The position numbers and the translations under genes were made by a program. The notes under the pieces are model-generated. The model was not told where the DNA came from. It ran no database searches and saw only the letters and a list, made by a program, of their open reading frames with translations. DNA of 64,000 nucleotides, taken from Prosthecobacter vanneervenii (lineage in GTDB: Bacteria > Verrucomicrobiota > Verrucomicrobiia > Verrucomicrobiales > Verrucomicrobiaceae). This document shows, piece after piece, positions 1-64,000 of the stretch (the stretch's first letter is position 1; every line of letters begins with the position of its first letter). Where the stretch lies: NCBI RefSeq assembly GCF_014203095.1, contig NZ_JACHIG010000008.1, positions 1 through 64,000 on the forward strand, in the 5' to 3' direction.

Positions 1-471
1 GGCTCCCACCATGCAAAGCGTTGGGTTTTCATCGACATGTCTTCTTGCCTCGATGCACCCAATTTGCCAATCGACAGGTTTTCAAACACGACCTAAGATC
101 ATATCATGTGCGCATGGATGTCCGCGGCAAAAGCACGCGGCGGAACCCGGTGCAGACGCTGCTGGAACCCGCCGTGGTGCGGCAGAGCGCTGGGTTTGCT
201 GCCTCGGATTTTATGTCTGTCACCCTAAATCCTCAGCCCGTTGGGGCTGGTGAGAGTTTGGGGGGCGAAGAGAATAGAACCGTATTTCGCAGAGTGTGGT
301 GTGCAGCTATGGGTTTGAGCTGGTTTGCTGCGGGGGCGACTTTCCAGAACCGCACTCGGAGAGTGCGGACCACTTCACGCTGGGATGACTGAGGGGCAGG
401 GTGTTTGCCACACGCTGATGGACGGGCGGGCTGTCGCCACACCCATCCTACATTCCAGTGTGGGGCAACGC
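1..471. other. Left-edge stretch without a convincing gene
   Basis: No open frame here carries a recognisable domain, signal peptide or plausible start context. The two overlapping plus-strand frames near the edge give arginine- and cysteine-rich nonsense typical of GC-rich non-coding DNA. The right part holds a perfect inverted repeat (350-368). The remainder lies downstream of the sulfatase stop codon at 472-474. The stretch could be intergenic repeat DNA or the decayed end of a gene lying to the left; the sequence does not decide between these. Confidence 0.5.
350..368. repeat. Perfect 8-bp inverted repeat with a 3-base loop
   Basis: CCGCACTC, loop GGA, then GAGTGCGG forms a perfect GC-rich hairpin about 100 bases past the end of the first sulfatase gene. 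No run of T follows on either strand, so a simple intrinsic terminator is not well supported. The compact palindrome in a gene-poor stretch resembles a REP-like dispersed element, but I see no second copy in this window. Confidence 0.5.
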
Positions 472-1980
472 TTATTTGACGAAGTCGGTGAAGCCGGACT
501 CTGTGCGTTTGAGCTCAGCCTTCATTGCGGTGCGAAGTTCACTGATGCGGCTGACTTGAGAAGGATCATTGATGAGGTTTTTGAGTTCTTCGGGGTCGTT
601 TTTGAGATCGTAAAGTTCTTCGCCAGACACGCCGTCGAGGTAGTGGACGAGCTTGAACTGACCCTGCACGACGGCGCTGTAGAGGGGGACACCTTGGTGG
701 TTGTCCTGCTTGGCGCCTGTAAGAATGGTCTGGCTGACTTTGGAGCCGTATTCGTTGCCCATGTGCTCGTAGTAGCAGGGGTGCGGCCATGCGGTTTCGG
801 GTTTTTCGAGAAGGGGGATCAGATCGCGGCCGTGGGTCTGCCAGGGGACTTTGACGCCGGTGATGGAGAGGAAGGTGGCAGCGAGATCGGGAGCATTGAC
901 GGAGGCGGCGCAGACTTTGCCAGTGGGGAAACGCGAGGGCATGCTGATGATGAGCGGAGAGCGGTAATTGGCGTCATACGGCGCTAGCTTGGTGCGGAAA
1001 CCGTGCTCTCCCATGGAGAAGCCCTGGTCGGCGGTGTAGATGATGAGGGTGTTGTCGTACTGCCCTGATTCTTTGAGCGCGGCGATGAGCTGGCCGACGC
1101 CTTCATCGATGGCGGGGACGCATTCGTTGACTTGGCGGACCCAGTCGTCGAAGCGTTTGCCCCGTTTGCTTTCGCCAAAGGCTTCGCCGCCTTTTCCGGC
1201 CATGGGGTGGCCATCGGGGCCTTTGGTCCATGCCTGCGTTTTATTGAGGTAGCCGGGCTTGTCTGCGCGTGGGGGAAAGATGTCGGCGGGGACTGGGACC
1301 TCGGCATTTTTATAAGCACCCTTGTGGCGTTTGGCGGGGATGGAGGGGCCGTGGACACTGCCGTAGCAGACCCAGAGGTACCAGGGCTTGGCAGTATCGC
1401 GGTTTTTGCCACGGATGTAATCGAGGGACCACTGGGTGTAGTTGTCTGCCGGATAGCCTTCGATGGTCTGCTCCTTGCCGTCCACGCTCATGATCTGCGT
1501 TTCGTAGTAGGCACCTGCGTTTTCGGGATGGAGGGGACGATTCCAGACGATCTGGTGGTCCCAGTCGCGGCCCCAGCCGGTGTCGGTGCCGGTGTGCCAT
1601 TTGCCGATCTGCGCTGTGTGGTAACCCTGCCTGCGCATCTCTGCGGGGATGAAGGGGCATTGCTTGGGATCGTAGGTGCTGCCGGGGTATTTGCCCTCCA
1701 TGGACATGGACTCGATGCCATGCGGGAAGCGCCCGGTGAGCATGGTGGCGCGGGAGGGCATGCACCAAGAGCCGAGGTAGGCGGCGTGGAAGCGCACGCC
1801 GTTGCTGGCGAGGGCATCGATGTTGGGCGTCTTGACCCAGGGCCAAGAGCCGGGATAGCAGCCCACCGTTTTGGTGGATTGATCGTCGGCGTAGATGAAG
1901 AGGATGTTGGGTCGCTTGGCCTCGGCCGCGAGCATCTGGAGCGCAAACGTGCAGAGCAATGTGACGATAAAAGCCTTCAT
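472..1980 (-). CDS. Secreted sulfatase (arylsulfatase family, Cys-type)
   Basis: This is a 502-residue type I sulfatase that hydrolyses sulfate esters, probably on sulfated polysaccharide, in the periplasm or outside the cell. A signal peptide covers about residues 1-21. The fold begins with RPNILFIYADDQ, where D32 and D33 are expected calcium ligands. The active-site signature is CMPSR at residues 73-77; C73 would be oxidised to formylglycine. A lysine/histidine-containing core follows, with a C-terminal segment LYDLKNDPEELKNL typical of the family. Length is normal. It needs a formylglycine-generating enzyme, which is not in the window. The start is the ATG that begins the signal peptide. 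The substrate cannot be read from the sequence. Confidence 0.93.
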   Translation of the reverse strand: MKAFIVTLLCTFALQMLAAEAKRPNILFIYADDQSTKTVGCYPGSWPWVKTPNIDALASNGVRFHAAYLGSWCMPSRATMLTGRFPHGIESMSMEGKYPGSTYDPKQCPFIPAEMRRQGYHTAQIGKWHTGTDTGWGRDWDHQIVWNRPLHPENAGAYYETQIMSVDGKEQTIEGYPADNYTQWSLDYIRGKNRDTAKPWYLWVCYGSVHGPSIPAKRHKGAYKNAEVPVPADIFPPRADKPGYLNKTQAWTKGPDGHPMAGKGGEAFGESKRGKRFDDWVRQVNECVPAIDEGVGQLIAALKESGQYDNTLIIYTADQGFSMGEHGFRTKLAPYDANYRSPLIISMPSRFPTGKVCAASVNAPDLAATFLSITGVKVPWQTHGRDLIPLLEKPETAWPHPCYYEHMGNEYGSKVSQTILTGAKQDNHQGVPLYSAVVQGQFKLVHYLDGVSGEELYDLKNDPEELKNLINDPSQVSRISELRTAMKAELKRTESGFTDFVK

Positions 1981-2038
1981 GGTGCGCGATTAACGTAGCG
2001 CACCATGGCTTTGTAGCCGCAAAAGCATGCAAACTGAC

Positions 2039-4354
2039 TCAGGCTGCCGTGCCCTGCGAAGGAGGCGGGAGCTTGGCCATGGGAGGGCGTGCGACGGCTG
2101 CGGGGGGCTTGGCCACAGGAGGTGCCGGCGGCTTTGCAACGGGCTTTGCCATGGGCATTCCTGGTGGTTTGGCCACGGGCTTGACCACACCTGCGGGCAT
2201 GGGCGGGGGCGCAGGCTTGGCCACAGGGAAAGCAGGTGGTGTCACAGCTGGCATGGGAGGTGGCTGGGGCACTGGAGCTACGGCGGCGACGGATGCGGGC
2301 TGCCGGATGATGGAGGAGAGCACGGAGGTGGGAGGAGGCCCTGGCGGAGCGGCCTTGGGAGCATGCGCTTTCTGAATCATGTCCCAGAGTCTGAGCCCGC
2401 GAAGCAGGGGGTGTCCGCGCAGGGCGGCGAGCACGTTGTCCCTGGAGGCAGGCGGCTCGGTGGCGAGCTGGTCGTAGGAGCCCTCCCGCTGAGCGGCGAG
2501 CATGCGACCGAGCGCCGAGAGCACCGCGGCCTCCGAAGCGGGGATATGATGGAAGGTGTTCTTTGCCTTGAAGGCATTGAGCAGCTCCATGGTGAGCTGA
2601 CCGGAGACAGGTGCGATGTCATTGCGCAGCAGCAGTGTGTCGCCCGCAGATTCCTTGAGCCGCTCTAGCACAGCGATGAAGCTGCCACGCATGGAATTGC
2701 TGGTGACGACGCGGACCTTGCTGCCGCCCCACTCGAACCAGCGGTCGGAGCCGTCGAAGTTGTCATAGGTTTTGCGGATGTCGCCCTCGCTGATGGTGAC
2801 TGGCGGAGCAACCATGAGCTGGATGAGATCGCGGGTGCGCTCGCCGAGGTCGATGGCGCTGGGGGCATCTGCTTCGGACTTTGCAGCTGTGACGGCTTCC
2901 TGGAAAAGGGAGTCCACTTTCTCCGCGAGGCTCTGACGTGGCAGAGAAGGAACGGCAAGGCCAGATGGTGGAGGCGGTGGCTGTGCCACGGATGGCGCGG
3001 GAATGGCTGAGGCAACCGCAGCGGGTTTGACCTCGTCCAGTGGAATGGCGGCCACGGGCACTGCGACTGCCGCTGGTACCGGGACCTGAACGGGAATGAC
3101 CTGCTGTGGCACAGGGGGCGGCATGGGTGGCGGAACAACGGGCTGCGCACTGACTGCGGCCACAATCTCTGGCGGCAGCGCCGAAGACGATGTGCGCATG
3201 GCGTACAACTCTGCCGCTGCGGCGAGCAGATGGCGCGGGAAGATGGCCCCGCCTGCGGTGAGACGGGCGATGTCTTCCTCCTGCAAAGGATGAATGGCGG
3301 AAGTGATGCCATCTTTCTGGCGCTGAGCCGCGAGAGCGGGGCTGTCGAGGCGACAATTGAGAAGCAGACGCTTCTGCTCATTGGCGATGGGCAGCATGTC
3401 GATGACCGGCAGGCGGAAGCCGAGCGGGGCATTGGTGTCTGGTACGCCCACACGGCCACGCAGAGCCTGAGTGAGTGAGGCGTCCCAAGCGGCATAGCGC
3501 TCGGCCACGAGCCCGATGAGAACGACCCAGTTCTGACTCTGGTCGATGAGAGCAAAGAGCAGGCGCTGCATTTCATCGAGCTGCGGCTGGGTGATGACGA
3601 GGTCTAGCTGGTCGAGGACGAGCACAACGGGTGCGCCAGCCTGCGAGGCGAGTTTTCCAAAAAGCTGGATGACGATGCCCATCTCTGAGCGAGCGAGAGG
3701 CTCGACGACGCCGAGGTATTTCAGCTCGGCCTCAGTGAGGTAAGCGGCGCCGGAGAGCCACTGGGCGGCGAGGTGCTCCTTGTCGTCTCTGAGGATATTG
3801 AGCAGGCAACGCAGAACACTGCGAGGGACCATGGGATGCTCGGCCTCCAGGAGCTGGACGGCTTGATGGATCATCTCCTTGCGTGTCTCCAAGCTGATCT
3901 CCGCCCAAGCGTCATGAAGCTGGGGAAAGGTGAAGTCCTGCTCTACGACGGGCTTGAGCAGGGCATAGGCGAGCAAGCGCAACTGGCTGTAGGGGGTCTC
4001 TTTGCCCTCCTTGCTACGGGCGGGATGGCGCAGGCTGCTGACGAAACGGGAGAGGATGAAGTTTTCCAGGGCCTCGGGCTGCAGCGGCGGATTGGGCGCA
4101 TAGGCGTAAAAGATGCTGTCTGCACACTCATGACGCAGACGCGAAAAGAGGTGCGACTTCCCAGAACCACCGGCTCCACGCACAAAGCGCACCTGGCTGC
4201 GATGCTGGGCGCGCACCTGATCCACCACCACACGGAGCGCGCCAAACGGCACTGAATGGATGTAGGGCACGTCCACAAAAGCGGCGGCGTTCCACAAGTC
4301 GTTTTCGCCCACACTGGTGGATGTGAAGGGATTTAGAGCAGCATACGGGGACAT
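2039..4354 (-). CDS. AAA/ORC-like P-loop ATPase with proline-rich linker and tail
   Basis: A protein of about 771 residues. The N-terminal ATPase module has a Walker A GAGGSGKS at residues 60-67 and a Walker B-like VVLVLDQLD near residue 245. A low-complexity proline/valine/alanine linker follows (roughly 390-465). A second compact domain (roughly 480-680) is of unknown type. The end is a long KPP/AKP-rich tail. I chose the ATG at 4354 because it begins the recognisable sequence MSPYAALNPF; a GTG at 4414 would extend it into the upstream gene. It follows the winged-helix-like gene 4399-5262 at 44 bases, so the two are probably co-transcribed. I do not recognise a named family; the ATPase part resembles STAND/ORC-type regulators. 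It has no transmembrane segment or signal peptide and is likely cytoplasmic. Confidence 0.8.
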   Translation of the reverse strand: MSPYAALNPFTSTSVGENDLWNAAAFVDVPYIHSVPFGALRVVVDQVRAQHRSQVRFVRGAGGSGKSHLFSRLRHECADSIFYAYAPNPPLQPEALENFILSRFVSSLRHPARSKEGKETPYSQLRLLAYALLKPVVEQDFTFPQLHDAWAEISLETRKEMIHQAVQLLEAEHPMVPRSVLRCLLNILRDDKEHLAAQWLSGAAYLTEAELKYLGVVEPLARSEMGIVIQLFGKLASQAGAPVVLVLDQLDLVITQPQLDEMQRLLFALIDQSQNWVVLIGLVAERYAAWDASLTQALRGRVGVPDTNAPLGFRLPVIDMLPIANEQKRLLLNCRLDSPALAAQRQKDGITSAIHPLQEEDIARLTAGGAIFPRHLLAAAAELYAMRTSSSALPPEIVAAVSAQPVVPPPMPPPVPQQVIPVQVPVPAAVAVPVAAIPLDEVKPAAVASAIPAPSVAQPPPPPSGLAVPSLPRQSLAEKVDSLFQEAVTAAKSEADAPSAIDLGERTRDLIQLMVAPPVTISEGDIRKTYDNFDGSDRWFEWGGSKVRVVTSNSMRGSFIAVLERLKESAGDTLLLRNDIAPVSGQLTMELLNAFKAKNTFHHIPASEAAVLSALGRMLAAQREGSYDQLATEPPASRDNVLAALRGHPLLRGLRLWDMIQKAHAPKAAPPGPPPTSVLSSIIRQPASVAAVAPVPQPPPMPAVTPPAFPVAKPAPPPMPAGVVKPVAKPPGMPMAKPVAKPPAPPVAKPPAAVARPPMAKLPPPSQGTAA

Positions 4355-4398
4355 GGTCTCGGGAGTCGGTTTAAGATTCGGGAGGAAAAAGGGCTGGA

Positions 4399-5262
4399 TC
4401 AGGAGAGCCAGCACCAGGAGTAGCCGGGAGGACCGAGAGACATCGGAACAAGCAGGGCGCGTTCATGTTCCGGGAGGTCTTGCGGTCGTTCACAGGGTTC
4501 TAACAGGAGGCGACCGTCATTGTAAAGCTTCTCGATAAACCTTCGGAAAAGCTGAATATCAGGCATGCCGCCACGTTCCGCAGCCCAGGTCTGGTAACGG
4601 GCGAAGGTGCTGGGTATGGGGATCATCATGGTGGAAGAGCGGATGCGGTCGAGCTCGTACCAAGCCTGGAGCTCGACCTCTGATGGCGCGATGACTGAGG
4701 TGGAGGGAGGAGCAGGCGGGGAGGACGGCTCCTGATCGAGCCAGGCGAGCAACTCCTCCAACGATGCAGGCTGAGAGCGTGCGCCATTTACTATCAGGAG
4801 GATTTTCTGCAAAGCGGTGCGCTGGGCTGTCGTGAGAGCCTGCGTTGGGCGCGGCCTGTGTGCGTAAACCAGCCTTTTGGCACCAGACTGCAAGAATGCT
4901 TCTCCTGAAGAAACGAGCTGAGCCAGGGCGGTCTCAAAGAAGGGTCGAAGTGTTAAGGGCAGCTTAGTCTGGAGCTTTGCAGCTGACTGCTCTTTGGCAG
5001 ATGCCTGCACCCAGCTTTTCAAGTAGGCGGCGGTGGCTGCCTCAGGACTTTGAGGAGTGAAAAAAGGCTGCGGCTTGGCGGCCGTACCAGCGAGGATGCG
5101 AGTAAGCGGGCCCGTGGAGGCCAGAGCGTCAAGTGCGGCTGCCACGGCTTTGGGGGAGGCGGCTTTGCCGAGCGTGGGCTTGATGAGCTTGGCGATTTCA
5201 GCTGCTTTTAGCGGCAGCTCACTGCGGGCAAGCGCGTCGAGGATGGCGGTTTCGAGCGTCAT
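4399..5262 (-). CDS. Winged-helix-like protein partnered with the AAA ATPase
   Basis: A 287-residue soluble protein. The first 55 residues (ETAILDALARSELPLKAAEI, then an alanine-rich second helix) read like a winged helix-turn-helix of the kind that scores multi-subunit regulators. The middle contains further helical repeats and a proline-rich spacer (about residues 175-190). The C-terminal 90 residues contain FRRFIEKLYNDGRLLLEP, which looks like a second small winged domain. No catalytic motif is visible. It sits immediately upstream of the ATPase gene on the same strand, with only 20 bases separating it from the hydrolase gene before it. I infer that it works with the ATPase, perhaps binding DNA, but no function is established by the sequence. 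Confidence 0.72.
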   Translation of the reverse strand: MTLETAILDALARSELPLKAAEIAKLIKPTLGKAASPKAVAAALDALASTGPLTRILAGTAAKPQPFFTPQSPEAATAAYLKSWVQASAKEQSAAKLQTKLPLTLRPFFETALAQLVSSGEAFLQSGAKRLVYAHRPRPTQALTTAQRTALQKILLIVNGARSQPASLEELLAWLDQEPSSPPAPPSTSVIAPSEVELQAWYELDRIRSSTMMIPIPSTFARYQTWAAERGGMPDIQLFRRFIEKLYNDGRLLLEPCERPQDLPEHERALLVPMSLGPPGYSWCWLS

Positions 5263-5282
5263 GAAAATTCTGCGGCGATGGT

Positions 5283-6254
5283 TTAGTCCTCAAGATGGTG
5301 GTCGAGCCAGCGGGTCACATCATGCACGACCTCCTCGCGCTGAACATCGTGCAGCAGGAGATGGTAGGAACGAGTGTACCAGAGGAGCTTTTTGTCGCGG
5401 CTGCGCATCTGCGCGAAGAGCCCCTGAATCTGGTCTGCGGAAGACATCACATCATTAGGTGAGGCGACAAACAATACGGGCATCTTCAGACGGTGGGCTG
5501 AGTCTGTGTTGGCATCCAGCATGCCGCCGATGGCGGAAAGCAGGCGCAGGGAGAAGGCGCTGACGTGATGGGGTGTGACGGCCATCTGACCACCATGGGT
5601 AGAGTGTGAGGTGACCTGGATCTTGGACTCGTCCACACCCGCCAGCTCTCCGAGGGTGTAGCGCGAGCGCGGGGCAAGCCGGGCGGCAGTTTCGAGAACA
5701 AAGCGCTGGAAACCGGTGAGCGTCATGCGAAGCCCGGCCACAGGCGAGGCGAGAATGATGCCATCGGGATCGGACCAGTTGCCGAGAAGATCTGCGGCGG
5801 TGTGCAAAGCGATGAGGCTGCCGAGGCTCTCGCCATACCAAAAGACCGGGGTGCGCGGGTGCCTGCGCTTGATGAGCGCATGGAAGGTGGCGAGGTCTTT
5901 CTGCCAGATTTGGGCGCTCTGGATGTCTCCCCGCTCAGCGATGACGGGGTCATTTCCCTGCCCGCGCAGATCGTAGGAGTACACGGTGTAGCCGCGCAGG
6001 GGAAGCTGCTCTCCGAGATACCAGAAGTCTGACTTGGCCCCGCTGAGGCCGTGCACTGCGATGACCACGCCGCGAGGTTTGGTGCCTGCAGGAACGGGCC
6101 AGGCTTTCCATGGCATGGTCTTGCCATCGTAGCTGACCCAGTTTTCCGTGTTGAGGGCACCGCGGCCTGAGGTGATTTTTTTCACCGAGGCGCAACTGCT
6201 GATGACGACAAGAAGCGTCAGCAGCAAAAGTCGCTGGAGCAGAGGGATGTGCAT
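5283..6254 (-). CDS. Lipoprotein alpha/beta hydrolase (S33 / monoacylglycerol-lipase type)
   Basis: A 323-residue serine hydrolase. The leader ends in a lipobox ISSC with the lipidated cysteine at residue 21, so the mature protein is probably membrane-anchored. The alpha/beta fold shows HGLSG (69-73, oxyanion region), YDLRGQGND and the nucleophile elbow GESLG (141-145, S143). Likely acid and base residues lie in FVASPNDVM and in YHLLLHD near the C-terminus. The family is the Hydrolase_4 group, which includes lysophospholipases and monoacylglycerol lipases. It ends 20 bases before the winged-helix gene and begins 4 bases after the stop of the M14 gene, so all are likely in one transcript. The substrate is unknown. 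Confidence 0.88.
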   Translation of the reverse strand: MHIPLLQRLLLLTLLVVISSCASVKKITSGRGALNTENWVSYDGKTMPWKAWPVPAGTKPRGVVIAVHGLSGAKSDFWYLGEQLPLRGYTVYSYDLRGQGNDPVIAERGDIQSAQIWQKDLATFHALIKRRHPRTPVFWYGESLGSLIALHTAADLLGNWSDPDGIILASPVAGLRMTLTGFQRFVLETAARLAPRSRYTLGELAGVDESKIQVTSHSTHGGQMAVTPHHVSAFSLRLLSAIGGMLDANTDSAHRLKMPVLFVASPNDVMSSADQIQGLFAQMRSRDKKLLWYTRSYHLLLHDVQREEVVHDVTRWLDHHLED

Positions 6255-6258
6255 GGCC

Positions 6259-7023
6259 TCAGGCTAAAATGTCCAGCGCCGCCTCCACGAAGCGCACCTG
6301 AACCTGCACACGCTTGTCGAGGGCAAACTCCGAGGGGGACTCGAAGGTGAGGGTGACCGGACAGCCGCGCACGTGAAGCTCCACGGCCTCGGGCATGCCG
6401 GGAAGATGGGTGGGTAGAGTGCGGCGGCGAATGACACCCCTGTCGGCACGGGTGCCCTCGATGCTTTTGCGTGGATCAGGACTGATGACGCGTGCGCAAC
6501 GCTCGATGATCTGATGGCCAATTGTCTGGCGAGCTTGATTGAGCTCATAGAGATAGATGCCCTGGGCATCGTAGTCTTCATGAAGGCAGAGGCCGAAGCG
6601 CAGGGCACGGCCGGTGACCCACTGCTGCCAGGGGCCGCAGATTTCATCGTCGGCCATGTGGAAGCGGCGGTTGATGTCGAATCCGCGATGATCGATACGC
6701 GTGTTTAAAATGAGGCCTACTGGATTGAGGCAGGGAGCGATCAAGAATGAGCCGGTCTTGATGGTGGCGACATGCTTTTCCGCCCAAGTGAGCAGGCCCC
6801 AGGCAGAGCCGGCCTCGTCGCCATGAACACCGGTGGAGAGATAGATGGCTGGCTCTCCTGCCTGCGCGGCCTTTGATTCGAGAACGATAACGGGAATGTC
6901 CTTCACCACGCAAAGGATCTTCACAAGGCAGCCCGCGCTGCGCGCGAGCATGCGCCAACGCTGGATGAGGTGCTGTGCGTCATGCGCACGGTGGTTGGGG
7001 AGCAGCTTCACGGCGCGCAGCAT
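6259..7023 (-). CDS. M14-family zinc amidohydrolase (succinylglutamate desuccinylase/aspartoacylase-like)
   Basis: A 254-residue zinc hydrolase. The metal-binding segment GVHGDEAGS provides the His and Glu ligands. RIDHRGFDINRRFH carries the conserved Arg and Asn-Arg pair that binds the substrate carboxylate, and LHEDYDAQG supplies a later His. The family removes acyl or amino-acid groups from small amides; the size also fits MpaA-type murein tripeptide amidases. I start it at the ATG at 7023. The frame stays open upstream, but those residues are arginine/lysine-rich junk that overlaps the sulfatase gene. There is no signal peptide, so it acts in the cytoplasm. It sits 37 bases after the second sulfatase stop codon and 4 bases before the lipoprotein hydrolase. 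Confidence 0.85.
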   Translation of the reverse strand: MLRAVKLLPNHRAHDAQHLIQRWRMLARSAGCLVKILCVVKDIPVIVLESKAAQAGEPAIYLSTGVHGDEAGSAWGLLTWAEKHVATIKTGSFLIAPCLNPVGLILNTRIDHRGFDINRRFHMADDEICGPWQQWVTGRALRFGLCLHEDYDAQGIYLYELNQARQTIGHQIIERCARVISPDPRKSIEGTRADRGVIRRRTLPTHLPGMPEAVELHVRGCPVTLTFESPSEFALDKRVQVQVRFVEAALDILA

Positions 7024-7060
7024 GGCAGAGCCGGGGCGTTCGTCATTCTGAATTCCGCAT

Positions 7061-8482
7061 TCAGTCCTTTTTCTTCTTTGGCTTTCCTTTCTTCTCCGGA
7101 GGCGCCTCCTTGGTACGGCCTTCGTTTTTGGCCACCTCTTCAGGCTCGGGGATTCTTCCCTGGTCATTGGTGCGCTCGATCCATTCACTGAGGACTGAAC
7201 TTAGGCGCTCGCGGGCAGCACGGTGCTCGGGGCTGTTTGATTTGGCGAGGTTGTGGATCTCATGGGGGTCTTCCTGCAGATCATAGAGCTCTTCTTCCGG
7301 CATGGTGGGGGCGGCAAGAGAGGCCTGGGCAGGGGTCAGCTTGTCCTGAGCGGCGAGTTCCTTGATGAGGTTCCACACGGGATACTGCTTCTCCTTGTAG
7401 GCATTGTGCTGGAGGAAGGGGCGGTCGGGGGTGAAGTTGCGGATGTAACGGTAGCGCGCATCGCGCACGGTGCGGAAGCGGAATACGGTCTCGTCGCAGC
7501 GATCGCGCGCGCCAAAGACGTACTCGCGAGGCGGCTCTGCATTTGCGCCCATGAACACCCTGCCCTGCATGCCCTCGGGTTTGGCGATACCCGCCCATCC
7601 GAGGGTGGTGGCGGTGAGGTCGATGGACAAGAGGAGGCGGTCGCTGACTTTTCCTGCTTCGTATCCAGCGGGCGGATTCAAAGCGGAGGGCCAGCTGAGG
7701 ATGAGCGGGGTGTGGAGCCCTTCCTCGTAGCAGAACTGCTTGGCGCGGACGTGGGCGGCACCGTGGTCGCCCATGAAGCAGATCACGGTGTTTTCCATGA
7801 GGCCGTCGCGTTTCAGGAGTTCCATGACTTTGCCGATCTTGCGGTCCAGCTCGGTGGCGGCGTCGAGGTACTGCGCCATGTCTTTTCGGGTGATTTCGTA
7901 ATCGGGGTAGTAGGGCGGGATTTCCACCTTGGCAGGGTCGGCGTGGGGTGGGGCGTGGAAGGTGCGGTGGGTTTCCTGAAAATTGAGCTGCGCGTAGAAA
8001 GGCTGGTGCTGCTTGAGGTCGTCCCAATTGGCGGAGTCGAAGGGCTTGGCGGGCCCTTGGAAATTCCAGTCGGTCTTGCCGCTGCCCTTGAAGCCTGCTT
8101 CGGGTGGCAGGTCTTTGACATTGGCGGTGAAGTAGCCAGCCTCGCGCATGCGCTCGCTGATGACCTTCACGCCTGCGGGCAGGGTGAAGCCGTCATCGCG
8201 ATGGGAGCGGTGATTGTGCGCGCCGATGGTGGTCTGATACATGCCGGTATTGAAGGCGGAGCGGCTGGCGGAACAGACGGGGGCCGTGGTGTAGTAGCGG
8301 GTGAAGCGCATGCCTTTGGCGGCGAGAGCATCCAGCACGGGCGTGGAGACTTCCTTGGCACCGTAACAGCCTAGATGAGGACCAAAGTCCTCGGCGATGA
8401 GCCAGAGGATGTTGGGGCGCTTTTCCTCGGCGTGGAGGGTGGCGGCCACGCAGAGACTGAGAACAAGGAGAAAACGAATCAT
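7061..8482 (-). CDS. Secreted sulfatase with CxAxR active-site motif
   Basis: A 473-residue sulfatase with a signal peptide of about 18 residues. The calcium-binding start RPNILWLIAEDF (E31, D32) is followed by the active-site motif CSASR at residues 70-74. Alanine replaces the usual proline, a variant known from bacterial sulfatases that formylglycine-generating enzymes still accept. Later features include MGDHGAAHVRAKQFCYEEG, typical of the family, and a C-terminal LYDLQEDPHEIHNL. The last 25 residues are a lysine-rich tail (KKGKPKKKKD), unusual for a secreted enzyme. The ATG at 8482 begins the signal peptide; the upstream ATG at 8518 adds only basic residues. Likely substrates are sulfated glycans, which is inference. 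Confidence 0.9.
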   Translation of the reverse strand: MIRFLLVLSLCVAATLHAEEKRPNILWLIAEDFGPHLGCYGAKEVSTPVLDALAAKGMRFTRYYTTAPVCSASRSAFNTGMYQTTIGAHNHRSHRDDGFTLPAGVKVISERMREAGYFTANVKDLPPEAGFKGSGKTDWNFQGPAKPFDSANWDDLKQHQPFYAQLNFQETHRTFHAPPHADPAKVEIPPYYPDYEITRKDMAQYLDAATELDRKIGKVMELLKRDGLMENTVICFMGDHGAAHVRAKQFCYEEGLHTPLILSWPSALNPPAGYEAGKVSDRLLLSIDLTATTLGWAGIAKPEGMQGRVFMGANAEPPREYVFGARDRCDETVFRFRTVRDARYRYIRNFTPDRPFLQHNAYKEKQYPVWNLIKELAAQDKLTPAQASLAAPTMPEEELYDLQEDPHEIHNLAKSNSPEHRAARERLSSVLSEWIERTNDQGRIPEPEEVAKNEGRTKEAPPEKKGKPKKKKD

Positions 8483-8566
8483 GCGCACAGCATGACGAAA
8501 AATGCGGCGCAGACGCAAGAAAGTATTTGTAGCGAAGGCCTGATCGTCGCCTGCCGAGGCGAACCT

Positions 8567-9952
8567 TTATTTCATCATCTTCTGCGCCGTGGAGATGATG
8601 CGTTCCTCAAGGGTGTCCGCGAACTTATCAGGGTGCAGGGGGTTGGACCAGTACATCAGCGAACGAAAGGCCTCATAGCCACCTTCCAGCAGAACGCGCC
8701 TGCTCGGAATGTAGGCGAGGATGTCGTTGCTGTAGCCTGCGACCCACAAGGCCCCCGGCCCAGTGAATTCGCGCTTCAGGCGCAGGGAATAGTCCACGCA
8801 GGTCTCACCGCTGAGCGCCACGAAGGTGAGATCATGGCCAAAGTGCACCACTTGAAGCGGGCAGTCGTAGTGGTCGCGCAGGCCGGTGTGCTTGATCGCA
8901 TACAAGCGCTTTTCATCCCACTTGCGCTGATAGATCTCGTAGCTTTTTTCATAGCCTTCGCCTGTGCTCAGCCGTTTTTCGATCTGGGCTGCCGTAGGAA
9001 TGGACTGGTAGTCGAGTCGCGTGGTCTGCCAGTCAATGCGCAGCGGGCCATGGATCGGTTTCGGTTTTGCATCCAGCGCGGCCTCCACCGCTGTGGCGAG
9101 GCTCTGGCCGTGGCGGAGGCTGAAGATGGGACTGAAACGGGGATACGCGTTCTGATCACCACCGCAGCCCATCATGAATAATGCGATCGCGCCTGGATGC
9201 GCCTCTTCGATAAACTGCTGCGCATGACCTGCATAGTCACCGTGCCATTGCTTAATGCTCATGGATGTGTTGTGGCAGGCGTAGCCAAAGACGATGGCGC
9301 TCAGCTTTCCAGCGGCCGTTTGAACCGTGAGCACGGGCACATCATGATCCACCACGCCCTCGGGATTCGGGCTGTTCAAGAAGGGTTCGCCCGAAGGCTT
9401 GTCGTTTTTCAGTCTGCGGTTCATGGCAAAGCCGCAACGTGCGTGGCCATAACTGACCGTCGCGGGCTCCAGCTGCTGCAAGGCATCACCGACGATGCCG
9501 ACGATTTTGTCCTTGAGCCATGCGTTGTAGCGCAGGCAGCGCTCCTTGCGGAGGGGATCGGTGAAGCTCATGAATTCCAGCTCCGTGTAGCGCAGCTCCG
9601 GACCGCAATGTGTGTGCGAGCAATTCAAAAGAAGCGCCTTCTCCGGCAGACTGAACTTGGTCTTCACGGCCTCAGCCACGGCGGCACGGAGCTGGGCTGT
9701 CACCTCGACGAGATCGAGGGTGACCATGACAAAGCGCTGCCCCTGCGCGTCCTGGAGCGCGAGCGCCTTTGCGTGGAGTTCCATCGCCGTGCCTTCGGCT
9801 GGCACCTCGCGGTTTGCGAAACCGGCGAGATACATCGGATCTGTGGGTGTGATGATCGTCCTGGCGGCTGCTGCTTTCCATTCTGGTGTCTGTGCCGACG
9901 TCTGTAGAAAGGATGCGAAGGCGAAGGCCAGGATCGGGAGAACAGGATTCAT
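8567..9952 (-). CDS. Secreted neutral/alkaline ceramidase-like protein
   Basis: A 461-residue protein with a signal peptide ending near residue 20 (FLQTSAQ). It matches the N-terminal domain of neutral ceramidases: AAARTIITP then DPMYLAGFANR near the start, and the zinc-binding NCSHTHCGPE, where the HTH pair binds metal. CHNTSMS and GCGGDQNAYPR follow, matching the family's conserved positions. True ceramidases are longer (about 650 residues or more) and carry a C-terminal beta domain, which is absent here. This short form is widespread in this phylum and its substrate is unsettled. The ATG at 9952 gives the best signal peptide; the ATG at 9964 is an alternative. Confidence 0.85.
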   Translation of the reverse strand: MNPVLPILAFAFASFLQTSAQTPEWKAAAARTIITPTDPMYLAGFANREVPAEGTAMELHAKALALQDAQGQRFVMVTLDLVEVTAQLRAAVAEAVKTKFSLPEKALLLNCSHTHCGPELRYTELEFMSFTDPLRKERCLRYNAWLKDKIVGIVGDALQQLEPATVSYGHARCGFAMNRRLKNDKPSGEPFLNSPNPEGVVDHDVPVLTVQTAAGKLSAIVFGYACHNTSMSIKQWHGDYAGHAQQFIEEAHPGAIALFMMGCGGDQNAYPRFSPIFSLRHGQSLATAVEAALDAKPKPIHGPLRIDWQTTRLDYQSIPTAAQIEKRLSTGEGYEKSYEIYQRKWDEKRLYAIKHTGLRDHYDCPLQVVHFGHDLTFVALSGETCVDYSLRLKREFTGPGALWVAGYSNDILAYIPSRRVLLEGGYEAFRSLMYWSNPLHPDKFADTLEERIISTAQKMMK

Positions 9953-10053
9953 GATCGGAGACATACGCACTGAGCAGTGTGGATATGCCAATCCAGCTTT
10001 GGAGTGACATTGGTTCACTTCTAATGCAGCCGGGAGAAAATCTGACTGAGCGA

Positions 10054-13000
10054 TCAGTCCCGTTTGCTCAGGAGATACTTGAGCAGCTCCAGGGCCTTGC
10101 GTTCGGGCATGGATTCGAGGAGGCCGGGGGGCATGAGGGAGACGGGCATTTTCTGGCGGCTTTTGAGATCGGCCTTGGAGATGATAACGGAGTCTGTGAC
10201 GGTGCGGGCTGTGATGGCGGTGGCGGTTTCCTGCTCGATGACGCCAGATACGACGCTGCCGTCTTTTTTGGTGAGGACGTGGAGCTGGAAGTTGTCTCCG
10301 ACGACAGCGTTGGGGTCGATGATGTTTTCGAGGAAGTAGTCGAGGCCATTGCGCCAGGAACCGGCTAGATCGGGACCGAGTTTGCCGCCGACTCCACCCA
10401 TGGCGTGGCAGATGGCGCAGACCTGCTTGAAAGTTTCTTCGCCTGACTTTGCGTTGAAGGCCCAGAGAGGGGCTGATTGATAGGCCTTCTTTAATTTGGC
10501 GATGCTGGCTTTGGCGGCTTCGTTTGATTCGTTCACTTTGCCCCAGGTGACATCGAGGAGGGAGTTGATCTCGGTGTTGTTCAGGCTGCGCATCTGGCGG
10601 ATTTGCAGGGAGCTGAGGTATTTTTTGTCGAAGGTGCCTGCTTTGACGGCGGCAAGCAGAGGCTGGGCAAGTTCGGCACGGCTAGTGAGGGTGCCGAGGG
10701 CGGCGGCGCGATCTGTGTCGTTGAGTTTGGGGAAGCGGCTGATGAGGGCAGTGGCTGTGACGGGATCGCTGGAGCGAGAGAGAAGAGGGATGACTGCGCT
10801 GGTGAAGTCGGGGTGATCGAGCAAGGTTGCGAAGATGGGGGTGGCTTCGGGATCGCTAACGCGTTTGAGGAGATCGAAGGCACTACGACGCTGCGGGAGC
10901 GGCTGAGAGGCATCGGCGAGGATGCCGCGCATCTTCGCGAGGACGGTTTTATCTCCAAAGAGAGCGGAGAGCTGATCGGCGGTGGCGCCGGGGAACTTGG
11001 CTTGCAGTTGCGGCCAAGCTTTGGGCATCGCGGCCTTCGCTTCGTCCTTCATGCCGAAGGCAAGGATTTTGAGATCACGCTCGGTCTGGATGGTGGGAAT
11101 CAAGGCCTCGCGCCCTGCGGGAGTGGTGGCAGCGTACCAACGGATGGAATCGGCCAGGGATGGGAGGGGTGTTTTCGCTGCGAGTGCGAGGCCGCGGGGC
11201 CAATCTTCTGCGATCACGCGGGCGAGGCCGAACCAGATCATCTTGGGGAGGAAGCGGTCGTCTTTGTCCTCGGCGTGCATGGCGAGTGCGGAGGAAACTT
11301 CCCAGACAGTCTGGGGGGCTAGATTTGGAAGTGCGGAGGCGAGAGCGAGGCGGACGGTGGGTGAGGGATCGGTTTGGGCGAGCTTGAGGAGAGTGGTGGC
11401 GCTGAGCTTGGGTTTGCCGGCTTCTTCGGTGGCGAGCTGGATGGCCCAGGAGCGAACGATGTCGTTAGGATGCTCCACGCCTTGCTGTGCTATCGGCGCA
11501 TCAAACTGGTTTTGAGATGCGAGCGTCCACAATGCACGCAGCCAAAAAAGATCGCCCTTGTACTCTAAGTCATAAATTTTGGTTACATCTGCAGCCGGTG
11601 TTTCCTGAAGCCTTTTGCGAGCCATTCGTGCCTCCCAATCGGTTCCTATCAGTTGCAATTCCACAAGCTGCGAACCGCTCATTCTTTCCAAATCCACCTT
11701 CACCGGCTTGTAGGTTTCCTTCCAGGAGATGCGGTAGATGCGGCCGTTGGAGCGGTCCCATTTTTCGTCTTCGGGGTTGTGGCAGTGCTGCGTGTCGGTC
11801 CAGTCGATGACATAGACGGCGCCGTCGGGGCCGGTCTGGAGATCGACGGGGATGTAGTCGGGGGCGGGGCTGTAGAGGAGATCGTAGCCGGCGTGGAAGG
11901 TTTCGTAGCCGCTGCCGGTGCGGACCATGTGCTGCTGATTGATCTGATGGCCGTGGAGATTGTGGGTGAAGAGGTGGTCGCGATAGATGGCGGGCCAGTT
12001 GTCGCCGTTGTAGATTATGGTGCCGACGTGCGAATGGCCGCCATAAACGGCTGTGGTGCCGGGTTTGCCTGCGCCGCCTTCGCCGCTGTCATAACGGGCG
12101 GAGGCGGGGAGGTAGTTTTGGAGATCGGGTGCGAAGTCTGGTGCGGTGGCGGAGATGAAGGGGGCGTATTTGCTGTTGGCCTGATTCCAAAAGTGGCCGT
12201 TGCGGATGGCATGGGTGGTGCCGCCTTTGCCCCAGAAGCTGCGGCAGTGGGTCATGAAGAAGTGGCCGTTGCTGTTGTAGTCGAGGCCCCACTGGTTGCT
12301 GCCACCGCTGCAGAAGATTTCGAAGACGTGCCGCACGGGGTGGTAGCGCCAGACACCTGCGTTGAGCGTGGTACGCTTGTCATCGGGTGTGCCGGGCTTG
12401 CCGATGTGGGACTGAGTGAAGACGCCTTGATTGCCGTAGAGCCAGCCGTCGGGGCCCCAGGTGAAGCTGTTGAGCGTTTCGTGAGTGTCCTGGTAGCCCC
12501 AGCCATCGAGGAGGATGTGGGCAGTGAAGGGTAGGCTGGGGACTTGTGCAACCGAGCCACTCGGGCCAGGAATGGCCCGGTTACTGGGCAGGGTCTTGTC
12601 GCCGTTTCGGGGAATGAAGAGCAGATAAGGGGCTGCGCCGACCCATACGCCGCCGAATCCGACTTCGATGCCGCTGACGAGATTGAGGCCTTCGCAGAAG
12701 ACTTTTTTGGTTTCGAAGGAGCCGTCGCCATCGGTGTCTTCGAAGATGCTGATGCGATCTTTCCCCTGCCCTTCCGGCTGACGGTTGGGATAACTAAAGG
12801 CTTCTGCCACCCACATGCGGCCGCGCTCATCGAAGCAGAAGGCGATGGGCTGGCGCACATCGGGCTCGGCGGCGATGAGCTCGACCTGGAAGCCGTCCTG
12901 CAATTTCATACCAGCGACGAGTTTTTGTGCGGCTTCGTTTTTAACGGGCGATGGTTTAGCGGTATTGGGCAGGAGGTGCCAGAGAACGGGGCTTTCATCG

Positions 13001-14253
13001 CCACGTTTATTGCGGTCTGAGCTGACGCTGAAGGAAGCCACGGCGAAGGTGGGCTTTTGAGCGTGGAAGACGAAGTCGTCGAAATTCACGTGTCCCCAGC
13101 CGGATTTGGATTGATCGACGATGCGGATGAAGATGCGTTTGCCGACGACTGCTTCCAAATTAACGGCGACGCGCTTCATGTTTTCCTGCTGGGCGGCGCT
13201 GCTGCTCTGGATGATTTTGCCGGTGGCTTCCTCGATGATCTCGACGCGCTCGGTGTTGGCATCCGGTGCGGCTCCGAGAAGGAAGCTGGCCCAGGGGTGA
13301 GTGGCGACGAAGCTCGCGGAAGTAAGAGTGCCGGTGCCTTTGTCTCCGCTGCGCTCGTAGCCGCCGAGCCAGAACTTGCCCGCGTGCTGGGAGTTGCCAC
13401 GTTTGCGGATGGCGACGGTGTCGCCTTCGACGGGCTGCTTTTCCCAAGCGTCGCCTTCGGCCTTCCAGCCTGCGAGGGTGCCGGTTTCGAAGCCGAGGTT
13501 GAGCTCGGTAGGTGGCGGGATGGAGGGGACGTCGGTGGTGCTAAGATTGCGGGCAGGAGTGCCTGCATCACTTCGGAGCGGCATGGTGGTTTTGCCGAGG
13601 TGGGTGAGCTGGATGTTGCGGAACTGCACTTTGGCAGGGCCGGGGCCGCTGTGGAGCTGGAAGGCGATTTTGCCGCTCCACTCGGCGGTTTTGGCCTCGT
13701 GGTCATCAAGCACGCTCATGAGGATGTCGTTCACCCGGACCTCCACGTGGGAGGCGGTGGCGGTGATCTGGTATTTGTTCCAGTCGCCAGCTTTGATGAC
13801 GCTGGTGAGGCTCTTGGGCTCGGCGAAGACATCGGCCCAGCGGCGGCCATCGGGGGCGATGCTGACGCGTGAGCCGCGCTCTACGAGCAGGGCGCGGCCG
13901 TGCTCATCGTAGATGCGGCCAAGCCAGACGGCGCCTTGATCAAGATCGGCCTGATAGCCGCTGGCGTGACCATCGGGGCTCTGCTGGCAGCGGTACTGGA
14001 TGCCGGAGTTTGCGCTGGGACCGCCAGTGATGCGGAACTCGACGGTGAGATCGAAATCGTGCACCTCGCCGTCCCAGAAGATCCATTCGTTGCTTTTGAG
14101 CTGCTGGCCCGAGGGAATCTCGCCGGTGATGGCTCTGTCTTCCACACGCCAGTGCTCGGCTTTGCCGGACCAGTGTGCGAGCGTATTGCCGTCAAAGATC
14201 GATTCAGCGTGAAGCAGCGGCGCAACGAGCAGGAGGGCGCAGAGGAGTTTCAT
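10054..14253 (-). CDS. DUF1080 / beta-propeller / HEAT / cytochrome c fusion (PVC-type dehydrogenase)
   Basis: A 1399-residue exported protein. After a 16-residue signal peptide comes a DUF1080 (3-keto-disaccharide hydrolase, concanavalin-like) domain to about residue 215. A second beta-sandwich follows at roughly 250-400. Next is the PVC-type membrane-bound dehydrogenase propeller (about 430-830; FCFDERGRMWVAEAF and EDTDGDGSFETKKVF). HEAT-like helical repeats fill about 860-1230. A C-terminal cytochrome c has heme motif CAICH near residues 1279-1283 and probable axial Met in KMPVSLMPPG. The protein should transfer electrons from a sugar-like substrate to the heme, outside the inner membrane. 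DUF1080 at the N-terminus of this dehydrogenase is an unusually long arrangement. It stands alone, with about 100 bases on either side. Confidence 0.92.
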   Translation of the reverse strand: MKLLCALLLVAPLLHAESIFDGNTLAHWSGKAEHWRVEDRAITGEIPSGQQLKSNEWIFWDGEVHDFDLTVEFRITGGPSANSGIQYRCQQSPDGHASGYQADLDQGAVWLGRIYDEHGRALLVERGSRVSIAPDGRRWADVFAEPKSLTSVIKAGDWNKYQITATASHVEVRVNDILMSVLDDHEAKTAEWSGKIAFQLHSGPGPAKVQFRNIQLTHLGKTTMPLRSDAGTPARNLSTTDVPSIPPPTELNLGFETGTLAGWKAEGDAWEKQPVEGDTVAIRKRGNSQHAGKFWLGGYERSGDKGTGTLTSASFVATHPWASFLLGAAPDANTERVEIIEEATGKIIQSSSAAQQENMKRVAVNLEAVVGKRIFIRIVDQSKSGWGHVNFDDFVFHAQKPTFAVASFSVSSDRNKRGDESPVLWHLLPNTAKPSPVKNEAAQKLVAGMKLQDGFQVELIAAEPDVRQPIAFCFDERGRMWVAEAFSYPNRQPEGQGKDRISIFEDTDGDGSFETKKVFCEGLNLVSGIEVGFGGVWVGAAPYLLFIPRNGDKTLPSNRAIPGPSGSVAQVPSLPFTAHILLDGWGYQDTHETLNSFTWGPDGWLYGNQGVFTQSHIGKPGTPDDKRTTLNAGVWRYHPVRHVFEIFCSGGSNQWGLDYNSNGHFFMTHCRSFWGKGGTTHAIRNGHFWNQANSKYAPFISATAPDFAPDLQNYLPASARYDSGEGGAGKPGTTAVYGGHSHVGTIIYNGDNWPAIYRDHLFTHNLHGHQINQQHMVRTGSGYETFHAGYDLLYSPAPDYIPVDLQTGPDGAVYVIDWTDTQHCHNPEDEKWDRSNGRIYRISWKETYKPVKVDLERMSGSQLVELQLIGTDWEARMARKRLQETPAADVTKIYDLEYKGDLFWLRALWTLASQNQFDAPIAQQGVEHPNDIVRSWAIQLATEEAGKPKLSATTLLKLAQTDPSPTVRLALASALPNLAPQTVWEVSSALAMHAEDKDDRFLPKMIWFGLARVIAEDWPRGLALAAKTPLPSLADSIRWYAATTPAGREALIPTIQTERDLKILAFGMKDEAKAAMPKAWPQLQAKFPGATADQLSALFGDKTVLAKMRGILADASQPLPQRRSAFDLLKRVSDPEATPIFATLLDHPDFTSAVIPLLSRSSDPVTATALISRFPKLNDTDRAAALGTLTSRAELAQPLLAAVKAGTFDKKYLSSLQIRQMRSLNNTEINSLLDVTWGKVNESNEAAKASIAKLKKAYQSAPLWAFNAKSGEETFKQVCAICHAMGGVGGKLGPDLAGSWRNGLDYFLENIIDPNAVVGDNFQLHVLTKKDGSVVSGVIEQETATAITARTVTDSVIISKADLKSRQKMPVSLMPPGLLESMPERKALELLKYLLSKRD

Positions 14254-14343
14254 GGTGGTTGGGGCACGGTTGGCTAACCTGCTTATACAACCACGGGCCT
14301 CCGTATGATGCAGACATGATTTTGGCCGAATCGGCCATTGGCG

Positions 14344-15201
14344 TTACTTTTTCAGCAGGCTGTTCACAAATGTATCCAGGGCTTTTGTGGCAGGATCATT
14401 TGGGAGGCCGAGGTCGTCGTTGAGTTTTACGTGACTGGTGTCCTTGGCTCCGAAAACGGTGGTAGGTATGCCGGCTTCCTTTAGACTATTCCCCAAGCGG
14501 GCGGCCTGGGCGCTGGTGTCTGGATGGGCAGAGACGTGCAGGATAAGGAAGGGCGGGATGCTCTTGCCTTTGGCGATGTGGGTGACGGCGGAGAAGTCGA
14601 TATGCTTCTCGGGAGTGCCGCCGAATTTTTCGCGATGGCCGTTCACGCGAGGTGGAAGGTGGTGGACACGAAGGCGGGTCTCGGCTGTCTCGATGATGGC
14701 GGGGACGTCGTAGGTGTCTCCATCCACAGGAACGCAGCCGATGAGGCAGTCGAAGGTGGTGCCTTCGGCCTTCAGATAGCGGTCGTCGGTGCAGATGAGC
14801 GCGGCGAGTTCGGCACCAGCGGAGTGGCCGCCCACGAGCACGCGTTTTGGATCGCCGCCGTATTCAGCGATGTGTTTTTCCATCCAGCCGAAGGCATTGG
14901 CGACGTCACGCGTGAGCGTGCCCATGTCCACTTCGGGAAGGAGGCGGTAGTTGGTGGAGACGAAGACGAAGCCTTTGTCCATGAACCATTGGGGCTTGAG
15001 CTTGACATCTTCTTTGCTTCCCTGCTGCCAGCCACCGCCGTGGATCCAGAAGACGACGGGGAGGTTTTTTGCGTTTGCCGGGGAGTAGATGTCGAGCACG
15101 TGCCGTGCGTGGCCGTATTCGGCGTAGGGGATGTTTAATTTTACGTTTTGAGCGAGAGCGGTGGCGGCCAAAGCCAGGAATGAGAGAACGATGAGTTTCA
15201 T
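14344..15201 (-). CDS. Secreted alpha/beta hydrolase (esterase, HGGG type)
   Basis: A 285-residue esterase of the hormone-sensitive-lipase / BD-FAE kind. The signal peptide is residues 1-18. The oxyanion motif HGGG is at 54-57 and the nucleophile elbow GHSAG is at 125-129 (S127). A likely His base lies in [11 protein letters not shown] near the C-terminus. Such enzymes remove acetyl, feruloyl or other acyl groups from plant or algal polysaccharides. It lies between the large dehydrogenase and a polysaccharide deacetylase, which fits a deacylation role; that link is inference. The ATG at 15201 begins the signal peptide. Confidence 0.88.
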
Positions 15202-15234
15202 AATATAGTGGAAACAGATAGCTGAGCTTAAGCC

Positions 15235-15990
15235 TCAGTTGCGGCGCAACTGAGCAACTTTGGCCAGATCGCGCATGGCGATGACTTTGCAGCCGGACTC
15301 CTTGAGGTGCTGCATGTAGGCTTCGAATTTGGCGGGGTCGGTGTTGACCCAGGGGTGCTTGATGTCGGGAACGCCGTGGAAGGTCATGACGGCGATTTTG
15401 CCATCCTTTGCCTGCGCGACGGCGGCTTTGAACTGCTCGAGTGTGCTGTCGGGTTTGCCGTCGAATGCCTGGGGCATGGTGAGGGGATCGTCAGTGGCGG
15501 GATCGTAGGCTCTGGCACCACCAGCGCGGGCAAACTGGTAGCCACGCTCGCGAAGGAGTTTTACTGCGGGCTCACTGGTCTGGTAGCCGGGATAGCAGAA
15601 GCTGACCGGTTTGGGGATGCCGTAGGTGGCGCACTGCTGCTCAATGAACTCCACGTCTGCCGCGAGTTGCTCAGGCTTTTGTTTGGCGACGCCGGCGTGC
15701 TTGCGGGTGTGGTTGCCGATTTCGAAACCGTCATTGTCGAGGGCTTTGATCTGCCCCCAGGTCATGTAGTGTTCCTTGTCCACGAGGAACTCAAAGCCTT
15801 CGGTGATGAAGAAGGTGGCACCGAAACCGTGTTTTTTCAGCAGAGGGGCGACAAAGGTGGCGTGACTGGCGACGGAGTCGTCGAAGGTGAGGACGACGAG
15901 ACGTTCCGCAGCGGGTTCCACGGCGATGGCGCGCCATGCGAATGTGATCGTGAGCAGGAGGGCAGCGATGGCAAGATGGGCGGGCTTCAT
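15235..15990 (-). CDS. Secreted polysaccharide deacetylase (NodB/CE4 fold)
   Basis: A 251-residue carbohydrate esterase family 4 protein. The signal peptide covers about 23 residues. Motif 1 is TFDD at 35-38, holding the catalytic base and a metal-binding Asp. Motif 2 is HTRKH at 94-98, with two His metal ligands. CYPGYQTSEPA resembles motif 3 and MTFHGVPD carries the late catalytic His. The family removes N- or O-acetyl groups from chitin, peptidoglycan, xylan or exopolysaccharide. The gene overlaps no neighbour and starts 7 bases from the stop of the LamG-like gene upstream, so co-transcription is likely. Confidence 0.9.
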   Translation of the reverse strand: MKPAHLAIAALLLTITFAWRAIAVEPAAERLVVLTFDDSVASHATFVAPLLKKHGFGATFFITEGFEFLVDKEHYMTWGQIKALDNDGFEIGNHTRKHAGVAKQKPEQLAADVEFIEQQCATYGIPKPVSFCYPGYQTSEPAVKLLRERGYQFARAGGARAYDPATDDPLTMPQAFDGKPDSTLEQFKAAVAQAKDGKIAVMTFHGVPDIKHPWVNTDPAKFEAYMQHLKESGCKVIAMRDLAKVAQLRRN

Positions 15991-15997
15991 GAGCGGA

Positions 15998-16771
15998 TCA
16001 CTTCACTTTCCAGATTTTCACATCGTCGATCCAGACTGTGCTGGGCACGAGGAAGCTGAACCAGCGTTTCATGGGATGGGCAAAGCCTTCGGAGTGATGA
16101 CTGGCAAGGACTTTGCCATCGATGCTGAGCCGCATTTCGTCTCCTTCGGTGACGAGAACGAGTTCGTGCCATTCGTGGTCGGCTTTCCATGGAATGACGA
16201 CTTGTTTGGTTTTGAGCAATGCTTCGAGATCCGCAGGCAGCTTTTCCTTCTTTGCCTGGGCTTCCTCCCGCTTTTTGCGGATCTCCAGATTCATGACACC
16301 GGTCTTGTGGTCGATGAGGGTGATGCTGCTCTGGCTGAGGATGCCGTAGCAGAGATGTCCGGCGTGGACGCCTTTCAGCTCGCGATCCACAAAGCCAAGC
16401 TGGAGTGATTCGGCGGGATTGAGGCCGGGAAAGCGGAAGCGCACCACGGCACCGCCATCGGTGAATCCGGCCTCATGGTGGATATGTGCTGCGTGCTTTG
16501 CTTCCTTGGTAGCGCTGGCGATTTTCAAGATGCCGCCGTCGAGATCGGCCATCTTGATCTGGGGCACGCGGTCTGCGGTGGCGCTGTTCCAGCCGTTGCC
16601 AATGGCCTTGGCGAGATTTCCGTCTTCTTCACGCTCGAAGGCGTCGTGGAAGATCATCTGTCCGTTTTCGCGCAGCCATGCGGCATCGTTGCGCGGTGTG
16701 GCGGAGTCGGCGGACGATGCTGCCAGCGGTGCCAGCAGCAGGGTGGTGAATAGAAATGTTTTCATGCTCAT
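15998..16771 (-). CDS. Secreted LamG/DUF1080-like beta-sandwich protein
   Basis: A 257-residue protein with a signal peptide (TFLFTTLLLAPLAASSADS). The rest is a single predicted beta-sandwich: IFHDAFEREEDGNLAKAIG at the start, then VVRFRFPG, LQLGFVD, WHELVLVTEGDEMRLSIDG, and WIDDVKIWKV at the end. This pattern matches concanavalin-like domains such as DUF1080 or LamG that bind or cleave glycans. No catalytic residues can be assigned. The ATG at 16771 or the one at 16765 (MKTF) begins the signal peptide. It probably shares a transcript with the deacetylase that follows it. Confidence 0.75.
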   Translation of the reverse strand: MSMKTFLFTTLLLAPLAASSADSATPRNDAAWLRENGQMIFHDAFEREEDGNLAKAIGNGWNSATADRVPQIKMADLDGGILKIASATKEAKHAAHIHHEAGFTDGGAVVRFRFPGLNPAESLQLGFVDRELKGVHAGHLCYGILSQSSITLIDHKTGVMNLEIRKKREEAQAKKEKLPADLEALLKTKQVVIPWKADHEWHELVLVTEGDEMRLSIDGKVLASHHSEGFAHPMKRWFSFLVPSTVWIDDVKIWKVK

Positions 16772-16844
16772 GGATGGCGGGATGGCAATGCGGCAACACC
16801 TCTCGCTGGTGGAGTGCTGCGGAATGAATTCCGCGCTCCTACGG

Positions 16845-19058
16845 TCAGGGCTTGAACATGGCAATCTCTTTTGCGGTGGCGACGTCCCAGGCGCGGAGGT
16901 TGCCGTCCTGGTCGCCGCCTAGCACCACATCGCCGAATTTGCTGGTGGCGAGAGATTGCAGGAACGAGGTGATGCCGGTGATCTTTTTCACCTCGCCACC
17001 GTCGCTGGTGATAAGGCGAAGCTTGCTGTCTCCGGCGCTGGTGGCGATCTGGTCTGCGGCTCCGAGGTAGTGGATGCCGGTGACTTCCTTGTCCCAGCCA
17101 TCGACGCTCTTGCGACGATCGCCGGTAGTCCAGTCCCAGACTTTGACGACATTGTCCGCGCCGCTGCTGGCGAGCAAACGACCGTCTGCACGCCATGAGA
17201 CGCCGAGCACGTGGTGGGTGTGGCCTTCGAAGACCTTGACCACTTTTCCGGTGCTCAGATCAGTAATGCGCAGGGCTTTGTCTGCACCACCTGAAGCGAG
17301 CATTTTGCCATCGGGAGAGAAATCGAGCGCGAAGACGCTGTCGAGATGGCGCTCTGCGTAGGTCTTTTGAAGCTTGCCGGTGGCGACTTCCCACAAAGTG
17401 ATGTCGCCGCTGCGGGAAGGCTCGCCGCTGCCGATGGCGAGCATTTTGCCATCGGGGCTGAAGGCGAGGCTGTTGGCGCGGTCGGTGATCTCAGACCTGC
17501 CATCGCCAGTGCCTATCACGCGCTCAAGGGACCAGGTGGCTGCGGTGCTGCCGGGGACGATGGGCCTGCCATTCACGGTGCTCCAGGCCAGCGGCGGGCC
17601 GCCCTCCTGCTCGGCGATGAGTTCAAGACCATTGGCCGAGAACTGCAGTGCCTTGGCCTTCTTCAAAGCTGCGGGCGTTTTGGCGAGGAGATCGCGCTCT
17701 GTCTTGGCCTTCTCGGCCTCCTTCTTCACCACCTCAAGGCGTGCCTTGGCATCGACCACAGCCTGCTTGGCCTTCTTTTCATTTTCGGTGACGAGGGTGA
17801 TTTCATTGGCTGTGTCCGTAATGGCGGCTTCGGCCCGGGTCAGGGCCTCCTGGGCCAGCTTGAGGTCGGAGGCTGCTTTGGTGGCTTTCTCCTGAGCCTC
17901 GGTGTTCTTTTTGGCAAGGGCTGCATCCGGCTTGTCGGCAGGGACTTTGGCCACCTGTGCAGCCAGCTCTGCGGCGGCTTTCTCAGCAGCGGTCTTGGCG
18001 TCCTCCTTGGGCTTGATGTCTTTCTTTTTTTCTTCGAGGGCCTTTTTGGCAAGCTCTGCGAGTTCGTTGGCTTTCTTGAGCCGGTTGGCCTGTTCGGTGG
18101 CGTCGGCTTCGGCTTTTTTGATGGCCTCGTTTTGATACGTCACCTCAAGTGCCGCACGGACGGAGGAGAGATCGCGCTGAGCCAGCGCCTGCTCGGCTGC
18201 GAGGTCGGACTTGATGTGAGCGACCAGCTTGCCGCCGGCTGTCTCGGTCAGCTTGATGGAATTGTCAGCCTCCTGAGTGGCGGTGAACTTGGTGGATGGT
18301 GCGAGCGCGGGAGAGGCTGGGATGGTGCGCTTCCAGAGCTTGACCTCGCGGAAGCTGCCGGTGGCCAGGCGTGTGCCATCAGGACTGAAGGCCACGGACT
18401 GCACCAGATCGCGGTGGGCAACGCCAGGCTGCTTGTAGAGGCCGGATTTCAGGAGAGCCTCATCGGTGAGCTTGGTGACGAGGCTTTGTGTGGGCAGGTG
18501 GTAGATGCTGATCTGATTGGCACGCGCTGCGGCGGCAAAATCTCCCTGGGGTGCGACGGCGACAGCATAGATGGGCTGCAATCCGGCTGGGAGCGGCTCC
18601 CAGGCGATGACCTGCACTTTTTTCGGCGAAGCCTTGGCGCCTTGATCGATCCAGGTCTTGAGCAAAGCGAGCTGGGCCGGAGTGAGATTCACGGCACCAA
18701 CTTTGTTGCCCTTGGGCGGCATCTCGGAGTCCCAGGAGTGTGCGGCGGCCTGATAGATGATGCTGTCTGCCCCCTTGCCGGGAACGATGCCTTTGTCGCT
18801 CTCGCCGCCCTTCACCATGAGTTCGGGCGTCTCCATGTTAAGCCCGCCTTTGGTGGTGGTCTTATTATGGCAGGCGATGCAGTTGTCCTTCAGGAAGGGA
18901 CGAACCTGCTGGTCGTAGTCGATGGTGGCGGGAGCCGCCGCGACGACGAATGACGAATGCAAAGCCGAGCAAAGCGAGACAGCCAGCACCGCGAAGCGGA
19001 TGCTGCCCCGGAGGGGTGAGCGAAGCGAAGCAATGACGAATGGGACGACGAATCTCAT
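16845..19058 (-). CDS. Exported cytochrome c with coiled coil and WD40 propeller
   Basis: A 737-residue protein typical of Planctomycetes/Verrucomicrobia. The leader (1-41) is followed by a cytochrome-c-like domain with heme motif CIACH at residues 60-64 (PSC1-type, KGGLNMETPELMVKGG). A first set of WD repeats is visible near SVAFSPDGTRLATGS. A long alanine/lysine/glutamate coiled coil runs from about 265 to 470. WD40 repeats (FSPDGKMLASGG and similar) fill the last 230 residues. The start overlaps the PPC gene by ATGA, so translation is coupled. The leader itself is encoded by repeat-like DNA (see the repeat at 18945). The partner protein or electron donor is unknown; the gene order points to a complex with the DUF1549/1553 protein. 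Confidence 0.9.
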   Translation of the reverse strand: MRFVVPFVIASLRSPLRGSIRFAVLAVSLCSALHSSFVVAAAPATIDYDQQVRPFLKDNCIACHNKTTTKGGLNMETPELMVKGGESDKGIVPGKGADSIIYQAAAHSWDSEMPPKGNKVGAVNLTPAQLALLKTWIDQGAKASPKKVQVIAWEPLPAGLQPIYAVAVAPQGDFAAAARANQISIYHLPTQSLVTKLTDEALLKSGLYKQPGVAHRDLVQSVAFSPDGTRLATGSFREVKLWKRTIPASPALAPSTKFTATQEADNSIKLTETAGGKLVAHIKSDLAAEQALAQRDLSSVRAALEVTYQNEAIKKAEADATEQANRLKKANELAELAKKALEEKKKDIKPKEDAKTAAEKAAAELAAQVAKVPADKPDAALAKKNTEAQEKATKAASDLKLAQEALTRAEAAITDTANEITLVTENEKKAKQAVVDAKARLEVVKKEAEKAKTERDLLAKTPAALKKAKALQFSANGLELIAEQEGGPPLAWSTVNGRPIVPGSTAATWSLERVIGTGDGRSEITDRANSLAFSPDGKMLAIGSGEPSRSGDITLWEVATGKLQKTYAERHLDSVFALDFSPDGKMLASGGADKALRITDLSTGKVVKVFEGHTHHVLGVSWRADGRLLASSGADNVVKVWDWTTGDRRKSVDGWDKEVTGIHYLGAADQIATSAGDSKLRLITSDGGEVKKITGITSFLQSLATSKFGDVVLGGDQDGNLRAWDVATAKEIAMFKP
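18945..19054. repeat. GACGAATG-type short direct repeats encoding part of a leader peptide
   Basis: The 8-mer GACGAATG occurs at 18945-18952, 18952-18959 and 19035-19042, with a one-base variant at 19047-19054. These copies lie inside the first 40 codons of the WD40-cytochrome gene. The intervening sequence contains AGCGAAGCGAAGC runs. I infer a low-complexity or dispersed intergenic element that has been absorbed as the signal-peptide coding region. Confidence 0.5.
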
Positions 19059-21097
19059 TTTTTGGCGACCTCCTTCACGCGGATGCGGATGGGGTTGGAA
19101 CAGACGATGAAGGTGGCCTCTTTGGGCGCGGCCTTGGCGGTGAGATCTTTGACGAGCTTGTCGGCAGCAGCCTTGGCGGTGTCGGCTTTCTTGAGTGCCT
19201 CGGTGGCAGTTTTAATGAGTGCGTCTTTGCCGGGTGTGGTGTCGGTTTTGGCGGTGTCGAGCTGCTTCTTGGCAGCGGTCTGCGCTTCCGCCGCTTTTTT
19301 GGCGTCGGCTTCGGCAGATGTGAGTTCTTCGAGACCGCGACGGTACTTCATTTTGGCGGGGCCTTGCAGGATGCAGCCGTAGTCTCCGGGGGCGAGCTTG
19401 AGAGCTTTCATGTCCAGCGTGAGCTTGCCTGCGGCAGCTTTGGCAGGGATGTCGGCTTCGGGGGCTTTGGCGGGGTCGATGAGGCCGAGGACTTTGAGTT
19501 TCAGCGCGTCGGTGAAATCAGCGTGACGCGTGACTTTGAGGGTGATTTCGAGCTTGGCGTCTGCAGCGACTTCGTAGATGTCATTCTTCTCCGTCTGCAC
19601 GAGTGCGGGAGCTGCCTGAGTGCTGACTCCCAAAGCTGGTGAACCGGCGGTTCGGTAGAGGATATTTTCCCGGGCGGCATCCGGCACGGCAAACATGACG
19701 TAGCGGCTCTGCGGAATGCTGGTGAGAGCAACAGCTCCTGATGGAGCGTCTGCGGTGGCCTGGAAGGCGATGTAGCCGAGTGACTGGCCTTTGCCGATGA
19801 AACCACCCAGGCAGGTGAGGCCGGGGGGCAGCTTGTCGGCTTTCAGCTCGATGGGGTCGCTGAGAGCATTGCGATTGGGGGCGATGATTTCCAAAGCGGC
19901 GATGCCACTACGCAGGACATTGCTGCTGCCGATTTCACCGCCTTTGGTTTTGGCTCCGGGAAGAATGGCATTCAGCGCGATGAGCGGCGCTGGCTTTGGA
20001 GCCTCTTTCAAGACACGAAGCTCGAACGGCAGCGTGGTCTGGAAGTTGTCGCTGAGAGTGATGCGGAAGATGCCATCTGCCTTCGCCTCATAGGCATAGG
20101 AGGGGTCGCGGCTGGGGAGATTGATGGTGGGCGCAGGGATGATGGCTGGCGCATCTGCGACCTCGGCCTGTGCTTTGAGCGTTTCCTTGCCCTCGGCATC
20201 CTTGGAGAGATTTTCGATGACCAGATGGGGGTCGGTGGCATGGCCGAGCTGGTGGGAGTGCACCTCGATGATGAATTTTTCACCTGCCTTGAAGGCAAGG
20301 TCGAAGGTCTGGGCCAAGCCGTGCGGGAGGAAGGAATCACGGATTGTCTGCCCGATTTGAATGGGCCGCACTGCCGCTGGTTTGACTGCGACCGCAGGCG
20401 GCGCAGCCGAAGTGAGCGTGATGCGATAACCGTAGTCGTCGCCGGAGCGATACATGAGCTCATTGAAACGCAGGCGGTAGGTGCCATCTGCCTGCGCGGT
20501 GAAATGCAGAACGCCGCCACGCATGTGCGCCAGCTCACGCCCGGTGGGAGCTGTGAGCATGCCCATCAGCTCTGTGCGAGTGTCAAAACGCCGCCCGTCA
20601 AAGGTGGCTGTGAGGTGCTGCCCTTTTTTCAAATCCAGGGTGAACCAGTGTGGCGAGGAGGATTTGAAGCTGCCTTCGATAACGGAATTAAGTGCCACTT
20701 TGACTGCCTTGTCGGGCTTGATGTTGGTGCCGGGAGAGGTGACGGCATCGAGCGCACTGATTTCAAACACCCGCGGATTGGAGACGCCATAGCGGCCGAC
20801 GAAGCGGCAGTCGTAGAGGGCGGGCTTGAGATCCGCAGGCAGGGCCAGGGTGAAAAGATTTGGCTTGGTGCTTTTCAGCGGGATGAGGTGCTCATTCAGC
20901 AGCAGAAATTGAGGTCCTTCGAGATCCGCACCTTTGATGGTGATTTCGACTGTGGAACCTGGCTTTCCGCCCAGGGAAGAGATACTGGTGAGCGTAGGAG
21001 ACGGAAAGGTGGCCTGGGAGAAGGCCGGAGAGGCGAATGCCAGCAGGACTGAAAATTGGAAACGGAGAACTGAAAACTGAAATTTGGGAAGAGGCAT
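19055..21097 (-). CDS. Exported PPC-domain protein with C-terminal coiled coil
   Basis: A 680-residue secreted protein. The signal peptide contains the odd duplicated stretch FQFSVLRFQFSVL and ends near SPAFSQ. An Ig-like or IPT-like segment follows (SISSLGGKPGSTVEITIKG). Two bacterial pre-peptidase C-terminal (PPC) modules are recognisable by PHWFTLDLKKGQHLTATF and GLAQTFDLAFKAGEKFIIEV. The middle has several Ig-like strands. Near the C-terminus a lysine/alanine-rich coiled coil (about 580-650) occurs just before the end. There is no peptidase domain, so the PPC modules probably mediate surface or partner binding. It ends overlapping the WD40-cytochrome start and begins 11 bases after the DUF1549/1553 stop. 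Confidence 0.88.
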   Translation of the reverse strand: MPLPKFQFSVLRFQFSVLLAFASPAFSQATFPSPTLTSISSLGGKPGSTVEITIKGADLEGPQFLLLNEHLIPLKSTKPNLFTLALPADLKPALYDCRFVGRYGVSNPRVFEISALDAVTSPGTNIKPDKAVKVALNSVIEGSFKSSSPHWFTLDLKKGQHLTATFDGRRFDTRTELMGMLTAPTGRELAHMRGGVLHFTAQADGTYRLRFNELMYRSGDDYGYRITLTSAAPPAVAVKPAAVRPIQIGQTIRDSFLPHGLAQTFDLAFKAGEKFIIEVHSHQLGHATDPHLVIENLSKDAEGKETLKAQAEVADAPAIIPAPTINLPSRDPSYAYEAKADGIFRITLSDNFQTTLPFELRVLKEAPKPAPLIALNAILPGAKTKGGEIGSSNVLRSGIAALEIIAPNRNALSDPIELKADKLPPGLTCLGGFIGKGQSLGYIAFQATADAPSGAVALTSIPQSRYVMFAVPDAARENILYRTAGSPALGVSTQAAPALVQTEKNDIYEVAADAKLEITLKVTRHADFTDALKLKVLGLIDPAKAPEADIPAKAAAGKLTLDMKALKLAPGDYGCILQGPAKMKYRRGLEELTSAEADAKKAAEAQTAAKKQLDTAKTDTTPGKDALIKTATEALKKADTAKAAADKLVKDLTAKAAPKEATFIVCSNPIRIRVKEVAKK
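21042..21083. repeat. Imperfect duplicated A-rich unit in the PPC leader
   Basis: Two copies of an ACTGAAAAYTG-like unit lie side by side (about 21049-21059 and 21069-21079) and encode FQFSVL twice on the minus strand. The composition is clearly less GC-rich than the flanking coding DNA. The pattern looks like a short tandem element recruited as a hydrophobic leader. That origin is inference. Confidence 0.45.
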
Positions 21098-21108
21098 GAC
21101 GAGGGCGC

Positions 21109-23307
21109 TTAGTGATTGAACAGGAACTCCTTGGTGTTCAGCAGCGCCCAGAGGATGTCCTCATAGGCTTCTTTTTTGCCCTTGAAGGCTTCGTCGCCGG
21201 TTTTGCCTGTGGTTTTCTTGTCGAGATGAGTGCGGGCAAATTTGATCTCGGCGGCGTTGGGATCGCGGCTGAGGGCGATGTGGTAGAGGTCGGAGATTTT
21301 GTCGTCGTCAGGACGTGTGTCTTTGGTGAGCGAATCGGCGCGGCCATTGCCACGGGAGAGCTGGGTTTGGATCTCTGCGGCGTTCAGCAGGTGGAGGCTC
21401 TGCGCGAGGCTGGCCTCCTGGGTGCGTTCGCACTCGCAGGCGCTGGAGGAGTCGGGCCGGCCAAAGACACTGAGGAAGTAAGTGCTCTGATTGTAGCTGT
21501 TGTCCGGCAGCGCGACGGCACGCGTGCCAGGAGCCTGACCGGCAAAGTTGCTCTCCACATCGAGCAGTGTGTTGACGGAGTCGTAGAGCACTTCGGCGTT
21601 CAGGCGCTTGGGGTAGTAGCGGCTGAAGTTCTGGCGGTCCTTGGCGTTGTGGGCGTTTGGGACGGCGCTGAGCTGGTAGGTGGTGGAATTGGTGATGGTG
21701 CGGATGAGGTGCTTCAAATCGTAGCCGCTCTTTACGAAGTCAGTCGCGAGAGCGCTGAGCAGTTCAGGATTCACTGGAGGGTTGGTCTCGCGCATGTCGT
21801 CCTCAGGCTCGACGAGGCCGCGGTTGAAAAAGTGCTTCCAGTAGCGATTGACCAGCGTGTGGGCAAAGAAGGGGTTGTCCTTGCTGCTCATCCAGTCGGC
21901 CAGAGCCAGCCGGGGATCCTGCTCAGGCTTGAGCTTGAGGGCCTGCCCGCCGAGGCTGGTGGGAGTCACGGCCTCCTTGGTGCGGATGTTGGTGGTCTGC
22001 GCCACGCCACGTTTGCTAAAGATCATCTCCTCGCCCACAAACGTCGAAGGTTTGCGGCTGACATTGCTGAAGAAGGCGGCGAAGCCGTAGTAGTCCTGCT
22101 GGCTCCACTTCTCAAAGGGGTGATGGTGGCACTGCGCGCACTGCATGCGGGTGCCGAGGAAGAGCTGCGCGACGTCCTCCATCTGCTGCTTCATCTCCTT
22201 TACCTGACGATACCAGGCGACGGGAGGATTTTGGTCGATGTCTCCAGCTGCAGCGACGACTTCACGAACGAACTGATCGTAGGGTTTGTTGTCGGCAATG
22301 CTGTCGCGAATCCAGGAATAAAAGAGGTAACTGCCGCGGGCAAAGATGGGCTGAGTGCGCTGATTGCGGAGGAGGGCACTCCATTTGTTGGCGAAGTATT
22401 CGGCGTATTCGGGACTGTCCAGCAGGCGGTCGACGAGAGCGCTGCGCTTGCCGGCGTCCTTGGAGGCGATGAAGTCCTTCATCTCAGCCGCTGTGGGGAG
22501 GCGGCCGGCGATGTCGAGGGTGACGCGGCGGATGAAGGTGCCGTCGTCAGCGATATCAGAAGGCGGCATGCCGATGGTCTTCAGCTTGGCAAAAACCAGG
22601 TCGTCGACAAAACCGCGAGAGGCGGGAAGTTTTTCCACAGGAGCGCCGAGCGGCACGGTGGCGCGGAAGGTGGCCACCTTGCCCTGATAGCGCACCATCA
22701 CAGCAACGTCACCGGGCAGGTCAAAAAGCTGCACGCGGCCGGTTTCGTTGGTTTCAGCCATGGCTTTCTCATTGGCTTCATAAAGAGCGCGCTTGGTGAC
22801 ATCGCGTGTGCTGCCATCGGTGTAATGGGCGGTGACTTTGAGCTGCTGCGCACCTTTGAGCGGCATGGTGAGCTTGGCTGGCTCGACGCTGATGCTGGCC
22901 ATCTTGGGGTCGGTGTCTTTGCCGTAGGGCATGCCCTCGCGGATCCAGCGTGCCAGATCGGCGTAATCTTCGGAATTAGGGTCGAGCTTTTTGCCACCAC
23001 CATGCGGGAGCTGGGCGGTGCCCTTGGTCAGGAGCAGGCTCTGCTCCGCCGCTGCGGGAAAGACGCGGCGACCACGCGCCTCTTTGACGATGTGCTCGTA
23101 ATCTTCCTGGGGCTCGAAGCCGAGTAGAGAGAGCTTGAAACCATTCTGCCCACCGGACTTGCCGTGGCAACCGCCAGAGTTGCAACTGCCCTTGGTGAGA
23201 ATGGGCACGATGTCGTTGGCAAAGTTCAACGGCCGAGGGGCGTCCGCTGCGAAAGAGGGCGCGGCGGCAGACAAGGCGGCGATGAGGGTGAGACGGGGCA
23301 GATTCAT
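21109..23307 (-). CDS. DUF1549/DUF1553 protein with Ig-like domain (PSD1 group)
   Basis: A 732-residue exported protein with a 20-residue signal peptide (FAADAPRPL). The first domain has CNSGGCHG, a heme-like or metal-binding motif with four residues between the cysteines, as is usual for this subgroup. Then come PAAAEQSLLLTKGTAQLPHGGG and a bacterial Ig-like (BIG2) domain at about 140-225. DUF1549 follows (FVDDLVFAKLKTIGMPPS), with a second Cys pair in CAQCHHHPFEKW, a true CxxCH. DUF1553 fills the C-terminal part (ADWMSSKDNPFFAHTLVNR). This family is almost confined to this superphylum and nearly always neighbours DUF1501, as here. The biochemical role is not established. Confidence 0.93.
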   Translation of the reverse strand: MNLPRLTLIAALSAAAPSFAADAPRPLNFANDIVPILTKGSCNSGGCHGKSGGQNGFKLSLLGFEPQEDYEHIVKEARGRRVFPAAAEQSLLLTKGTAQLPHGGGKKLDPNSEDYADLARWIREGMPYGKDTDPKMASISVEPAKLTMPLKGAQQLKVTAHYTDGSTRDVTKRALYEANEKAMAETNETGRVQLFDLPGDVAVMVRYQGKVATFRATVPLGAPVEKLPASRGFVDDLVFAKLKTIGMPPSDIADDGTFIRRVTLDIAGRLPTAAEMKDFIASKDAGKRSALVDRLLDSPEYAEYFANKWSALLRNQRTQPIFARGSYLFYSWIRDSIADNKPYDQFVREVVAAAGDIDQNPPVAWYRQVKEMKQQMEDVAQLFLGTRMQCAQCHHHPFEKWSQQDYYGFAAFFSNVSRKPSTFVGEEMIFSKRGVAQTTNIRTKEAVTPTSLGGQALKLKPEQDPRLALADWMSSKDNPFFAHTLVNRYWKHFFNRGLVEPEDDMRETNPPVNPELLSALATDFVKSGYDLKHLIRTITNSTTYQLSAVPNAHNAKDRQNFSRYYPKRLNAEVLYDSVNTLLDVESNFAGQAPGTRAVALPDNSYNQSTYFLSVFGRPDSSSACECERTQEASLAQSLHLLNAAEIQTQLSRGNGRADSLTKDTRPDDDKISDLYHIALSRDPNAAEIKFARTHLDKKTTGKTGDEAFKGKKEAYEDILWALLNTKEFLFNH

Positions 23308-23394
23308 GACAGAGGGAACCTACGGGAGCTGGGGACACATTTTGTCGTGCCAAAATATGTCTCTTTGCCATCCCAACCGTTTCGGCGGGCTGGA

Positions 23395-24735
23395 TCACAC
23401 GAGCTCAGGCATGGGCAGGTGCCCATCCACGAGGTACTGAGGCCGGCCGGTGAGGTCAGTCAGCGTGGCCTTGGTGACATCAATGCCCATCTGGTGATAG
23501 AGGGTAGCGAAGACCTCACCAAAGGCGACGGGCCGCTCGGTGGGCTCGCCAGCGAGCTTGTCCGTGGCGCCAATGACCTGCCCATGGCGCATGCCACCGC
23601 ATGCCAGGAGCGCTGAAGCGACGCGCGGCCAGTGGTCGCGACCGCCTTTGTTATTGATGATCGGAGTGCGGCCAAACTCTCCCCACACGACCACGGAGAC
23701 ATCCTGGTCGAGGCCACGCTCGTGCAGGTCCGAGATGAGCGCGGTGAGTCCGCTGTCGAGCAGCGGCAGATCCTCGCGCAACTGGCCGAAGTTGTTGGAG
23801 TGGTAGTCCCAGCGGCTGAAGGCGAGCGTGACGACACGAGCGCCGGCCTCGACAAGACGACGCGCGGCGAGAAAGTGCTCGGGCAGGCGCGGGCCGCCGT
23901 CATCGCGGTTGCGGTTTTCGCCTTTGCCGTAGCGCTCGACGATGCGCGGGTCCTCACGGCTGAGATCGAGCGCCTCAAGCAGACGGGGGCTGGCCAGCAC
24001 ATTGAGCGCCTGCTCATTGAAGACATCCACGCCGCCCATGAGACCAGTCGCATCAATGTCGCGGCGGAAGGTGTCGAAGCTGGAAAGCAGCGTCTTGCGA
24101 TCACGCAGGCGATCCAGGGTGATGCCGTGCAGAGACATGTCCTCCGTGCCGCCGCCGCGATTGGGCTGGAAGGGCGCGTGCGCAACGCCGAGGAAACCCG
24201 GCTCTCCGGTGCGTGCCCACTCCATGTGGCCCATCTTGGGTGACAGACCGACAAACGGCGGCATGGCTGGATTTGTGACACCTTGCAGGCGGGAAACGAC
24301 AGCCCCCATCGAGGGCCAGCCGCCCGGAGGCTGCTGCTTGGTGCTGCGGCCGGTGAGGCACTGAAAGGCGTCATGGCGCGAGTCGCAGTCCGCCAGCGAG
24401 CGGATGAGCGTGCACTTGTCCATCATTTTGGCCAGACGAGGCAGGTGCTCGCAAATCTGGATGCCGGGGACGTTGGTGGAGATGGGCTTGAACTCGCCGC
24501 GAACCTCGCCCGGCGCGTCCGGCTTCATGTCAAACATGTCCTGATGAGAAGGGCCGCCGGGCAGGAAGATCATGATCACCGCCTTGTGCGAGCGGCCAGT
24601 TTTCTGCACGGCCTCCGCATGCAGGACATCGTTCAGGGAAATCCCACCCATGGCCAGACCGCCGATTTTGAGGAAATTTCGACGCGACACGCCATCGCAG
24701 TAGCCGCCGCCGGAATGGGAGTGGATGGAGAGCAT
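23395..24735 (-). CDS. Tat-exported DUF1501 protein
   Basis: A 446-residue protein of the DUF1501 family, which shares the alkaline-phosphatase/sulfatase fold. A twin-arginine leader is visible (SRRNFLKIGG, residues 18-27). The core starts with KAVIMIFLPGGPSHQDMFD and later has VVWGEFGRTP and GRDHWPR, typical of the family. The sulfatase CxPxR motif is absent. It is the upstream member of the DUF1501, DUF1549/1553, PPC and WD40-cytochrome series on the minus strand; an 87-base gap separates it from the next gene. The ATG at 24735 gives the expected leader length. Confidence 0.93.
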   Translation of the reverse strand: MLSIHSHSGGGYCDGVSRRNFLKIGGLAMGGISLNDVLHAEAVQKTGRSHKAVIMIFLPGGPSHQDMFDMKPDAPGEVRGEFKPISTNVPGIQICEHLPRLAKMMDKCTLIRSLADCDSRHDAFQCLTGRSTKQQPPGGWPSMGAVVSRLQGVTNPAMPPFVGLSPKMGHMEWARTGEPGFLGVAHAPFQPNRGGGTEDMSLHGITLDRLRDRKTLLSSFDTFRRDIDATGLMGGVDVFNEQALNVLASPRLLEALDLSREDPRIVERYGKGENRNRDDGGPRLPEHFLAARRLVEAGARVVTLAFSRWDYHSNNFGQLREDLPLLDSGLTALISDLHERGLDQDVSVVVWGEFGRTPIINNKGGRDHWPRVASALLACGGMRHGQVIGATDKLAGEPTERPVAFGEVFATLYHQMGIDVTKATLTDLTGRPQYLVDGHLPMPELV

Positions 24736-24806
24736 GGTTGGTTGAGTGCTGTAAACCTACGGAGGCGATGACAGCTCTCTTGCTGATCCGGCGTTGAGAG
24801 ACAGGC

Positions 24807-25811
24807 ATGAGCGGACTGATTGGACACACGATGTACGGCATCCTGGCGCTGAAGGCAGCCAAAGGCAGGGGGCTGGCCGTCACACCACTGATCGAACGTC
24901 ATCTGCCGAGTTTTCTGTGTGGTGCGTATCTCGGCTGTGACATCCAGGTGATGCCTGAGGCTGTCTGTGCGGACACTGGACGCGAGGTGGGATTTGGCAC
25001 CGTGCCTCTGGACAAGAGCCCGATCACGGGTGGTGCCGTGAAGCCGTGGACATTGGAGCATGACGGACGGAAATACCGGCCCAAGGAGATTCATGAGCTG
25101 TTTTATGGCCGTGCGCATCTGGTGTTTGGCTGGAGCAAGGAGGACATGCCGCTGCGCGTGCCGTGGGACCATCTGGCGGACTACTGCGCGCTGGCGATTC
25201 GCGATGAGATGAGCTCCGAGCGAGGGCTGGCGTATGCGCTGGGCTGGATGGTGCACATGGTCGGGGATTCGCTGATCAAGTCCATCCAGCCCGGCATCCG
25301 CATGCATTTGCTGGATGGCGTTTACACTCCCAGAAACCGCATCGTGCAGGATCAGTTTACCTATCATACGATTGGAGGAGAGCTGGGCATCGACTGGGTC
25401 AAGACCTTCCGCGACATGGCGGCCACGCCGGTGGAGACGATCCAGCCACACTACATGCGTGTGGACGCAAAGCGCGGCAAGCTGGCGGAGGTGTTTGATG
25501 CAGGGTGGAAGCCGGAGCTGCAGCCGCTGCTGGCCGCTGTGCTGGCTGAGAACCGCCGCTGGCTGCCGCACCACACCGAGGATGTGCTGCGTGTGGTTCA
25601 ACGCGACAGCGAGGAGGCGAAACGTGTGAGCGGCGGGCTTGAGTTTGAAGCAATGAATGAAATGGCCGAGAGCGCAGGCATGCGGAACACGCTGGTGATC
25701 ATCGCCGAACAATGCGCCGATTTGATGGAGCATACCATTGCGCAGGTGCCGGAGTGGCGGGATTTGCCTCGACAGCCGGCCCAAGGCTGGGACAAGCTCA
25801 AACGCGCATGA
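24807..25811 (+). CDS. Zinc-dependent phospholipase C-like protein
   Basis: A 334-residue soluble protein without a signal peptide. The early GHTMYGILALKAAK, the FLCGAYLGCDIQ stretch and the HMVGDSLIKS helix resemble the zinc-dependent phospholipase C / S1-P1 nuclease superfamily, whose buried His and Asp residues bind metals. LFYGRAHLVFGW is another family-like helix. The exact ligands are not certain, and the substrate is unknown. The gene is divergent from DUF1501 and its last codons overlap the MBL gene by ATGA (25808-25811). That coupling suggests joint function. Confidence 0.68.
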   Translation: MSGLIGHTMYGILALKAAKGRGLAVTPLIERHLPSFLCGAYLGCDIQVMPEAVCADTGREVGFGTVPLDKSPITGGAVKPWTLEHDGRKYRPKEIHELFYGRAHLVFGWSKEDMPLRVPWDHLADYCALAIRDEMSSERGLAYALGWMVHMVGDSLIKSIQPGIRMHLLDGVYTPRNRIVQDQFTYHTIGGELGIDWVKTFRDMAATPVETIQPHYMRVDAKRGKLAEVFDAGWKPELQPLLAAVLAENRRWLPHHTEDVLRVVQRDSEEAKRVSGGLEFEAMNEMAESAGMRNTLVIIAEQCADLMEHTIAQVPEWRDLPRQPAQGWDKLKRA

Positions 25812-26704
25812 AACTCTTCACCTTCCTCTGGCTGCTGTTTGCGACATGGGCTCAAGCCGCCGATGGCAAGCTTATCATCACCTACCTGAACATGCCCAAA
25901 CACGGGCTGGCGGTAGTGGTGCAGACACCGGGCGGGAGGACGTGGATGATCGACACCGGGCCGCAATCGGAGCCATATGATGCCGGACGCGACACCATTG
26001 AGCCCTTTCTCAAAGCACGCGGCATCACACAGCTCGACGGCATCGCCATCAGCCACCCGCATGGTGATCACTACGGCGGCGCGATGTGGCTGCTGGATCA
26101 CCTGCCGGTGAAGACCTTTGTAGACACCGGCTATTCCGCCCGAGGCTTCACCTTGGCCTACAACCGCGTGCGCCAGCATGCGCAGGAGCGTGGCGCGATA
26201 TACATCGCCGCCACCGAGGGCGACAAACTCGACTTTGACCCAGATCTGACCGTCGAGGTGCTCTCGCCGCCGAAAACGATGCACAACGTGGACACGGATC
26301 CCGCCAAGATAACCGAACACGGCCTGCTGAACACGAACTCGCTCTTTCTGCGCATGCAGCACGGCCAAAACGTCCTCTTTTTCCCTGGAGACGCTTACGG
26401 CACGGGACAGCGATACGTACTGGAAAAGAATCCTGCCGAGAGGCTGAAAGCGGCCGTCGTCACAGCGCCACACCACGGCTTCAACACGCATCCCGAGTTT
26501 GCAGCGGCGACGAACCCCAAGTATGCCATTGCCTCATGCCTGGATTTCTACGCTGGAAGCGAAGTGCCGTCGCCAGGCGAGAAGCTGACCAAGCAGTTTG
26601 AGCCGCTGGGAACGCAGGTGTTTGTAACCGCGTGGCATGGGAACATTGAGATCACTTCCGATGGAAAAGACGTAACAGCGAAGACGGAGCGGAAAGGCAA
26701 ATGA
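25808..26704 (+). CDS. Secreted MBL-fold metallohydrolase (ComEC-like beta-lactamase domain)
   Basis: A 298-residue metallo-beta-lactamase-fold hydrolase. The signal peptide is about residues 1-18. The metal motif SHPHGDH contains H83, H85, D87 and H88, and PHHGFNTHPEF supplies a later His pair. The order and the closing FVTAWHGNIEITSDG resemble the hydrolase domain of ComEC/Rec2 proteins and their secreted stand-alone relatives. No ComEC membrane part is present. I start it at the ATG at 25808, which overlaps the previous stop and gives a clean leader; an earlier in-frame start would lie inside the phospholipase-like gene. The substrate may be a nucleotide or lipid phosphoester, which is inference. 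Confidence 0.87.
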   Translation: MKLFTFLWLLFATWAQAADGKLIITYLNMPKHGLAVVVQTPGGRTWMIDTGPQSEPYDAGRDTIEPFLKARGITQLDGIAISHPHGDHYGGAMWLLDHLPVKTFVDTGYSARGFTLAYNRVRQHAQERGAIYIAATEGDKLDFDPDLTVEVLSPPKTMHNVDTDPAKITEHGLLNTNSLFLRMQHGQNVLFFPGDAYGTGQRYVLEKNPAERLKAAVVTAPHHGFNTHPEFAAATNPKYAIASCLDFYAGSEVPSPGEKLTKQFEPLGTQVFVTAWHGNIEITSDGKDVTAKTERKGK

Positions 26705-26707
26705 GGG

Positions 26708-28147
26708 TTACGTCAACCCGCCAATGGGCGAGCCCATGTACAAGGTGTGCGGCCTGCCGGTGAAGTCGTTCCAAATGGTCTCGCGCGGCAGGCCCAGCGC
26801 CTCGTAGATGGTGGCCGCGAGGTTTTCAGGCGTCTGGGCATCGCTGACTGGATAACCGCCGATCTTGTCGGTTTCTCCGATGACCCGGCCTCCCTTGATA
26901 CCACCACCGGCGAGCAGGATGCTCTGGGCGTGGCCCCAGTGGTCACGTCCGGGCAGGGCCTTGGCTGAGATGCTCTTAATCTTGGGGGTGCGGCCGAATT
27001 CGCCGCCCATGATGACGAGGGTCTCGTCCAACTGCCCGCTGGCATCGAGATCTTCCAGCAGGGCACTCACGGCCTGATCCATCGGCGGCAGAAGGTAGTT
27101 TTTCAGATTGCCCCAGGCGGCCTGATGCGTGTCCCAGGTTTCGTTGTTGCCCAGATTCACCTGCACCATGCGGACACCGCTTTCCACCAGCCTGCGGGCC
27201 ATGAGCAAAGACCAGCCGAAGCTGTGACGGCCGTAGCGGTCCAGCATTTTGGGGTCCACTTTCGCCAAACTGAAGGCGTCATGCACCTTGCGGTTGCTGA
27301 GCAGGCCGATGGCTGCCTGGCGGGTGGAATCGAAGGCCTCATCTCCGGCCAGAGCGGTGAGATTTTCAGTCTGCTGCTCCAGGGCATTGCGGAGTGAAAC
27401 GCGGTCCATCACGCGGTCCAGCGTGAGGCCCTGCGGCAGCGAGAGATGCGGAGCCTGAAAGCGCAGAGAAGGATCTGTTTCAAAACCACGCTCGTGGTGA
27501 AAGAGATATTTCGGATAGGCCCCGTAGTGCTTGGGGTGATAGGGCGACATCTCCAAAAACCAGGGCTCGTGCTGTGCACCGAGAGTGCCGGCAAACTGCC
27601 CCGCAAGAGTGCGGCCTTCGCGATGCACGAGCTTGTCAGGCAGAACGATGGCGGGCGGCAGGTTATCCTTACGCTTGGGCAGCAGGGCAGTGGCGAGCGC
27701 CGCCATGCTGGGGTGGTCGGACTTTTTCGGCTTGGAGGGATCAAAGCCCAGCGGCGCATCGCTGCGGCCTGTGAGCATGATGTGGTGACCGAGCGAGTGA
27801 TCGCTGCTGCCATGCGTGAGAGAACGCACGAGGGACCACTTTTCCGAAATGCGCGCCAGACCGGGCAGATGCTCGCAGATGTGCAGGCCTGGGGTGCGGG
27901 TGCGGATGGGCTTGAACTCGCCGCGGATTTCCATGGGCGCATCGGGCTTCATGTCGAAGCTCTCATGCTGCGCAAGGCCGCCGGAGAGGAAGATGTAGAT
28001 GACCGACTTTGCGCGCGGCGGCTGAGTGGCCGCAGTCATGGCGTGAAGGGCACTCAGGTGGTTCATGCCAAGCCCCAACAATCCTACTGCTCCAGCCTGA
28101 ATCACTTCGCGGCGGGAAACGGTGGATGCTGGATGCGACCAAGACAT
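26708..28147 (-). CDS. Tat-exported DUF1501 protein (second copy)
   Basis: A 479-residue DUF1501 protein. The leader has the twin-arginine motif SRREVIQAGAVG. The core shows KSVIYIFLSGGLAQHESFD, VIMGGEFGRTPKI and GRDHWGHAQS. It is convergent with the MBL gene, only three bases apart. The sequence is clearly less similar to the other two DUF1501 copies than they are to each other, so it likely belongs to a different subgroup. The ATG at 28147 begins MSWSHPAST; the frame extends upstream but gives an implausible leader. Confidence 0.92.
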   Translation of the reverse strand: MSWSHPASTVSRREVIQAGAVGLLGLGMNHLSALHAMTAATQPPRAKSVIYIFLSGGLAQHESFDMKPDAPMEIRGEFKPIRTRTPGLHICEHLPGLARISEKWSLVRSLTHGSSDHSLGHHIMLTGRSDAPLGFDPSKPKKSDHPSMAALATALLPKRKDNLPPAIVLPDKLVHREGRTLAGQFAGTLGAQHEPWFLEMSPYHPKHYGAYPKYLFHHERGFETDPSLRFQAPHLSLPQGLTLDRVMDRVSLRNALEQQTENLTALAGDEAFDSTRQAAIGLLSNRKVHDAFSLAKVDPKMLDRYGRHSFGWSLLMARRLVESGVRMVQVNLGNNETWDTHQAAWGNLKNYLLPPMDQAVSALLEDLDASGQLDETLVIMGGEFGRTPKIKSISAKALPGRDHWGHAQSILLAGGGIKGGRVIGETDKIGGYPVSDAQTPENLAATIYEALGLPRETIWNDFTGRPHTLYMGSPIGGLT

Positions 28148-28194
28148 GCAGGGCCAAAATACGCGCTGTCGGGCTAGGGCCTTTCCATGAGGGT

Positions 28195-28395
28195 CTATTT
28201 CCGGTTCCAAACGCCGAGCGTGATGGTGTGCTCAGGCGCGGTTGTTTCTGCTGCAGACTTTTTTCTGAGGATTTTAGTCACCACGATCGCGCCGTCACGG
28301 ATTACCACTCTAAGATCCGCTTCGTCCCCGTCTTTCAGAACCAGCCCTTCAGGAATCGTGGTTTTGACAGGATACATGCTCCAAACATAACGCAT
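28195..28395 (-). CDS. Small protein of unknown function
   Basis: A possible 60- or 66-residue protein between two DUF1501 genes. From the ATG at 28377 it reads MYPVKTTIPEGLVLKDGDEADL and onward to a basic, alternating beta-strand core (VVIRDGAIVVTKILRKK). That hints at a small beta-barrel or AbrB/MazE-like swapped hairpin, but the first half of such a domain is not seen and no toxin gene is adjacent. Neither candidate start has a well-placed ribosome-binding site. The frame is also open on the other strand. It may be real; I cannot assign a role. Confidence 0.4.
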   Translation of the reverse strand: MRYVWSMYPVKTTIPEGLVLKDGDEADLRVVIRDGAIVVTKILRKKSAAETTAPEHTITLGVWNRK

Positions 28396-28426
28396 GCTGA
28401 CAGCACAGGCAAGCAGCCTGCAAGAA

Positions 28427-29788
28427 TCAGATCAGCTCCGGCATCGGCTGCCAGCCATCGACCAGATATTGTGGACGACCGGTGAGATCGTTGAGGGTGG
28501 TTTTCACCGTGTCGATGCCCATGTGCTTGTAGAGCGTGGCAAAGACTTCGCCGAAATGCACAGGACGTTCGGTGGGCTCGCCGCCGAGCTTGTCGGTAGC
28601 GCCGATGACCTGACCAGTACGCAGTCCGCCACCAGCCAGAAGGGCACCGCCGACGCGAGGCCAGTGGTCGCGACCGCCCTCCTTGTTTACGATCGGGGTG
28701 CGGCCAAACTCGCCCCAGGCGACAACGGCCACGTCTTTGTCGAGACCACGCTCGTGCAGGTCTTCCACGAGGGCGCTCATGCCCTGATCGAAGAGCGGCA
28801 GGTGGCGCAGGAGCTGCGGGTAATTGTTGTCGTGGAAATCCCAGCGACCGAAGTTCAGCGTGACCACACGGGCACCGGCTTCGACGAGGCGGCGGGCGAG
28901 GAGGAAATGCTCAAGATTGAGCGGAGCGCCGTCGCCATAATTTTTGGGATCTCCCTTTCCGTAACGTTCGCGGGTTTTGACACTCTCCTTGGTCAGATCG
29001 AGTGCGGTGAGGAGCTTGCTGGAAGTCAGCACATTGAGAGCCTGCTGATTGAAGGCATCCATGCTGCCGACGAGGCCGCTGGCATCGAGCTCGCGACGGA
29101 AGGAGTCGAATCCGGTGAGCAACGAACGGCGATCCTCCAGACGGTCCAGAGTGATTCCGTTGAGCTGTAGATCGTCCATGCCTGCGCCATTGGGGCGGAA
29201 GGCAGCGTGGGTGTTGCCGCAGAAGCCAGGGTGTCCGGGAGAGCCGTAGGGCGGATGACCGGCCTTGGGAGCGAGACCGACGAATGCAGGCATCGCGGGA
29301 TCCGCCTGCCCCTTGAGCCTGGAAATGACAGAGCCGAAGGAGGGCGGATCGGACAGGCGGCCCACAGGTGCGGCGCCGCCATTGGGAGGCGGGGGCTTGC
29401 CGGTGTAGCAGATGAAGCTGTCGTGAGCACCATTTGGAGAGCCGTACATGCTGCGGATCGGCACCAGCTTGTCCATGATCTTGGCCAGCCTTGGTGCGTG
29501 CTCGGAAATGTGAATGCCGGGGACGGCGGTCTTGATGGGCTTGTAGGGACCTCGGATTTCCAGCGGAGCGTCCATCTTCAGGTCATACATGTCCTGATGA
29601 GGTGGAGCACCGCAAAGATAGATCATGATCACCGACTTGAAGCTGCGCCCGGTACGCGCCTCGGCCTCTGCCTTCAGCAGCTCCGGCAGGGACAAACCGC
29701 CCATGGCCAGACCACCAATGCGCAGGAAGTCGCGACGCGAAACGCCATCGCAAAATTTGCCGTGGGATTTGCCAGAAAGAGTGAGCAT
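28427..29788 (-). CDS. Tat-exported DUF1501 protein (third copy)
   Basis: A 453-residue DUF1501 protein. The twin-arginine leader is SRRDFLRIGGLAMGG. The core has KSVIMIYLCGAPPHQDMYD, VAWGEFGRTPIV and GRDHWPR. The closing PEL after the PQYLVDGWQP segment matches the first DUF1501 copy almost exactly, so the two probably arose by duplication. No DUF1549/1553 gene lies next to it. The ATG at 29788 begins MLTLSGKSHGKF, which fits the leader; an earlier ATG at 29809 adds seven residues. It is divergent from the kelch gene. Confidence 0.92.
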   Translation of the reverse strand: MLTLSGKSHGKFCDGVSRRDFLRIGGLAMGGLSLPELLKAEAEARTGRSFKSVIMIYLCGAPPHQDMYDLKMDAPLEIRGPYKPIKTAVPGIHISEHAPRLAKIMDKLVPIRSMYGSPNGAHDSFICYTGKPPPPNGGAAPVGRLSDPPSFGSVISRLKGQADPAMPAFVGLAPKAGHPPYGSPGHPGFCGNTHAAFRPNGAGMDDLQLNGITLDRLEDRRSLLTGFDSFRRELDASGLVGSMDAFNQQALNVLTSSKLLTALDLTKESVKTRERYGKGDPKNYGDGAPLNLEHFLLARRLVEAGARVVTLNFGRWDFHDNNYPQLLRHLPLFDQGMSALVEDLHERGLDKDVAVVAWGEFGRTPIVNKEGGRDHWPRVGGALLAGGGLRTGQVIGATDKLGGEPTERPVHFGEVFATLYKHMGIDTVKTTLNDLTGRPQYLVDGWQPMPELI

Positions 29789-29844
29789 GATCGAAACCAA
29801 AATAAGCACTCAATATGCCGGAACTATCATCAAACCTGCGTTTA

Positions 29845-30864
29845 ATGCCGGCCATGCTTCGCCCGCTGCTCTGCCTCATGTCCCTTGCATGCACCCTCTC
29901 CGCCGCTGATTTAAAATGGTCTCCCCTGCCCTCCCTGCCTGATGAAAGAGGATTTGCCGGATCCTTTGCCGGGGTGGTGGATGGCGTGCTGATGGTGGCC
30001 GGTGGCACCCACTTCCGCGACAAGATGCCATGGGAAGGCGGCACCAAGCTCTGGTACGACACGGTCTATGCCCTGGACAAGCCGGACGGCACCTGGCGTG
30101 TGGCGGGCAAGCTGCCCAAAGCCAACGGGTATGGGGTCAGCATCACGACCCCGCAAGGCTGGATCATCCTGGGCGGTGGGAATGCGACTGAGCACTTTCG
30201 GGAGGTGTTCTGGGTGGGGAAAAACGCCCAACTGCCGCCGCTGCCAAAAGCGTGCGCCTTCATGTGCGGATGCGCGAGCGACGATGTGATCTATCTCTGC
30301 GGGGGGATCGAAACACCCACGGCCACCACGGCGATGAACACCTTCTGGTCACTGGATCTGAAACAAGCCGACGCCAAATGGCAGGAGCTGCCCCCCTGCC
30401 CCGGCAAACCGCGCATCCTGGCCTGCATGGCGGCTGCGAACGGCGTGGTCCACCTTTTCAGCGGTGCGGCCCTGCACGCGGGCAAGGACGGCAAGGCTGA
30501 GCGCGAATGGTTGAATGATGCGTGGGCCTACCAGCAGGGCACCGGATGGACCAAGCTGCCCGATATGCCACGCGTGGCGGTGGCGGCTCCGATTCCTGCG
30601 CCGGTCATGGGTTCCAAGATCCTCGTGATTGGTGGTGATGACGGTGCCAATGTGAACTTTGAGCCCAAGGAGAAACATCCGGGCTTCCCGCGCTCGATTC
30701 TAGCCTTTGATGTCAAAACCCAGACCTGGAGCCAGGCGGGCGAGGTGCCGTTTTCCCTCGTGACGACGAACGTCGTGCCCTGGCAGAAGCAGATCGTGAT
30801 TCCTGGAGGCGAAGCACGCCCAGGGGTGCGCTCTCCGAAGGTCTGGAGCGGGGTGATGAAGTGA
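29845..30864 (+). CDS. Secreted kelch-type protein (sialate mutarotase-like)
   Basis: A 339-residue exported beta-propeller. A signal peptide (MLRPLLCLMSLACTLSAAD) precedes kelch-type repeats such as VDGVLMVAGGTHF, GWIILGGGNATE, DVIYLCGGIET and KILVIGGDDGAN. The arrangement matches the cyclically permuted N-acetylneuraminate-mutarotase family related to NanM. These equilibrate sugar anomers in the periplasm, but related propellers have other roles. Starts at 29845 and 29854 are both possible. A partial sialidase-like gene lies far away at the right edge; no catabolic sialate gene is adjacent. Confidence 0.75.
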   Translation: MPAMLRPLLCLMSLACTLSAADLKWSPLPSLPDERGFAGSFAGVVDGVLMVAGGTHFRDKMPWEGGTKLWYDTVYALDKPDGTWRVAGKLPKANGYGVSITTPQGWIILGGGNATEHFREVFWVGKNAQLPPLPKACAFMCGCASDDVIYLCGGIETPTATTAMNTFWSLDLKQADAKWQELPPCPGKPRILACMAAANGVVHLFSGAALHAGKDGKAEREWLNDAWAYQQGTGWTKLPDMPRVAVAAPIPAPVMGSKILVIGGDDGANVNFEPKEKHPGFPRSILAFDVKTQTWSQAGEVPFSLVTTNVVPWQKQIVIPGGEARPGVRSPKVWSGVMK

Positions 30865-30900
30865 CTTGCAACTGGCTGCTGCGGACTCCAAAGCTCTGCG

Positions 30901-31629
30901 ATGAGTCGCAGCATTTTGATCACTGGTGCCAATGGTGCACTGGGCCTGGCCATAGCCGAATTTTTCCTCGCACGAGAGGGGGACTGCCGCGTGTTTCTCG
31001 GTGTGCGTGAGCGGCGGGACAGGGCCGAAGAACTTGCCGCACGCCTTCCAGACAGGACGGCTTTGATTTCTCTCGAAGTCACCTCCCCCGATGCCTGGAA
31101 GGCCGCTGTGGCGGACATCGAGGCGCATGGCGGGCCGCTGAGCGTGCTGGTGAACAATGCAGGCTTTCACGAAGATGCCCTGCTGGCCAACATGGCGCAG
31201 GACCAATGGTCCCGCGTGCTGGATGCGAACCTGAATGCCGTCTTTCACGGGTGCCAGGCAGCGCTGCCCGCCATGATGCGGCAACGGCAGGGGCGGATCG
31301 TAAACATCGCCTCCCTGAGCGCCATTTCATCCCCTGCAGGCCAGACGAACTACTCCGCCGCGAAGGCCGGGGTGATCGGACTGACGCAGAGCCTGGCGAA
31401 GGAATCTGCGCGCATGGGGATTACCGTGAATGCCATCTGCCCCGGCTACATTGAGGGCGGCCTGCCACCCGAATGGACTCCAGAGCACCTCAAAGCGCTG
31501 AAAATGCAGCTGCCGATGCGCCGTTTTGCAAGGCCGGAGGAGATCGCTGCGGCGGTTTTCTTCCTTGCCAGCACGGATGCGAGCTATATCACTGGCACGA
31601 CCCTGAAAATTGACGGAGGCCTCCTTTAG
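30901..31629 (+). CDS. SDR-family oxidoreductase (FabG-like)
   Basis: A 242-residue short-chain dehydrogenase. The cofactor loop TGANGALG is at residues 8-15 and NNAG at 85-88. Catalytic Asn110, Ser138, Tyr151 and Lys155 (YSAAK) all match 3-oxoacyl-ACP reductase spacing. The C-terminus TTLKIDGGLL is classic for FabG-like proteins. It is followed 35 bases later by an acyl carrier protein gene, so a reducing step on an ACP-bound acyl chain is the natural reading. The specificity could also be a steroid-like or sugar substrate. It is the first gene of the plus-strand lipid operon. Confidence 0.9.
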   Translation: MSRSILITGANGALGLAIAEFFLAREGDCRVFLGVRERRDRAEELAARLPDRTALISLEVTSPDAWKAAVADIEAHGGPLSVLVNNAGFHEDALLANMAQDQWSRVLDANLNAVFHGCQAALPAMMRQRQGRIVNIASLSAISSPAGQTNYSAAKAGVIGLTQSLAKESARMGITVNAICPGYIEGGLPPEWTPEHLKALKMQLPMRRFARPEEIAAAVFFLASTDASYITGTTLKIDGGLL

Positions 31630-31664
31630 CCTACCCTCTGCACCCTACGACTCGTATCCCCTGC

Positions 31665-31919
31665 ATGCCGACCCGCCAGCGCCTCAAAGAACTGATGATC
31701 AGCGAACTCATGCTCGACATGACAGCAGATGAAATTGGCGATGACACCCCCCTCTTTGGCCCTGCAGGTGTCGGCCTGGATTCGGTGGACGCCCTACAGC
31801 TGGTGGTGATGATCGAAAAACACTTCGGCTTTAAAATGGCTGACCAGGACCAGGCCAAGCGCATCCTGCACAGTGTCAATACGATCGCCGAAGCTGTGGA
31901 CCAGAAGGCGACGGCCTGA
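31665..31919 (+). CDS. Acyl carrier protein (orphan)
   Basis: An 84-residue acyl carrier protein. The phosphopantetheine site is S40 in GLDSVDALQ, followed by the expected helix VVMIEKHFGFKM. Acidic surface residues are fewer than in the housekeeping AcpP. No ketosynthase, acyltransferase or phosphopantetheinyl transferase gene is adjacent, so it must be loaded by an enzyme encoded elsewhere. It lies between FabG-like SDR and a membrane flippase-like gene, a rare context for an ACP. The start is the ATG at 31665; no strong ribosome-binding site is visible. Confidence 0.92.
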   Translation: MPTRQRLKELMISELMLDMTADEIGDDTPLFGPAGVGLDSVDALQLVVMIEKHFGFKMADQDQAKRILHSVNTIAEAVDQKATA

Positions 31920-31940
31920 TTTTCCAGCCCGGCCTGCGTT

Positions 31941-32951
31941 TTGAAACGCCTCATCTCCATCTCCCTGCGTCTGCTGATCAGTGGCGTGCTGCTGGCGCTG
32001 CTGTTCCGGGAGCATGACCTGATCGCAGACATCGTACCACGCCTGCGCGCCCTGCTGACCAACTGGCCATGGACGCTGGCAGGGATCGCGGTTGCGTTTC
32101 TCGCACTCTTTCTCGCAGCAATGCGCTGGCACATCATCCTGCGCGGACAGGTGCCGGATCTGCCCTTCCGCATCGTGCTGCACACGGAGCTCATCAGCGC
32201 CTTTTTCAACATCAGCTCCGTGGGTGTAGTGGGTGGAGACACGTACAAGATCATGTCCCTCTCCCGGCGCCTGCCCGGACAAACCATGCCGGTAAGCGTG
32301 GCACTGGTGCTGGATCATCTTACGGGCCTGATCTCCGTGGCGTTTCTTTTTGGCACCTGCATGCTACTGCGCGCCTCCCACTGGAGCGAGCTGGGCTATG
32401 ATCTGCGCATGCTCTTTACAGGTTACGGCACATACGTCGGCGGCGGGCTGGCGGGCCTGATCATCAGCTGGATCTCATTTAAACCGAACCTGCTGGCCTG
32501 GGGAAGGCGCACTTTTCCAGGCACCATGGGGCACCCCAAGCTGGCTGGCATCCTGGCACGCGCGGAGCAGGTGCACGATGTCTTTGCCCTGCTCTGGCGG
32601 CGCACGCTGTCAGCCGCCGTGGTATCCACCGGAATGCACACGGCGTTTTTTATGAGCTTCTACTGCGGACTGCGTGCGGTGGGAGGCTCGGCACCTGTGC
32701 TGGATGTACTGACGGCCATGCCTGTGGTGGATGCTGCGGCATCGCTGCCGGTTTCCATCTCCGGGCTGGGTGTGCGTGAGCGCACCTTTGAGGCGCTGCT
32801 GGCAGGTCTGGCCCATGTGCCCGAAGCCGTGGGTGTCTCCGCCTCCCTGGCCGGATGGATCTTTAATCTCTTCTGGGGAGTCATCGGCGGAGTGTTGTTT
32901 CTGCGTGTCAGGCACACCGTCCATATTTCATCACAACCCCAGTGCGCATGA
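31941..32951 (+). CDS. LPG-synthase-like integral membrane protein (flippase-type)
   Basis: A 336-residue membrane protein with about eight hydrophobic segments. It matches the N-terminal flippase part of lysylphosphatidylglycerol synthase (MprF, PF03706): an early RWHIILRGQ, NISSVGVVGGDTYKI in the middle and the conserved SISGLGVRERTF in a late loop. The catalytic transferase domain of MprF is absent, so it is a stand-alone form that probably moves a lipid across the inner membrane. It starts with TTG 21 bases after the ACP stop codon and ends overlapping the patatin start (ATGA at 32948-32951). Confidence 0.85.
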   Translation: MKRLISISLRLLISGVLLALLFREHDLIADIVPRLRALLTNWPWTLAGIAVAFLALFLAAMRWHIILRGQVPDLPFRIVLHTELISAFFNISSVGVVGGDTYKIMSLSRRLPGQTMPVSVALVLDHLTGLISVAFLFGTCMLLRASHWSELGYDLRMLFTGYGTYVGGGLAGLIISWISFKPNLLAWGRRTFPGTMGHPKLAGILARAEQVHDVFALLWRRTLSAAVVSTGMHTAFFMSFYCGLRAVGGSAPVLDVLTAMPVVDAAASLPVSISGLGVRERTFEALLAGLAHVPEAVGVSASLAGWIFNLFWGVIGGVLFLRVRHTVHISSQPQCA

Positions 32952-33784
32952 GCTCCCCACCACGCATCGCCATCTCATTGGGGGCCTCGTTCATGGGCTA
33001 TGCCACGCATGCTGGTTTCATGGCGCGGCTGCATGCGCAAGGGATTCGACCGGTGGCAATCTCAGGCTCTTCGGCAGGGGCCATCGCCGCAGGTCTGTAT
33101 GCCTCAGGTCTGGAGCAGGAGGCCATCCAACGAGCGGTGCTGAGCCCTTGGATGTACCTTGCCTTTGCCAGGCGTACTCGCTGGATCTGGCATCAGATCG
33201 TGGGGAGCTTTTTCTTTCGCCACCCCGGCTTTTTTGATCCGCGGGGAGCCATCTCTCATTTTGAATCGCTCGTCGGCAGGCGTGCCATCGAGTCGCTTTC
33301 CAATCCGAAGCTCATGATCGCCTTGAGCGATCTGGTCAGCCAGGAAACCATTTTTGCGCAAACAGGCCATCTGGCGACCGCGATGGCCGCCAGCTGCTGC
33401 GTGCCGATGCTCTTCTCCCCATTGGAATTTGAAGGTCGCTTGTGCACCGACGGCGGCGTGGCCCACGAGTCGCCCATCGACCCATGGTTTACTGACGAAG
33501 GCATCGACCACATCATTGTGCACCGCATCGTACAGCCACAAGGCAGGCCGCCGCGTCTGCCGCTGCATCGTATGCTAGGCACCATCGCAGCGACACATGA
33601 GTCCATGAACCGCCAGCTTCTGGCCGACCGAATCGAGCTGGCGCGGCTGCACGGAAAAAAACTCACCTTCATCACGACGACGCATCCACGCCCGTCACCC
33701 TTTGCTCCCAAACGGCTCAAACACTATTATGAGCATGGGGAAGCAACGGCGGGGAAGCTGCTGGAAACAGCGTTGTCTATGTAA
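32948..33784 (+). CDS. Patatin-like phospholipase
   Basis: A 278-residue cytoplasmic patatin-fold lipase of the RssA/YchK kind. The nucleophile motif GSSAG is at 40-44 (S42), and the catalytic dyad aspartate is in DGG at 168-170. The oxyanion glycine loop is the early SLGASFMGY. It would release fatty acids from phospholipid or acyl-CoA. The start overlaps the membrane gene by ATGA and its last 8 bases overlap the 3' end of mfd, which runs the other way. An upstream GTG at 32942 is possible but the ATG is better. It closes the lipid operon. Confidence 0.88.
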   Translation: MSSPPRIAISLGASFMGYATHAGFMARLHAQGIRPVAISGSSAGAIAAGLYASGLEQEAIQRAVLSPWMYLAFARRTRWIWHQIVGSFFFRHPGFFDPRGAISHFESLVGRRAIESLSNPKLMIALSDLVSQETIFAQTGHLATAMAASCCVPMLFSPLEFEGRLCTDGGVAHESPIDPWFTDEGIDHIIVHRIVQPQGRPPRLPLHRMLGTIAATHESMNRQLLADRIELARLHGKKLTFITTTHPRPSPFAPKRLKHYYEHGEATAGKLLETALSM

Positions 33785-36700
33785 GTGTGCGAAGCATGGC
33801 CAGAGCTTCGGCGAGCTGTTTGTGACCCTCGCGGGAATTGAGACGCGGGAATTTGCCCTGGATCATGACGAACTTGCCATTGCGGCTGAGCATGAGCTTG
33901 CGGTCTTTGATTTCGACATCGCCGATGCCTGCATGTGCGGCCGCGAGGCGGATGGCGGCGCAGGTGAGGAGGTTCTGCACGGCATGAGGCAGCTTCTCGC
34001 CATACTGATCGCGCCACTGTTCCTCCAGGTCTTCCAGCTCCTTGCGCGTCATGATCTCGCCTACCTGGCGGTAGGCAGTGATGCGGAGCTTGAGATCCTC
34101 GATGAAGCTGGCCGGGATGAAGGCAGGGGTGGCTGTTTTGTCCGCCTGGGTCATCTGGGCCTCGCTCATGACGAGGAAGTCCGAACGCAGGCCGACCTCG
34201 ACCGGGCGAGCCACGCGGCGGCCCTGCATGCGCGCCACGCTTTGCTTGAGCATCTGGCAGTAGAGATCAAAGCCCACGGCGGCGATGTGGCCGCTCTGCT
34301 CGGTTCCAAGGAGATTGCCTGCGCCGCGGATCTCCAGATCTCTCAGCGCGATTTTGAAGCCACTGCCGAGGCCGGCGTACTGCTTGATGGCATTCACGCG
34401 CTTGCGCGCATCGCCAGCGGTCACGGCATCCTGTGGCAGCAGCAGGTAGGCATGGGCCTGCACACCGCCGCGCCCCACACGCCCACGAAGCTGATAGAGA
34501 TCCGCCAGGCCGAAGCGGTCTGCGCGGTCGATGATGATGGTGTTGGCATTGGGAATATCGACACCGCTTTCGATGATGGTGGTGCAGACCAGCACATCGG
34601 CACCGCCATCGACGAAGGTGTGCATGACGTCCTCCAGCAACTCGCTGTCCATCTGGCCATGCCCGATGATGACGCGGGCCTTGGGGCAGAGGTCGCGGAT
34701 GCGCTGTGCCACTTTTTCGATGGTCATCACGCGATTGTGCAGGAAGAAAACCTGACCGCCGCGCTCGATCTCGGCATCCACCGCCTGCTTGATGGTGCGC
34801 TCGTCGTAGGGGCAGATCATGGTCTGCACCGCCTGCTTGTTGGGCGGCGGGGTCTCGATGGTGCTCATGTCGCGCATGCCCATGAGCGCGAGGTAGAGCG
34901 TGCGTGGGATGGGCGTGGCGCTCAGGGTGAGCACGTCCACGAGGCGGAAGAGGTCCTTGAACTTCTCCTTGTGCTTCACGCCGAAGCGCTGCTCCTCATC
35001 CACCACGGCGAGCCCAAGGTTTTTGAACTTCACGTCCTTGGAGATGACCCGGTGCGTGCCCACGACGATGTCCACCGTGCCATCTGAGATGCCCTTTAAA
35101 ATTTCGCGCTCCTTGGCGGGAGGAGTGAGGCGGCAGAGCATTTCCACCGTGACTGGAAAGCCGCTCATGCGCTCGCGGATGTTTTCCCAGTGCTGGCGGG
35201 CCAGCACTGTGGTGGGCACAAGGACGGCCACCTGACGCCCACCCATCACCGCCTTGAAAGCGGCGCGGATGGCCACCTCAGTCTTGCCAAAGCCCACGTC
35301 GGCGCACAGCAGTCGGTCCATGGGCTTGGCAGACTCCATGTCCCGCTTGATCTCCTCCACGCTGCGCAGCTGATCGGGAGTCTCGTGATATAAAAACGAC
35401 TCCTCGAACTCCATCTGCCATTTGGTGTCAGGCGGATGTGAAAATGCCTTTAGCGTCTGCCGCTCCGCTGCCACGCTGAGCATGCGCGCGGCGAAGTCCT
35501 CCACGCTTTTTTCCGCGCTTTTGCGAGTCTTCTGCCAGCGAGCCTCGCTGAGCTTGCTCAGAGCCGGAGCCTTGCCACCTACACCCACGTAGCGGGTGAC
35601 GAGATGTGTGTGGGCCACTGGGACGAAGAGCTTGGCCCCCTCGGCATAATGCAGGACCAGCACCTCCTCGCGCTTGCCAGAGTCACGAACCTCGATGCCG
35701 CCAAAGCGGGCCACGCCGTGCTCGGCATGCACGACGATGTCGCCTTCGCGCAGATCGCGCATGACATCGCGTGCTTTGCGCAGCACCTCGGCCTCATCCA
35801 GCTTGGAACCGCGCAGACGGCGGATGTGCTGATGGCGGCCGAAAATCTCCGCACCGGTGAGCACGGCCAGCTTTGCCGCAGGGACAGTGAAGCCGCGATA
35901 CAGCAGCCCGAGCTTGGTTTCGAGCGAGGATGGCAGACCGCCCTGCAGCTCGGCAAAGCGCTCACGCTCGGCCTCATTGTGAAAGAAAATGACCGAGCGC
36001 CACCCGGCCGCATGCCATTCACGGATCTGCCGGGCAAAGTGCTCCCGCCGTGCCTCATGCAGTACGAAGTCGGACGCGTCAAAGACCCCAAGCGGGTTCT
36101 CATGGATGGCCGCAGAAAAGTCCTCCAGCCCCTCCACTGGCGCAGCGCCGCTGAGGATGTGGGCATGGGCTTGTGCTTCACAATCGATGGCAATGACGAA
36201 GTCGCCCTTGCGCAGGTGCTCACGCACGCGTGAGGCCTCCTCGGCATTCTCGCTCATCTGAAGGATGACGCCCACGCTTTCCAGCCGCTTGACCGAAGAC
36301 TGGTTGTGCAGGTCAAAGGCACGGATGGACTCGATCTCATCGTCGAAAAATTCCAGCCGCAGCGGCTCCTCCGCCTGCCAGGAAAAGAAGTCCACGATGC
36401 CGCCACGACGGGCGAACTGGCCGCGCTCTGTGACGACCGGAACTCGCTCATAACCCGCCTCGGCCAGATCCCGCAGCAGCGCCTCCACGTTCAAGGTGCC
36501 GCCCACCTTGAGGACTCGGCGCTGGCTGGAGATTTCCGCCAGCGCAGGTGCAGGCTCTTCCAAGCTGTCGGCGCACAATACCATGACGGGCGAATCGCCC
36601 TCGGTCATGCGGCCCAGCACTCCTGCGCGTTCTGCCAAAAGTTCCGGGTCCACCAAGGCGTCATTCACGAGCTGACCAAGGCGTGGAAGATACAGCGCCG

Positions 36701-37058
36701 GGCATTGCCAGACACCAAGCTCGGCATGCACATGATCCTGTGTTTTGACATCCGCGCAGAGAATCCACACCCGGCTGCCGGGCCGGTTTTTCTCCGCATG
36801 CCGCACCAGCAGTGCCGCTGCAAAGCCAAAGGCCTGTAGGGTGACGTGGTCCAGCGTCACCTCTGGCTGATCCAGCTTTCGCTGAAACTCGGCGGCATTC
36901 AGCGTCAGGTCCACCAAGGCGAGTGCATCCCCCCGAGCACGCCCGGAAGAGGGTGTCGGTGAACGGCTCGCAGCCTTTCTGGCGCCGCGTGGTTTGAGGG
37001 TGCGCTTGACGGGGTCCAAAACACAAAGCGTGCCGGGTTTGCGGCCCGGCGCAGCCAT
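33777..37058 (-). CDS. mfd: Transcription-repair coupling factor Mfd
   Basis: A 1093-residue Mfd. It displaces RNA polymerase stalled at DNA lesions and recruits UvrA. The N-terminal UvrB-like homology region runs to about residue 400. The RNA-polymerase-interaction domain includes VRDSGKREEVLVLHYAEGAKL. The RecG-like translocase has Walker A (DVGFGKTE near 585), VDEEQRFGV, SATPIPRTLYLAL and the C-terminal RGRVGRGG with TRG-type motif. The C-terminal TRCF domain closes it. It is slightly shorter than the usual 1150 residues because the N-terminal region is compact. It is the window's only clear housekeeping gene. It ends inside the patatin gene's last codons. Confidence 0.96.
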   Translation of the reverse strand: MAAPGRKPGTLCVLDPVKRTLKPRGARKAASRSPTPSSGRARGDALALVDLTLNAAEFQRKLDQPEVTLDHVTLQAFGFAAALLVRHAEKNRPGSRVWILCADVKTQDHVHAELGVWQCPALYLPRLGQLVNDALVDPELLAERAGVLGRMTEGDSPVMVLCADSLEEPAPALAEISSQRRVLKVGGTLNVEALLRDLAEAGYERVPVVTERGQFARRGGIVDFFSWQAEEPLRLEFFDDEIESIRAFDLHNQSSVKRLESVGVILQMSENAEEASRVREHLRKGDFVIAIDCEAQAHAHILSGAAPVEGLEDFSAAIHENPLGVFDASDFVLHEARREHFARQIREWHAAGWRSVIFFHNEAERERFAELQGGLPSSLETKLGLLYRGFTVPAAKLAVLTGAEIFGRHQHIRRLRGSKLDEAEVLRKARDVMRDLREGDIVVHAEHGVARFGGIEVRDSGKREEVLVLHYAEGAKLFVPVAHTHLVTRYVGVGGKAPALSKLSEARWQKTRKSAEKSVEDFAARMLSVAAERQTLKAFSHPPDTKWQMEFEESFLYHETPDQLRSVEEIKRDMESAKPMDRLLCADVGFGKTEVAIRAAFKAVMGGRQVAVLVPTTVLARQHWENIRERMSGFPVTVEMLCRLTPPAKEREILKGISDGTVDIVVGTHRVISKDVKFKNLGLAVVDEEQRFGVKHKEKFKDLFRLVDVLTLSATPIPRTLYLALMGMRDMSTIETPPPNKQAVQTMICPYDERTIKQAVDAEIERGGQVFFLHNRVMTIEKVAQRIRDLCPKARVIIGHGQMDSELLEDVMHTFVDGGADVLVCTTIIESGVDIPNANTIIIDRADRFGLADLYQLRGRVGRGGVQAHAYLLLPQDAVTAGDARKRVNAIKQYAGLGSGFKIALRDLEIRGAGNLLGTEQSGHIAAVGFDLYCQMLKQSVARMQGRRVARPVEVGLRSDFLVMSEAQMTQADKTATPAFIPASFIEDLKLRITAYRQVGEIMTRKELEDLEEQWRDQYGEKLPHAVQNLLTCAAIRLAAAHAGIGDVEIKDRKLMLSRNGKFVMIQGKFPRLNSREGHKQLAEALAMLRTLT

Positions 37059-37096
37059 CGCATTACGTAACGCTCAAACCCGTGGATGCCAGCAAA

Positions 37097-37819
37097 CTAT
37101 TTGGGACTGTTGGAGGATTGGGAACGAGAGCCGTTGGATTGTGTCTTGCCCACGGCAGCGGCCATCAGATCCTCTTTGGTGGACCATTGGTAAACTTCAC
37201 GTCCTTTGCGGTCGAAGATGCGCACGACCAACCCTCCCATGCCGTCAGATTGAATGGAACTGTCTCCATTAGCCCAGTAGTAGCCACCATTAAGCTCCTG
37301 CTTGTGCAGAATGATCTCCTTGGTGTCCACGGTCGCTGTCCCGGAACCGACGACGCTGGCTAATCTGCTGCTGCCAGAAGTTTCAATCCGTGCAGAGCCC
37401 TTGCCTTTGCCGGTGTCTTCACGCCTAAAGCACCAATAATCGACACGCAGGTCGCCAACGGTGGTGGGCAGACGGTTTCTGATGTTGATTTTGTAGATCC
37501 ACGTTTCGTCCTCGTAAGTCACCGGCCCACTTTTCGTGCGTGTCTCGTTAAGTTTCTTTTTGGTGTAAGTTACCTCAAAGCTGTACTTTGTGTTATTGTC
37601 AGCCCACTCAGTGATGAACTGCTGATCGGCTGTGGAAAATGTGGTCGCGGGCACGGCGAAGACTCGTCCATCCGCAGTCCTCTTGAGAGTCACCTGACCT
37701 GCGGCGGCGCTGACAATCTCTGCCTCCAGCTTGCGCCCTTGGAGATCAGTAAATTCATGTGCAGAAAGCGGCATTGCCGCAGCAAAGAGGCCTAAGCAGG
37801 AGAAGATGCGCGTTTTCAT
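37097..37819 (-). CDS. Exported SHD1-domain protein
   Basis: A 240-residue protein with a signal peptide (about residues 1-20). The early HEFTDLQGRKLEAEIVSA matches the SHD1 domain that Verrucomicrobia and Planctomycetes use in many exported proteins. The second half (VTYEDETWIYKINIRN, then RVDYWCFRRED) resembles a beta-sandwich ending near residue 225. A serine- and asparagine-rich tail closes the protein. No enzyme motif is present; a binding or structural role is likely. It starts about 200 bases from the divergent Gfo/Idh gene, across an AT-rich gap. Confidence 0.8.
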   Translation of the reverse strand: MKTRIFSCLGLFAAAMPLSAHEFTDLQGRKLEAEIVSAAAGQVTLKRTADGRVFAVPATTFSTADQQFITEWADNNTKYSFEVTYTKKKLNETRTKSGPVTYEDETWIYKINIRNRLPTTVGDLRVDYWCFRREDTGKGKGSARIETSGSSRLASVVGSGTATVDTKEIILHKQELNGGYYWANGDSSIQSDGMGGLVVRIFDRKGREVYQWSTKEDLMAAAVGKTQSNGSRSQSSNSPK

Positions 37820-38015
37820 GACGGATCGTATTTGTGAGCAACGCGTGCATCATAGTATTTTCTTTCAATTTTTTCCAAGCTCATTTTTTAAACCTAATAA
37901 TATTCATGCCACCCAACCTCAAGCCTGACACTGATGCAAGTGACTAATTTTGAATCATTAAACATGTGATCACTTAATCGAAGAACCGCGCCAGAAATGA
38001 CGTTTGAAAGGCACC
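37820..38015. promoter_or_regulatory. AT-rich divergent intergenic region
   Basis: This gap between the SHD1 gene (minus) and the Gfo/Idh gene (plus) is clearly richer in A and T than its surroundings. It contains poly-T runs around 37858-37895 and the palindrome GTGATCAC at 37966-37973. It probably holds the promoters of both genes. I could not define -35/-10 boxes with confidence, and no riboswitch-like structure was recognised. Confidence 0.5.
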
Positions 38016-39380
38016 ATGCCAGCACCAGCCCAAACCACGCGCCGTCACTTTCTCCAGCAATGCTCCGCCGTCGGCACTGCGCTGGGGTTCCCCACCTTCA
38101 TCCCGGGCACCGCGTTGGGAAAGAACGGAGCAGTGGCCCCCTCCAACCGGACAACGCTGGCACTGATCGGGTGCGGAGGCCGAGGCACTGATGTGGTGAA
38201 AAACTTCCTGCATGATGAGCGGGTGCAAGTCATGGCGGTGTGTGATGTGGAGAAAGAGTCTGACCGCTACAACAAGGGCATCATCAAAAAGGCAGGCACA
38301 CTGGGCCGCGAACCTGCACGCCGGCTGGTGGACAAAAGCTATGGCACCCAAAGCTGCGCCGTGCACGAGGATTTCCGCGAAGTGCTGTCGCGCAAGGATG
38401 TGGATGCCGTGCAGATCGCCACGCCAGACCACTGGCATGCACTCATGGCCGTAGCAGCGGCACGCGCCGGAAAGCACATCTACTGCGAAAAACCGCTGAG
38501 CCTCACGGTGGCGCAAGGACGCTTCATGAGCGACGTGGTGCGCCAGAGCAAGGTCGTGTGGCAGACAGGCAGCCAGCAGCGCAGCGACATCCATTTCCGC
38601 ATGGCCTGCGAGTACGTGCGCAATGGCAAGATTGGCAAGCTGAAGCAAATCCGAGTAGGGCTGGCGAGTGACAACCGCGACAACAACGGCTGTGCCGCAC
38701 AAACGGCCCCCACGCCTGTGCCAGAGGGGCTAAACTATGACTTCTGGCTGGGCCCTGCGCCTGACGCCCCCTTCTGCCCGGCACGGCTGCACTCCAACTG
38801 GCGCTGGTTCTTTGACTACTCCGGCGGCAACATCACCGACTTTGGCGCGCATCATTTCGACATCGTGCAGTGGGCGCTGGGGAAGGATGAAAGTGGACCG
38901 GTGGAGTTCTTCGACCTGAAAGCCACGTGGCCAGCACCGGGAAGTCTCTACAGCACGGCACCGAACTTCTCCTTTGCCTATCGTTACGAGGACGGCACCA
39001 CGGTATGTGTGGCGGACAAGCAAGACTTTGGCTCGGGCATCCTGTTTGAAGGCGAAGAAGGCAGCGTGCTAAGCATGCGCGGCAAGCTGGAGATCAAGCC
39101 GGATGCCCTGCGCAAGCCGCTGGCCGAAAACGATGTGCGTCTTTACGAGAGCAAGGACCACTTCCGCAACTTCATCGACGGCATTCAGAACGGCGCAAAG
39201 ACGGCGGCGCCGATTGAGTATGCGCATCGCAGCATCACCATCGCTCATCTGGCCAATATTGCCCTGAGGCTAAACCGCGCCAAGCTGAGCTGGGATCCAG
39301 CGAAAGAGCAGGTGCTGGACGATGCCGAGGCAGCCGCCATGCTAACGCGGCCGATGCGTGGTCCGTGGCAGCTGGTGTAG
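38016..39380 (+). CDS. Tat-exported Gfo/Idh/MocA family oxidoreductase
   Basis: A 454-residue NAD(P)-dependent oxidoreductase with a twin-arginine leader (TTRRHFLQQ). The dinucleotide fold shows ALIGCGGRG and the conserved EKPLSLTVAQG, with the catalytic lysine in EKP. The family-specific DFGAHHFDIVQWALG lies in the substrate domain, with the His pair typical of the group. Such enzymes oxidise sugars or inositol and are abundant in this phylum in exported form; the cofactor is carried through Tat already bound. The ATG at 38016 is favoured over an earlier TTG. It is convergent with the TauE/SafE gene eight bases beyond. Confidence 0.92.
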   Translation: MPAPAQTTRRHFLQQCSAVGTALGFPTFIPGTALGKNGAVAPSNRTTLALIGCGGRGTDVVKNFLHDERVQVMAVCDVEKESDRYNKGIIKKAGTLGREPARRLVDKSYGTQSCAVHEDFREVLSRKDVDAVQIATPDHWHALMAVAAARAGKHIYCEKPLSLTVAQGRFMSDVVRQSKVVWQTGSQQRSDIHFRMACEYVRNGKIGKLKQIRVGLASDNRDNNGCAAQTAPTPVPEGLNYDFWLGPAPDAPFCPARLHSNWRWFFDYSGGNITDFGAHHFDIVQWALGKDESGPVEFFDLKATWPAPGSLYSTAPNFSFAYRYEDGTTVCVADKQDFGSGILFEGEEGSVLSMRGKLEIKPDALRKPLAENDVRLYESKDHFRNFIDGIQNGAKTAAPIEYAHRSITIAHLANIALRLNRAKLSWDPAKEQVLDDAEAAAMLTRPMRGPWQLV

Positions 39381-39388
39381 CGGAATGA

Positions 39389-40147
39389 TCAGCCAAACTG
39401 CTTCCAGAACATCAGCACCGAGATGACCAAGCCGATGAGAGTGATGAGGTTTCTCACCCGCTGTGGCGCGATGCGCTGAGAGCAGCGTGCGCCTAAATAG
39501 TAGCCCACCAACGCGCCTGCTGTGAGCGCCAGCGCCTGCGGCCAGTTGACCATGCCGACGGCGATGAACCACAAGGCGGCGATGACATTGATCAGCGAGC
39601 CGAGCACGTTTTTGAGCGTGTTCATCTCGTGTATGTTCGTCATGCCCATGAAGCCAAACGAGGCCAGCATGAGGATGCCGATGCCCGCGCCAAAGAACGC
39701 GCCGTAGATAGCCACCGGAAGCTGCAGGGCGATGGAGAACCAAAGCGCGTTTGAATGGCCTGCCTCCTTTGGCTGTGACCGACGCAGGAAGCCCTGCAGA
39801 AAGAACAGCACCGTGGCAAAGAGCACTAGAAAAGGAATGAGCTTTGAAAACTGGTCGTCGCTCGTGCGTGTGAGAAGCCAGCTCCCGACCGCTGCGCCGA
39901 CAAGACAGATCGGGATGAACTGCAGCAGCCGCGTGCGGATGGCCTTCAAATGACCGCGAAAGCCCACGATGCTGCCCGCCGTGCCGATCACCAGCCCCAC
40001 GGTGCTGGTGGCATTGGCCAGCACGGGCGGCGTGCCGCACATGAGCAGCACAGGAAACGTCAGCAGCGTGCCACCTCCCGCGATCGCATTGATCGCCCCG
40101 GCGGTGCCGCCGGCGGCGCTCAAAGCGAGAAATTCGAGAAAGGTCAT
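39389..40147 (-). CDS. TauE/SafE family sulfite/organosulfonate permease
   Basis: A 252-residue membrane protein with about eight hydrophobic helices. The early AGGTAGAINAIAGGGTLLTFPVL and the later GAFFGAGIGILML are the paired signatures of the TSUP (TauE/SafE) family. Members export sulfite or sulfoacetate, or take up small organic anions. With two sulfatases in the window a role in sulfur traffic is possible, but the distance makes this weak. It starts 49 bases after the stop codon of the upstream FG-GAP gene. Confidence 0.88.
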   Translation of the reverse strand: MTFLEFLALSAAGGTAGAINAIAGGGTLLTFPVLLMCGTPPVLANATSTVGLVIGTAGSIVGFRGHLKAIRTRLLQFIPICLVGAAVGSWLLTRTSDDQFSKLIPFLVLFATVLFFLQGFLRRSQPKEAGHSNALWFSIALQLPVAIYGAFFGAGIGILMLASFGFMGMTNIHEMNTLKNVLGSLINVIAALWFIAVGMVNWPQALALTAGALVGYYLGARCSQRIAPQRVRNLITLIGLVISVLMFWKQFG

Positions 40148-40196
40148 TTCTTGTCACTACTCAGCGCCGGACGCCGCGCATGGAGAAAATGACTCC

Positions 40197-42200
40197 TTAT
40201 TTTGCCTTCGGGTTCTTCAAGTAATAGAGGTGCCCATCCTCCGCGCCGCCGACGAAATCTGGCAGGCCGTCGGCATTGAAATCGACAGTTGTGGGGCTGA
40301 CGTCGTGGCCTTCGATGTTGGTGTCGATGAGGAGGCCCATGTCGGCGAAAAACCATTTGCCATCGCTGCTGGAGGTCTGGCGGAGGAAGTTGGCGTTGGC
40401 TGAGTTGAGCAGGATGTCGATTTTGCCGTCCTGGTCCCAGTCCATGATGCAGATCTTGCGGCGGCCGCTTTTGCCAGCGAGGCCAGCATTGAGGCGGAGA
40501 GGTTCGCCGGGCTTCATGGCGACGGGCGTCTTGACCTTCATGTGCTCGAGCGCCTTGTCGATCAGGCCGGGGGCCTTGGCATCCGAAGCGGCGCAGAGTA
40601 CGCGCTGCGGATGCTTGAGCACCAGTTTGCCTTTCTGTTTCGCCCGCTCAAAGAAGGCGAGATAACCTTCCTGATCGAGCATGACGAGATCGGTCAGGCC
40701 GTCCTTGTTCCAGTCAACGGCCACAGGTGTGGTGCGCCACTGGGTGAGCAGGGCCTTGCCTTCCGGACGCAGCCAGCCGTAGGCCAGAGTGGGCTGCGGG
40801 CCGTCCCACTCCACCTCGACGGGCTGTGCTGCGGCCAGTTTTGGCTTTGAGCGCGTGCCGATGTTTTTGTACCACACGACTTTGCCGAGAATGGAGTTCA
40901 GCATGAGGTCCGGCAGTCCATCACCATCCCAGTCGGCAACGGTCTGCGTGGTGTAGCCCCATTTGGCCTCGCAGGGGCCTTGGATGGAACCGTTTGGCCC
41001 TGCCATAGGGCGGATTACTTTGCCCTCGGCTTCGAGGCGCACCGGGGCCGCCCACTTGGGCTGCTCTACACCCTTGCCGCTGAGGTTTTCAATGAAGCCC
41101 ACATACCCGGCGGTGTTGCCGCAGATGATGTCCATGTCGCCATCGCCATCCCAGTCAAAACCCACGGGTGTGGCGAGCGCGCCAAATTTCACCTGATCGG
41201 CCTCCTGCTGGAAGTAGCGAGGCTCGGCGTACACAGGCGCCTTGTTTTCAAATTTGCCGGTGTTTTCGATGAAGGCCACACGGCCGTCTTCATCGCCGCA
41301 GATGAGATCGAGATCACCGTCCTTGTCCCAGTCGATGGCGGTGGGCGTGATCATTTCCAGATCCATGGTGAGGTAGCGGCCAGTGTCTGCCTTCAGGCGC
41401 ACGCCGAGTGCGTACTTCGGCAGTGTGCGGGTGCCGGTGTTTTGGAAATAGGTGAAGCCATCGAGAAACTCACCGCAGAGCAGGTCCAGGTCGCCATCGC
41501 CATCAAAGTCGGCCATGTTGGGCGAAGGCCAGCCGAAGGTTTCCACTGGACGGTCGGTGGCCATGAGCTTCTTCGGCTTGTCATAGGCGGGCTTGTCCTT
41601 GGTGCCGGTGTTGCGCAGCACATATACATAGCCGCGGATGGGGCCGTTCATCCAGCGGCCGTTCTCATTGTAGGCATTGTCCCAGCCGTATTCGGTCCAG
41701 TCGCCCACGCCGACGATGAGGTCCTGATTGCCATCGCCGTCATAGTCCACCATGCGCCACATGTCGGCGCGGATTTTGTTGGGATGCACCTTGGCATCCA
41801 CGGGCAGTTTTTTCTCATGCTCCAGACCGGTTTTCAGAAAGTCGGGATATTCACGACCGGGAGACAGCACGACGGGCCTGCCATCCACATAGCTGACCTG
41901 CACATTCTGCTTTCCAGAGCTGATGCGTCTGGCGGGCTTGAACACCGGCATCTTGTTTTTTGCGGTGTCGCCGCTGGCGTTCTCAAAGAAGTAGGTGCCG
42001 TTGTAGGGCTTGTCCGGGCAGTTCACCACGAGATCGAGGTCGCCATCGCCATCGAAGTCCATGGGCAGGGGCCAGGCCCAGAGGCCGACACCGAGATCAA
42101 CGACGAGGCCGGGGTTGTTGTACTTGAGCGCGGTGAGTCCGTCGGCAGCGAAAGCCTGGCTGCAAAGACAGGCCAGCAGGAGTGGTTGGAGAAACTTCAT
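40197..42200 (-). CDS. Exported FG-GAP/VCBS-repeat protein
   Basis: A 667-residue secreted protein with a 19-residue signal peptide (FAADGLTALKYN). It has many calcium-binding DxDxDxDxD repeats: DFDGDGDLDLVV, DYDGDGNQDLIV, DWDKDGDLDLICG, DWDGDGLPDLML and DWDQDGKIDILLN. These form an integrin-like beta-propeller. A catalytic domain is not visible. Such proteins bind polysaccharide or act as surface scaffolds. The ATG at 42200 begins the leader. The start is 19 bases downstream of the stop of the isomerase-like gene, so the two may be co-transcribed. Confidence 0.88.
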   Translation of the reverse strand: MKFLQPLLLACLCSQAFAADGLTALKYNNPGLVVDLGVGLWAWPLPMDFDGDGDLDLVVNCPDKPYNGTYFFENASGDTAKNKMPVFKPARRISSGKQNVQVSYVDGRPVVLSPGREYPDFLKTGLEHEKKLPVDAKVHPNKIRADMWRMVDYDGDGNQDLIVGVGDWTEYGWDNAYNENGRWMNGPIRGYVYVLRNTGTKDKPAYDKPKKLMATDRPVETFGWPSPNMADFDGDGDLDLLCGEFLDGFTYFQNTGTRTLPKYALGVRLKADTGRYLTMDLEMITPTAIDWDKDGDLDLICGDEDGRVAFIENTGKFENKAPVYAEPRYFQQEADQVKFGALATPVGFDWDGDGDMDIICGNTAGYVGFIENLSGKGVEQPKWAAPVRLEAEGKVIRPMAGPNGSIQGPCEAKWGYTTQTVADWDGDGLPDLMLNSILGKVVWYKNIGTRSKPKLAAAQPVEVEWDGPQPTLAYGWLRPEGKALLTQWRTTPVAVDWNKDGLTDLVMLDQEGYLAFFERAKQKGKLVLKHPQRVLCAASDAKAPGLIDKALEHMKVKTPVAMKPGEPLRLNAGLAGKSGRRKICIMDWDQDGKIDILLNSANANFLRQTSSSDGKWFFADMGLLIDTNIEGHDVSPTTVDFNADGLPDFVGGAEDGHLYYLKNPKAK

Positions 42201-42219
42201 GAGAGAAAAAGGAAAGAGA

Positions 42220-43824
42220 TCAACGTGACAAGGTTCCGCACACATTCACCTGGATTCCCAGGGCGCGGGCCATGGCGGCCTTGGCAAAGAGGCAGTCGTT
42301 GGCGGCTTTGGCGTCATGGGCATAGGCGACCTGCACGTGATTGGCCTGGTGCTTGGCCATGAACTGGTCGCGGCTCACGCCATAGGTTACGGCGCTCATG
42401 ATGGGCCACTGCGGGGTGGTGAGCTGCCAGCGGCGCTCGGTTTCCTCAGGCGGAAGCTCGACTACGCAGCCACGGCCGATGTCCATGTGCAGCGACTCAT
42501 TCTGCACGTAGATGCGTGACCAGATGATCTCGCCCGGTTTGGAATTTCCACGCAGGGTGGATCCGCCATTGGGGAAATACATGGCGGGCTGGCGGAAGCC
42601 TTCGGCGCCTTTCCACCCTCCCACAAAATGCGCGGGTGGTGCCGCGCCGCTGATGAGAAAGACCCAGACATAGTCGCCGCCAAAAGCCTCGCCCCAGCGC
42701 ACATCGTGGAGGGTGTTTTCCACGGGCTGCTGCAGCGCACGGTGCACGCGCTGCGTCAGCATGCCGTCCAGTCCGGCGCATTCGTCCACCTCATTGAAAT
42801 GCAGCAGCGGCTGGCCGGCCCAGAGGGTGCGCCTACCATCGCGAGATTTGACTGGCGGACGGTCTGCGTTGTTGAGCATGCCTTCGACGAGATCGCTCGC
42901 TGGCAGCAGGTCCTTCAGACCCTGCTGATACTGGATGCCGACGGAGTCACAGCCAAAATCATCCGCGATGCGAAGTGCCGCCGCGTACATCTTGCACTGC
43001 AGACGCACCTGCTCGCGGGTGAGCTGCGTGGTATGATCTCTGCCCAGATGGAAGGTCATGCCTTTCTTTTCCAGCCACGTGTGGATAGCCAGGGCATCGG
43101 CATCGCTCACCTGAAGCGTCTCATGATAGAGCGCCGACTGGCTCAGCCGCTCCTTGAACACACCGCAGGCATGCAACGCGTGGTCAGGGATGATGGCGTT
43201 GAACATGCCCATGCAGCCCTCGTCAAAGATGCCCATGATGGCCTTCTCGGCACGGAGCGTGGCGGCCAGTTTTTTGCCGAGGGCTGTTGGCTTTGCGGGC
43301 ATCTTCACTTTCTCCAGCTTGCGGGCATGGCTGAGGTCGTGCGCGATGCGACCGGTCTTCAGCCACTGCTTCAGCTTCGTTTTGAAAAACGCATCGGTGA
43401 AGTCCTCGCTCCAGAGCGTGGAGTATTTCACGCCTGCCTTGGTCAGGGAGCCGTTCAGGTTCAGCATGCCCACCAGACCGGGCCACTGGCCGCTCCAGTT
43501 GGCGACGGTCAAAATCGGACCGCGATGCGTGGTCAGCCCGGCCAGGACATGATGCGAGTACTGCCACACGGCCTCCGCCACGATCAGCGGGGCGTCGGGA
43601 TCAATGCAGCGAAACACCTCGATGCCCATGCGCTGAGAGTCGATGAAGCCGTGCTTCTTCACGGGATCCAACGCATGCGCACGCTTGATCTTCCAGCCTT
43701 CGGCTTTCAGAGCAGCCGCCAGGGCTTTCTCCATGGCGGCCTGAGCGGGCCAGCAGGTTTGATTGGCGGAAAGGCGCAGGTCACCGCTGGCCACGAGCTG
43801 GACGATTTTGGGTTGGGCAGGCAT
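42220..43824 (-). CDS. L-fucose isomerase-like protein
   Basis: A 534-residue soluble enzyme without a signal peptide. It resembles the L-fucose/L-arabinose isomerase superfamily: an N-terminal substrate domain ([31 protein letters not shown]) and a metal-site region [16 protein letters not shown], in which Glu and Asp would bind Mn. The C-terminal His region includes [16 protein letters not shown]. Exact ligands cannot be confirmed by eye. It would convert an aldose such as fucose to a ketose. Neighbours are a secreted glycoside hydrolase and an FG-GAP protein, which supports a polysaccharide-use role. I begin it at the ATG at 43824. Confidence 0.7.
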
Positions 43825-43928
43825 AAAATAAATCCTATCCAACAGACTGGCCGAGCACCAGCTCAACTGACAACCCAGGCCGGATGCGCATCCTTGGCAC
43901 CTGGATGACCATCCTTGACCTGAGGCCT

Positions 43929-46046
43929 TTACTTTTCCTGCACGTGAAACCGCGGATCATCCCAGGCATAGGGCGGGCGCTTCCCGAGCAGGAGATCGTA
44001 GATCGTGTGGTTCGTCTTCATCATCTCCGCCAGCATGTCCTTCCAGGGGCGGTCCGCCACGCTGACGAGGCCGGTGTTGTAGCTCTCGCCGTTATATTTG
44101 CTAAACCAGCGGCCCGTCGTGGCCTGATCAATGAGCGTGAACCATTCGATGCCGATGACGAAGCCAAGCGCGGCGCTCTGCTCGACGTAGTTTCGATACG
44201 CCAGTCCGCGCTCTTGCTGACTGCTGACCTCGCGTCCTCCAATGAGTCCGCTGTCTTTCGGCGAAGCCCAGAAGAATTCGCTGAGCATCATCGGCTTATT
44301 GCCCGTCCATTCGTGAAAGCGTTTCAGCGCGGCGGTGTCCACGCCGAAGGTGTAGTAGTTGTAGGACACCACATCGAGGTGCCTGCCCATGATGCGGCAG
44401 AGCTGCTCGTCATTGATCGTCACGGGCTGCAGGCGGCTTCCGATCAGCATGTGGTTTGCATCATGCTGGCGGAAGATCTTTTCGATCTGCGCGAAGTAGG
44501 TCTCGATGAACTCGCCGACAAAGGCTTTCACGTCCGCCTTGGCGGCATCTGTGGCCACGGCAAGCCCGATGCCAGTCAGTTCATCAAACGTGGCCGCCTT
44601 GGCCTGCCACGCGACGTTATAGGCTTCGATAGTTTGATACTTGCTCTTCAGGGCCTCCACCAAGCGCAGCTTGCAGGCCTGGCCGCCAGTCAGTGAGGGA
44701 ATCACGCGTGGTAGCTCATCGTAGCGCGGCTCATTCACGATGAAGTAGCCAATGAGCAGCGGATCGCCGGCATGTGCGGGCAGTTCACGCGCCATGTTTT
44801 CCGCGATCTTCTGCGCTGTGCCGGCATCATACGGGTCCCACACCTCATGCGCTCCCGGGATGCGGGGCACGCCTTCCCAGGCGTTGATCGGCAGGCTGGT
44901 CACATACGGAAAATCAGCCTTCACATGCGCTTTGTCCGGCGTGGGGCTAAAGGCTCCGATGGAGTTGAAGCCCCATTTGCGCACGCGCTCGATCATGCGT
45001 GTGGCGTGCGTTTCGTAATCGTAGGGAACGCCGAATTTGCGGATCGTGTTGGCGAGATAGAAGGAGAAATGAGCATCTCCATCCCCGGCACGGAAGGCGC
45101 TGGCATACTCGCCCTCCGCCTTCGGCAGCCACTCGTAGATGCCCTCGCGTCCTTTGACATAGGTGTAGTCATCGCTGGGCGCAAAGCCGCAGATGCCGAG
45201 GTGGAAGAAGGCATTGCCATCTGGATCCACGAGCCAGGATTTCCCCTGCTTCTGCTCCACATGGAAGAAGCCGGTCTTCTTCAGTCCCAGCGTATCACCG
45301 CTGCCGGGAAGGCCGCCGAAGCGATCCAGCCTGGGTGTTTCGATGCTGTTGTAGTAGGCCTTGTCAGAAGCCACGTCGGCCTTGAGTTCTTCCAAGCTTT
45401 TGAGCTTGTTGGGAAAGGTGTCTTTGATGCTCTGTCCGAACGAGTCGATCAGCTTGGTCACTGAGGCGAGATCCGAGGTGACGCGGATTTTGGCTGATGG
45501 ATTGTCTGCATTAAAAGGCACCATGAAGAACCAGTTGTAGATGGCCCAGTTCCACTCGCGGTTGTCGGTGAGCTGCTGAAAAGCGAAGTCCGGCGTGGTG
45601 AAGCTGAGGCTCTGGCCCTGGGCGTTTTTCAGCAGGAAGCTGGTGGCGTTCAGGCTGGCGAACTGCGGCGGCGTGGACTTCTCCGCTGGGAACGCGCCTT
45701 CCTTGTCCGCGATCTTCCAGGCGCCGCCTTTGGCAAAGCCGATGTCGATCAGCACGGACATCTTCCATGACTTCACGCCTGAAGGCACGCCTTTGAAAGC
45801 GAGGTCGATTTCACCTTGATTGATCTTCACTGAGCACTCCGCACCGCTGTCATAGCGCACCGTCGCGCCCGCACCTGCGGCTTTGACTTCGATCTGCTTG
45901 CTGCCGGGATCGAACTCCGGATACGTCAGCACAAAACTGCCGAGACTGCCCGCTGAGATTTCGATGCCGGCTCCGGTGGTTTGCAGTTCGGCAGCAGCGG
46001 CCGCCGCAGAGATCAGAGAAAACAGACTGAGAAGAAGTGATTTCAT
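43929..46046 (-). CDS. Secreted clan-A glycoside hydrolase (beta-agarase/GH50-like)
   Basis: A 705-residue enzyme with a signal peptide (about residues 1-20). An N-terminal beta-sandwich domain precedes a TIM-barrel. [18 protein letters not shown] opens the catalytic domain. The acid/base Glu is in [11 protein letters not shown] (near residue 437) and the nucleophile Glu is in [11 protein letters not shown] (near residue 590), with [12 protein letters not shown] closing the barrel. This order fits GH50-type agarases and related clan GH-A enzymes, but the family number is not proved. Substrates would be galactan-type algal polysaccharides. I start it at the ATG at 46046; the frame stays open further upstream inside the MATE gene region. 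Confidence 0.8.
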
Positions 46047-46069
46047 AAAGCGGGATGGGCGTGCGGTGG

Positions 46070-47476
46070 TCAGACTTTCTGTGTCTTCCACTTTCCGCGT
46101 TTGAAGAGGCCCCAGCTGCTGAGAGCAAGAAGCGAGTAAGCCACCGGCACAGCGATGAAAGCCCCCACTGGACCGCAGCCAAAGGACTTTGCCAAGCCCC
46201 AGGCGATCGGAATCTGCCCGAGCCACAGGCACAGGAAATTCAGCCCCGCGGGGGTCCAGGTGTCCCCGGAGCCATTGAACGCAGCCTCAAAGCACATGCC
46301 GCAGGCGTAGAGCGGGAAGGCAAGGCTCACGATCCACAAAGCCTGGGTGCCATACGCCATCACTTCAGGATCCAGGGTGAACAGCCGGATCAGCGGATTG
46401 GCGCACAAAACGAAACCCAGACCGATCACGCTCAGGACGAGGGCATCGAACTTCACGGCGATCCAGACCGCCGCCTCGGCACGCTCCGGCTTGCCAGCGC
46501 CGAGATTCTGACCCACCAGCGTGGAGCCAGCGTTTGCGAGACCCCAGGCCGGCATGAGAGCAAAGATCACGATGCGGATGGCGATCGTGTAACCCGCCAG
46601 GGCGGCGCTGCCAAAAAGCGCGAGGATTTTAAAGAGACCCAGCCAGCTCGTGGTGCTGATGAGAAGCTGTACAATGCCGCTGCCGGACTTGCGCAGCACT
46701 GAGCTGATCACCTCCCGCTCCGGCTTGAAATGTGCCCATCGCACTTTCACCCGGCTGTGATGCCCCGCCAGATGCCAGAGCTGATACAGCACACCGATGC
46801 CGCGGCCGATGTTGGTGGCCACTGCCGCGCCAGTGACGCCCAACTCTGGAAAAGGCCCCCAGCCAAAGATGAAGCACGGACCCAGGACGATGTTCAGCGC
46901 ATTCGCCAGCCACAGCGTGCGCATGGCGATGACGGCATCTCCCGCGCCACGGAAGATGGCATTGATGAGGAAGATCAAAAATACGGTGGCATTGCCGCCC
47001 AGCATCATGCGGGCAAAGCCTGATCCGAGTGTCACGATGTCATCTTCCGCTCCCATCAGCCTCAGAATTTCCGGGGCGAAAAAGCCGAGCGCCATGCCCA
47101 GCGCGGCCGCCAGCAGCACGCCCAGCAGAACGATCTGCCCTGCCGCCTGTGAGGCGAGCTCCGGCTCCTTTTCACCGATGCGGCGCGACACAATAGCGGT
47201 GGCCGCGATGGAAATGCCAATAGCCACAGCATAGATGAGTGTCATCACCGATTCGGTGAGGCCTACCACGGCCACAGCCTCCTTCCCGATCCGTGAGACC
47301 CAGTAAACATCCGCCACGGCGAAGAGGGACTCCATGATCATCTCCAGCACCATGGGCACCGCCAGCAGGATGACGGCACGATTCAGCGGCAGCGCGGTGT
47401 AGTCGTGCTCCTCTCCGCGCAGCGACTGCCGCACGCTCTGCCAAAATGACACTGACGGTGAAGACTCTCCGCTCAT
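46070..47476 (-). CDS. MATE-family multidrug/Na+ efflux transporter
   Basis: A 468-residue membrane protein with twelve predicted helices. The first half has PMVLEMIMESLFAVADVYWVS and the middle has LFLINAIFRGAGDAVIAMRT-like sequence, typical of the MATE (NorM/DinF) family. It exports cationic or aromatic compounds using Na+ or H+. It starts immediately beside the DUF5069 stop codon (no gap) and lies 23 bases upstream of the glycoside hydrolase start. The ATG at 47476 begins MSGESSPSVSF. Confidence 0.92.
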   Translation of the reverse strand: MSGESSPSVSFWQSVRQSLRGEEHDYTALPLNRAVILLAVPMVLEMIMESLFAVADVYWVSRIGKEAVAVVGLTESVMTLIYAVAIGISIAATAIVSRRIGEKEPELASQAAGQIVLLGVLLAAALGMALGFFAPEILRLMGAEDDIVTLGSGFARMMLGGNATVFLIFLINAIFRGAGDAVIAMRTLWLANALNIVLGPCFIFGWGPFPELGVTGAAVATNIGRGIGVLYQLWHLAGHHSRVKVRWAHFKPEREVISSVLRKSGSGIVQLLISTTSWLGLFKILALFGSAALAGYTIAIRIVIFALMPAWGLANAGSTLVGQNLGAGKPERAEAAVWIAVKFDALVLSVIGLGFVLCANPLIRLFTLDPEVMAYGTQALWIVSLAFPLYACGMCFEAAFNGSGDTWTPAGLNFLCLWLGQIPIAWGLAKSFGCGPVGAFIAVPVAYSLLALSSWGLFKRGKWKTQKV

Positions 47477-47914
47477 TCAGGGCAGCCTTCCTTCATCCAC
47501 ATCGATGTAGTGCGTGATGGTCTGAATGTCGTCACGATCCCCCAGTCCACCATCGGCTTTCCGCTTCGCGAGAATAGGAGTGATGTGATCATTGATGCCG
47601 AGCTTCAGCACATAATGGCTCCACACGAGCTTGTCGGTGTCATTAAGCTGACGCCCATGTTGCTCGCACCATTCCAGAATTTCCGCATCTGTGCCACCTT
47701 CCAGCACACGGGCTTTCAGGGCATCATAGTCCACGTGCAGAAATCCACAGCAGGTGCCGTCACTTCCCTTTCCTAGATTGGCATGGAGATCCTCCCACAG
47801 TCTACCGGCGGCGTGCAGGCGGATCTTGCCCAACATGCGCGGGAAGTATTTCAGGCCGGCGGTTTCCTCGAGAGGACTGCAGGGTAGCGTGGCGGGATCA
47901 GGTTTGGCGGACAT
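47477..47914 (-). CDS. DUF5069 protein
   Basis: A 145-residue soluble protein of the DUF5069 family, small proteins common in Verrucomicrobia. It has PRMLGKIRLHAAGRL near the start and ILEWCEQHGRQLND in the centre. There is no catalytic or binding signature I can name. It abuts the MATE gene and is probably co-transcribed with it. The second MATE gene ends only 68 bases upstream. Function unknown. Confidence 0.85.
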   Translation of the reverse strand: MSAKPDPATLPCSPLEETAGLKYFPRMLGKIRLHAAGRLWEDLHANLGKGSDGTCCGFLHVDYDALKARVLEGGTDAEILEWCEQHGRQLNDTDKLVWSHYVLKLGINDHITPILAKRKADGGLGDRDDIQTITHYIDVDEGRLP

Positions 47915-47982
47915 GCCAGATGCGTCGCCGGTGGCGGGAATTTGTCAATCCGGGGCTGATAAACTGCTGCGACAGAAATGCC

Positions 47983-49314
47983 TCAAAACTTTTTTGCACC
48001 CCATGCGAGCGCAAACAATGCGCCACTCCAGTTGACGATGCAGATGCCCCACCAGACTCCCCACAGCCCCCAGCTCAGCGCAAAGGCGAGGGTGTGGAAC
48101 ACCAGCACCGGCGCCGCAAACTGACGGTAGATGCCCATCCACAGTCCATAAGACGGCCGCTTGATGCCCTGCATGGCAAACACGGTGACAAACAGGATCG
48201 GATAGGCCGCAAGCGTAAGCGATGCCGCGAGCAGGTAGTCGCGTCCGTGGCCGATGACGATTTCATCCTGGGTGAAGAGCCGCATGGCGTACCCGCGCAG
48301 CAGCCAGACGAGGAATCCGCCCACGAGCATGAGGCCTGCGCCGATTTTGACATTCGTCATCCAGGCCTCGCGCACGCGCTGCGGCAGCCCTGCCCCGTGG
48401 CTCTGGCCCACGATGCTCAGCACCGCGGCATTCAGGCCGATGGCCGGCATGAGCACGATCTGCTCGATGCGTGTGGCGATGCCCACCGCCGCCACCGCCT
48501 CCTTGCCAAAGTGTTTCACAAACCAGGTGATGACAAACACACCCATTGCGATGGTCAGCATGTTCAGTGCCGCAGGCACCGCCTGCCCGGCGATCCGCCT
48601 CAGCGTGCGCGCGTCTGGTCTGAAGTCGTGCAGTTTCAACCCGTGGCCGAAATCTGTCCTGCTGGCATGCGACCACAGAAAGACCGCACCACCCATCTGC
48701 ACCAGCACCGTGGCCAGCGCGATGCCCGCCACCCCCATGGCTGGCAGCCCGCCCCAGCCCCACATCAGCACGGGGTTGAGCACGACATTGGCCGCAAAGC
48801 CCGCGATCAAGAAATTGCGATACACCCACGTGGTGCCCTGTGCGGACAGAGCAGAGTTCAGGATCATGGGCAGCAGAAAGAACACTCCGCCGCCGAGGAT
48901 GACATTCATGTAGGCCAGCACCGTGTGCAGATAGGCCCCCTCCGCACCGAGCAGGCGGAACAGCGAGGGAGCCACCAGCCAGCCAATGGAGGAAAGCAGC
49001 AGCCCCGCAGTCGTGGCAAACAGCAGCGACTGTGCAAACACCTGCCGGGCCTCGGCCTTGCCTCCAGCTCCCAACGCGTTTGCCAGCAGCGCGGTGGTCC
49101 CCTGGCTGATGCCGCTGCCGGTGGCAAACACCACGAAGTAGAGCGGAAAAGAAAGCGACAGCGCAGCCAGTGACTCCGTGCCCAGCCAGCCTGCGCACAG
49201 GGTGTCCACCACGTTGAACATGGTGTTGAAAAACATGCCCACGCTCATGGGCAGCGCGATGCGCCAGACAAGATGTGGAATGGGATCGGTGGTGAGCGAG
49301 AGCGGCTGCTTCAT
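47983..49314 (-). CDS. MATE-family efflux transporter (second copy)
   Basis: A 443-residue MATE transporter. The N-terminal LVWRIALPMSVGMFFNTMFNVVD and the later SGISQGTTALLANALGAG carry family hallmarks. The sequence is only distantly related to the neighbouring MATE copy. The start codon at 49314 overlaps the stop of the DinB-like gene (ATGA at 49311-49314), so its translation is coupled to that gene. A longer upstream frame gives a Cys-rich, implausible start. It is divergent from the HxlR regulator through the DinB-like gene. Confidence 0.92.
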   Translation of the reverse strand: MKQPLSLTTDPIPHLVWRIALPMSVGMFFNTMFNVVDTLCAGWLGTESLAALSLSFPLYFVVFATGSGISQGTTALLANALGAGGKAEARQVFAQSLLFATTAGLLLSSIGWLVAPSLFRLLGAEGAYLHTVLAYMNVILGGGVFFLLPMILNSALSAQGTTWVYRNFLIAGFAANVVLNPVLMWGWGGLPAMGVAGIALATVLVQMGGAVFLWSHASRTDFGHGLKLHDFRPDARTLRRIAGQAVPAALNMLTIAMGVFVITWFVKHFGKEAVAAVGIATRIEQIVLMPAIGLNAAVLSIVGQSHGAGLPQRVREAWMTNVKIGAGLMLVGGFLVWLLRGYAMRLFTQDEIVIGHGRDYLLAASLTLAAYPILFVTVFAMQGIKRPSYGLWMGIYRQFAAPVLVFHTLAFALSWGLWGVWWGICIVNWSGALFALAWGAKKF

Positions 49315-49895
49315 CGGTTCAACTCTGCCACGATGTTTTGCATCTGCACCCGATGAACACCCATATGAGTGCCCGCCATGGCCGCCCAGCCAAAGGCATC
49401 CAGCGGGCCGAACCACGGATGGGCAAAACACACCGCCGTTTTCAAATCGGATGCTCCGGCGATCACGGCCAGGACGCCATCGCAGGAGCGTTCAAACTCT
49501 GCCTCCACGGCTGCTGTCACTGTGATGGAGGGCTTGACCGCCGCCGTGCTCGCCTTGCCAGGCGGCACCTGGCCTTGAGTCAGCGCCGTGATGACACGGA
49601 TGAGAGCCGTGTTGGTGATGCGCAGATGGTCCAATGTCATCCACACCGACCAGTTGCGGCTGCTATCCTCCAACCCGCGAGGGCGCTCAATGAGCACCTG
49701 CCTGCCACGCATTCCCTCAGTACACGAGGCCACCAGCGCACGGATCGCAGCCCGCTCCTGCTCAAACTTGGTTAGGAAGGTTTCGCGGCTGCCTCGCAGT
49801 CGTCTCATGGCGAACAGCAGCCTCGCGATCCAGAGTTCGGGCAGAGGCAGTCCCGCGCCGGGTGGGGCCAGTTCAGGTTGTACAGATGAGGTCAT
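49311..49895 (-). CDS. DinB-like (YfiT-type) protein
   Basis: A 194-residue helical protein that fits the DinB superfamily. The expected metal-binding histidines are visible: WMTLDHLRITN near the first helix bundle and the C-terminal pair in GTHMGVHRVQMQNIV. DinB-fold proteins act as thiol-dependent transferases (mycothiol or bacillithiol) or stress proteins. It is translationally coupled to a MATE exporter and divergent from HxlR, which is a reasonable arrangement for detoxification. The identity of the thiol is unknown. Confidence 0.78.
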   Translation of the reverse strand: MTSSVQPELAPPGAGLPLPELWIARLLFAMRRLRGSRETFLTKFEQERAAIRALVASCTEGMRGRQVLIERPRGLEDSSRNWSVWMTLDHLRITNTALIRVITALTQGQVPPGKASTAAVKPSITVTAAVEAEFERSCDGVLAVIAGASDLKTAVCFAHPWFGPLDAFGWAAMAGTHMGVHRVQMQNIVAELNR

Positions 49896-49917
49896 GCGCG
49901 GTCATGATTTCACTTTG

Positions 49918-49965
49918 CTTGCATTATGCAAGTATTTTACTTTTGAAATGCAAGCTTTTGAAAGC
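49918..49965. promoter_or_regulatory. Likely HxlR operator in the divergent promoter
   Basis: CTTGCAT-T-ATGCAAG (49918-49932) is a perfect 7-bp inverted repeat around a single base. A further ATGCAAG half-site lies at 49948-49954. A direct repeat CTTTTGAAATGC / CTTTTGAAAGC starts at 49940 and 49955. The region is AT-rich and sits between the DinB-like and HxlR genes. HxlR proteins typically bind such palindromes to control their own and the divergent genes. That it binds here is inference. Confidence 0.55.
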
Positions 49966-49975
49966 ATCCTTCTGC

Positions 49976-50344
49976 ATGCATAAAGGCCCGCCCAGCAAAG
50001 CTCCGCCTTCTTCCCGCCGCTCTCCCTGCCCGGTGTCCTGCGCACTGGACCTGTTGGGCGACCGCTGGACGCTGCTGGTCATCCGCGATCTCATTCTGGG
50101 CCGTAACCGCTTCAAAGACTTCATCAGCTCTCCCGAGGGCATCCCCACCAACATCCTCAGCGAGCGCCTGGAGCGACTGCTGACCGCAGACATCATCCGC
50201 CAGGTGCCGGCCTCGGATGGGGGCAAGCGCATGGCCTATGAACTCACTGACAAAGGCCTGGCACTCCGCCCTGTGCTGAAGTCTCTGCGAGACTGGGCAC
50301 TGGCCTGGGAAGAAGGAACGCAGGCCCTGCTACAGCCGGCGTGA
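49976..50344 (+). CDS. HxlR-family transcriptional regulator
   Basis: A 122-residue winged-helix regulator. SPCPVSCALDLLGDRWTLLVIRDL is the signature of the HxlR/YodB group; C18 in the CPV motif is the conserved redox- or electrophile-sensing cysteine, and C22 is a second one. FKDFISSPEGIPTNILSERLERL is the DNA-recognition helix region. It should repress the divergent DinB-MATE operon until an electrophile or oxidant modifies the cysteine; this role is inferred from the family. The start is the ATG at 49976; the upstream in-frame part is hydrophobic non-coding sequence. Confidence 0.9.
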   Translation: MHKGPPSKAPPSSRRSPCPVSCALDLLGDRWTLLVIRDLILGRNRFKDFISSPEGIPTNILSERLERLLTADIIRQVPASDGGKRMAYELTDKGLALRPVLKSLRDWALAWEEGTQALLQPA

Positions 50345-50386
50345 TGAAGCGGCCTTGAAAAGCGCCGCGTTCGCACCTCATACTTC

Positions 50387-51229
50387 ATGATGGTGGAAAA
50401 TGATGAGACGCTGGTTTTGCGGGCCCAGAATGGAGACATGACAGCGCTGGACACCCTGGTGCGCAATCACCAGTCCTGGGTTTTCAATCTAGCCCTGCGC
50501 ATGGTGTGGCGTCGCGACGTGGCCGAGGATGCCGCCCAGGAGATTTTAATCAAGGCCGTGACCCACCTCGGCAGCTTTGAGGGACGGAGCAAGTTCAGCA
50601 CCTGGCTGCATCGCATCGCGGTCAATCACCTGCTCAATGTGCGAAAATCAGAGATGGAGGAGAAGTCGATGACTTTCACCGACATGGCGGCCTCTCTGGA
50701 GGGCGTCCAGGATGAAGAACTGCCGGACTCCAAAGCTTTGCCGGTCGAGACGCATCTGCTGGTGGAGGAGGCCAGGCTGGGGTGCATCACCGCCATGCTG
50801 ATGTGCCTGGAGCGCCGACAGCGGCTGGCCTTCATCCTGGGAGAGGTCTTTGGCGAATCCAGCGAGACTGCGGCGGCAGCCTTGGAGGTGACGCCAGCCA
50901 ATTTCCGCCAGCTTCTTTCACGTGCCCGGCAGGATTTATATCAGTTCATGCACGACAAGTGCGGACTGGTGAACCGCGCCAACCCCTGCCGCTGTGCGCG
51001 CAAAGCCAGCGGCTTCATGCGTGCAGGATGGCTGGACCCGGCCAACCTCCAGTTTACCAAGGACCGCATCCATTCAGTGCGGCAGCAAAGCGCTGCTCTC
51101 CTGAGCGAACTTGAGGGCATGGACCGCGAGCATGCGGAACTCTACCGGGCGCAGCCCATGCTGACCGGCCCCGATCTGGCCGCGAGACTGCGAAGCCTTG
51201 TGCAGCAGTCCGGTTTTAGCGTTGAGTGA
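50387..51229 (+). CDS. ECF-type RNA polymerase sigma factor with Cys-containing C-terminal extension
   Basis: A 280-residue extracytoplasmic-function sigma factor. Region 2 is at about 18-84 (SWVFNLALRMVWRRDVAED, EGRSKFSTWLHRIAVNHLL). Region 4 is at about 130-188 (ERRQRLAFILGEVFG and TPANFRQLLSRARQDL). A further 90 residues follow, with CGLVNRANPCRCARK (C192, C201, C203), likely a metal-binding extension, and a helical tail. No anti-sigma factor gene is adjacent, so the extension may regulate activity in cis. It lies 43 bases after hxlR. The ATG at 50387 gives MMVEN. Confidence 0.9.
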   Translation: MMVENDETLVLRAQNGDMTALDTLVRNHQSWVFNLALRMVWRRDVAEDAAQEILIKAVTHLGSFEGRSKFSTWLHRIAVNHLLNVRKSEMEEKSMTFTDMAASLEGVQDEELPDSKALPVETHLLVEEARLGCITAMLMCLERRQRLAFILGEVFGESSETAAAALEVTPANFRQLLSRARQDLYQFMHDKCGLVNRANPCRCARKASGFMRAGWLDPANLQFTKDRIHSVRQQSAALLSELEGMDREHAELYRAQPMLTGPDLAARLRSLVQQSGFSVE

Positions 51230-51324
51230 AAAGAATGGCGGCGAACTGTCACAGCTCGTCGCCAGCGCTGTCAGACAAGAGGACGCCCATGTTTTGTGGG
51301 CGGTACAAAACCACATCTATCCTC

Positions 51325-51729
51325 ATGAACACCACTCTCATCAGCGCCGCCGCCAACGCCACCCTCGCTGGAGGCACTCCGTTTCCTCAAATCGTTGCCA
51401 TGCTCGTGGAGGCCGGGGTCGAATCCTACCATGTCGATTACCTGGCCCTGCAAAAAAGCTTCCACGACGGTTCCGGCGGCGTCTTCACCACGCCTCTTTC
51501 TTATGAAGCTCTTCCTGCGGTGTCGGAAGATTTTGATGCCCCGGCACTCCGCGCCAACATTCTCGACAGCCAGCAGAAGAACCAGCACTACCGCGACTTC
51601 AGCATTCGTGCCATGCAGGCGGGAGTGCAGGGCTACATCGCATTTCTGCGCGGACGGCGTGTGACCTATTACGGTAGGCAGGGAGATCAGCACACCGAAT
51701 GGTTCCCAGGGGCGAAGCCGCAGGACTGA
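51325..51729 (+). CDS. DUF1398 family protein
   Basis: A 134-residue protein. It resembles DUF1398 (the family of E. coli YbcV): GGTPFPQIVAMLVEAGVESYHVDY at the start, AIRANILDSQQKN-like sequence in the middle and YIAFLRGRRVTYYGR near the end. Some family members are annotated as phage envelope proteins, but no phage genes surround it. I start it at the ATG at 51325; the frame is open upstream into the sigma-factor stop region, but without a plausible start. It could be under control of the sigma factor. It is convergent with the DUF1080 gene. Confidence 0.75.
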   Translation: MNTTLISAAANATLAGGTPFPQIVAMLVEAGVESYHVDYLALQKSFHDGSGGVFTTPLSYEALPAVSEDFDAPALRANILDSQQKNQHYRDFSIRAMQAGVQGYIAFLRGRRVTYYGRQGDQHTEWFPGAKPQD

Positions 51730-51740
51730 ATGTGCAAGCG

Positions 51741-53171
51741 TTAGCGTACTTGCGACACGATCACCTCGTGAGTCTTGCGGTCGATGGAATACAGCACGCC
51801 CTCCTGGCTGCGATCCCAGGCAAAGGCCTGCCCGTGGGCGCTGATCGGGATGGCGGTCTGCCAGCCCAGCACATCGCCCTGGGCTGGCAGATCCAGCACG
51901 TAGAGCTCCTGAGCGTCATGGCCTGTGATGAAGAGATGGCCCTGCGGGCCAAAGCTTCCGCCTGAGCTGCTGTTTTTGCCAAACTTCAGCACCAACGGGC
52001 GTGGGAACCTCAGCTCGCCGAGCTTCTTCCACTGAGCGTCAAAGGTAACGACTTTCGTTTTTGCGGGATCACCGGTTTTCGCATATTGCGCAAAGCAGGC
52101 ATACCACACGCCATCCCGACGATCCACCCAGGTCAGAGAACCGTGTGCGGTCGTGAGATCGATCGACTCCAGATGCTGCATCGTCTTGGGATCCCAGACT
52201 TCCACGGAGCTTTTCATGGGCATCTCAGGATAGTTTGAATGCGCGGAGTAGAGCCTGCCATCCAGCACGACGCCTGCGTTCAGATGCTTGAGGTGTCCGC
52301 CTTTCTCCTCCTGCCATCCGCCGACACGCTCGCCGTTGTCTTTGCGGTATTTGCCAATGGCTGAATTCGTGATCGCATAAAAATGCGTGTCATCCACCGC
52401 CACGCCCTGATGCGCCTCCTCGGCCTTGAAACGTTTCAGCTCCTCATGCTTCCATGCCTGCTTTGCCTTCGCATTCAGCAGCTCCTGAATGCGCGCCTGC
52501 TCTTTTCTCAGCGCAGCTTCAGGCACGGGCATGGGAGTCAGATTCTCACTGACGAGCGGCTCATCGGCAGGAATGGCACGCCAGCGCAGGTTGCGAAACC
52601 AAACCGGCGCGCCGTGGTCCTGCAGCCAGAGATGACCGCCTCGCTTGGTCAGGTCGGTGCCGCGATAGCTCACCAGCTTGACCGCCTCGCTCCAACGCGG
52701 ATCGGCATAGTCAAAATCCACCACCTTCTCGCCGTTCAGCCAGTGCTGAATGACGCTGCCCTTGCAGATGATGCGAGCCTCGTTCCACTGCTCGAAAGGC
52801 TTCACCACATCCTTGGTCGGAGCCATGCAGAAGTACAGCGCCGCCGCACATGAACGCGGATTCTCGCCATAGGAGCTGTTGGCATTGTCCAGCAGCTGAT
52901 ACTCATACTGACCTGGCCGGTAATACACGCCGCTGTTGCAGCCTTTGGAGACTTTCCAGTCAAAGCGCAGCTCAAAATCATCCGGCACCGTGGCTTTCTC
53001 ATACGTGAGCGGGCCGCCGCGCTTCACACGCGCGATCTCGCCGTTCTCCACCGCCCAGTTGCCGTCATTTTTCCAGCCGTTGAGCGTCTTCCCGTCAAAG
53101 AGGGATTCAAAGCCGGGCTCCACTGCAGAAGCGATGCTGGTGAGCAGTAGAAAAAAGAAGAGGTGCTTCAT
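51741..53171 (-). CDS. Exported DUF1080 protein with C-terminal beta-propeller-like domain
   Basis: A 476-residue exported protein with a 16-residue signal peptide. DUF1080 fills about 17-195: FESLFDGKTLNGWKNDGNWAVENGEI, CNSGVYYRPGQYEYQLLDNA and NEARIICKGSVIQHWLNGEKVV are diagnostic. The C-terminal half (about 240-476) alternates strands and resembles a propeller (GVAVDDTHFYAITNSAIGKY, GHLFITGHDAQELYVLDL). It would bind or process a glycan. The start overlaps the metallophosphoesterase stop codon by ATGA (53168-53171). It is the last gene of the long minus-strand run. Confidence 0.88.
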   Translation of the reverse strand: MKHLFFFLLLTSIASAVEPGFESLFDGKTLNGWKNDGNWAVENGEIARVKRGGPLTYEKATVPDDFELRFDWKVSKGCNSGVYYRPGQYEYQLLDNANSSYGENPRSCAAALYFCMAPTKDVVKPFEQWNEARIICKGSVIQHWLNGEKVVDFDYADPRWSEAVKLVSYRGTDLTKRGGHLWLQDHGAPVWFRNLRWRAIPADEPLVSENLTPMPVPEAALRKEQARIQELLNAKAKQAWKHEELKRFKAEEAHQGVAVDDTHFYAITNSAIGKYRKDNGERVGGWQEEKGGHLKHLNAGVVLDGRLYSAHSNYPEMPMKSSVEVWDPKTMQHLESIDLTTAHGSLTWVDRRDGVWYACFAQYAKTGDPAKTKVVTFDAQWKKLGELRFPRPLVLKFGKNSSSGGSFGPQGHLFITGHDAQELYVLDLPAQGDVLGWQTAIPISAHGQAFAWDRSQEGVLYSIDRKTHEVIVSQVR

Positions 53172-54046
53172 GCGTGGTTCAAGGTGCGGTTTGCCTGCCT
53201 GCGATATCCATTCAAACGGAGCGACCCGTCAGCCATGACATCGAGCAGGGAATAGCCGCTGTTTTCCAAGCCGCTGCCCTCCACCATGGCCACGAGCGTG
53301 GTGTAGTGGATTCCAGCGATCTGCTGGTAGTCATTTTTGTGCGAGTGCCCTTGAAAGACCGCGAGCACCTTGCCGGACTTCTCTAGCAGTGCACGCACTT
53401 CGGCGGCATTGCGCACGGCGTGCGCCTTGTCCAAGTCGAGCCGTTGATGGGCAAAGACCACCACCGGGCCGCCAGCTTTTTTCAGCGCGCTGTCCAGCCA
53501 CTCAAGCTCAGCCTTGGGGAGATTGGCATCCTGCCAGTTGAAGTTCTTTCTTCCATACGGAGTGCCGTCTTCACGAAAGCAGGCATCGAGGATCAGAAAG
53601 GTCACGCCCTTTTCTTCAAAAGCCGCATGCCCCCCGGACGCTTTCGTGTTGGCGGCAAACTCCTGCTTCGTCAATGTGCCGACGCAGTGATTTCCCAGCA
53701 CATAATGCCTGGGCATGGTCAGCTTCGCGAAATGTGACTCCATCGTTTTCAGCCACTCGATTTCACGTTCCACCGAGTCCGCCTGATCAATGAAATCGCC
53801 CAGCTCCACCACCAGCGCAGGTCTTTCGCGATTCATGAAATCCACCGCTTCATCCAGCTTGGCCAGGGCCTCGCGGTAAAAGCGGGTTTTGGTGGGCTCT
53901 TTGTCCGCATAATGCAGATCTGTCATCAGGCCCGCACGGAACAGCGGCCTGGCTTCGGCATCAGCAGCGAGAAGTCTGCCACCCCCGAAGCCGGCGAGGC
54001 ACAGGGTGCTGCGCTGGATGAAGACACGGCGGGAAATCGAAGACAT
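53168..54046 (-). CDS. Tat-exported metallophosphoesterase
   Basis: A 292-residue calcineurin-fold phosphoesterase. A twin-arginine leader is present (SISRRVFIQRSTLCLAG). The metal-site motifs appear in order: DLH at 43-45, ELGD with D84, GNHC with N119 and H120, AHQRLD and the closing GHSH. This matches the family that acts on phosphodiesters or nucleotides in the periplasm. I start it at the ATG at 54046, since upstream sequence is lysine/arginine-rich. It ends with overlap into the DUF1080 gene and starts 41 bases after the pyruvyl-transferase-like stop. Confidence 0.88.
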   Translation of the reverse strand: MSSISRRVFIQRSTLCLAGFGGGRLLAADAEARPLFRAGLMTDLHYADKEPTKTRFYREALAKLDEAVDFMNRERPALVVELGDFIDQADSVEREIEWLKTMESHFAKLTMPRHYVLGNHCVGTLTKQEFAANTKASGGHAAFEEKGVTFLILDACFREDGTPYGRKNFNWQDANLPKAELEWLDSALKKAGGPVVVFAHQRLDLDKAHAVRNAAEVRALLEKSGKVLAVFQGHSHKNDYQQIAGIHYTTLVAMVEGSGLENSGYSLLDVMADGSLRLNGYRRQANRTLNHA

Positions 54047-54087
54047 GGCGTGTAAACGGCTGCTGCTTTTCCTTTTTGCCGCCCTAT

Positions 54088-55359
54088 TCATCTAGCTTTG
54101 GCCAAAACGCCCTTCACATGCTGCATGGATTTGCCAAAGCATTCATTCACATAAGCCATGGCCTTCTTCACCTTGGCCTGCGCGGCGGGGTAGTCGGCAT
54201 CAATGGCAAACAGCGTCTCGGCCATCTTCTCCACCGGCGTCTCGTCCATCTCCAGCAGCCAGTCTCCGAGGCCGATGTCTTTGAACATCCAGCATTTGGG
54301 GGAATGAAACTCGGAGTAGGTGTGGATGATCGGAGTGCCATTGGCCAGCGCGATGATGGGTGAGTGCGGCTCGTGACAGACAATGGTGTGTGCCCGGGCA
54401 AAAATGGAGGCAGCCTCATCGGCGTTCCAGAACTCCTCCAGATTCACCACATGCTTTTGAATCTCAGGAGGCAGCAGATCATGGATAAGCCGCTTGTTGT
54501 GCCCCATTTCCTTCTTCACTTCAGGAGCGATGAGGACCTTGTGCCCGGTCTTCTTGACCCACATCGTCACGAGTTCCCGATACTTCGCCGCGCGCCGCTC
54601 ATCATCAGCGACCTGCTCGGGTGTGGGATGCAGCGGATTGAGCTTGGGTGTGCGGGTATCGTCCACACCGGGGAGCTTGGCGGTGTTGGTGCGCAGTTGG
54701 ATCGTGATGAACTTGCGCTCCTCAAGCCCAAGCTTTTTCATGGTCGCCAGCCCGCGCTCGTCATCGCGCACGTCGATGCCAAAGCAGCCGTCCGGACCGA
54801 ACTCGAGCACGGGCGTCTTGATGCCATGGCTTTTTAGGATATTCAGCGTCTTTGTTTCTCGGGTGTAGATAAATGAGGCGTTGTTCAGCAGGGCGGTGCG
54901 TTCTTCCGCCCCCTTGCCCTCCACCATGCTGGCAAAATACGACTGGCCAAAGAGACCGTAGGGCTTGCCCGCTTTCTGGCAGAACTGCATGAAGCTGATG
55001 TCCTGCCCCATGCCCGAATTGCGGATGTAGAGGTCGCAGTTTGAAATCGCCTGTCGCAAGGTCTCATCTCTTTCACCTTTGCCCGTCAGGCTGCCTTGCA
55101 GAATCTCCACTTTAGGGAACCGCTTCTTGAGCATGGCGGTAACGCGTTCGTCCAGCTTCATGGCCCACAGCACCACCTTCACCTCCGGCAGGTGCTCTTC
55201 AATAACTCGCAGCGTCCCTGGCGTGTGGCCGATGTCTCCGATGTTCACCGTGTCCCAGGCTGACTGCAGCAAAATGGTCTTGGGCCTGCCGTCTGCGGCA
55301 AAAACAGAACCGCCAAGCGCGGCGGTGATGGAGGAGATGAAGTGGCGGCGTGTGGTCAT
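54088..55359 (-). CDS. Tat-exported polysaccharide pyruvyl transferase-like protein
   Basis: A 423-residue protein. The leader begins MTTRRHFISS with an ordinary Tat signal. The rest matches PF04230: TVNIGDIGHTPGTLRVIEEHLP, then IYTRETKTLNILKSHGI and CHEPHSPIIALANGTPIIHTY. Family members normally add pyruvate ketals to cell-surface sugars in the cytoplasm, using PEP. PEP is not found outside the cell, so an exported version is puzzling. It could modify surface sugars with another donor or be a non-enzymatic relative. It lies 45 bases after the flavoprotein gene upstream. Confidence 0.83.
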   Translation of the reverse strand: MTTRRHFISSITAALGGSVFAADGRPKTILLQSAWDTVNIGDIGHTPGTLRVIEEHLPEVKVVLWAMKLDERVTAMLKKRFPKVEILQGSLTGKGERDETLRQAISNCDLYIRNSGMGQDISFMQFCQKAGKPYGLFGQSYFASMVEGKGAEERTALLNNASFIYTRETKTLNILKSHGIKTPVLEFGPDGCFGIDVRDDERGLATMKKLGLEERKFITIQLRTNTAKLPGVDDTRTPKLNPLHPTPEQVADDERRAAKYRELVTMWVKKTGHKVLIAPEVKKEMGHNKRLIHDLLPPEIQKHVVNLEEFWNADEAASIFARAHTIVCHEPHSPIIALANGTPIIHTYSEFHSPKCWMFKDIGLGDWLLEMDETPVEKMAETLFAIDADYPAAQAKVKKAMAYVNECFGKSMQHVKGVLAKAR

Positions 55360-55404
55360 GGGGTGATGGGTCGGTCGGTTTTACTTTTAAAGATCGGGGA
55401 GATA

Positions 55405-57003
55405 TCAAAACTCCGGCGGGCCGTTCAGGTGTTCGCACTTTTCCGGCATGCCGGGAACGAAATCGACCACCTGCTTCTGACTGCGCAGTTTGTCCTGCAA
55501 AGGAGCCAGCGGCACTTTCTGAACCTCGGCATCGGCCTTCAGAGCCATCACAGCGGCGACACCCGCCGCGTGCCCGGTGATCATCCACACGCTCTCCAGC
55601 CGCAGGGTGCAGAAGGCCACATGGCTGTAGCTCGCTGCACCAGGCACCAGCAGGTTCGTGCACTCGGCGGCCTTGGGTGTGAGCGCACGATAAGGTATCT
55701 GGTAAGCATGGCCCATGCGCCAGATGCGCCCTTCATTGACGAACTCGTTTTCATTCAAGGCCATGCGCTGCACATGATGGCAGTCGATAAAGTGGCTGCT
55801 CATGCCAATGCTGTCCGGCTTGCGACGGTCATCCTGCACATCCTGCTGTGTCACGACATACTCGCCGCGCATCCGCCGTGCTTCACGCACGTAGAGCTGA
55901 TAAGGCAGGTTGCCGTTGTCGGCGAATTCCTCTTTGTGCAGCCCCAGGGCTTTCATTTCGTCCCTCACATTCGCCGGCACGGCTTCGTCTGAAGCCAGGA
56001 AGTGCAGCAGGCCGAGTGTGTAATCCATGTGGTCCTGATAAATGAGCGCGCGCTGTGCGTAGCTGGCATCGGGCCAGTCAAACTGACCGCCGAAATGTCC
56101 CAGGGAGTAAATGGCGGATTGCTTGTTGTTCAGCTCGAATTTGCCATTGCGCCGTTTGTAGAGGTCCAGAATGTCCGCGAGCTTCACCGGCTTTTTCTGC
56201 TGTGCCTGATCGCGAAACCAACCTGCGAGAAGAGCATAACGTTTTGCGCCGTAATGCCGCGGTGCGGGAATGGGCACCTGCAGCTTGGGGTCCTTAGCCA
56301 CGGTAAGACGGAAATTGTAGTTCATCGGAGCACGATGAGCGTCGCCCTCATGCAAATCCTTGGCCCACGCGCTGATGCCGGGCAGCAGCTTGCCGGCCTC
56401 ATCCACTGTCCGTGCCTGACGCGGTGTTTTGTCAAAGCGCACTCCCGCAGCCTCTTCTCCAAATTCCGCCTTCGACTCCCTCCCCACGGCATATTTCACT
56501 CCGGCACGCGCCATCAGGTCCCCCTCATAGCCTGCATCAATAAACACTTTCGCCTTCAACTGGGTGCCATCGGTGAGCGTTATTGAAGTGATGCGTGCGC
56601 CGTCTTTGGCCACCGCATCCACCGAAGCGCTAAAGCGCACTTGCACGCCCGCTTCACGCAGCATGTCGAGATAGATTTTTTCAGCCACGCTGGATTCAAA
56701 GAAATATTCCGGCCCGTCGATCTGATAGACGGCTCCCAGGCGACGGTAAAATTCATCCGCGAAGCCGCCGATGGTCCATTTCAGCATGTGCTCGCTCTCG
56801 GCGGTGTTGATTCCGCTGGTGCTCAGGCCGCCGACGTGTTTCGTCGGCTCAATGAGGACCACCTTCGCGCCTTCCCGCGCCGCCATGATGGAGGCGGCAA
56901 TACCGCAGGGAACACCGCTGTAAACCACGATGTCAGAGGTGATGGAATCCGCCGCGCTGACATGAGCGGAACAGAGCAAAAGGGTGAGAAAGAGTGACTT
57001 CAT
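55405..57003 (-). CDS. Exported FAD-dependent oxidoreductase
   Basis: A 532-residue flavoprotein with an 18-residue signal peptide (SLFLTLLLCSAHVSAAD). FAD binding is through DIVVYSGVPCGIAASIMAAREG and the following IEPTKHVGGLSTSG. Later motifs VFIDAGYEGDLMARAG and FIDCHHVQRMALNENEF match the FAD-dependent oxidoreductase family PF12831. A CTL-like PAAASYSHVAFCTLRLE segment and GHAAGVAAVMAL close it. The family oxidises sugar-alcohol-like or unknown substrates, and the exported form is common here. It starts 10 bases after the stop of the second flavoprotein gene. Confidence 0.86.
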   Translation of the reverse strand: MKSLFLTLLLCSAHVSAADSITSDIVVYSGVPCGIAASIMAAREGAKVVLIEPTKHVGGLSTSGINTAESEHMLKWTIGGFADEFYRRLGAVYQIDGPEYFFESSVAEKIYLDMLREAGVQVRFSASVDAVAKDGARITSITLTDGTQLKAKVFIDAGYEGDLMARAGVKYAVGRESKAEFGEEAAGVRFDKTPRQARTVDEAGKLLPGISAWAKDLHEGDAHRAPMNYNFRLTVAKDPKLQVPIPAPRHYGAKRYALLAGWFRDQAQQKKPVKLADILDLYKRRNGKFELNNKQSAIYSLGHFGGQFDWPDASYAQRALIYQDHMDYTLGLLHFLASDEAVPANVRDEMKALGLHKEEFADNGNLPYQLYVREARRMRGEYVVTQQDVQDDRRKPDSIGMSSHFIDCHHVQRMALNENEFVNEGRIWRMGHAYQIPYRALTPKAAECTNLLVPGAASYSHVAFCTLRLESVWMITGHAAGVAAVMALKADAEVQKVPLAPLQDKLRSQKQVVDFVPGMPEKCEHLNGPPEF

Positions 57004-57013
57004 GGCTGGTGGG

Positions 57014-59059
<2,046 letters not shown>

Positions 59060-59099
59060 GGTTTCCCACAAGGACACCACGCCGCTTTTTTGGACATCA

Positions 59100-60020
59100 T
59101 TATTTCACGCGGGCGGCCACGGCTCGATGAGCCGTCTCCTGCAGAAAACGGGCGTAGCTGGCATCCAGCCCTTTCGGGATAAAGCTGCTGCCCACGGCGC
59201 TTTCGCCAAACAGCACTTCATACCAAACGCACGCGCCCAGATACTCGCCTGCCGTGTTGGCATGGTGGCCGTCCATGCCCAGAGCCACCGGACCGCCGGT
59301 CTTGGGCTTGGCCCAGCGCCAGCCGACATGCAGTGAATGAGTCTGGTCCGGCAAAGCGGGCTGTTTGGCGGTCTTCGGATCAAAGGTGGTGTCGGTTTGA
59401 TATGCCCAGGTCTTGTCTGTGTCGGCCAGATGAAAGGCGTCTCCCGTCGGAATGATGCGCGCGTGAAACTCCGCCGCTATCTTGTCGTAGGCGGCACGCA
59501 GACCCTTGTACATCTCTTCCTGCGTCTTGGGCTCTCCGGCAGCGGTGGAAGGCTTGATAAAGCGCGGGTCATCCTTGCGGTACTCCCACGTCTCATGCAC
59601 CAGCAGTGTGGCCTGCGGGGCGTGCTTGGCCACGTAATCACGTAGCCAGCCGGCATGGGGCTGGTAGGTGGCAAAGTCGTGGCTCTTGATGCTCGCCTGC
59701 TGGATCGTCACATAGTCCCAGCGGTCCAGTTCCAGGCTCTCCTTCAAGCCACGACCGCTGGTGTAAAGTCCGGCTTTATCCTTGGCGTCCGCCTCGTGCT
59801 TTTGCGCCTTCTCAGCATGCACCTGGAATGAGGCCCCGCCGATGACCAGCGGCTGGTGCACCAGCTTGTGCCCGCCTGCTTTCGCCAGATCTCCCAAGTA
59901 ATGGGTGGCATTGGCCGAGAAGCTGTTGCCAATGGTCAGGAGCTTCACCGTTTTGGCCTCGCCCGCAAAGGACGAGGCGCAGAACAGCAGCAGCGCGAAA
60001 AGCAGGGCCGGCGCTTTCAT
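59100..60020 (-). CDS. Secreted SGNH-type hydrolase (DUF4886-like)
   Basis: A 306-residue secreted protein with a signal peptide of about 19 residues. LLTIGNSFSANATHYLG is the block I of an SGNH hydrolase, with Ser in GNSFS. The closing DGHHANTAGEYLGACVWYEVL carries the conserved Asp-x-x-His pair. DWIT-like VTIQQASIKSH lies between. The family deacylates glycans or lipids. The gene starts 9 bases after the YlbF-like stop codon and ends 40 bases before the flavoprotein start. Confidence 0.85.
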   Translation of the reverse strand: MKAPALLFALLLFCASSFAGEAKTVKLLTIGNSFSANATHYLGDLAKAGGHKLVHQPLVIGGASFQVHAEKAQKHEADAKDKAGLYTSGRGLKESLELDRWDYVTIQQASIKSHDFATYQPHAGWLRDYVAKHAPQATLLVHETWEYRKDDPRFIKPSTAAGEPKTQEEMYKGLRAAYDKIAAEFHARIIPTGDAFHLADTDKTWAYQTDTTFDPKTAKQPALPDQTHSLHVGWRWAKPKTGGPVALGMDGHHANTAGEYLGACVWYEVLFGESAVGSSFIPKGLDASYARFLQETAHRAVAARVK

Positions 60021-60029
60021 GACGGTGTC

Positions 60030-60434
60030 TTAGTGATGGCAGCCGCAGCCTTCGCCGCAGCCCTGAGGAAACACTTCGGCCTCGGTGGGCACCTTGCCGC
60101 GCTCGAGACTCTTGCCCACGTAGCCGTTCACCACTTCGGCAATGTTGCGCAGCACGTCCTGCGCTTCCACAAAGCTCAGGATGGCGGTGTTCGCATCGCA
60201 CTGGTCCTGAAGCTCGGTGAAGCGTGAGATTTCCTCTCCGCTGGGCTCTTCGCCATGATGCTGCTTCTGGTGCAGGGCACGGCCGAGCGTGGCCATCTCG
60301 CGGTAGAGAGACACGGCGGCTTCATCGGCCAGGAACGCCTCCGCTTTTTCGCGGGCATTCTGCACTTCGCTGTCTGCCACGAGGACTTCGCACAGTTCGA
60401 CGATCTTGGAGGTGATTTGAGGGGATGCTTTCAT
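60030..60434 (-). CDS. YlbF/YmcA-like protein with Cys/His-rich tail
   Basis: A 134-residue helical protein. The body (about 1-115) matches Com_YlbF-type proteins: VADSEVQNAREKAEAFLADE and VSLYREMATLGRALHQ, then AILSFVEAQDVLRNIAE. In Firmicutes YlbF with YmcA and YaaT forms a RNA-processing/regulatory complex carrying Fe-S clusters. The last ten residues GCGEGCGCHH provide C126, C130, C132, H133 and H134, a probable metal or Fe-S ligand set. No YmcA or YaaT gene lies nearby. It starts about 54 bases after the aldolase stop codon. Confidence 0.82.
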   Translation of the reverse strand: MKASPQITSKIVELCEVLVADSEVQNAREKAEAFLADEAAVSLYREMATLGRALHQKQHHGEEPSGEEISRFTELQDQCDANTAILSFVEAQDVLRNIAEVVNGYVGKSLERGKVPTEAEVFPQGCGEGCGCHH

Positions 60435-60488
60435 GGGGACGCGAGATTAGTCCGGAAAAGCCGATTCACAGGGAAAAGTCGGACAATT

Positions 60489-61202
60489 TCACCATGCCCG
60501 GGCCGCAGCCAGGTTCTTTTTAAACCCCTCACGCACGAGCGAGAGGTCTGAATCCATGGCGATCCAGGTGAACCCCAGCGCCTTGAGCTTCTCCTTGTCA
60601 TCCGCATGGCGCACCAGAATGCCGCAGCCTTTGCCGTGATCTCGGGCGGCTTTGACGATCACATCCACACACTCATCGTAGCTGCGCGCAGCCTTCTGCG
60701 CCTTCAGATCAAACGAGAGGTCTGCAGGCCCGATGAACAAGGCATCAATCCCTTCCACTGCTGCAATCTCGCCTGCCTGATCCACCGCTGATGCCGTCTC
60801 GATCTGCGCCAGAATGATCGGCTTGGGCATCTCGCCCTCCGGCAGCCGCATGCCGTAGCCGTAGGTGCGCACGGTGCGCGAGACACCTCGGTGGCCGCGC
60901 GGCGGATAATAGGCCGTATCCACACAATGCCGTGCCTCCTCCACGGTGTTCACATGCGGCACCATGATCCCATGCGCGCCCCAGTCCAGCACACGGCCGA
61001 TGAGGTCCGCATGCGGCGCGCTTACTCGCACAATCGCGAGCGTGTTGCTGCCGCGCAGCGCGCGGAGCTGGTTCGGCAGCGCGGCCTCCGATTCACAGCC
61101 ATGCTCAAGGTCGATCAAAACCCAGTCAAAGCCGCACTCCGCCGCCAGCTCAGTGACCGCAGGAGAACCGATGGAGAGAAAAGTGCCGATGTGTGTTTTC
61201 AT
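60489..61202 (-). CDS. HpcH/HpaI-family aldolase
   Basis: A 237-residue class II pyruvate aldolase. DWVLIDLEHG holds D31 and H34; R58 lies in VRVSAPHAD; the metal ligands are E134 in QIETASAV and D160 in FIGPADLS. These are the family hallmarks. It cleaves 2-keto-4-hydroxy or 2-keto-3-deoxy acids to pyruvate and an aldehyde. The first codon overlaps the kinase stop codon by ATGA (61199-61202). A kinase plus aldolase plus BASS transporter suggests a dedicated sugar-acid route, not the homoprotocatechuate path of E. coli HpaI; no aromatic-degradation genes are present. Confidence 0.92.
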   Translation of the reverse strand: MKTHIGTFLSIGSPAVTELAAECGFDWVLIDLEHGCESEAALPNQLRALRGSNTLAIVRVSAPHADLIGRVLDWGAHGIMVPHVNTVEEARHCVDTAYYPPRGHRGVSRTVRTYGYGMRLPEGEMPKPIILAQIETASAVDQAGEIAAVEGIDALFIGPADLSFDLKAQKAARSYDECVDVIVKAARDHGKGCGILVRHADDKEKLKALGFTWIAMDSDLSLVREGFKKNLAAARAW

Positions 61203-62269
61203 GATTCAAGAATGTCGATGTCGCTGCCCTCGCGCAAGCCCCGCAGCGCCAGCGCCAGACGTGCGTGGGTAAATTCGCGCAGCGTCCCCCCGTTGGTGCC
61301 CGAAGAGATCAGAAAGAAACCGTCGTCACGGTCAAAGTACCCCGCGCCAACACGGATCACCGCCTTGACGATCATGTTCCGCAGCAGATGCAGCCAGAAG
61401 CGCCGCAGATGATTTTCCGGCAGTCCACGCAGGCCCTGATAGCCCTCAAAAGCACGCCGCAGAAAAAAGTGATCATGAAAGCAGGCGAGCAGCGAGAGAT
61501 CATCCATGGGATCGCCGCTGATGGCGTCATCGAAATCAATAAAAGCGGCAATCGCGTCGGCCTGACCGAGGATGTTCCAGAGAGCCAGGTCCTTGTGCAC
61601 CAGGCAGCCGACTTTCAGATCTAGCAGAGCCCGATGTCTTTCGATCTCTGCCAGAATTTCATCGCTCTGCTTCTCGGAAAGGAAGCCTCTTGAAACAAGA
61701 AAGGCCAGATGCTGATCCAGCCGCAGGTAGAAGTAGTCCGCATACGTCGCATGGCAGCCCTGCAGGGACTCATCCAGCACGCCAAATCCGGGAAACACAA
61801 TCTGCTGCCACCGCGCCACCGCCGCCCCGATGTCAAAAGCGACTTTCGGAACATCGAGGCTGCCGAGCTTGAACCAGTGGTTCAGATCAAGTGCTGGAAT
61901 GCGCTCCAGTGCCTGCCACGCAAAAGACACCCGCCTGCGTGTGGCATCGCATGCATGCACGCATGGCGTGTGCACTCCGACAGCGCGCACTCGCTCCATC
62001 AACTCGGACTCCACCGCCAGATGCCCGTCTTTCTCAGGCCCGTTTTCCACACGAATAAACATCGCAGTCCCGTCCACCTCGGCATTCCAGGTGAGATGAT
62101 TCCCCTGCCCTGCACCCGCGCTCAAAACCACAGATTTCGCATTAAGCTGATGCAACAGCGCCTCGCGAAGCTGCTGCTCCATTTCGGCATCCACCCTACC
62201 TCGCACCTGCGTGCCGTGAAACGCCGCAGGCCGATCACATTTCCAGTAATAGATGTCTCGGCGGCTCAT
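61199..62269 (-). CDS. APH-fold small-molecule kinase
   Basis: A 356-residue aminoglycoside-phosphotransferase-fold kinase. The N-lobe runs to about 120. Catalytic H225-x-D227 with N232 (VHKDLALWN) and the metal Asp in FIDFDDAI (D245, D247) are well-spaced. The Brenner-type motif and the DP(M)DD segment that follows fit the homoserine/hydroxy-acid kinase part of the family rather than antibiotic-resistance enzymes. It starts 2 bases after the BASS stop codon and overlaps the aldolase start. The open frame continues far upstream, but that part lies antisense in frame within the transporter gene and is not coding. Substrate unknown. Confidence 0.85.
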   Translation of the reverse strand: MSRRDIYYWKCDRPAAFHGTQVRGRVDAEMEQQLREALLHQLNAKSVVLSAGAGQGNHLTWNAEVDGTAMFIRVENGPEKDGHLAVESELMERVRAVGVHTPCVHACDATRRRVSFAWQALERIPALDLNHWFKLGSLDVPKVAFDIGAAVARWQQIVFPGFGVLDESLQGCHATYADYFYLRLDQHLAFLVSRGFLSEKQSDEILAEIERHRALLDLKVGCLVHKDLALWNILGQADAIAAFIDFDDAISGDPMDDLSLLACFHDHFFLRRAFEGYQGLRGLPENHLRRFWLHLLRNMIVKAVIRVGAGYFDRDDGFFLISSGTNGGTLREFTHARLALALRGLREGSDIDILES

Positions 62270-62271
62270 GA

Positions 62272-63204
62272 TCACGCATCCGGAGTCCGGCGCTTCCACC
62301 ATGCGGCCATGAGGCCGCCCACGATGTTTTGCATCACTCCGCTGAAGACAGCAGCAGCGGCGGCCAGCGGCAGCGCGGGAAAGTGCTCGCGCGCCAGCGA
62401 GGCGGCCATCCCCCCATTTTGCATGCCCACCTCGATGCTCACGGTGCGGGCCACAGATTCCGGATAACGCAGTACCTTGGGCACGAGGTAGCCCACCACA
62501 AAACCGATGACGTGCAAAAGAAACGCCGCGAGGGCCAGCCGGCCAAAATGGGCCGAGATGGCATCGGCACTGGCGGCCACGATGCCCCCGCTGACAAAGG
62601 TGAAGGCCAGCACCGCAATGGTGGGACCACAGGCTCCGATCTGATCTGCCGTGCGTGGCATCTTCCAGCGAATGAGCACCCCCAGCACGACGGGTGCCAC
62701 CGTGAGTTGCAAGGCCGAAAGGCACAGCCCCCAGGCATCCACCGGGACGTATTTGCCAGCCAGTGTGCTGGTCCACATGGGTGTGAAAAAGAAGGCCAGC
62801 AGCGTGGATGCCAGCGTGAGCACCACAGACAGCGCCACATTCGCCCGCGCGAGGTAGCTGATCATGTTGGACGCCATGCCTCCTGGACAACTGGCCACGA
62901 GAATGATGCCCACGGCGAGCCCGGGATCGAGATTCAAGACCTTTGCCACCAGCCACCCGGTAAGAGGCATGATGGTGTACTGCGCCACAAACCCCAGCGC
63001 CACACTGCCCGGCATGCGCGCGATGGCTTTGAAATCATCCACGCTCAACGTCAGCCCCATGCCAAGCATAGAGGCCGCGAGAGACCAAAAGATCCATGGC
63101 TTGTCAAACCACAGCATGGTCTGCGGCTTGAAGAAGGCGAGAACCGCAAGGCTCACGAGCCACATGGGATAGAGATTGTTAAACCAGTTGAAGAAGCGAA
63201 TCAT
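62272..63204 (-). CDS. BASS-family (bile acid:sodium symporter-like) transporter
   Basis: A 310-residue membrane protein with about nine to ten helices. It matches the bile acid:Na+ symporter family: LGMGLTLSVDDFKAIARM, ASCPGGMASNMISYLARANVALSV, and the late SIEVGMQNGGMAASLAREHF, with the conserved ENG/QNGG crossover. Bacterial relatives take up bile acids, pantoate, pyruvate or other organic acids with sodium. The gene starts about 33 bases after the partial sialidase-like gene and is followed 2 bases later by the kinase. Confidence 0.9.
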   Translation of the reverse strand: MIRFFNWFNNLYPMWLVSLAVLAFFKPQTMLWFDKPWIFWSLAASMLGMGLTLSVDDFKAIARMPGSVALGFVAQYTIMPLTGWLVAKVLNLDPGLAVGIILVASCPGGMASNMISYLARANVALSVVLTLASTLLAFFFTPMWTSTLAGKYVPVDAWGLCLSALQLTVAPVVLGVLIRWKMPRTADQIGACGPTIAVLAFTFVSGGIVAASADAISAHFGRLALAAFLLHVIGFVVGYLVPKVLRYPESVARTVSIEVGMQNGGMAASLAREHFPALPLAAAAAVFSGVMQNIVGGLMAAWWKRRTPDA

Positions 63205-63237
63205 GTTCAGTCGTTCGGTTGGTGGAAATGGTTGGCA

Positions 63238-64000
63238 TCAAGGATGAAGAGAACGCAGCCCGGCACCCGAGCCGCTGATCAGCAGCACCAGTTTTTTAAA
63301 ATGGAGCTGCTCACCCTTGATGGCTTCCTTACGGTACAAGTTCACACGATTGATGTCACCCGGGAACAGCTGCGTCTCCGACACTTCGACTTTGGCGAAA
63401 CCTGCGCCTTTCAGAGCCTCTTCCTGGCAGGCAGCCCCAGGTCGCGAGGCGGGTGTCAGCGCGTAAAGCGTTCCCGGCGTAACAACTTCCGCTTCGATAT
63501 TTTCAATGCTGGTGCGCAGAAACGGCAACCCCCGCACCTGCTCTGGCATGGCCTCGATCACATAATCCCGGTCTGTGAAAAGTCTGCACCCAACCTTCAT
63601 CTCCGCCGCTTCTACGGAAGCGGGTGCAGGCCAGACGATGCGTTTCTTCCCTTGCTGCGCTTCAAAACCACCCACTTCCTCCAGCTTTCCAAACATGATG
63701 CGCTCCTTGCGACTGGCATCCGTATCGCCTTGGGTCACTACGAGCCAGATCACGCCGTCATGCTCGTGAAAGGTTGGGTACTGGAAGGACTTCGGCGTTT
63801 CAAAGCGGTATTTGCGCTCCCAGATTTTGCCATCGCGAGAGACATCCACATTGAACACACTTCGGCTCACGCCCTGGCTGCGCGTGGACTCCTGCCACCC
63901 CAGATAGTAGATGCCGCCAAACTTGTCGAAGGTCGGCTTGGAGTTGGTGCCATTGAGCACGACCGGCAGCGGCTTGCCGGTGCTCCATTTCCTGCCATCT
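63238..64000 (-). CDS. Sialidase/BNR-like protein (5' end beyond window)
   Basis: A partial gene, at least 253 codons, open to the right edge. The last visible upstream codons read DGRKWSTGKPLP, an Asp-box-like piece, and SRDGKIWERKYRF is a second Asp box. GGIYYLGWQEST and FQYPTFHEHDGVIWLVVTQGD fit a six-bladed sialidase-type propeller. After the propeller the last 100 residues form a different domain (VIWPAPASVEAAEMK-like region and onward). The family includes sialidases and many non-enzymatic propellers. The missing N-terminus prevents a firm call. Confidence 0.65.
   Translation of the reverse strand, partial: DGRKWSTGKPLPVVLNGTNSKPTFDKFGGIYYLGWQESTRSQGVSRSVFNVDVSRDGKIWERKYRFETPKSFQYPTFHEHDGVIWLVVTQGDTDASRKERIMFGKLEEVGGFEAQQGKKRIVWPAPASVEAAEMKVGCRLFTDRDYVIEAMPEQVRGLPFLRTSIENIEAEVVTPGTLYALTPASRPGAACQEEALKGAGFAKVEVSETQLFPGDINRVNLYRKEAIKGEQLHFKKLVLLISGSGAGLRSLHP

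Follow-up and report, generated by a model that had tools for sequence, protein, structure and literature searches.

Gene content of the locus

The window, i.e. the whole stretch of DNA that was analysed, comprises the initial 64 kb of contig C8; the genome has a size of 6.66 Mb. Close to its end, three genes on the minus strand code for a transporter of the BASS family, an APH-fold kinase and an HpcH/HpaI class II aldolase, together called the trio hereafter (Table 1). The ATG of the kinase gene lies 2 bases after the TGA stop codon of the BASS gene, and the kinase stop codon and the aldolase ATG share 4 bases (ATGA). The first-pass annotation, according to which the three genes overlap or sit within 2 bases of each other, was thus confirmed. 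Another gene of the same strand ends at position 63238, 33 bp upstream of the BASS gene, and is cut by the window edge. At full length (C8:63241-65922), this gene has 894 codons and codes for a sialidase-like propeller protein with a hydrophobic N-terminus resembling a signal peptide, and its product is thus predicted to be secreted. A gene of the LacI family is found further upstream on the opposite strand (C8:67504-68547). The upstream region also includes, about 7-15 kb from the trio, KDG-kinase-like and KDPG-aldolase genes and a gene for a further BNR protein with two propellers (L171:7375-14807; G000 C8:70374-77806).

Downstream of the aldolase gene, the window contains YlbF-like, DUF4886 and FAD oxidoreductase genes. 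The last of these (55405-59080, after the DUF4886 gene) code for two adjacent FAD-dependent oxidoreductases (PF12831), one of which harbours a golvesin C-terminal domain. These downstream genes, including the FAD oxidoreductase/DUF4886 run, are kept beside the trio in close relatives only and were not retained as members of the module.

Table 1. Features of the trio and of the adjoining propeller gene in the window
Feature	Position	Strand	Characteristics
BASS/SBF-family sodium symporter, ASBT_NM/PanS type (organic anion importer)	62272-63204	minus	310 aa, PF01758 140.8 bits
APH-fold small-molecule kinase, distinct family, N-terminal motif YYWKCDRPAAFHGT	61199-62269	minus	356 aa, PF01636 50.4 bits
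HpcH/HpaI class II pyruvate aldolase	60489-61202	minus	237 aa, PF03328 120.6 bits
Kinase catalytic loop HKDLALWN, residues 225-232	61574..61597	minus	Catalytic His, Asp, Asn invariant in 20 homologues
Kinase metal-binding motif IDFDD, residues 244-248	61526..61540	minus	I244, D245, D247, D248 invariant in homologue alignment
Sialidase-like (BNR_2) multi-domain protein, predicted to be secreted, C-terminal part	63238..64000	minus	PF13088 123.6 bits on full protein

Transporter, kinase and aldolase

The transporter was assigned to the BASS/SBF family on the basis of its Pfam match and its alignment with ASBT_NM, which includes the conserved sodium-site segments CPGG (residue 106) and EVGMQN (residue 258). 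Its score with the PanS equivalog profile NF047939, 218.6 bits, is below the cut-off of 400.

The PF01636 score of the kinase exceeds the gathering score of 23.2 bits and places it in the APH phosphotransferase superfamily. Residues H225, D227 and N232 of the HxD...N loop and D245 and D247 of the DxD metal motif are invariant in the alignment of 20 homologues, which also revealed a conserved N-terminus specific to this family. Foldseek analysis of an AlphaFold2 model (pLDDT 88) identified the APH fold, with the hygromycin kinase APH(4)-Ia as the top match. However, the closest solved structures, APH(4), YtaA, FN3K and homoserine kinase, have similar scores, and the kinase shares ~15% identity with each of them. 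None of the NCBIfam resistance-APH profiles reached its cut-off, the best scores being 23.2 bits for a cut-off of 620 and 21.6 bits for a cut-off of 625. Clustering with antibiotic kinases, the alternative considered in the first-pass annotation, was therefore not observed, and judging from these comparisons the protein is not an antibiotic kinase. Its fold, catalytic motifs and metabolic context are those of APH-fold metabolic kinases such as homoserine kinase II, FN3K, YtaA and the LvaA-type hydroxyacyl kinases, from which its low identity to the solved members and its own N-terminal motif set it apart.

In the aldolase, the metal-binding and catalytic residues H34, R59, Q133, E135 and D161 are invariant in 20 homologues and match those of GarL, which together with the Pfam match identifies an HpcH/HpaI class II enzyme. 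GarL, YfaU/RhmA and HpaI have the same fold and all of these residues in common with it. In contrast with those enzymes, it is accompanied by a kinase as well as by sialidase-like propellers, and it scores at 119-156 bits with the GarL, HpaI and KDR aldolase equivalog profiles, whose cut-offs are 369-441 bits, being equally distant from all three. With the active site intact and no equivalog closer than the others, aldol cleavage yielding pyruvate is well founded, and the sequence points to no particular substrate. HpcH/HpaI aldolases of known substrate (GarL, YfaU and HpaI) act on unphosphorylated keto acids, and HpcH-type aldolases accept varied small aldehydes; we know of none that acts on C8 or C9 ulosonic acids. 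Genes for paralogues with about 50% identity (L174, L175, L178-L181) lie in other clusters, whose members include cytochrome-type, DUF1501-like and GntR/FCD genes but not the kinase gene. Thus, the aldolase subfamily alone cannot define the pathway.

Conservation of the gene cluster

A scan with one genome per species yielded 174 candidate loci encoding relatives. The records are named as Verrucomicrobia and Planctomycetes, with some metagenome-assembled genomes bearing unlikely names, and the named close relatives are Verrucomicrobiaceae such as Prosthecobacter. Neighbouring genes were called with a heuristic ORF caller of our own. Considering loci with sufficient flanking sequence, the aldolase gene is located at most 1 kb downstream of the kinase gene in 79 of 86, the BASS gene is directly upstream of the kinase gene in 58 of 79, and the full trio is present in 54 of 73. 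The co-occurrence in related genomes for which the first-pass annotation had called was therefore found.

At the level of the family, the kinase is present in 58 of 68 genomes. Among the 67 searched for both proteins, kinase and aldolase are both present in 58 and both absent in nine (Fisher p about 2e-11, a value that ignores shared ancestry and assembly gaps). In phylum-sample genomes from other families, the identity of the kinase drops to 32-39%, and the aldolase gene mostly still adjoins that of the kinase. Six kinase loci have no aldolase neighbour, not counting L082, whose genome encodes a close aldolase elsewhere. Four loci of this kind, L105, L106, L108 and L120, code for kinase homologues with 60-65% identity; their records are labelled Planctomycetaceae, Roseimaritima, Burkholderiales and Hyphomicrobiaceae, and only distant HpcH genes are found elsewhere in those genomes.

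The BASS protein is the least conserved of the trio, frequent but dispensable. It is absent from five kinase-positive family genomes (G009, G015, G035, G048 and G049), and in locus L161 its position is occupied by an ACS-type MFS transporter whose best NCBIfam match is the D-galactonate transporter. Where a replacement is clear, it is of the sugar-acid type. Other transporters encoded nearby are an MFS protein in L128 and an SSS symporter in L167 and L168. The conserved core is the kinase-aldolase pair rather than the trio. The initial proposal that the three genes form a module is supported, with the transporter as its less constant member, which is sometimes replaced.

Two types of inserted genes are not universal and were rejected as members of the module. 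One, between the BASS and kinase genes, has a secreted product of about 290 aa (L034, L050, L006, L014 and L017). The other, between the kinase and aldolase genes (L009:2607-3359 and L016:2606-3358), resembles REP-associated transposases.

Sialidase-like propeller proteins

BNR homologues are encoded in 72 loci and are among the most frequent neighbours, their genes being mostly located one to two genes upstream or two downstream of that of the kinase. In the divergent loci L163, L164, L166 and L167, which lack a BASS gene, stand-alone propellers directly flank the kinase and the aldolase; they have no obvious signal sequence at their start, and a GntR/FCD regulator gene precedes. Of 81 loci, 25 have no detected propeller within 4.5 kb, which is partly due to contig ends. 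Such BNR proteins are a common feature of these phyla; the 6.66 Mb of the window genome gave only 18 BNR_2 matches. The kinase, the aldolase and the sialidase-like propeller make up the stable core, and a LacI-family gene is found in 23 loci. Together, the genes for importer, kinase and aldolase represent a catabolic operon that is conserved in Verrucomicrobiota and Planctomycetota and in which sialidase-like proteins are encoded as well.

The architecture of the BNR proteins varies, with as many as five units (A, M, cap, B and C) in a single protein of up to about 1780 residues. Profile and structure analyses were performed with the B-type propeller of a relative (L134), the window genome carrying the A-type. 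The B-type profile matches GH33 and GH181 sialidases (E about 5e-13 to 1e-12), and the AlphaFold2 model (pLDDT 84) has the six-bladed fold, with sialidases at nearly all top PDB ranks (TM about 0.65-0.72, E down to 4e-13). In the active site of AmGH181 (PMC10067855), the aligned counterparts of E177, R193 and R251 are E218, R234 and R305, with a spacing in the alignment of 16 and then 71 further positions, and Y280 aligns with a Tyr of the Bacteroides sialidase BTSA (4BBW) at the position of the GH33 nucleophile. The A-type propeller of the window genome keeps the same set of Glu, Arg, Arg and Tyr. Thus, the fold, the Glu and two Arg residues are common to these propellers and to the GH33/GH181 sialidases (AmGH181, Amuc_1547; PMC10067855). 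In contrast, the sialidase Arg triad is incomplete, as the Arg of the FRIP motif is replaced (GMIIGM or WQGIP); the His-Gln of GH181 is not present, with Tyr280 (SYPDG) invariant in its place; and the propellers are often fused in tandem with further ones. Given the loss of the FRIP Arg, the propeller cannot be regarded as a standard sialidase, and the sugar that it cuts may be a different one. The residues retained suggest that the enzyme acts on a sugar whose anomeric carbon carries a carboxylate.

Other loci of the window genome combine similar genes. On contig C15, a DHDPS/NanA-family gene directly precedes a strong BNR_2 gene, with more BNR genes downstream (L169:5835-8084; G000 C15:93834-96083), which makes it a second propeller and pyruvate-aldolase cluster in this genome. 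RraA-like aldolase genes are found beside BNR genes on contigs C1 and C5 (L170:6212-10148 and L173:7926-9936), and C1 also has an HpcH paralogue gene two genes from a BNR gene. That BNR genes adjoin both DHDPS/NanA-family and RraA-like aldolase genes suggests that the association of a propeller with a pyruvate aldolase is a recurring design.

Proposed pathway and substrate

The operon probably releases, imports and degrades a sialic-acid-like sugar. No dehydrogenase, other oxidoreductase or dehydratase is a recurrent neighbour in the kinase loci, so the substrate is probably a 2-keto-3-deoxy (ulosonic) acid by the time it enters the cell; an acid of this kind would be the product of a sialidase-clan enzyme. 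We favour, with a little short of an even chance of being correct, an operon under LacI control that serves the use of a glycosidically bound ulosonic acid, preferably Kdo or Kdn. The secreted propeller would release the acid, and its anion would be imported by the BASS symporter or, elsewhere, the ACS-type MFS transporter. The aldolase would then split it into pyruvate and a free aldose, and phosphorylation by the kinase would trap the aldose for central metabolism. As the known HpcH/HpaI aldolases use unphosphorylated acids, cleavage prior to phosphorylation of the aldose is at least as likely as the reverse order. The first-pass annotation considered that the substrate cannot be read from the sequence; the propeller protein beyond the window edge makes it possible to narrow down its class, though not to the exact sugar.

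The ManNAc-6-P epimerase NanE was found in 0 of 19 genomes, a non-homologous epimerase being possible, and NanA lyase was above its cut-off in 0 of 67 family genomes. With neither NanE nor a bona fide NanA, canonical use of Neu5Ac is unlikely, and we rejected it; Kdo or Kdn fit better. KdsD is above its cut-off in the window genome. Kdo would require nothing further, because KdsD forms ribulose 5-phosphate from arabinose 5-phosphate. For Kdn, a mannose-6-phosphate isomerase would be the sole addition, for which the window genome gave no match with PMI_typeI_C, the sole profile used, other types of this isomerase being possible. A fully specified Kdo-type operon seems unlikely as it stands: the propellers would release Kdo (or 5-O-methyl-Kdo or Dha) from algal, plant or bacterial glycans, the aldolase would yield pyruvate and D-arabinose, and the kinase would generate D-arabinose 5-phosphate as the substrate of KdsD. 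Such 2-keto sugar acids occur in the scales and thecae of green algae (PMC10762512), from which lake bacteria could plausibly obtain them.

Alternative interpretations

Phosphorylation might instead come first, as the first-pass annotation had it, with an imported 2-keto-3-deoxy acid being phosphorylated and then split in an Entner-Doudoroff-like manner, with pyruvate plus an aldose or triose phosphate as the products. KDG kinase followed by KDPG aldolase is a known reaction order, a pair of genes for it is located 10 kb upstream in the same genome, and the transporter-kinase-aldolase gene order and the obligate pairing of kinase and aldolase agree with it. However, the order of reactions cannot be deduced from that of genes, and the preference of the characterized HpcH/HpaI enzymes for unphosphorylated acids makes this version somewhat unlikely. 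The substrate could also be a KDG-type acid derived from hexuronates, in which case the propellers would be lyases or hydrolases that attack an acidic polysaccharide and the trio would be a variant form of the KDG branch. Transporters of the sugar-acid type, the KDG- and KDR-type aldolases of the HpcH family, and the KDG kinase and KDPG aldolase genes within 10 kb in the window genome are consistent with this proposal, which we nevertheless regard as distinctly unlikely: KDG/KDPG genes neighbour the kinase gene in only five loci, no uronate isomerase or dehydratase is linked, and the propellers match sialidases, not lyases.

The tolerance of HpcH-type aldolases for small aldehydes would accommodate (keto)pantoate or another small branched acid of the hydroxy or keto type, with the propellers as coincidental neighbours. 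Among transporters, PanS/ASBT_NM, for which pantoate is the solved ligand (PMC10645422), come closest to the BASS protein. However, the BASS protein misses the PanS cut-off and is dispensable and replaced, and propellers recur directly beside kinase and aldolase in very divergent loci without BASS, so that this interpretation is improbable. It is more improbable still, to the point of being hardly credible, that the kinase is a resistance or detoxification enzyme beside unrelated genes. Its APH fold and the APH(4)-Ia match would speak for such a role, against which stand the similar scores with FN3K, homoserine kinase and YtaA at equally low identity, the very low scores with all NCBIfam APH profiles, its obligate partnership with the aldolase and its vertical-looking presence in the family.

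Relation to known systems

We found no described gene set matching this operon in the literature searched, most subscription papers being outside its reach; similarly, nothing matched the combination with an APH-fold kinase that the first-pass annotation had called undescribed. The closest parallel is the nan operon for sialic acid (NanH, NanT/SiaT, NanA, NanK and NanE), with the same order of functions: sialidase-type release, import of the acid, a pyruvate lyase and a sugar kinase. In addition, the GntR/FCD regulators of the divergent loci resemble, among others, the nan regulator NanR. In contrast, the trio operon has a class II HpcH lyase where nan has the class I enzyme NanA, an APH-fold rather than a ROK kinase, a BASS or ACS-MFS importer, and no NanE in the genomes searched for it. 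By this analogy, the operon is best read as a functional counterpart of nan in which unrelated enzymes may largely fill the transport, lyase and kinase roles. Pathways with DUF1537 four-carbon acid sugar kinases and OtnC-type aldolases likewise pair a kinase and an aldolase for acid sugars, with another kinase fold and another aldolase family.

Kinases of such loci must not be annotated as aminoglycoside phosphotransferases. Our findings point to a route for acidic sugars that is widespread among Verrucomicrobiota and Planctomycetota of freshwater and soil, has apparently not been described before and involves a family of APH-fold kinases and a subfamily of HpcH aldolases of unassigned substrate, and they provide a short list of testable substrates. 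To our knowledge, Kdo aldolase is an old enzyme activity without an assigned gene; if the Kdo reading is true, it would get one. More generally, the route would show that the logic of nan has been built again from unrelated enzymes.
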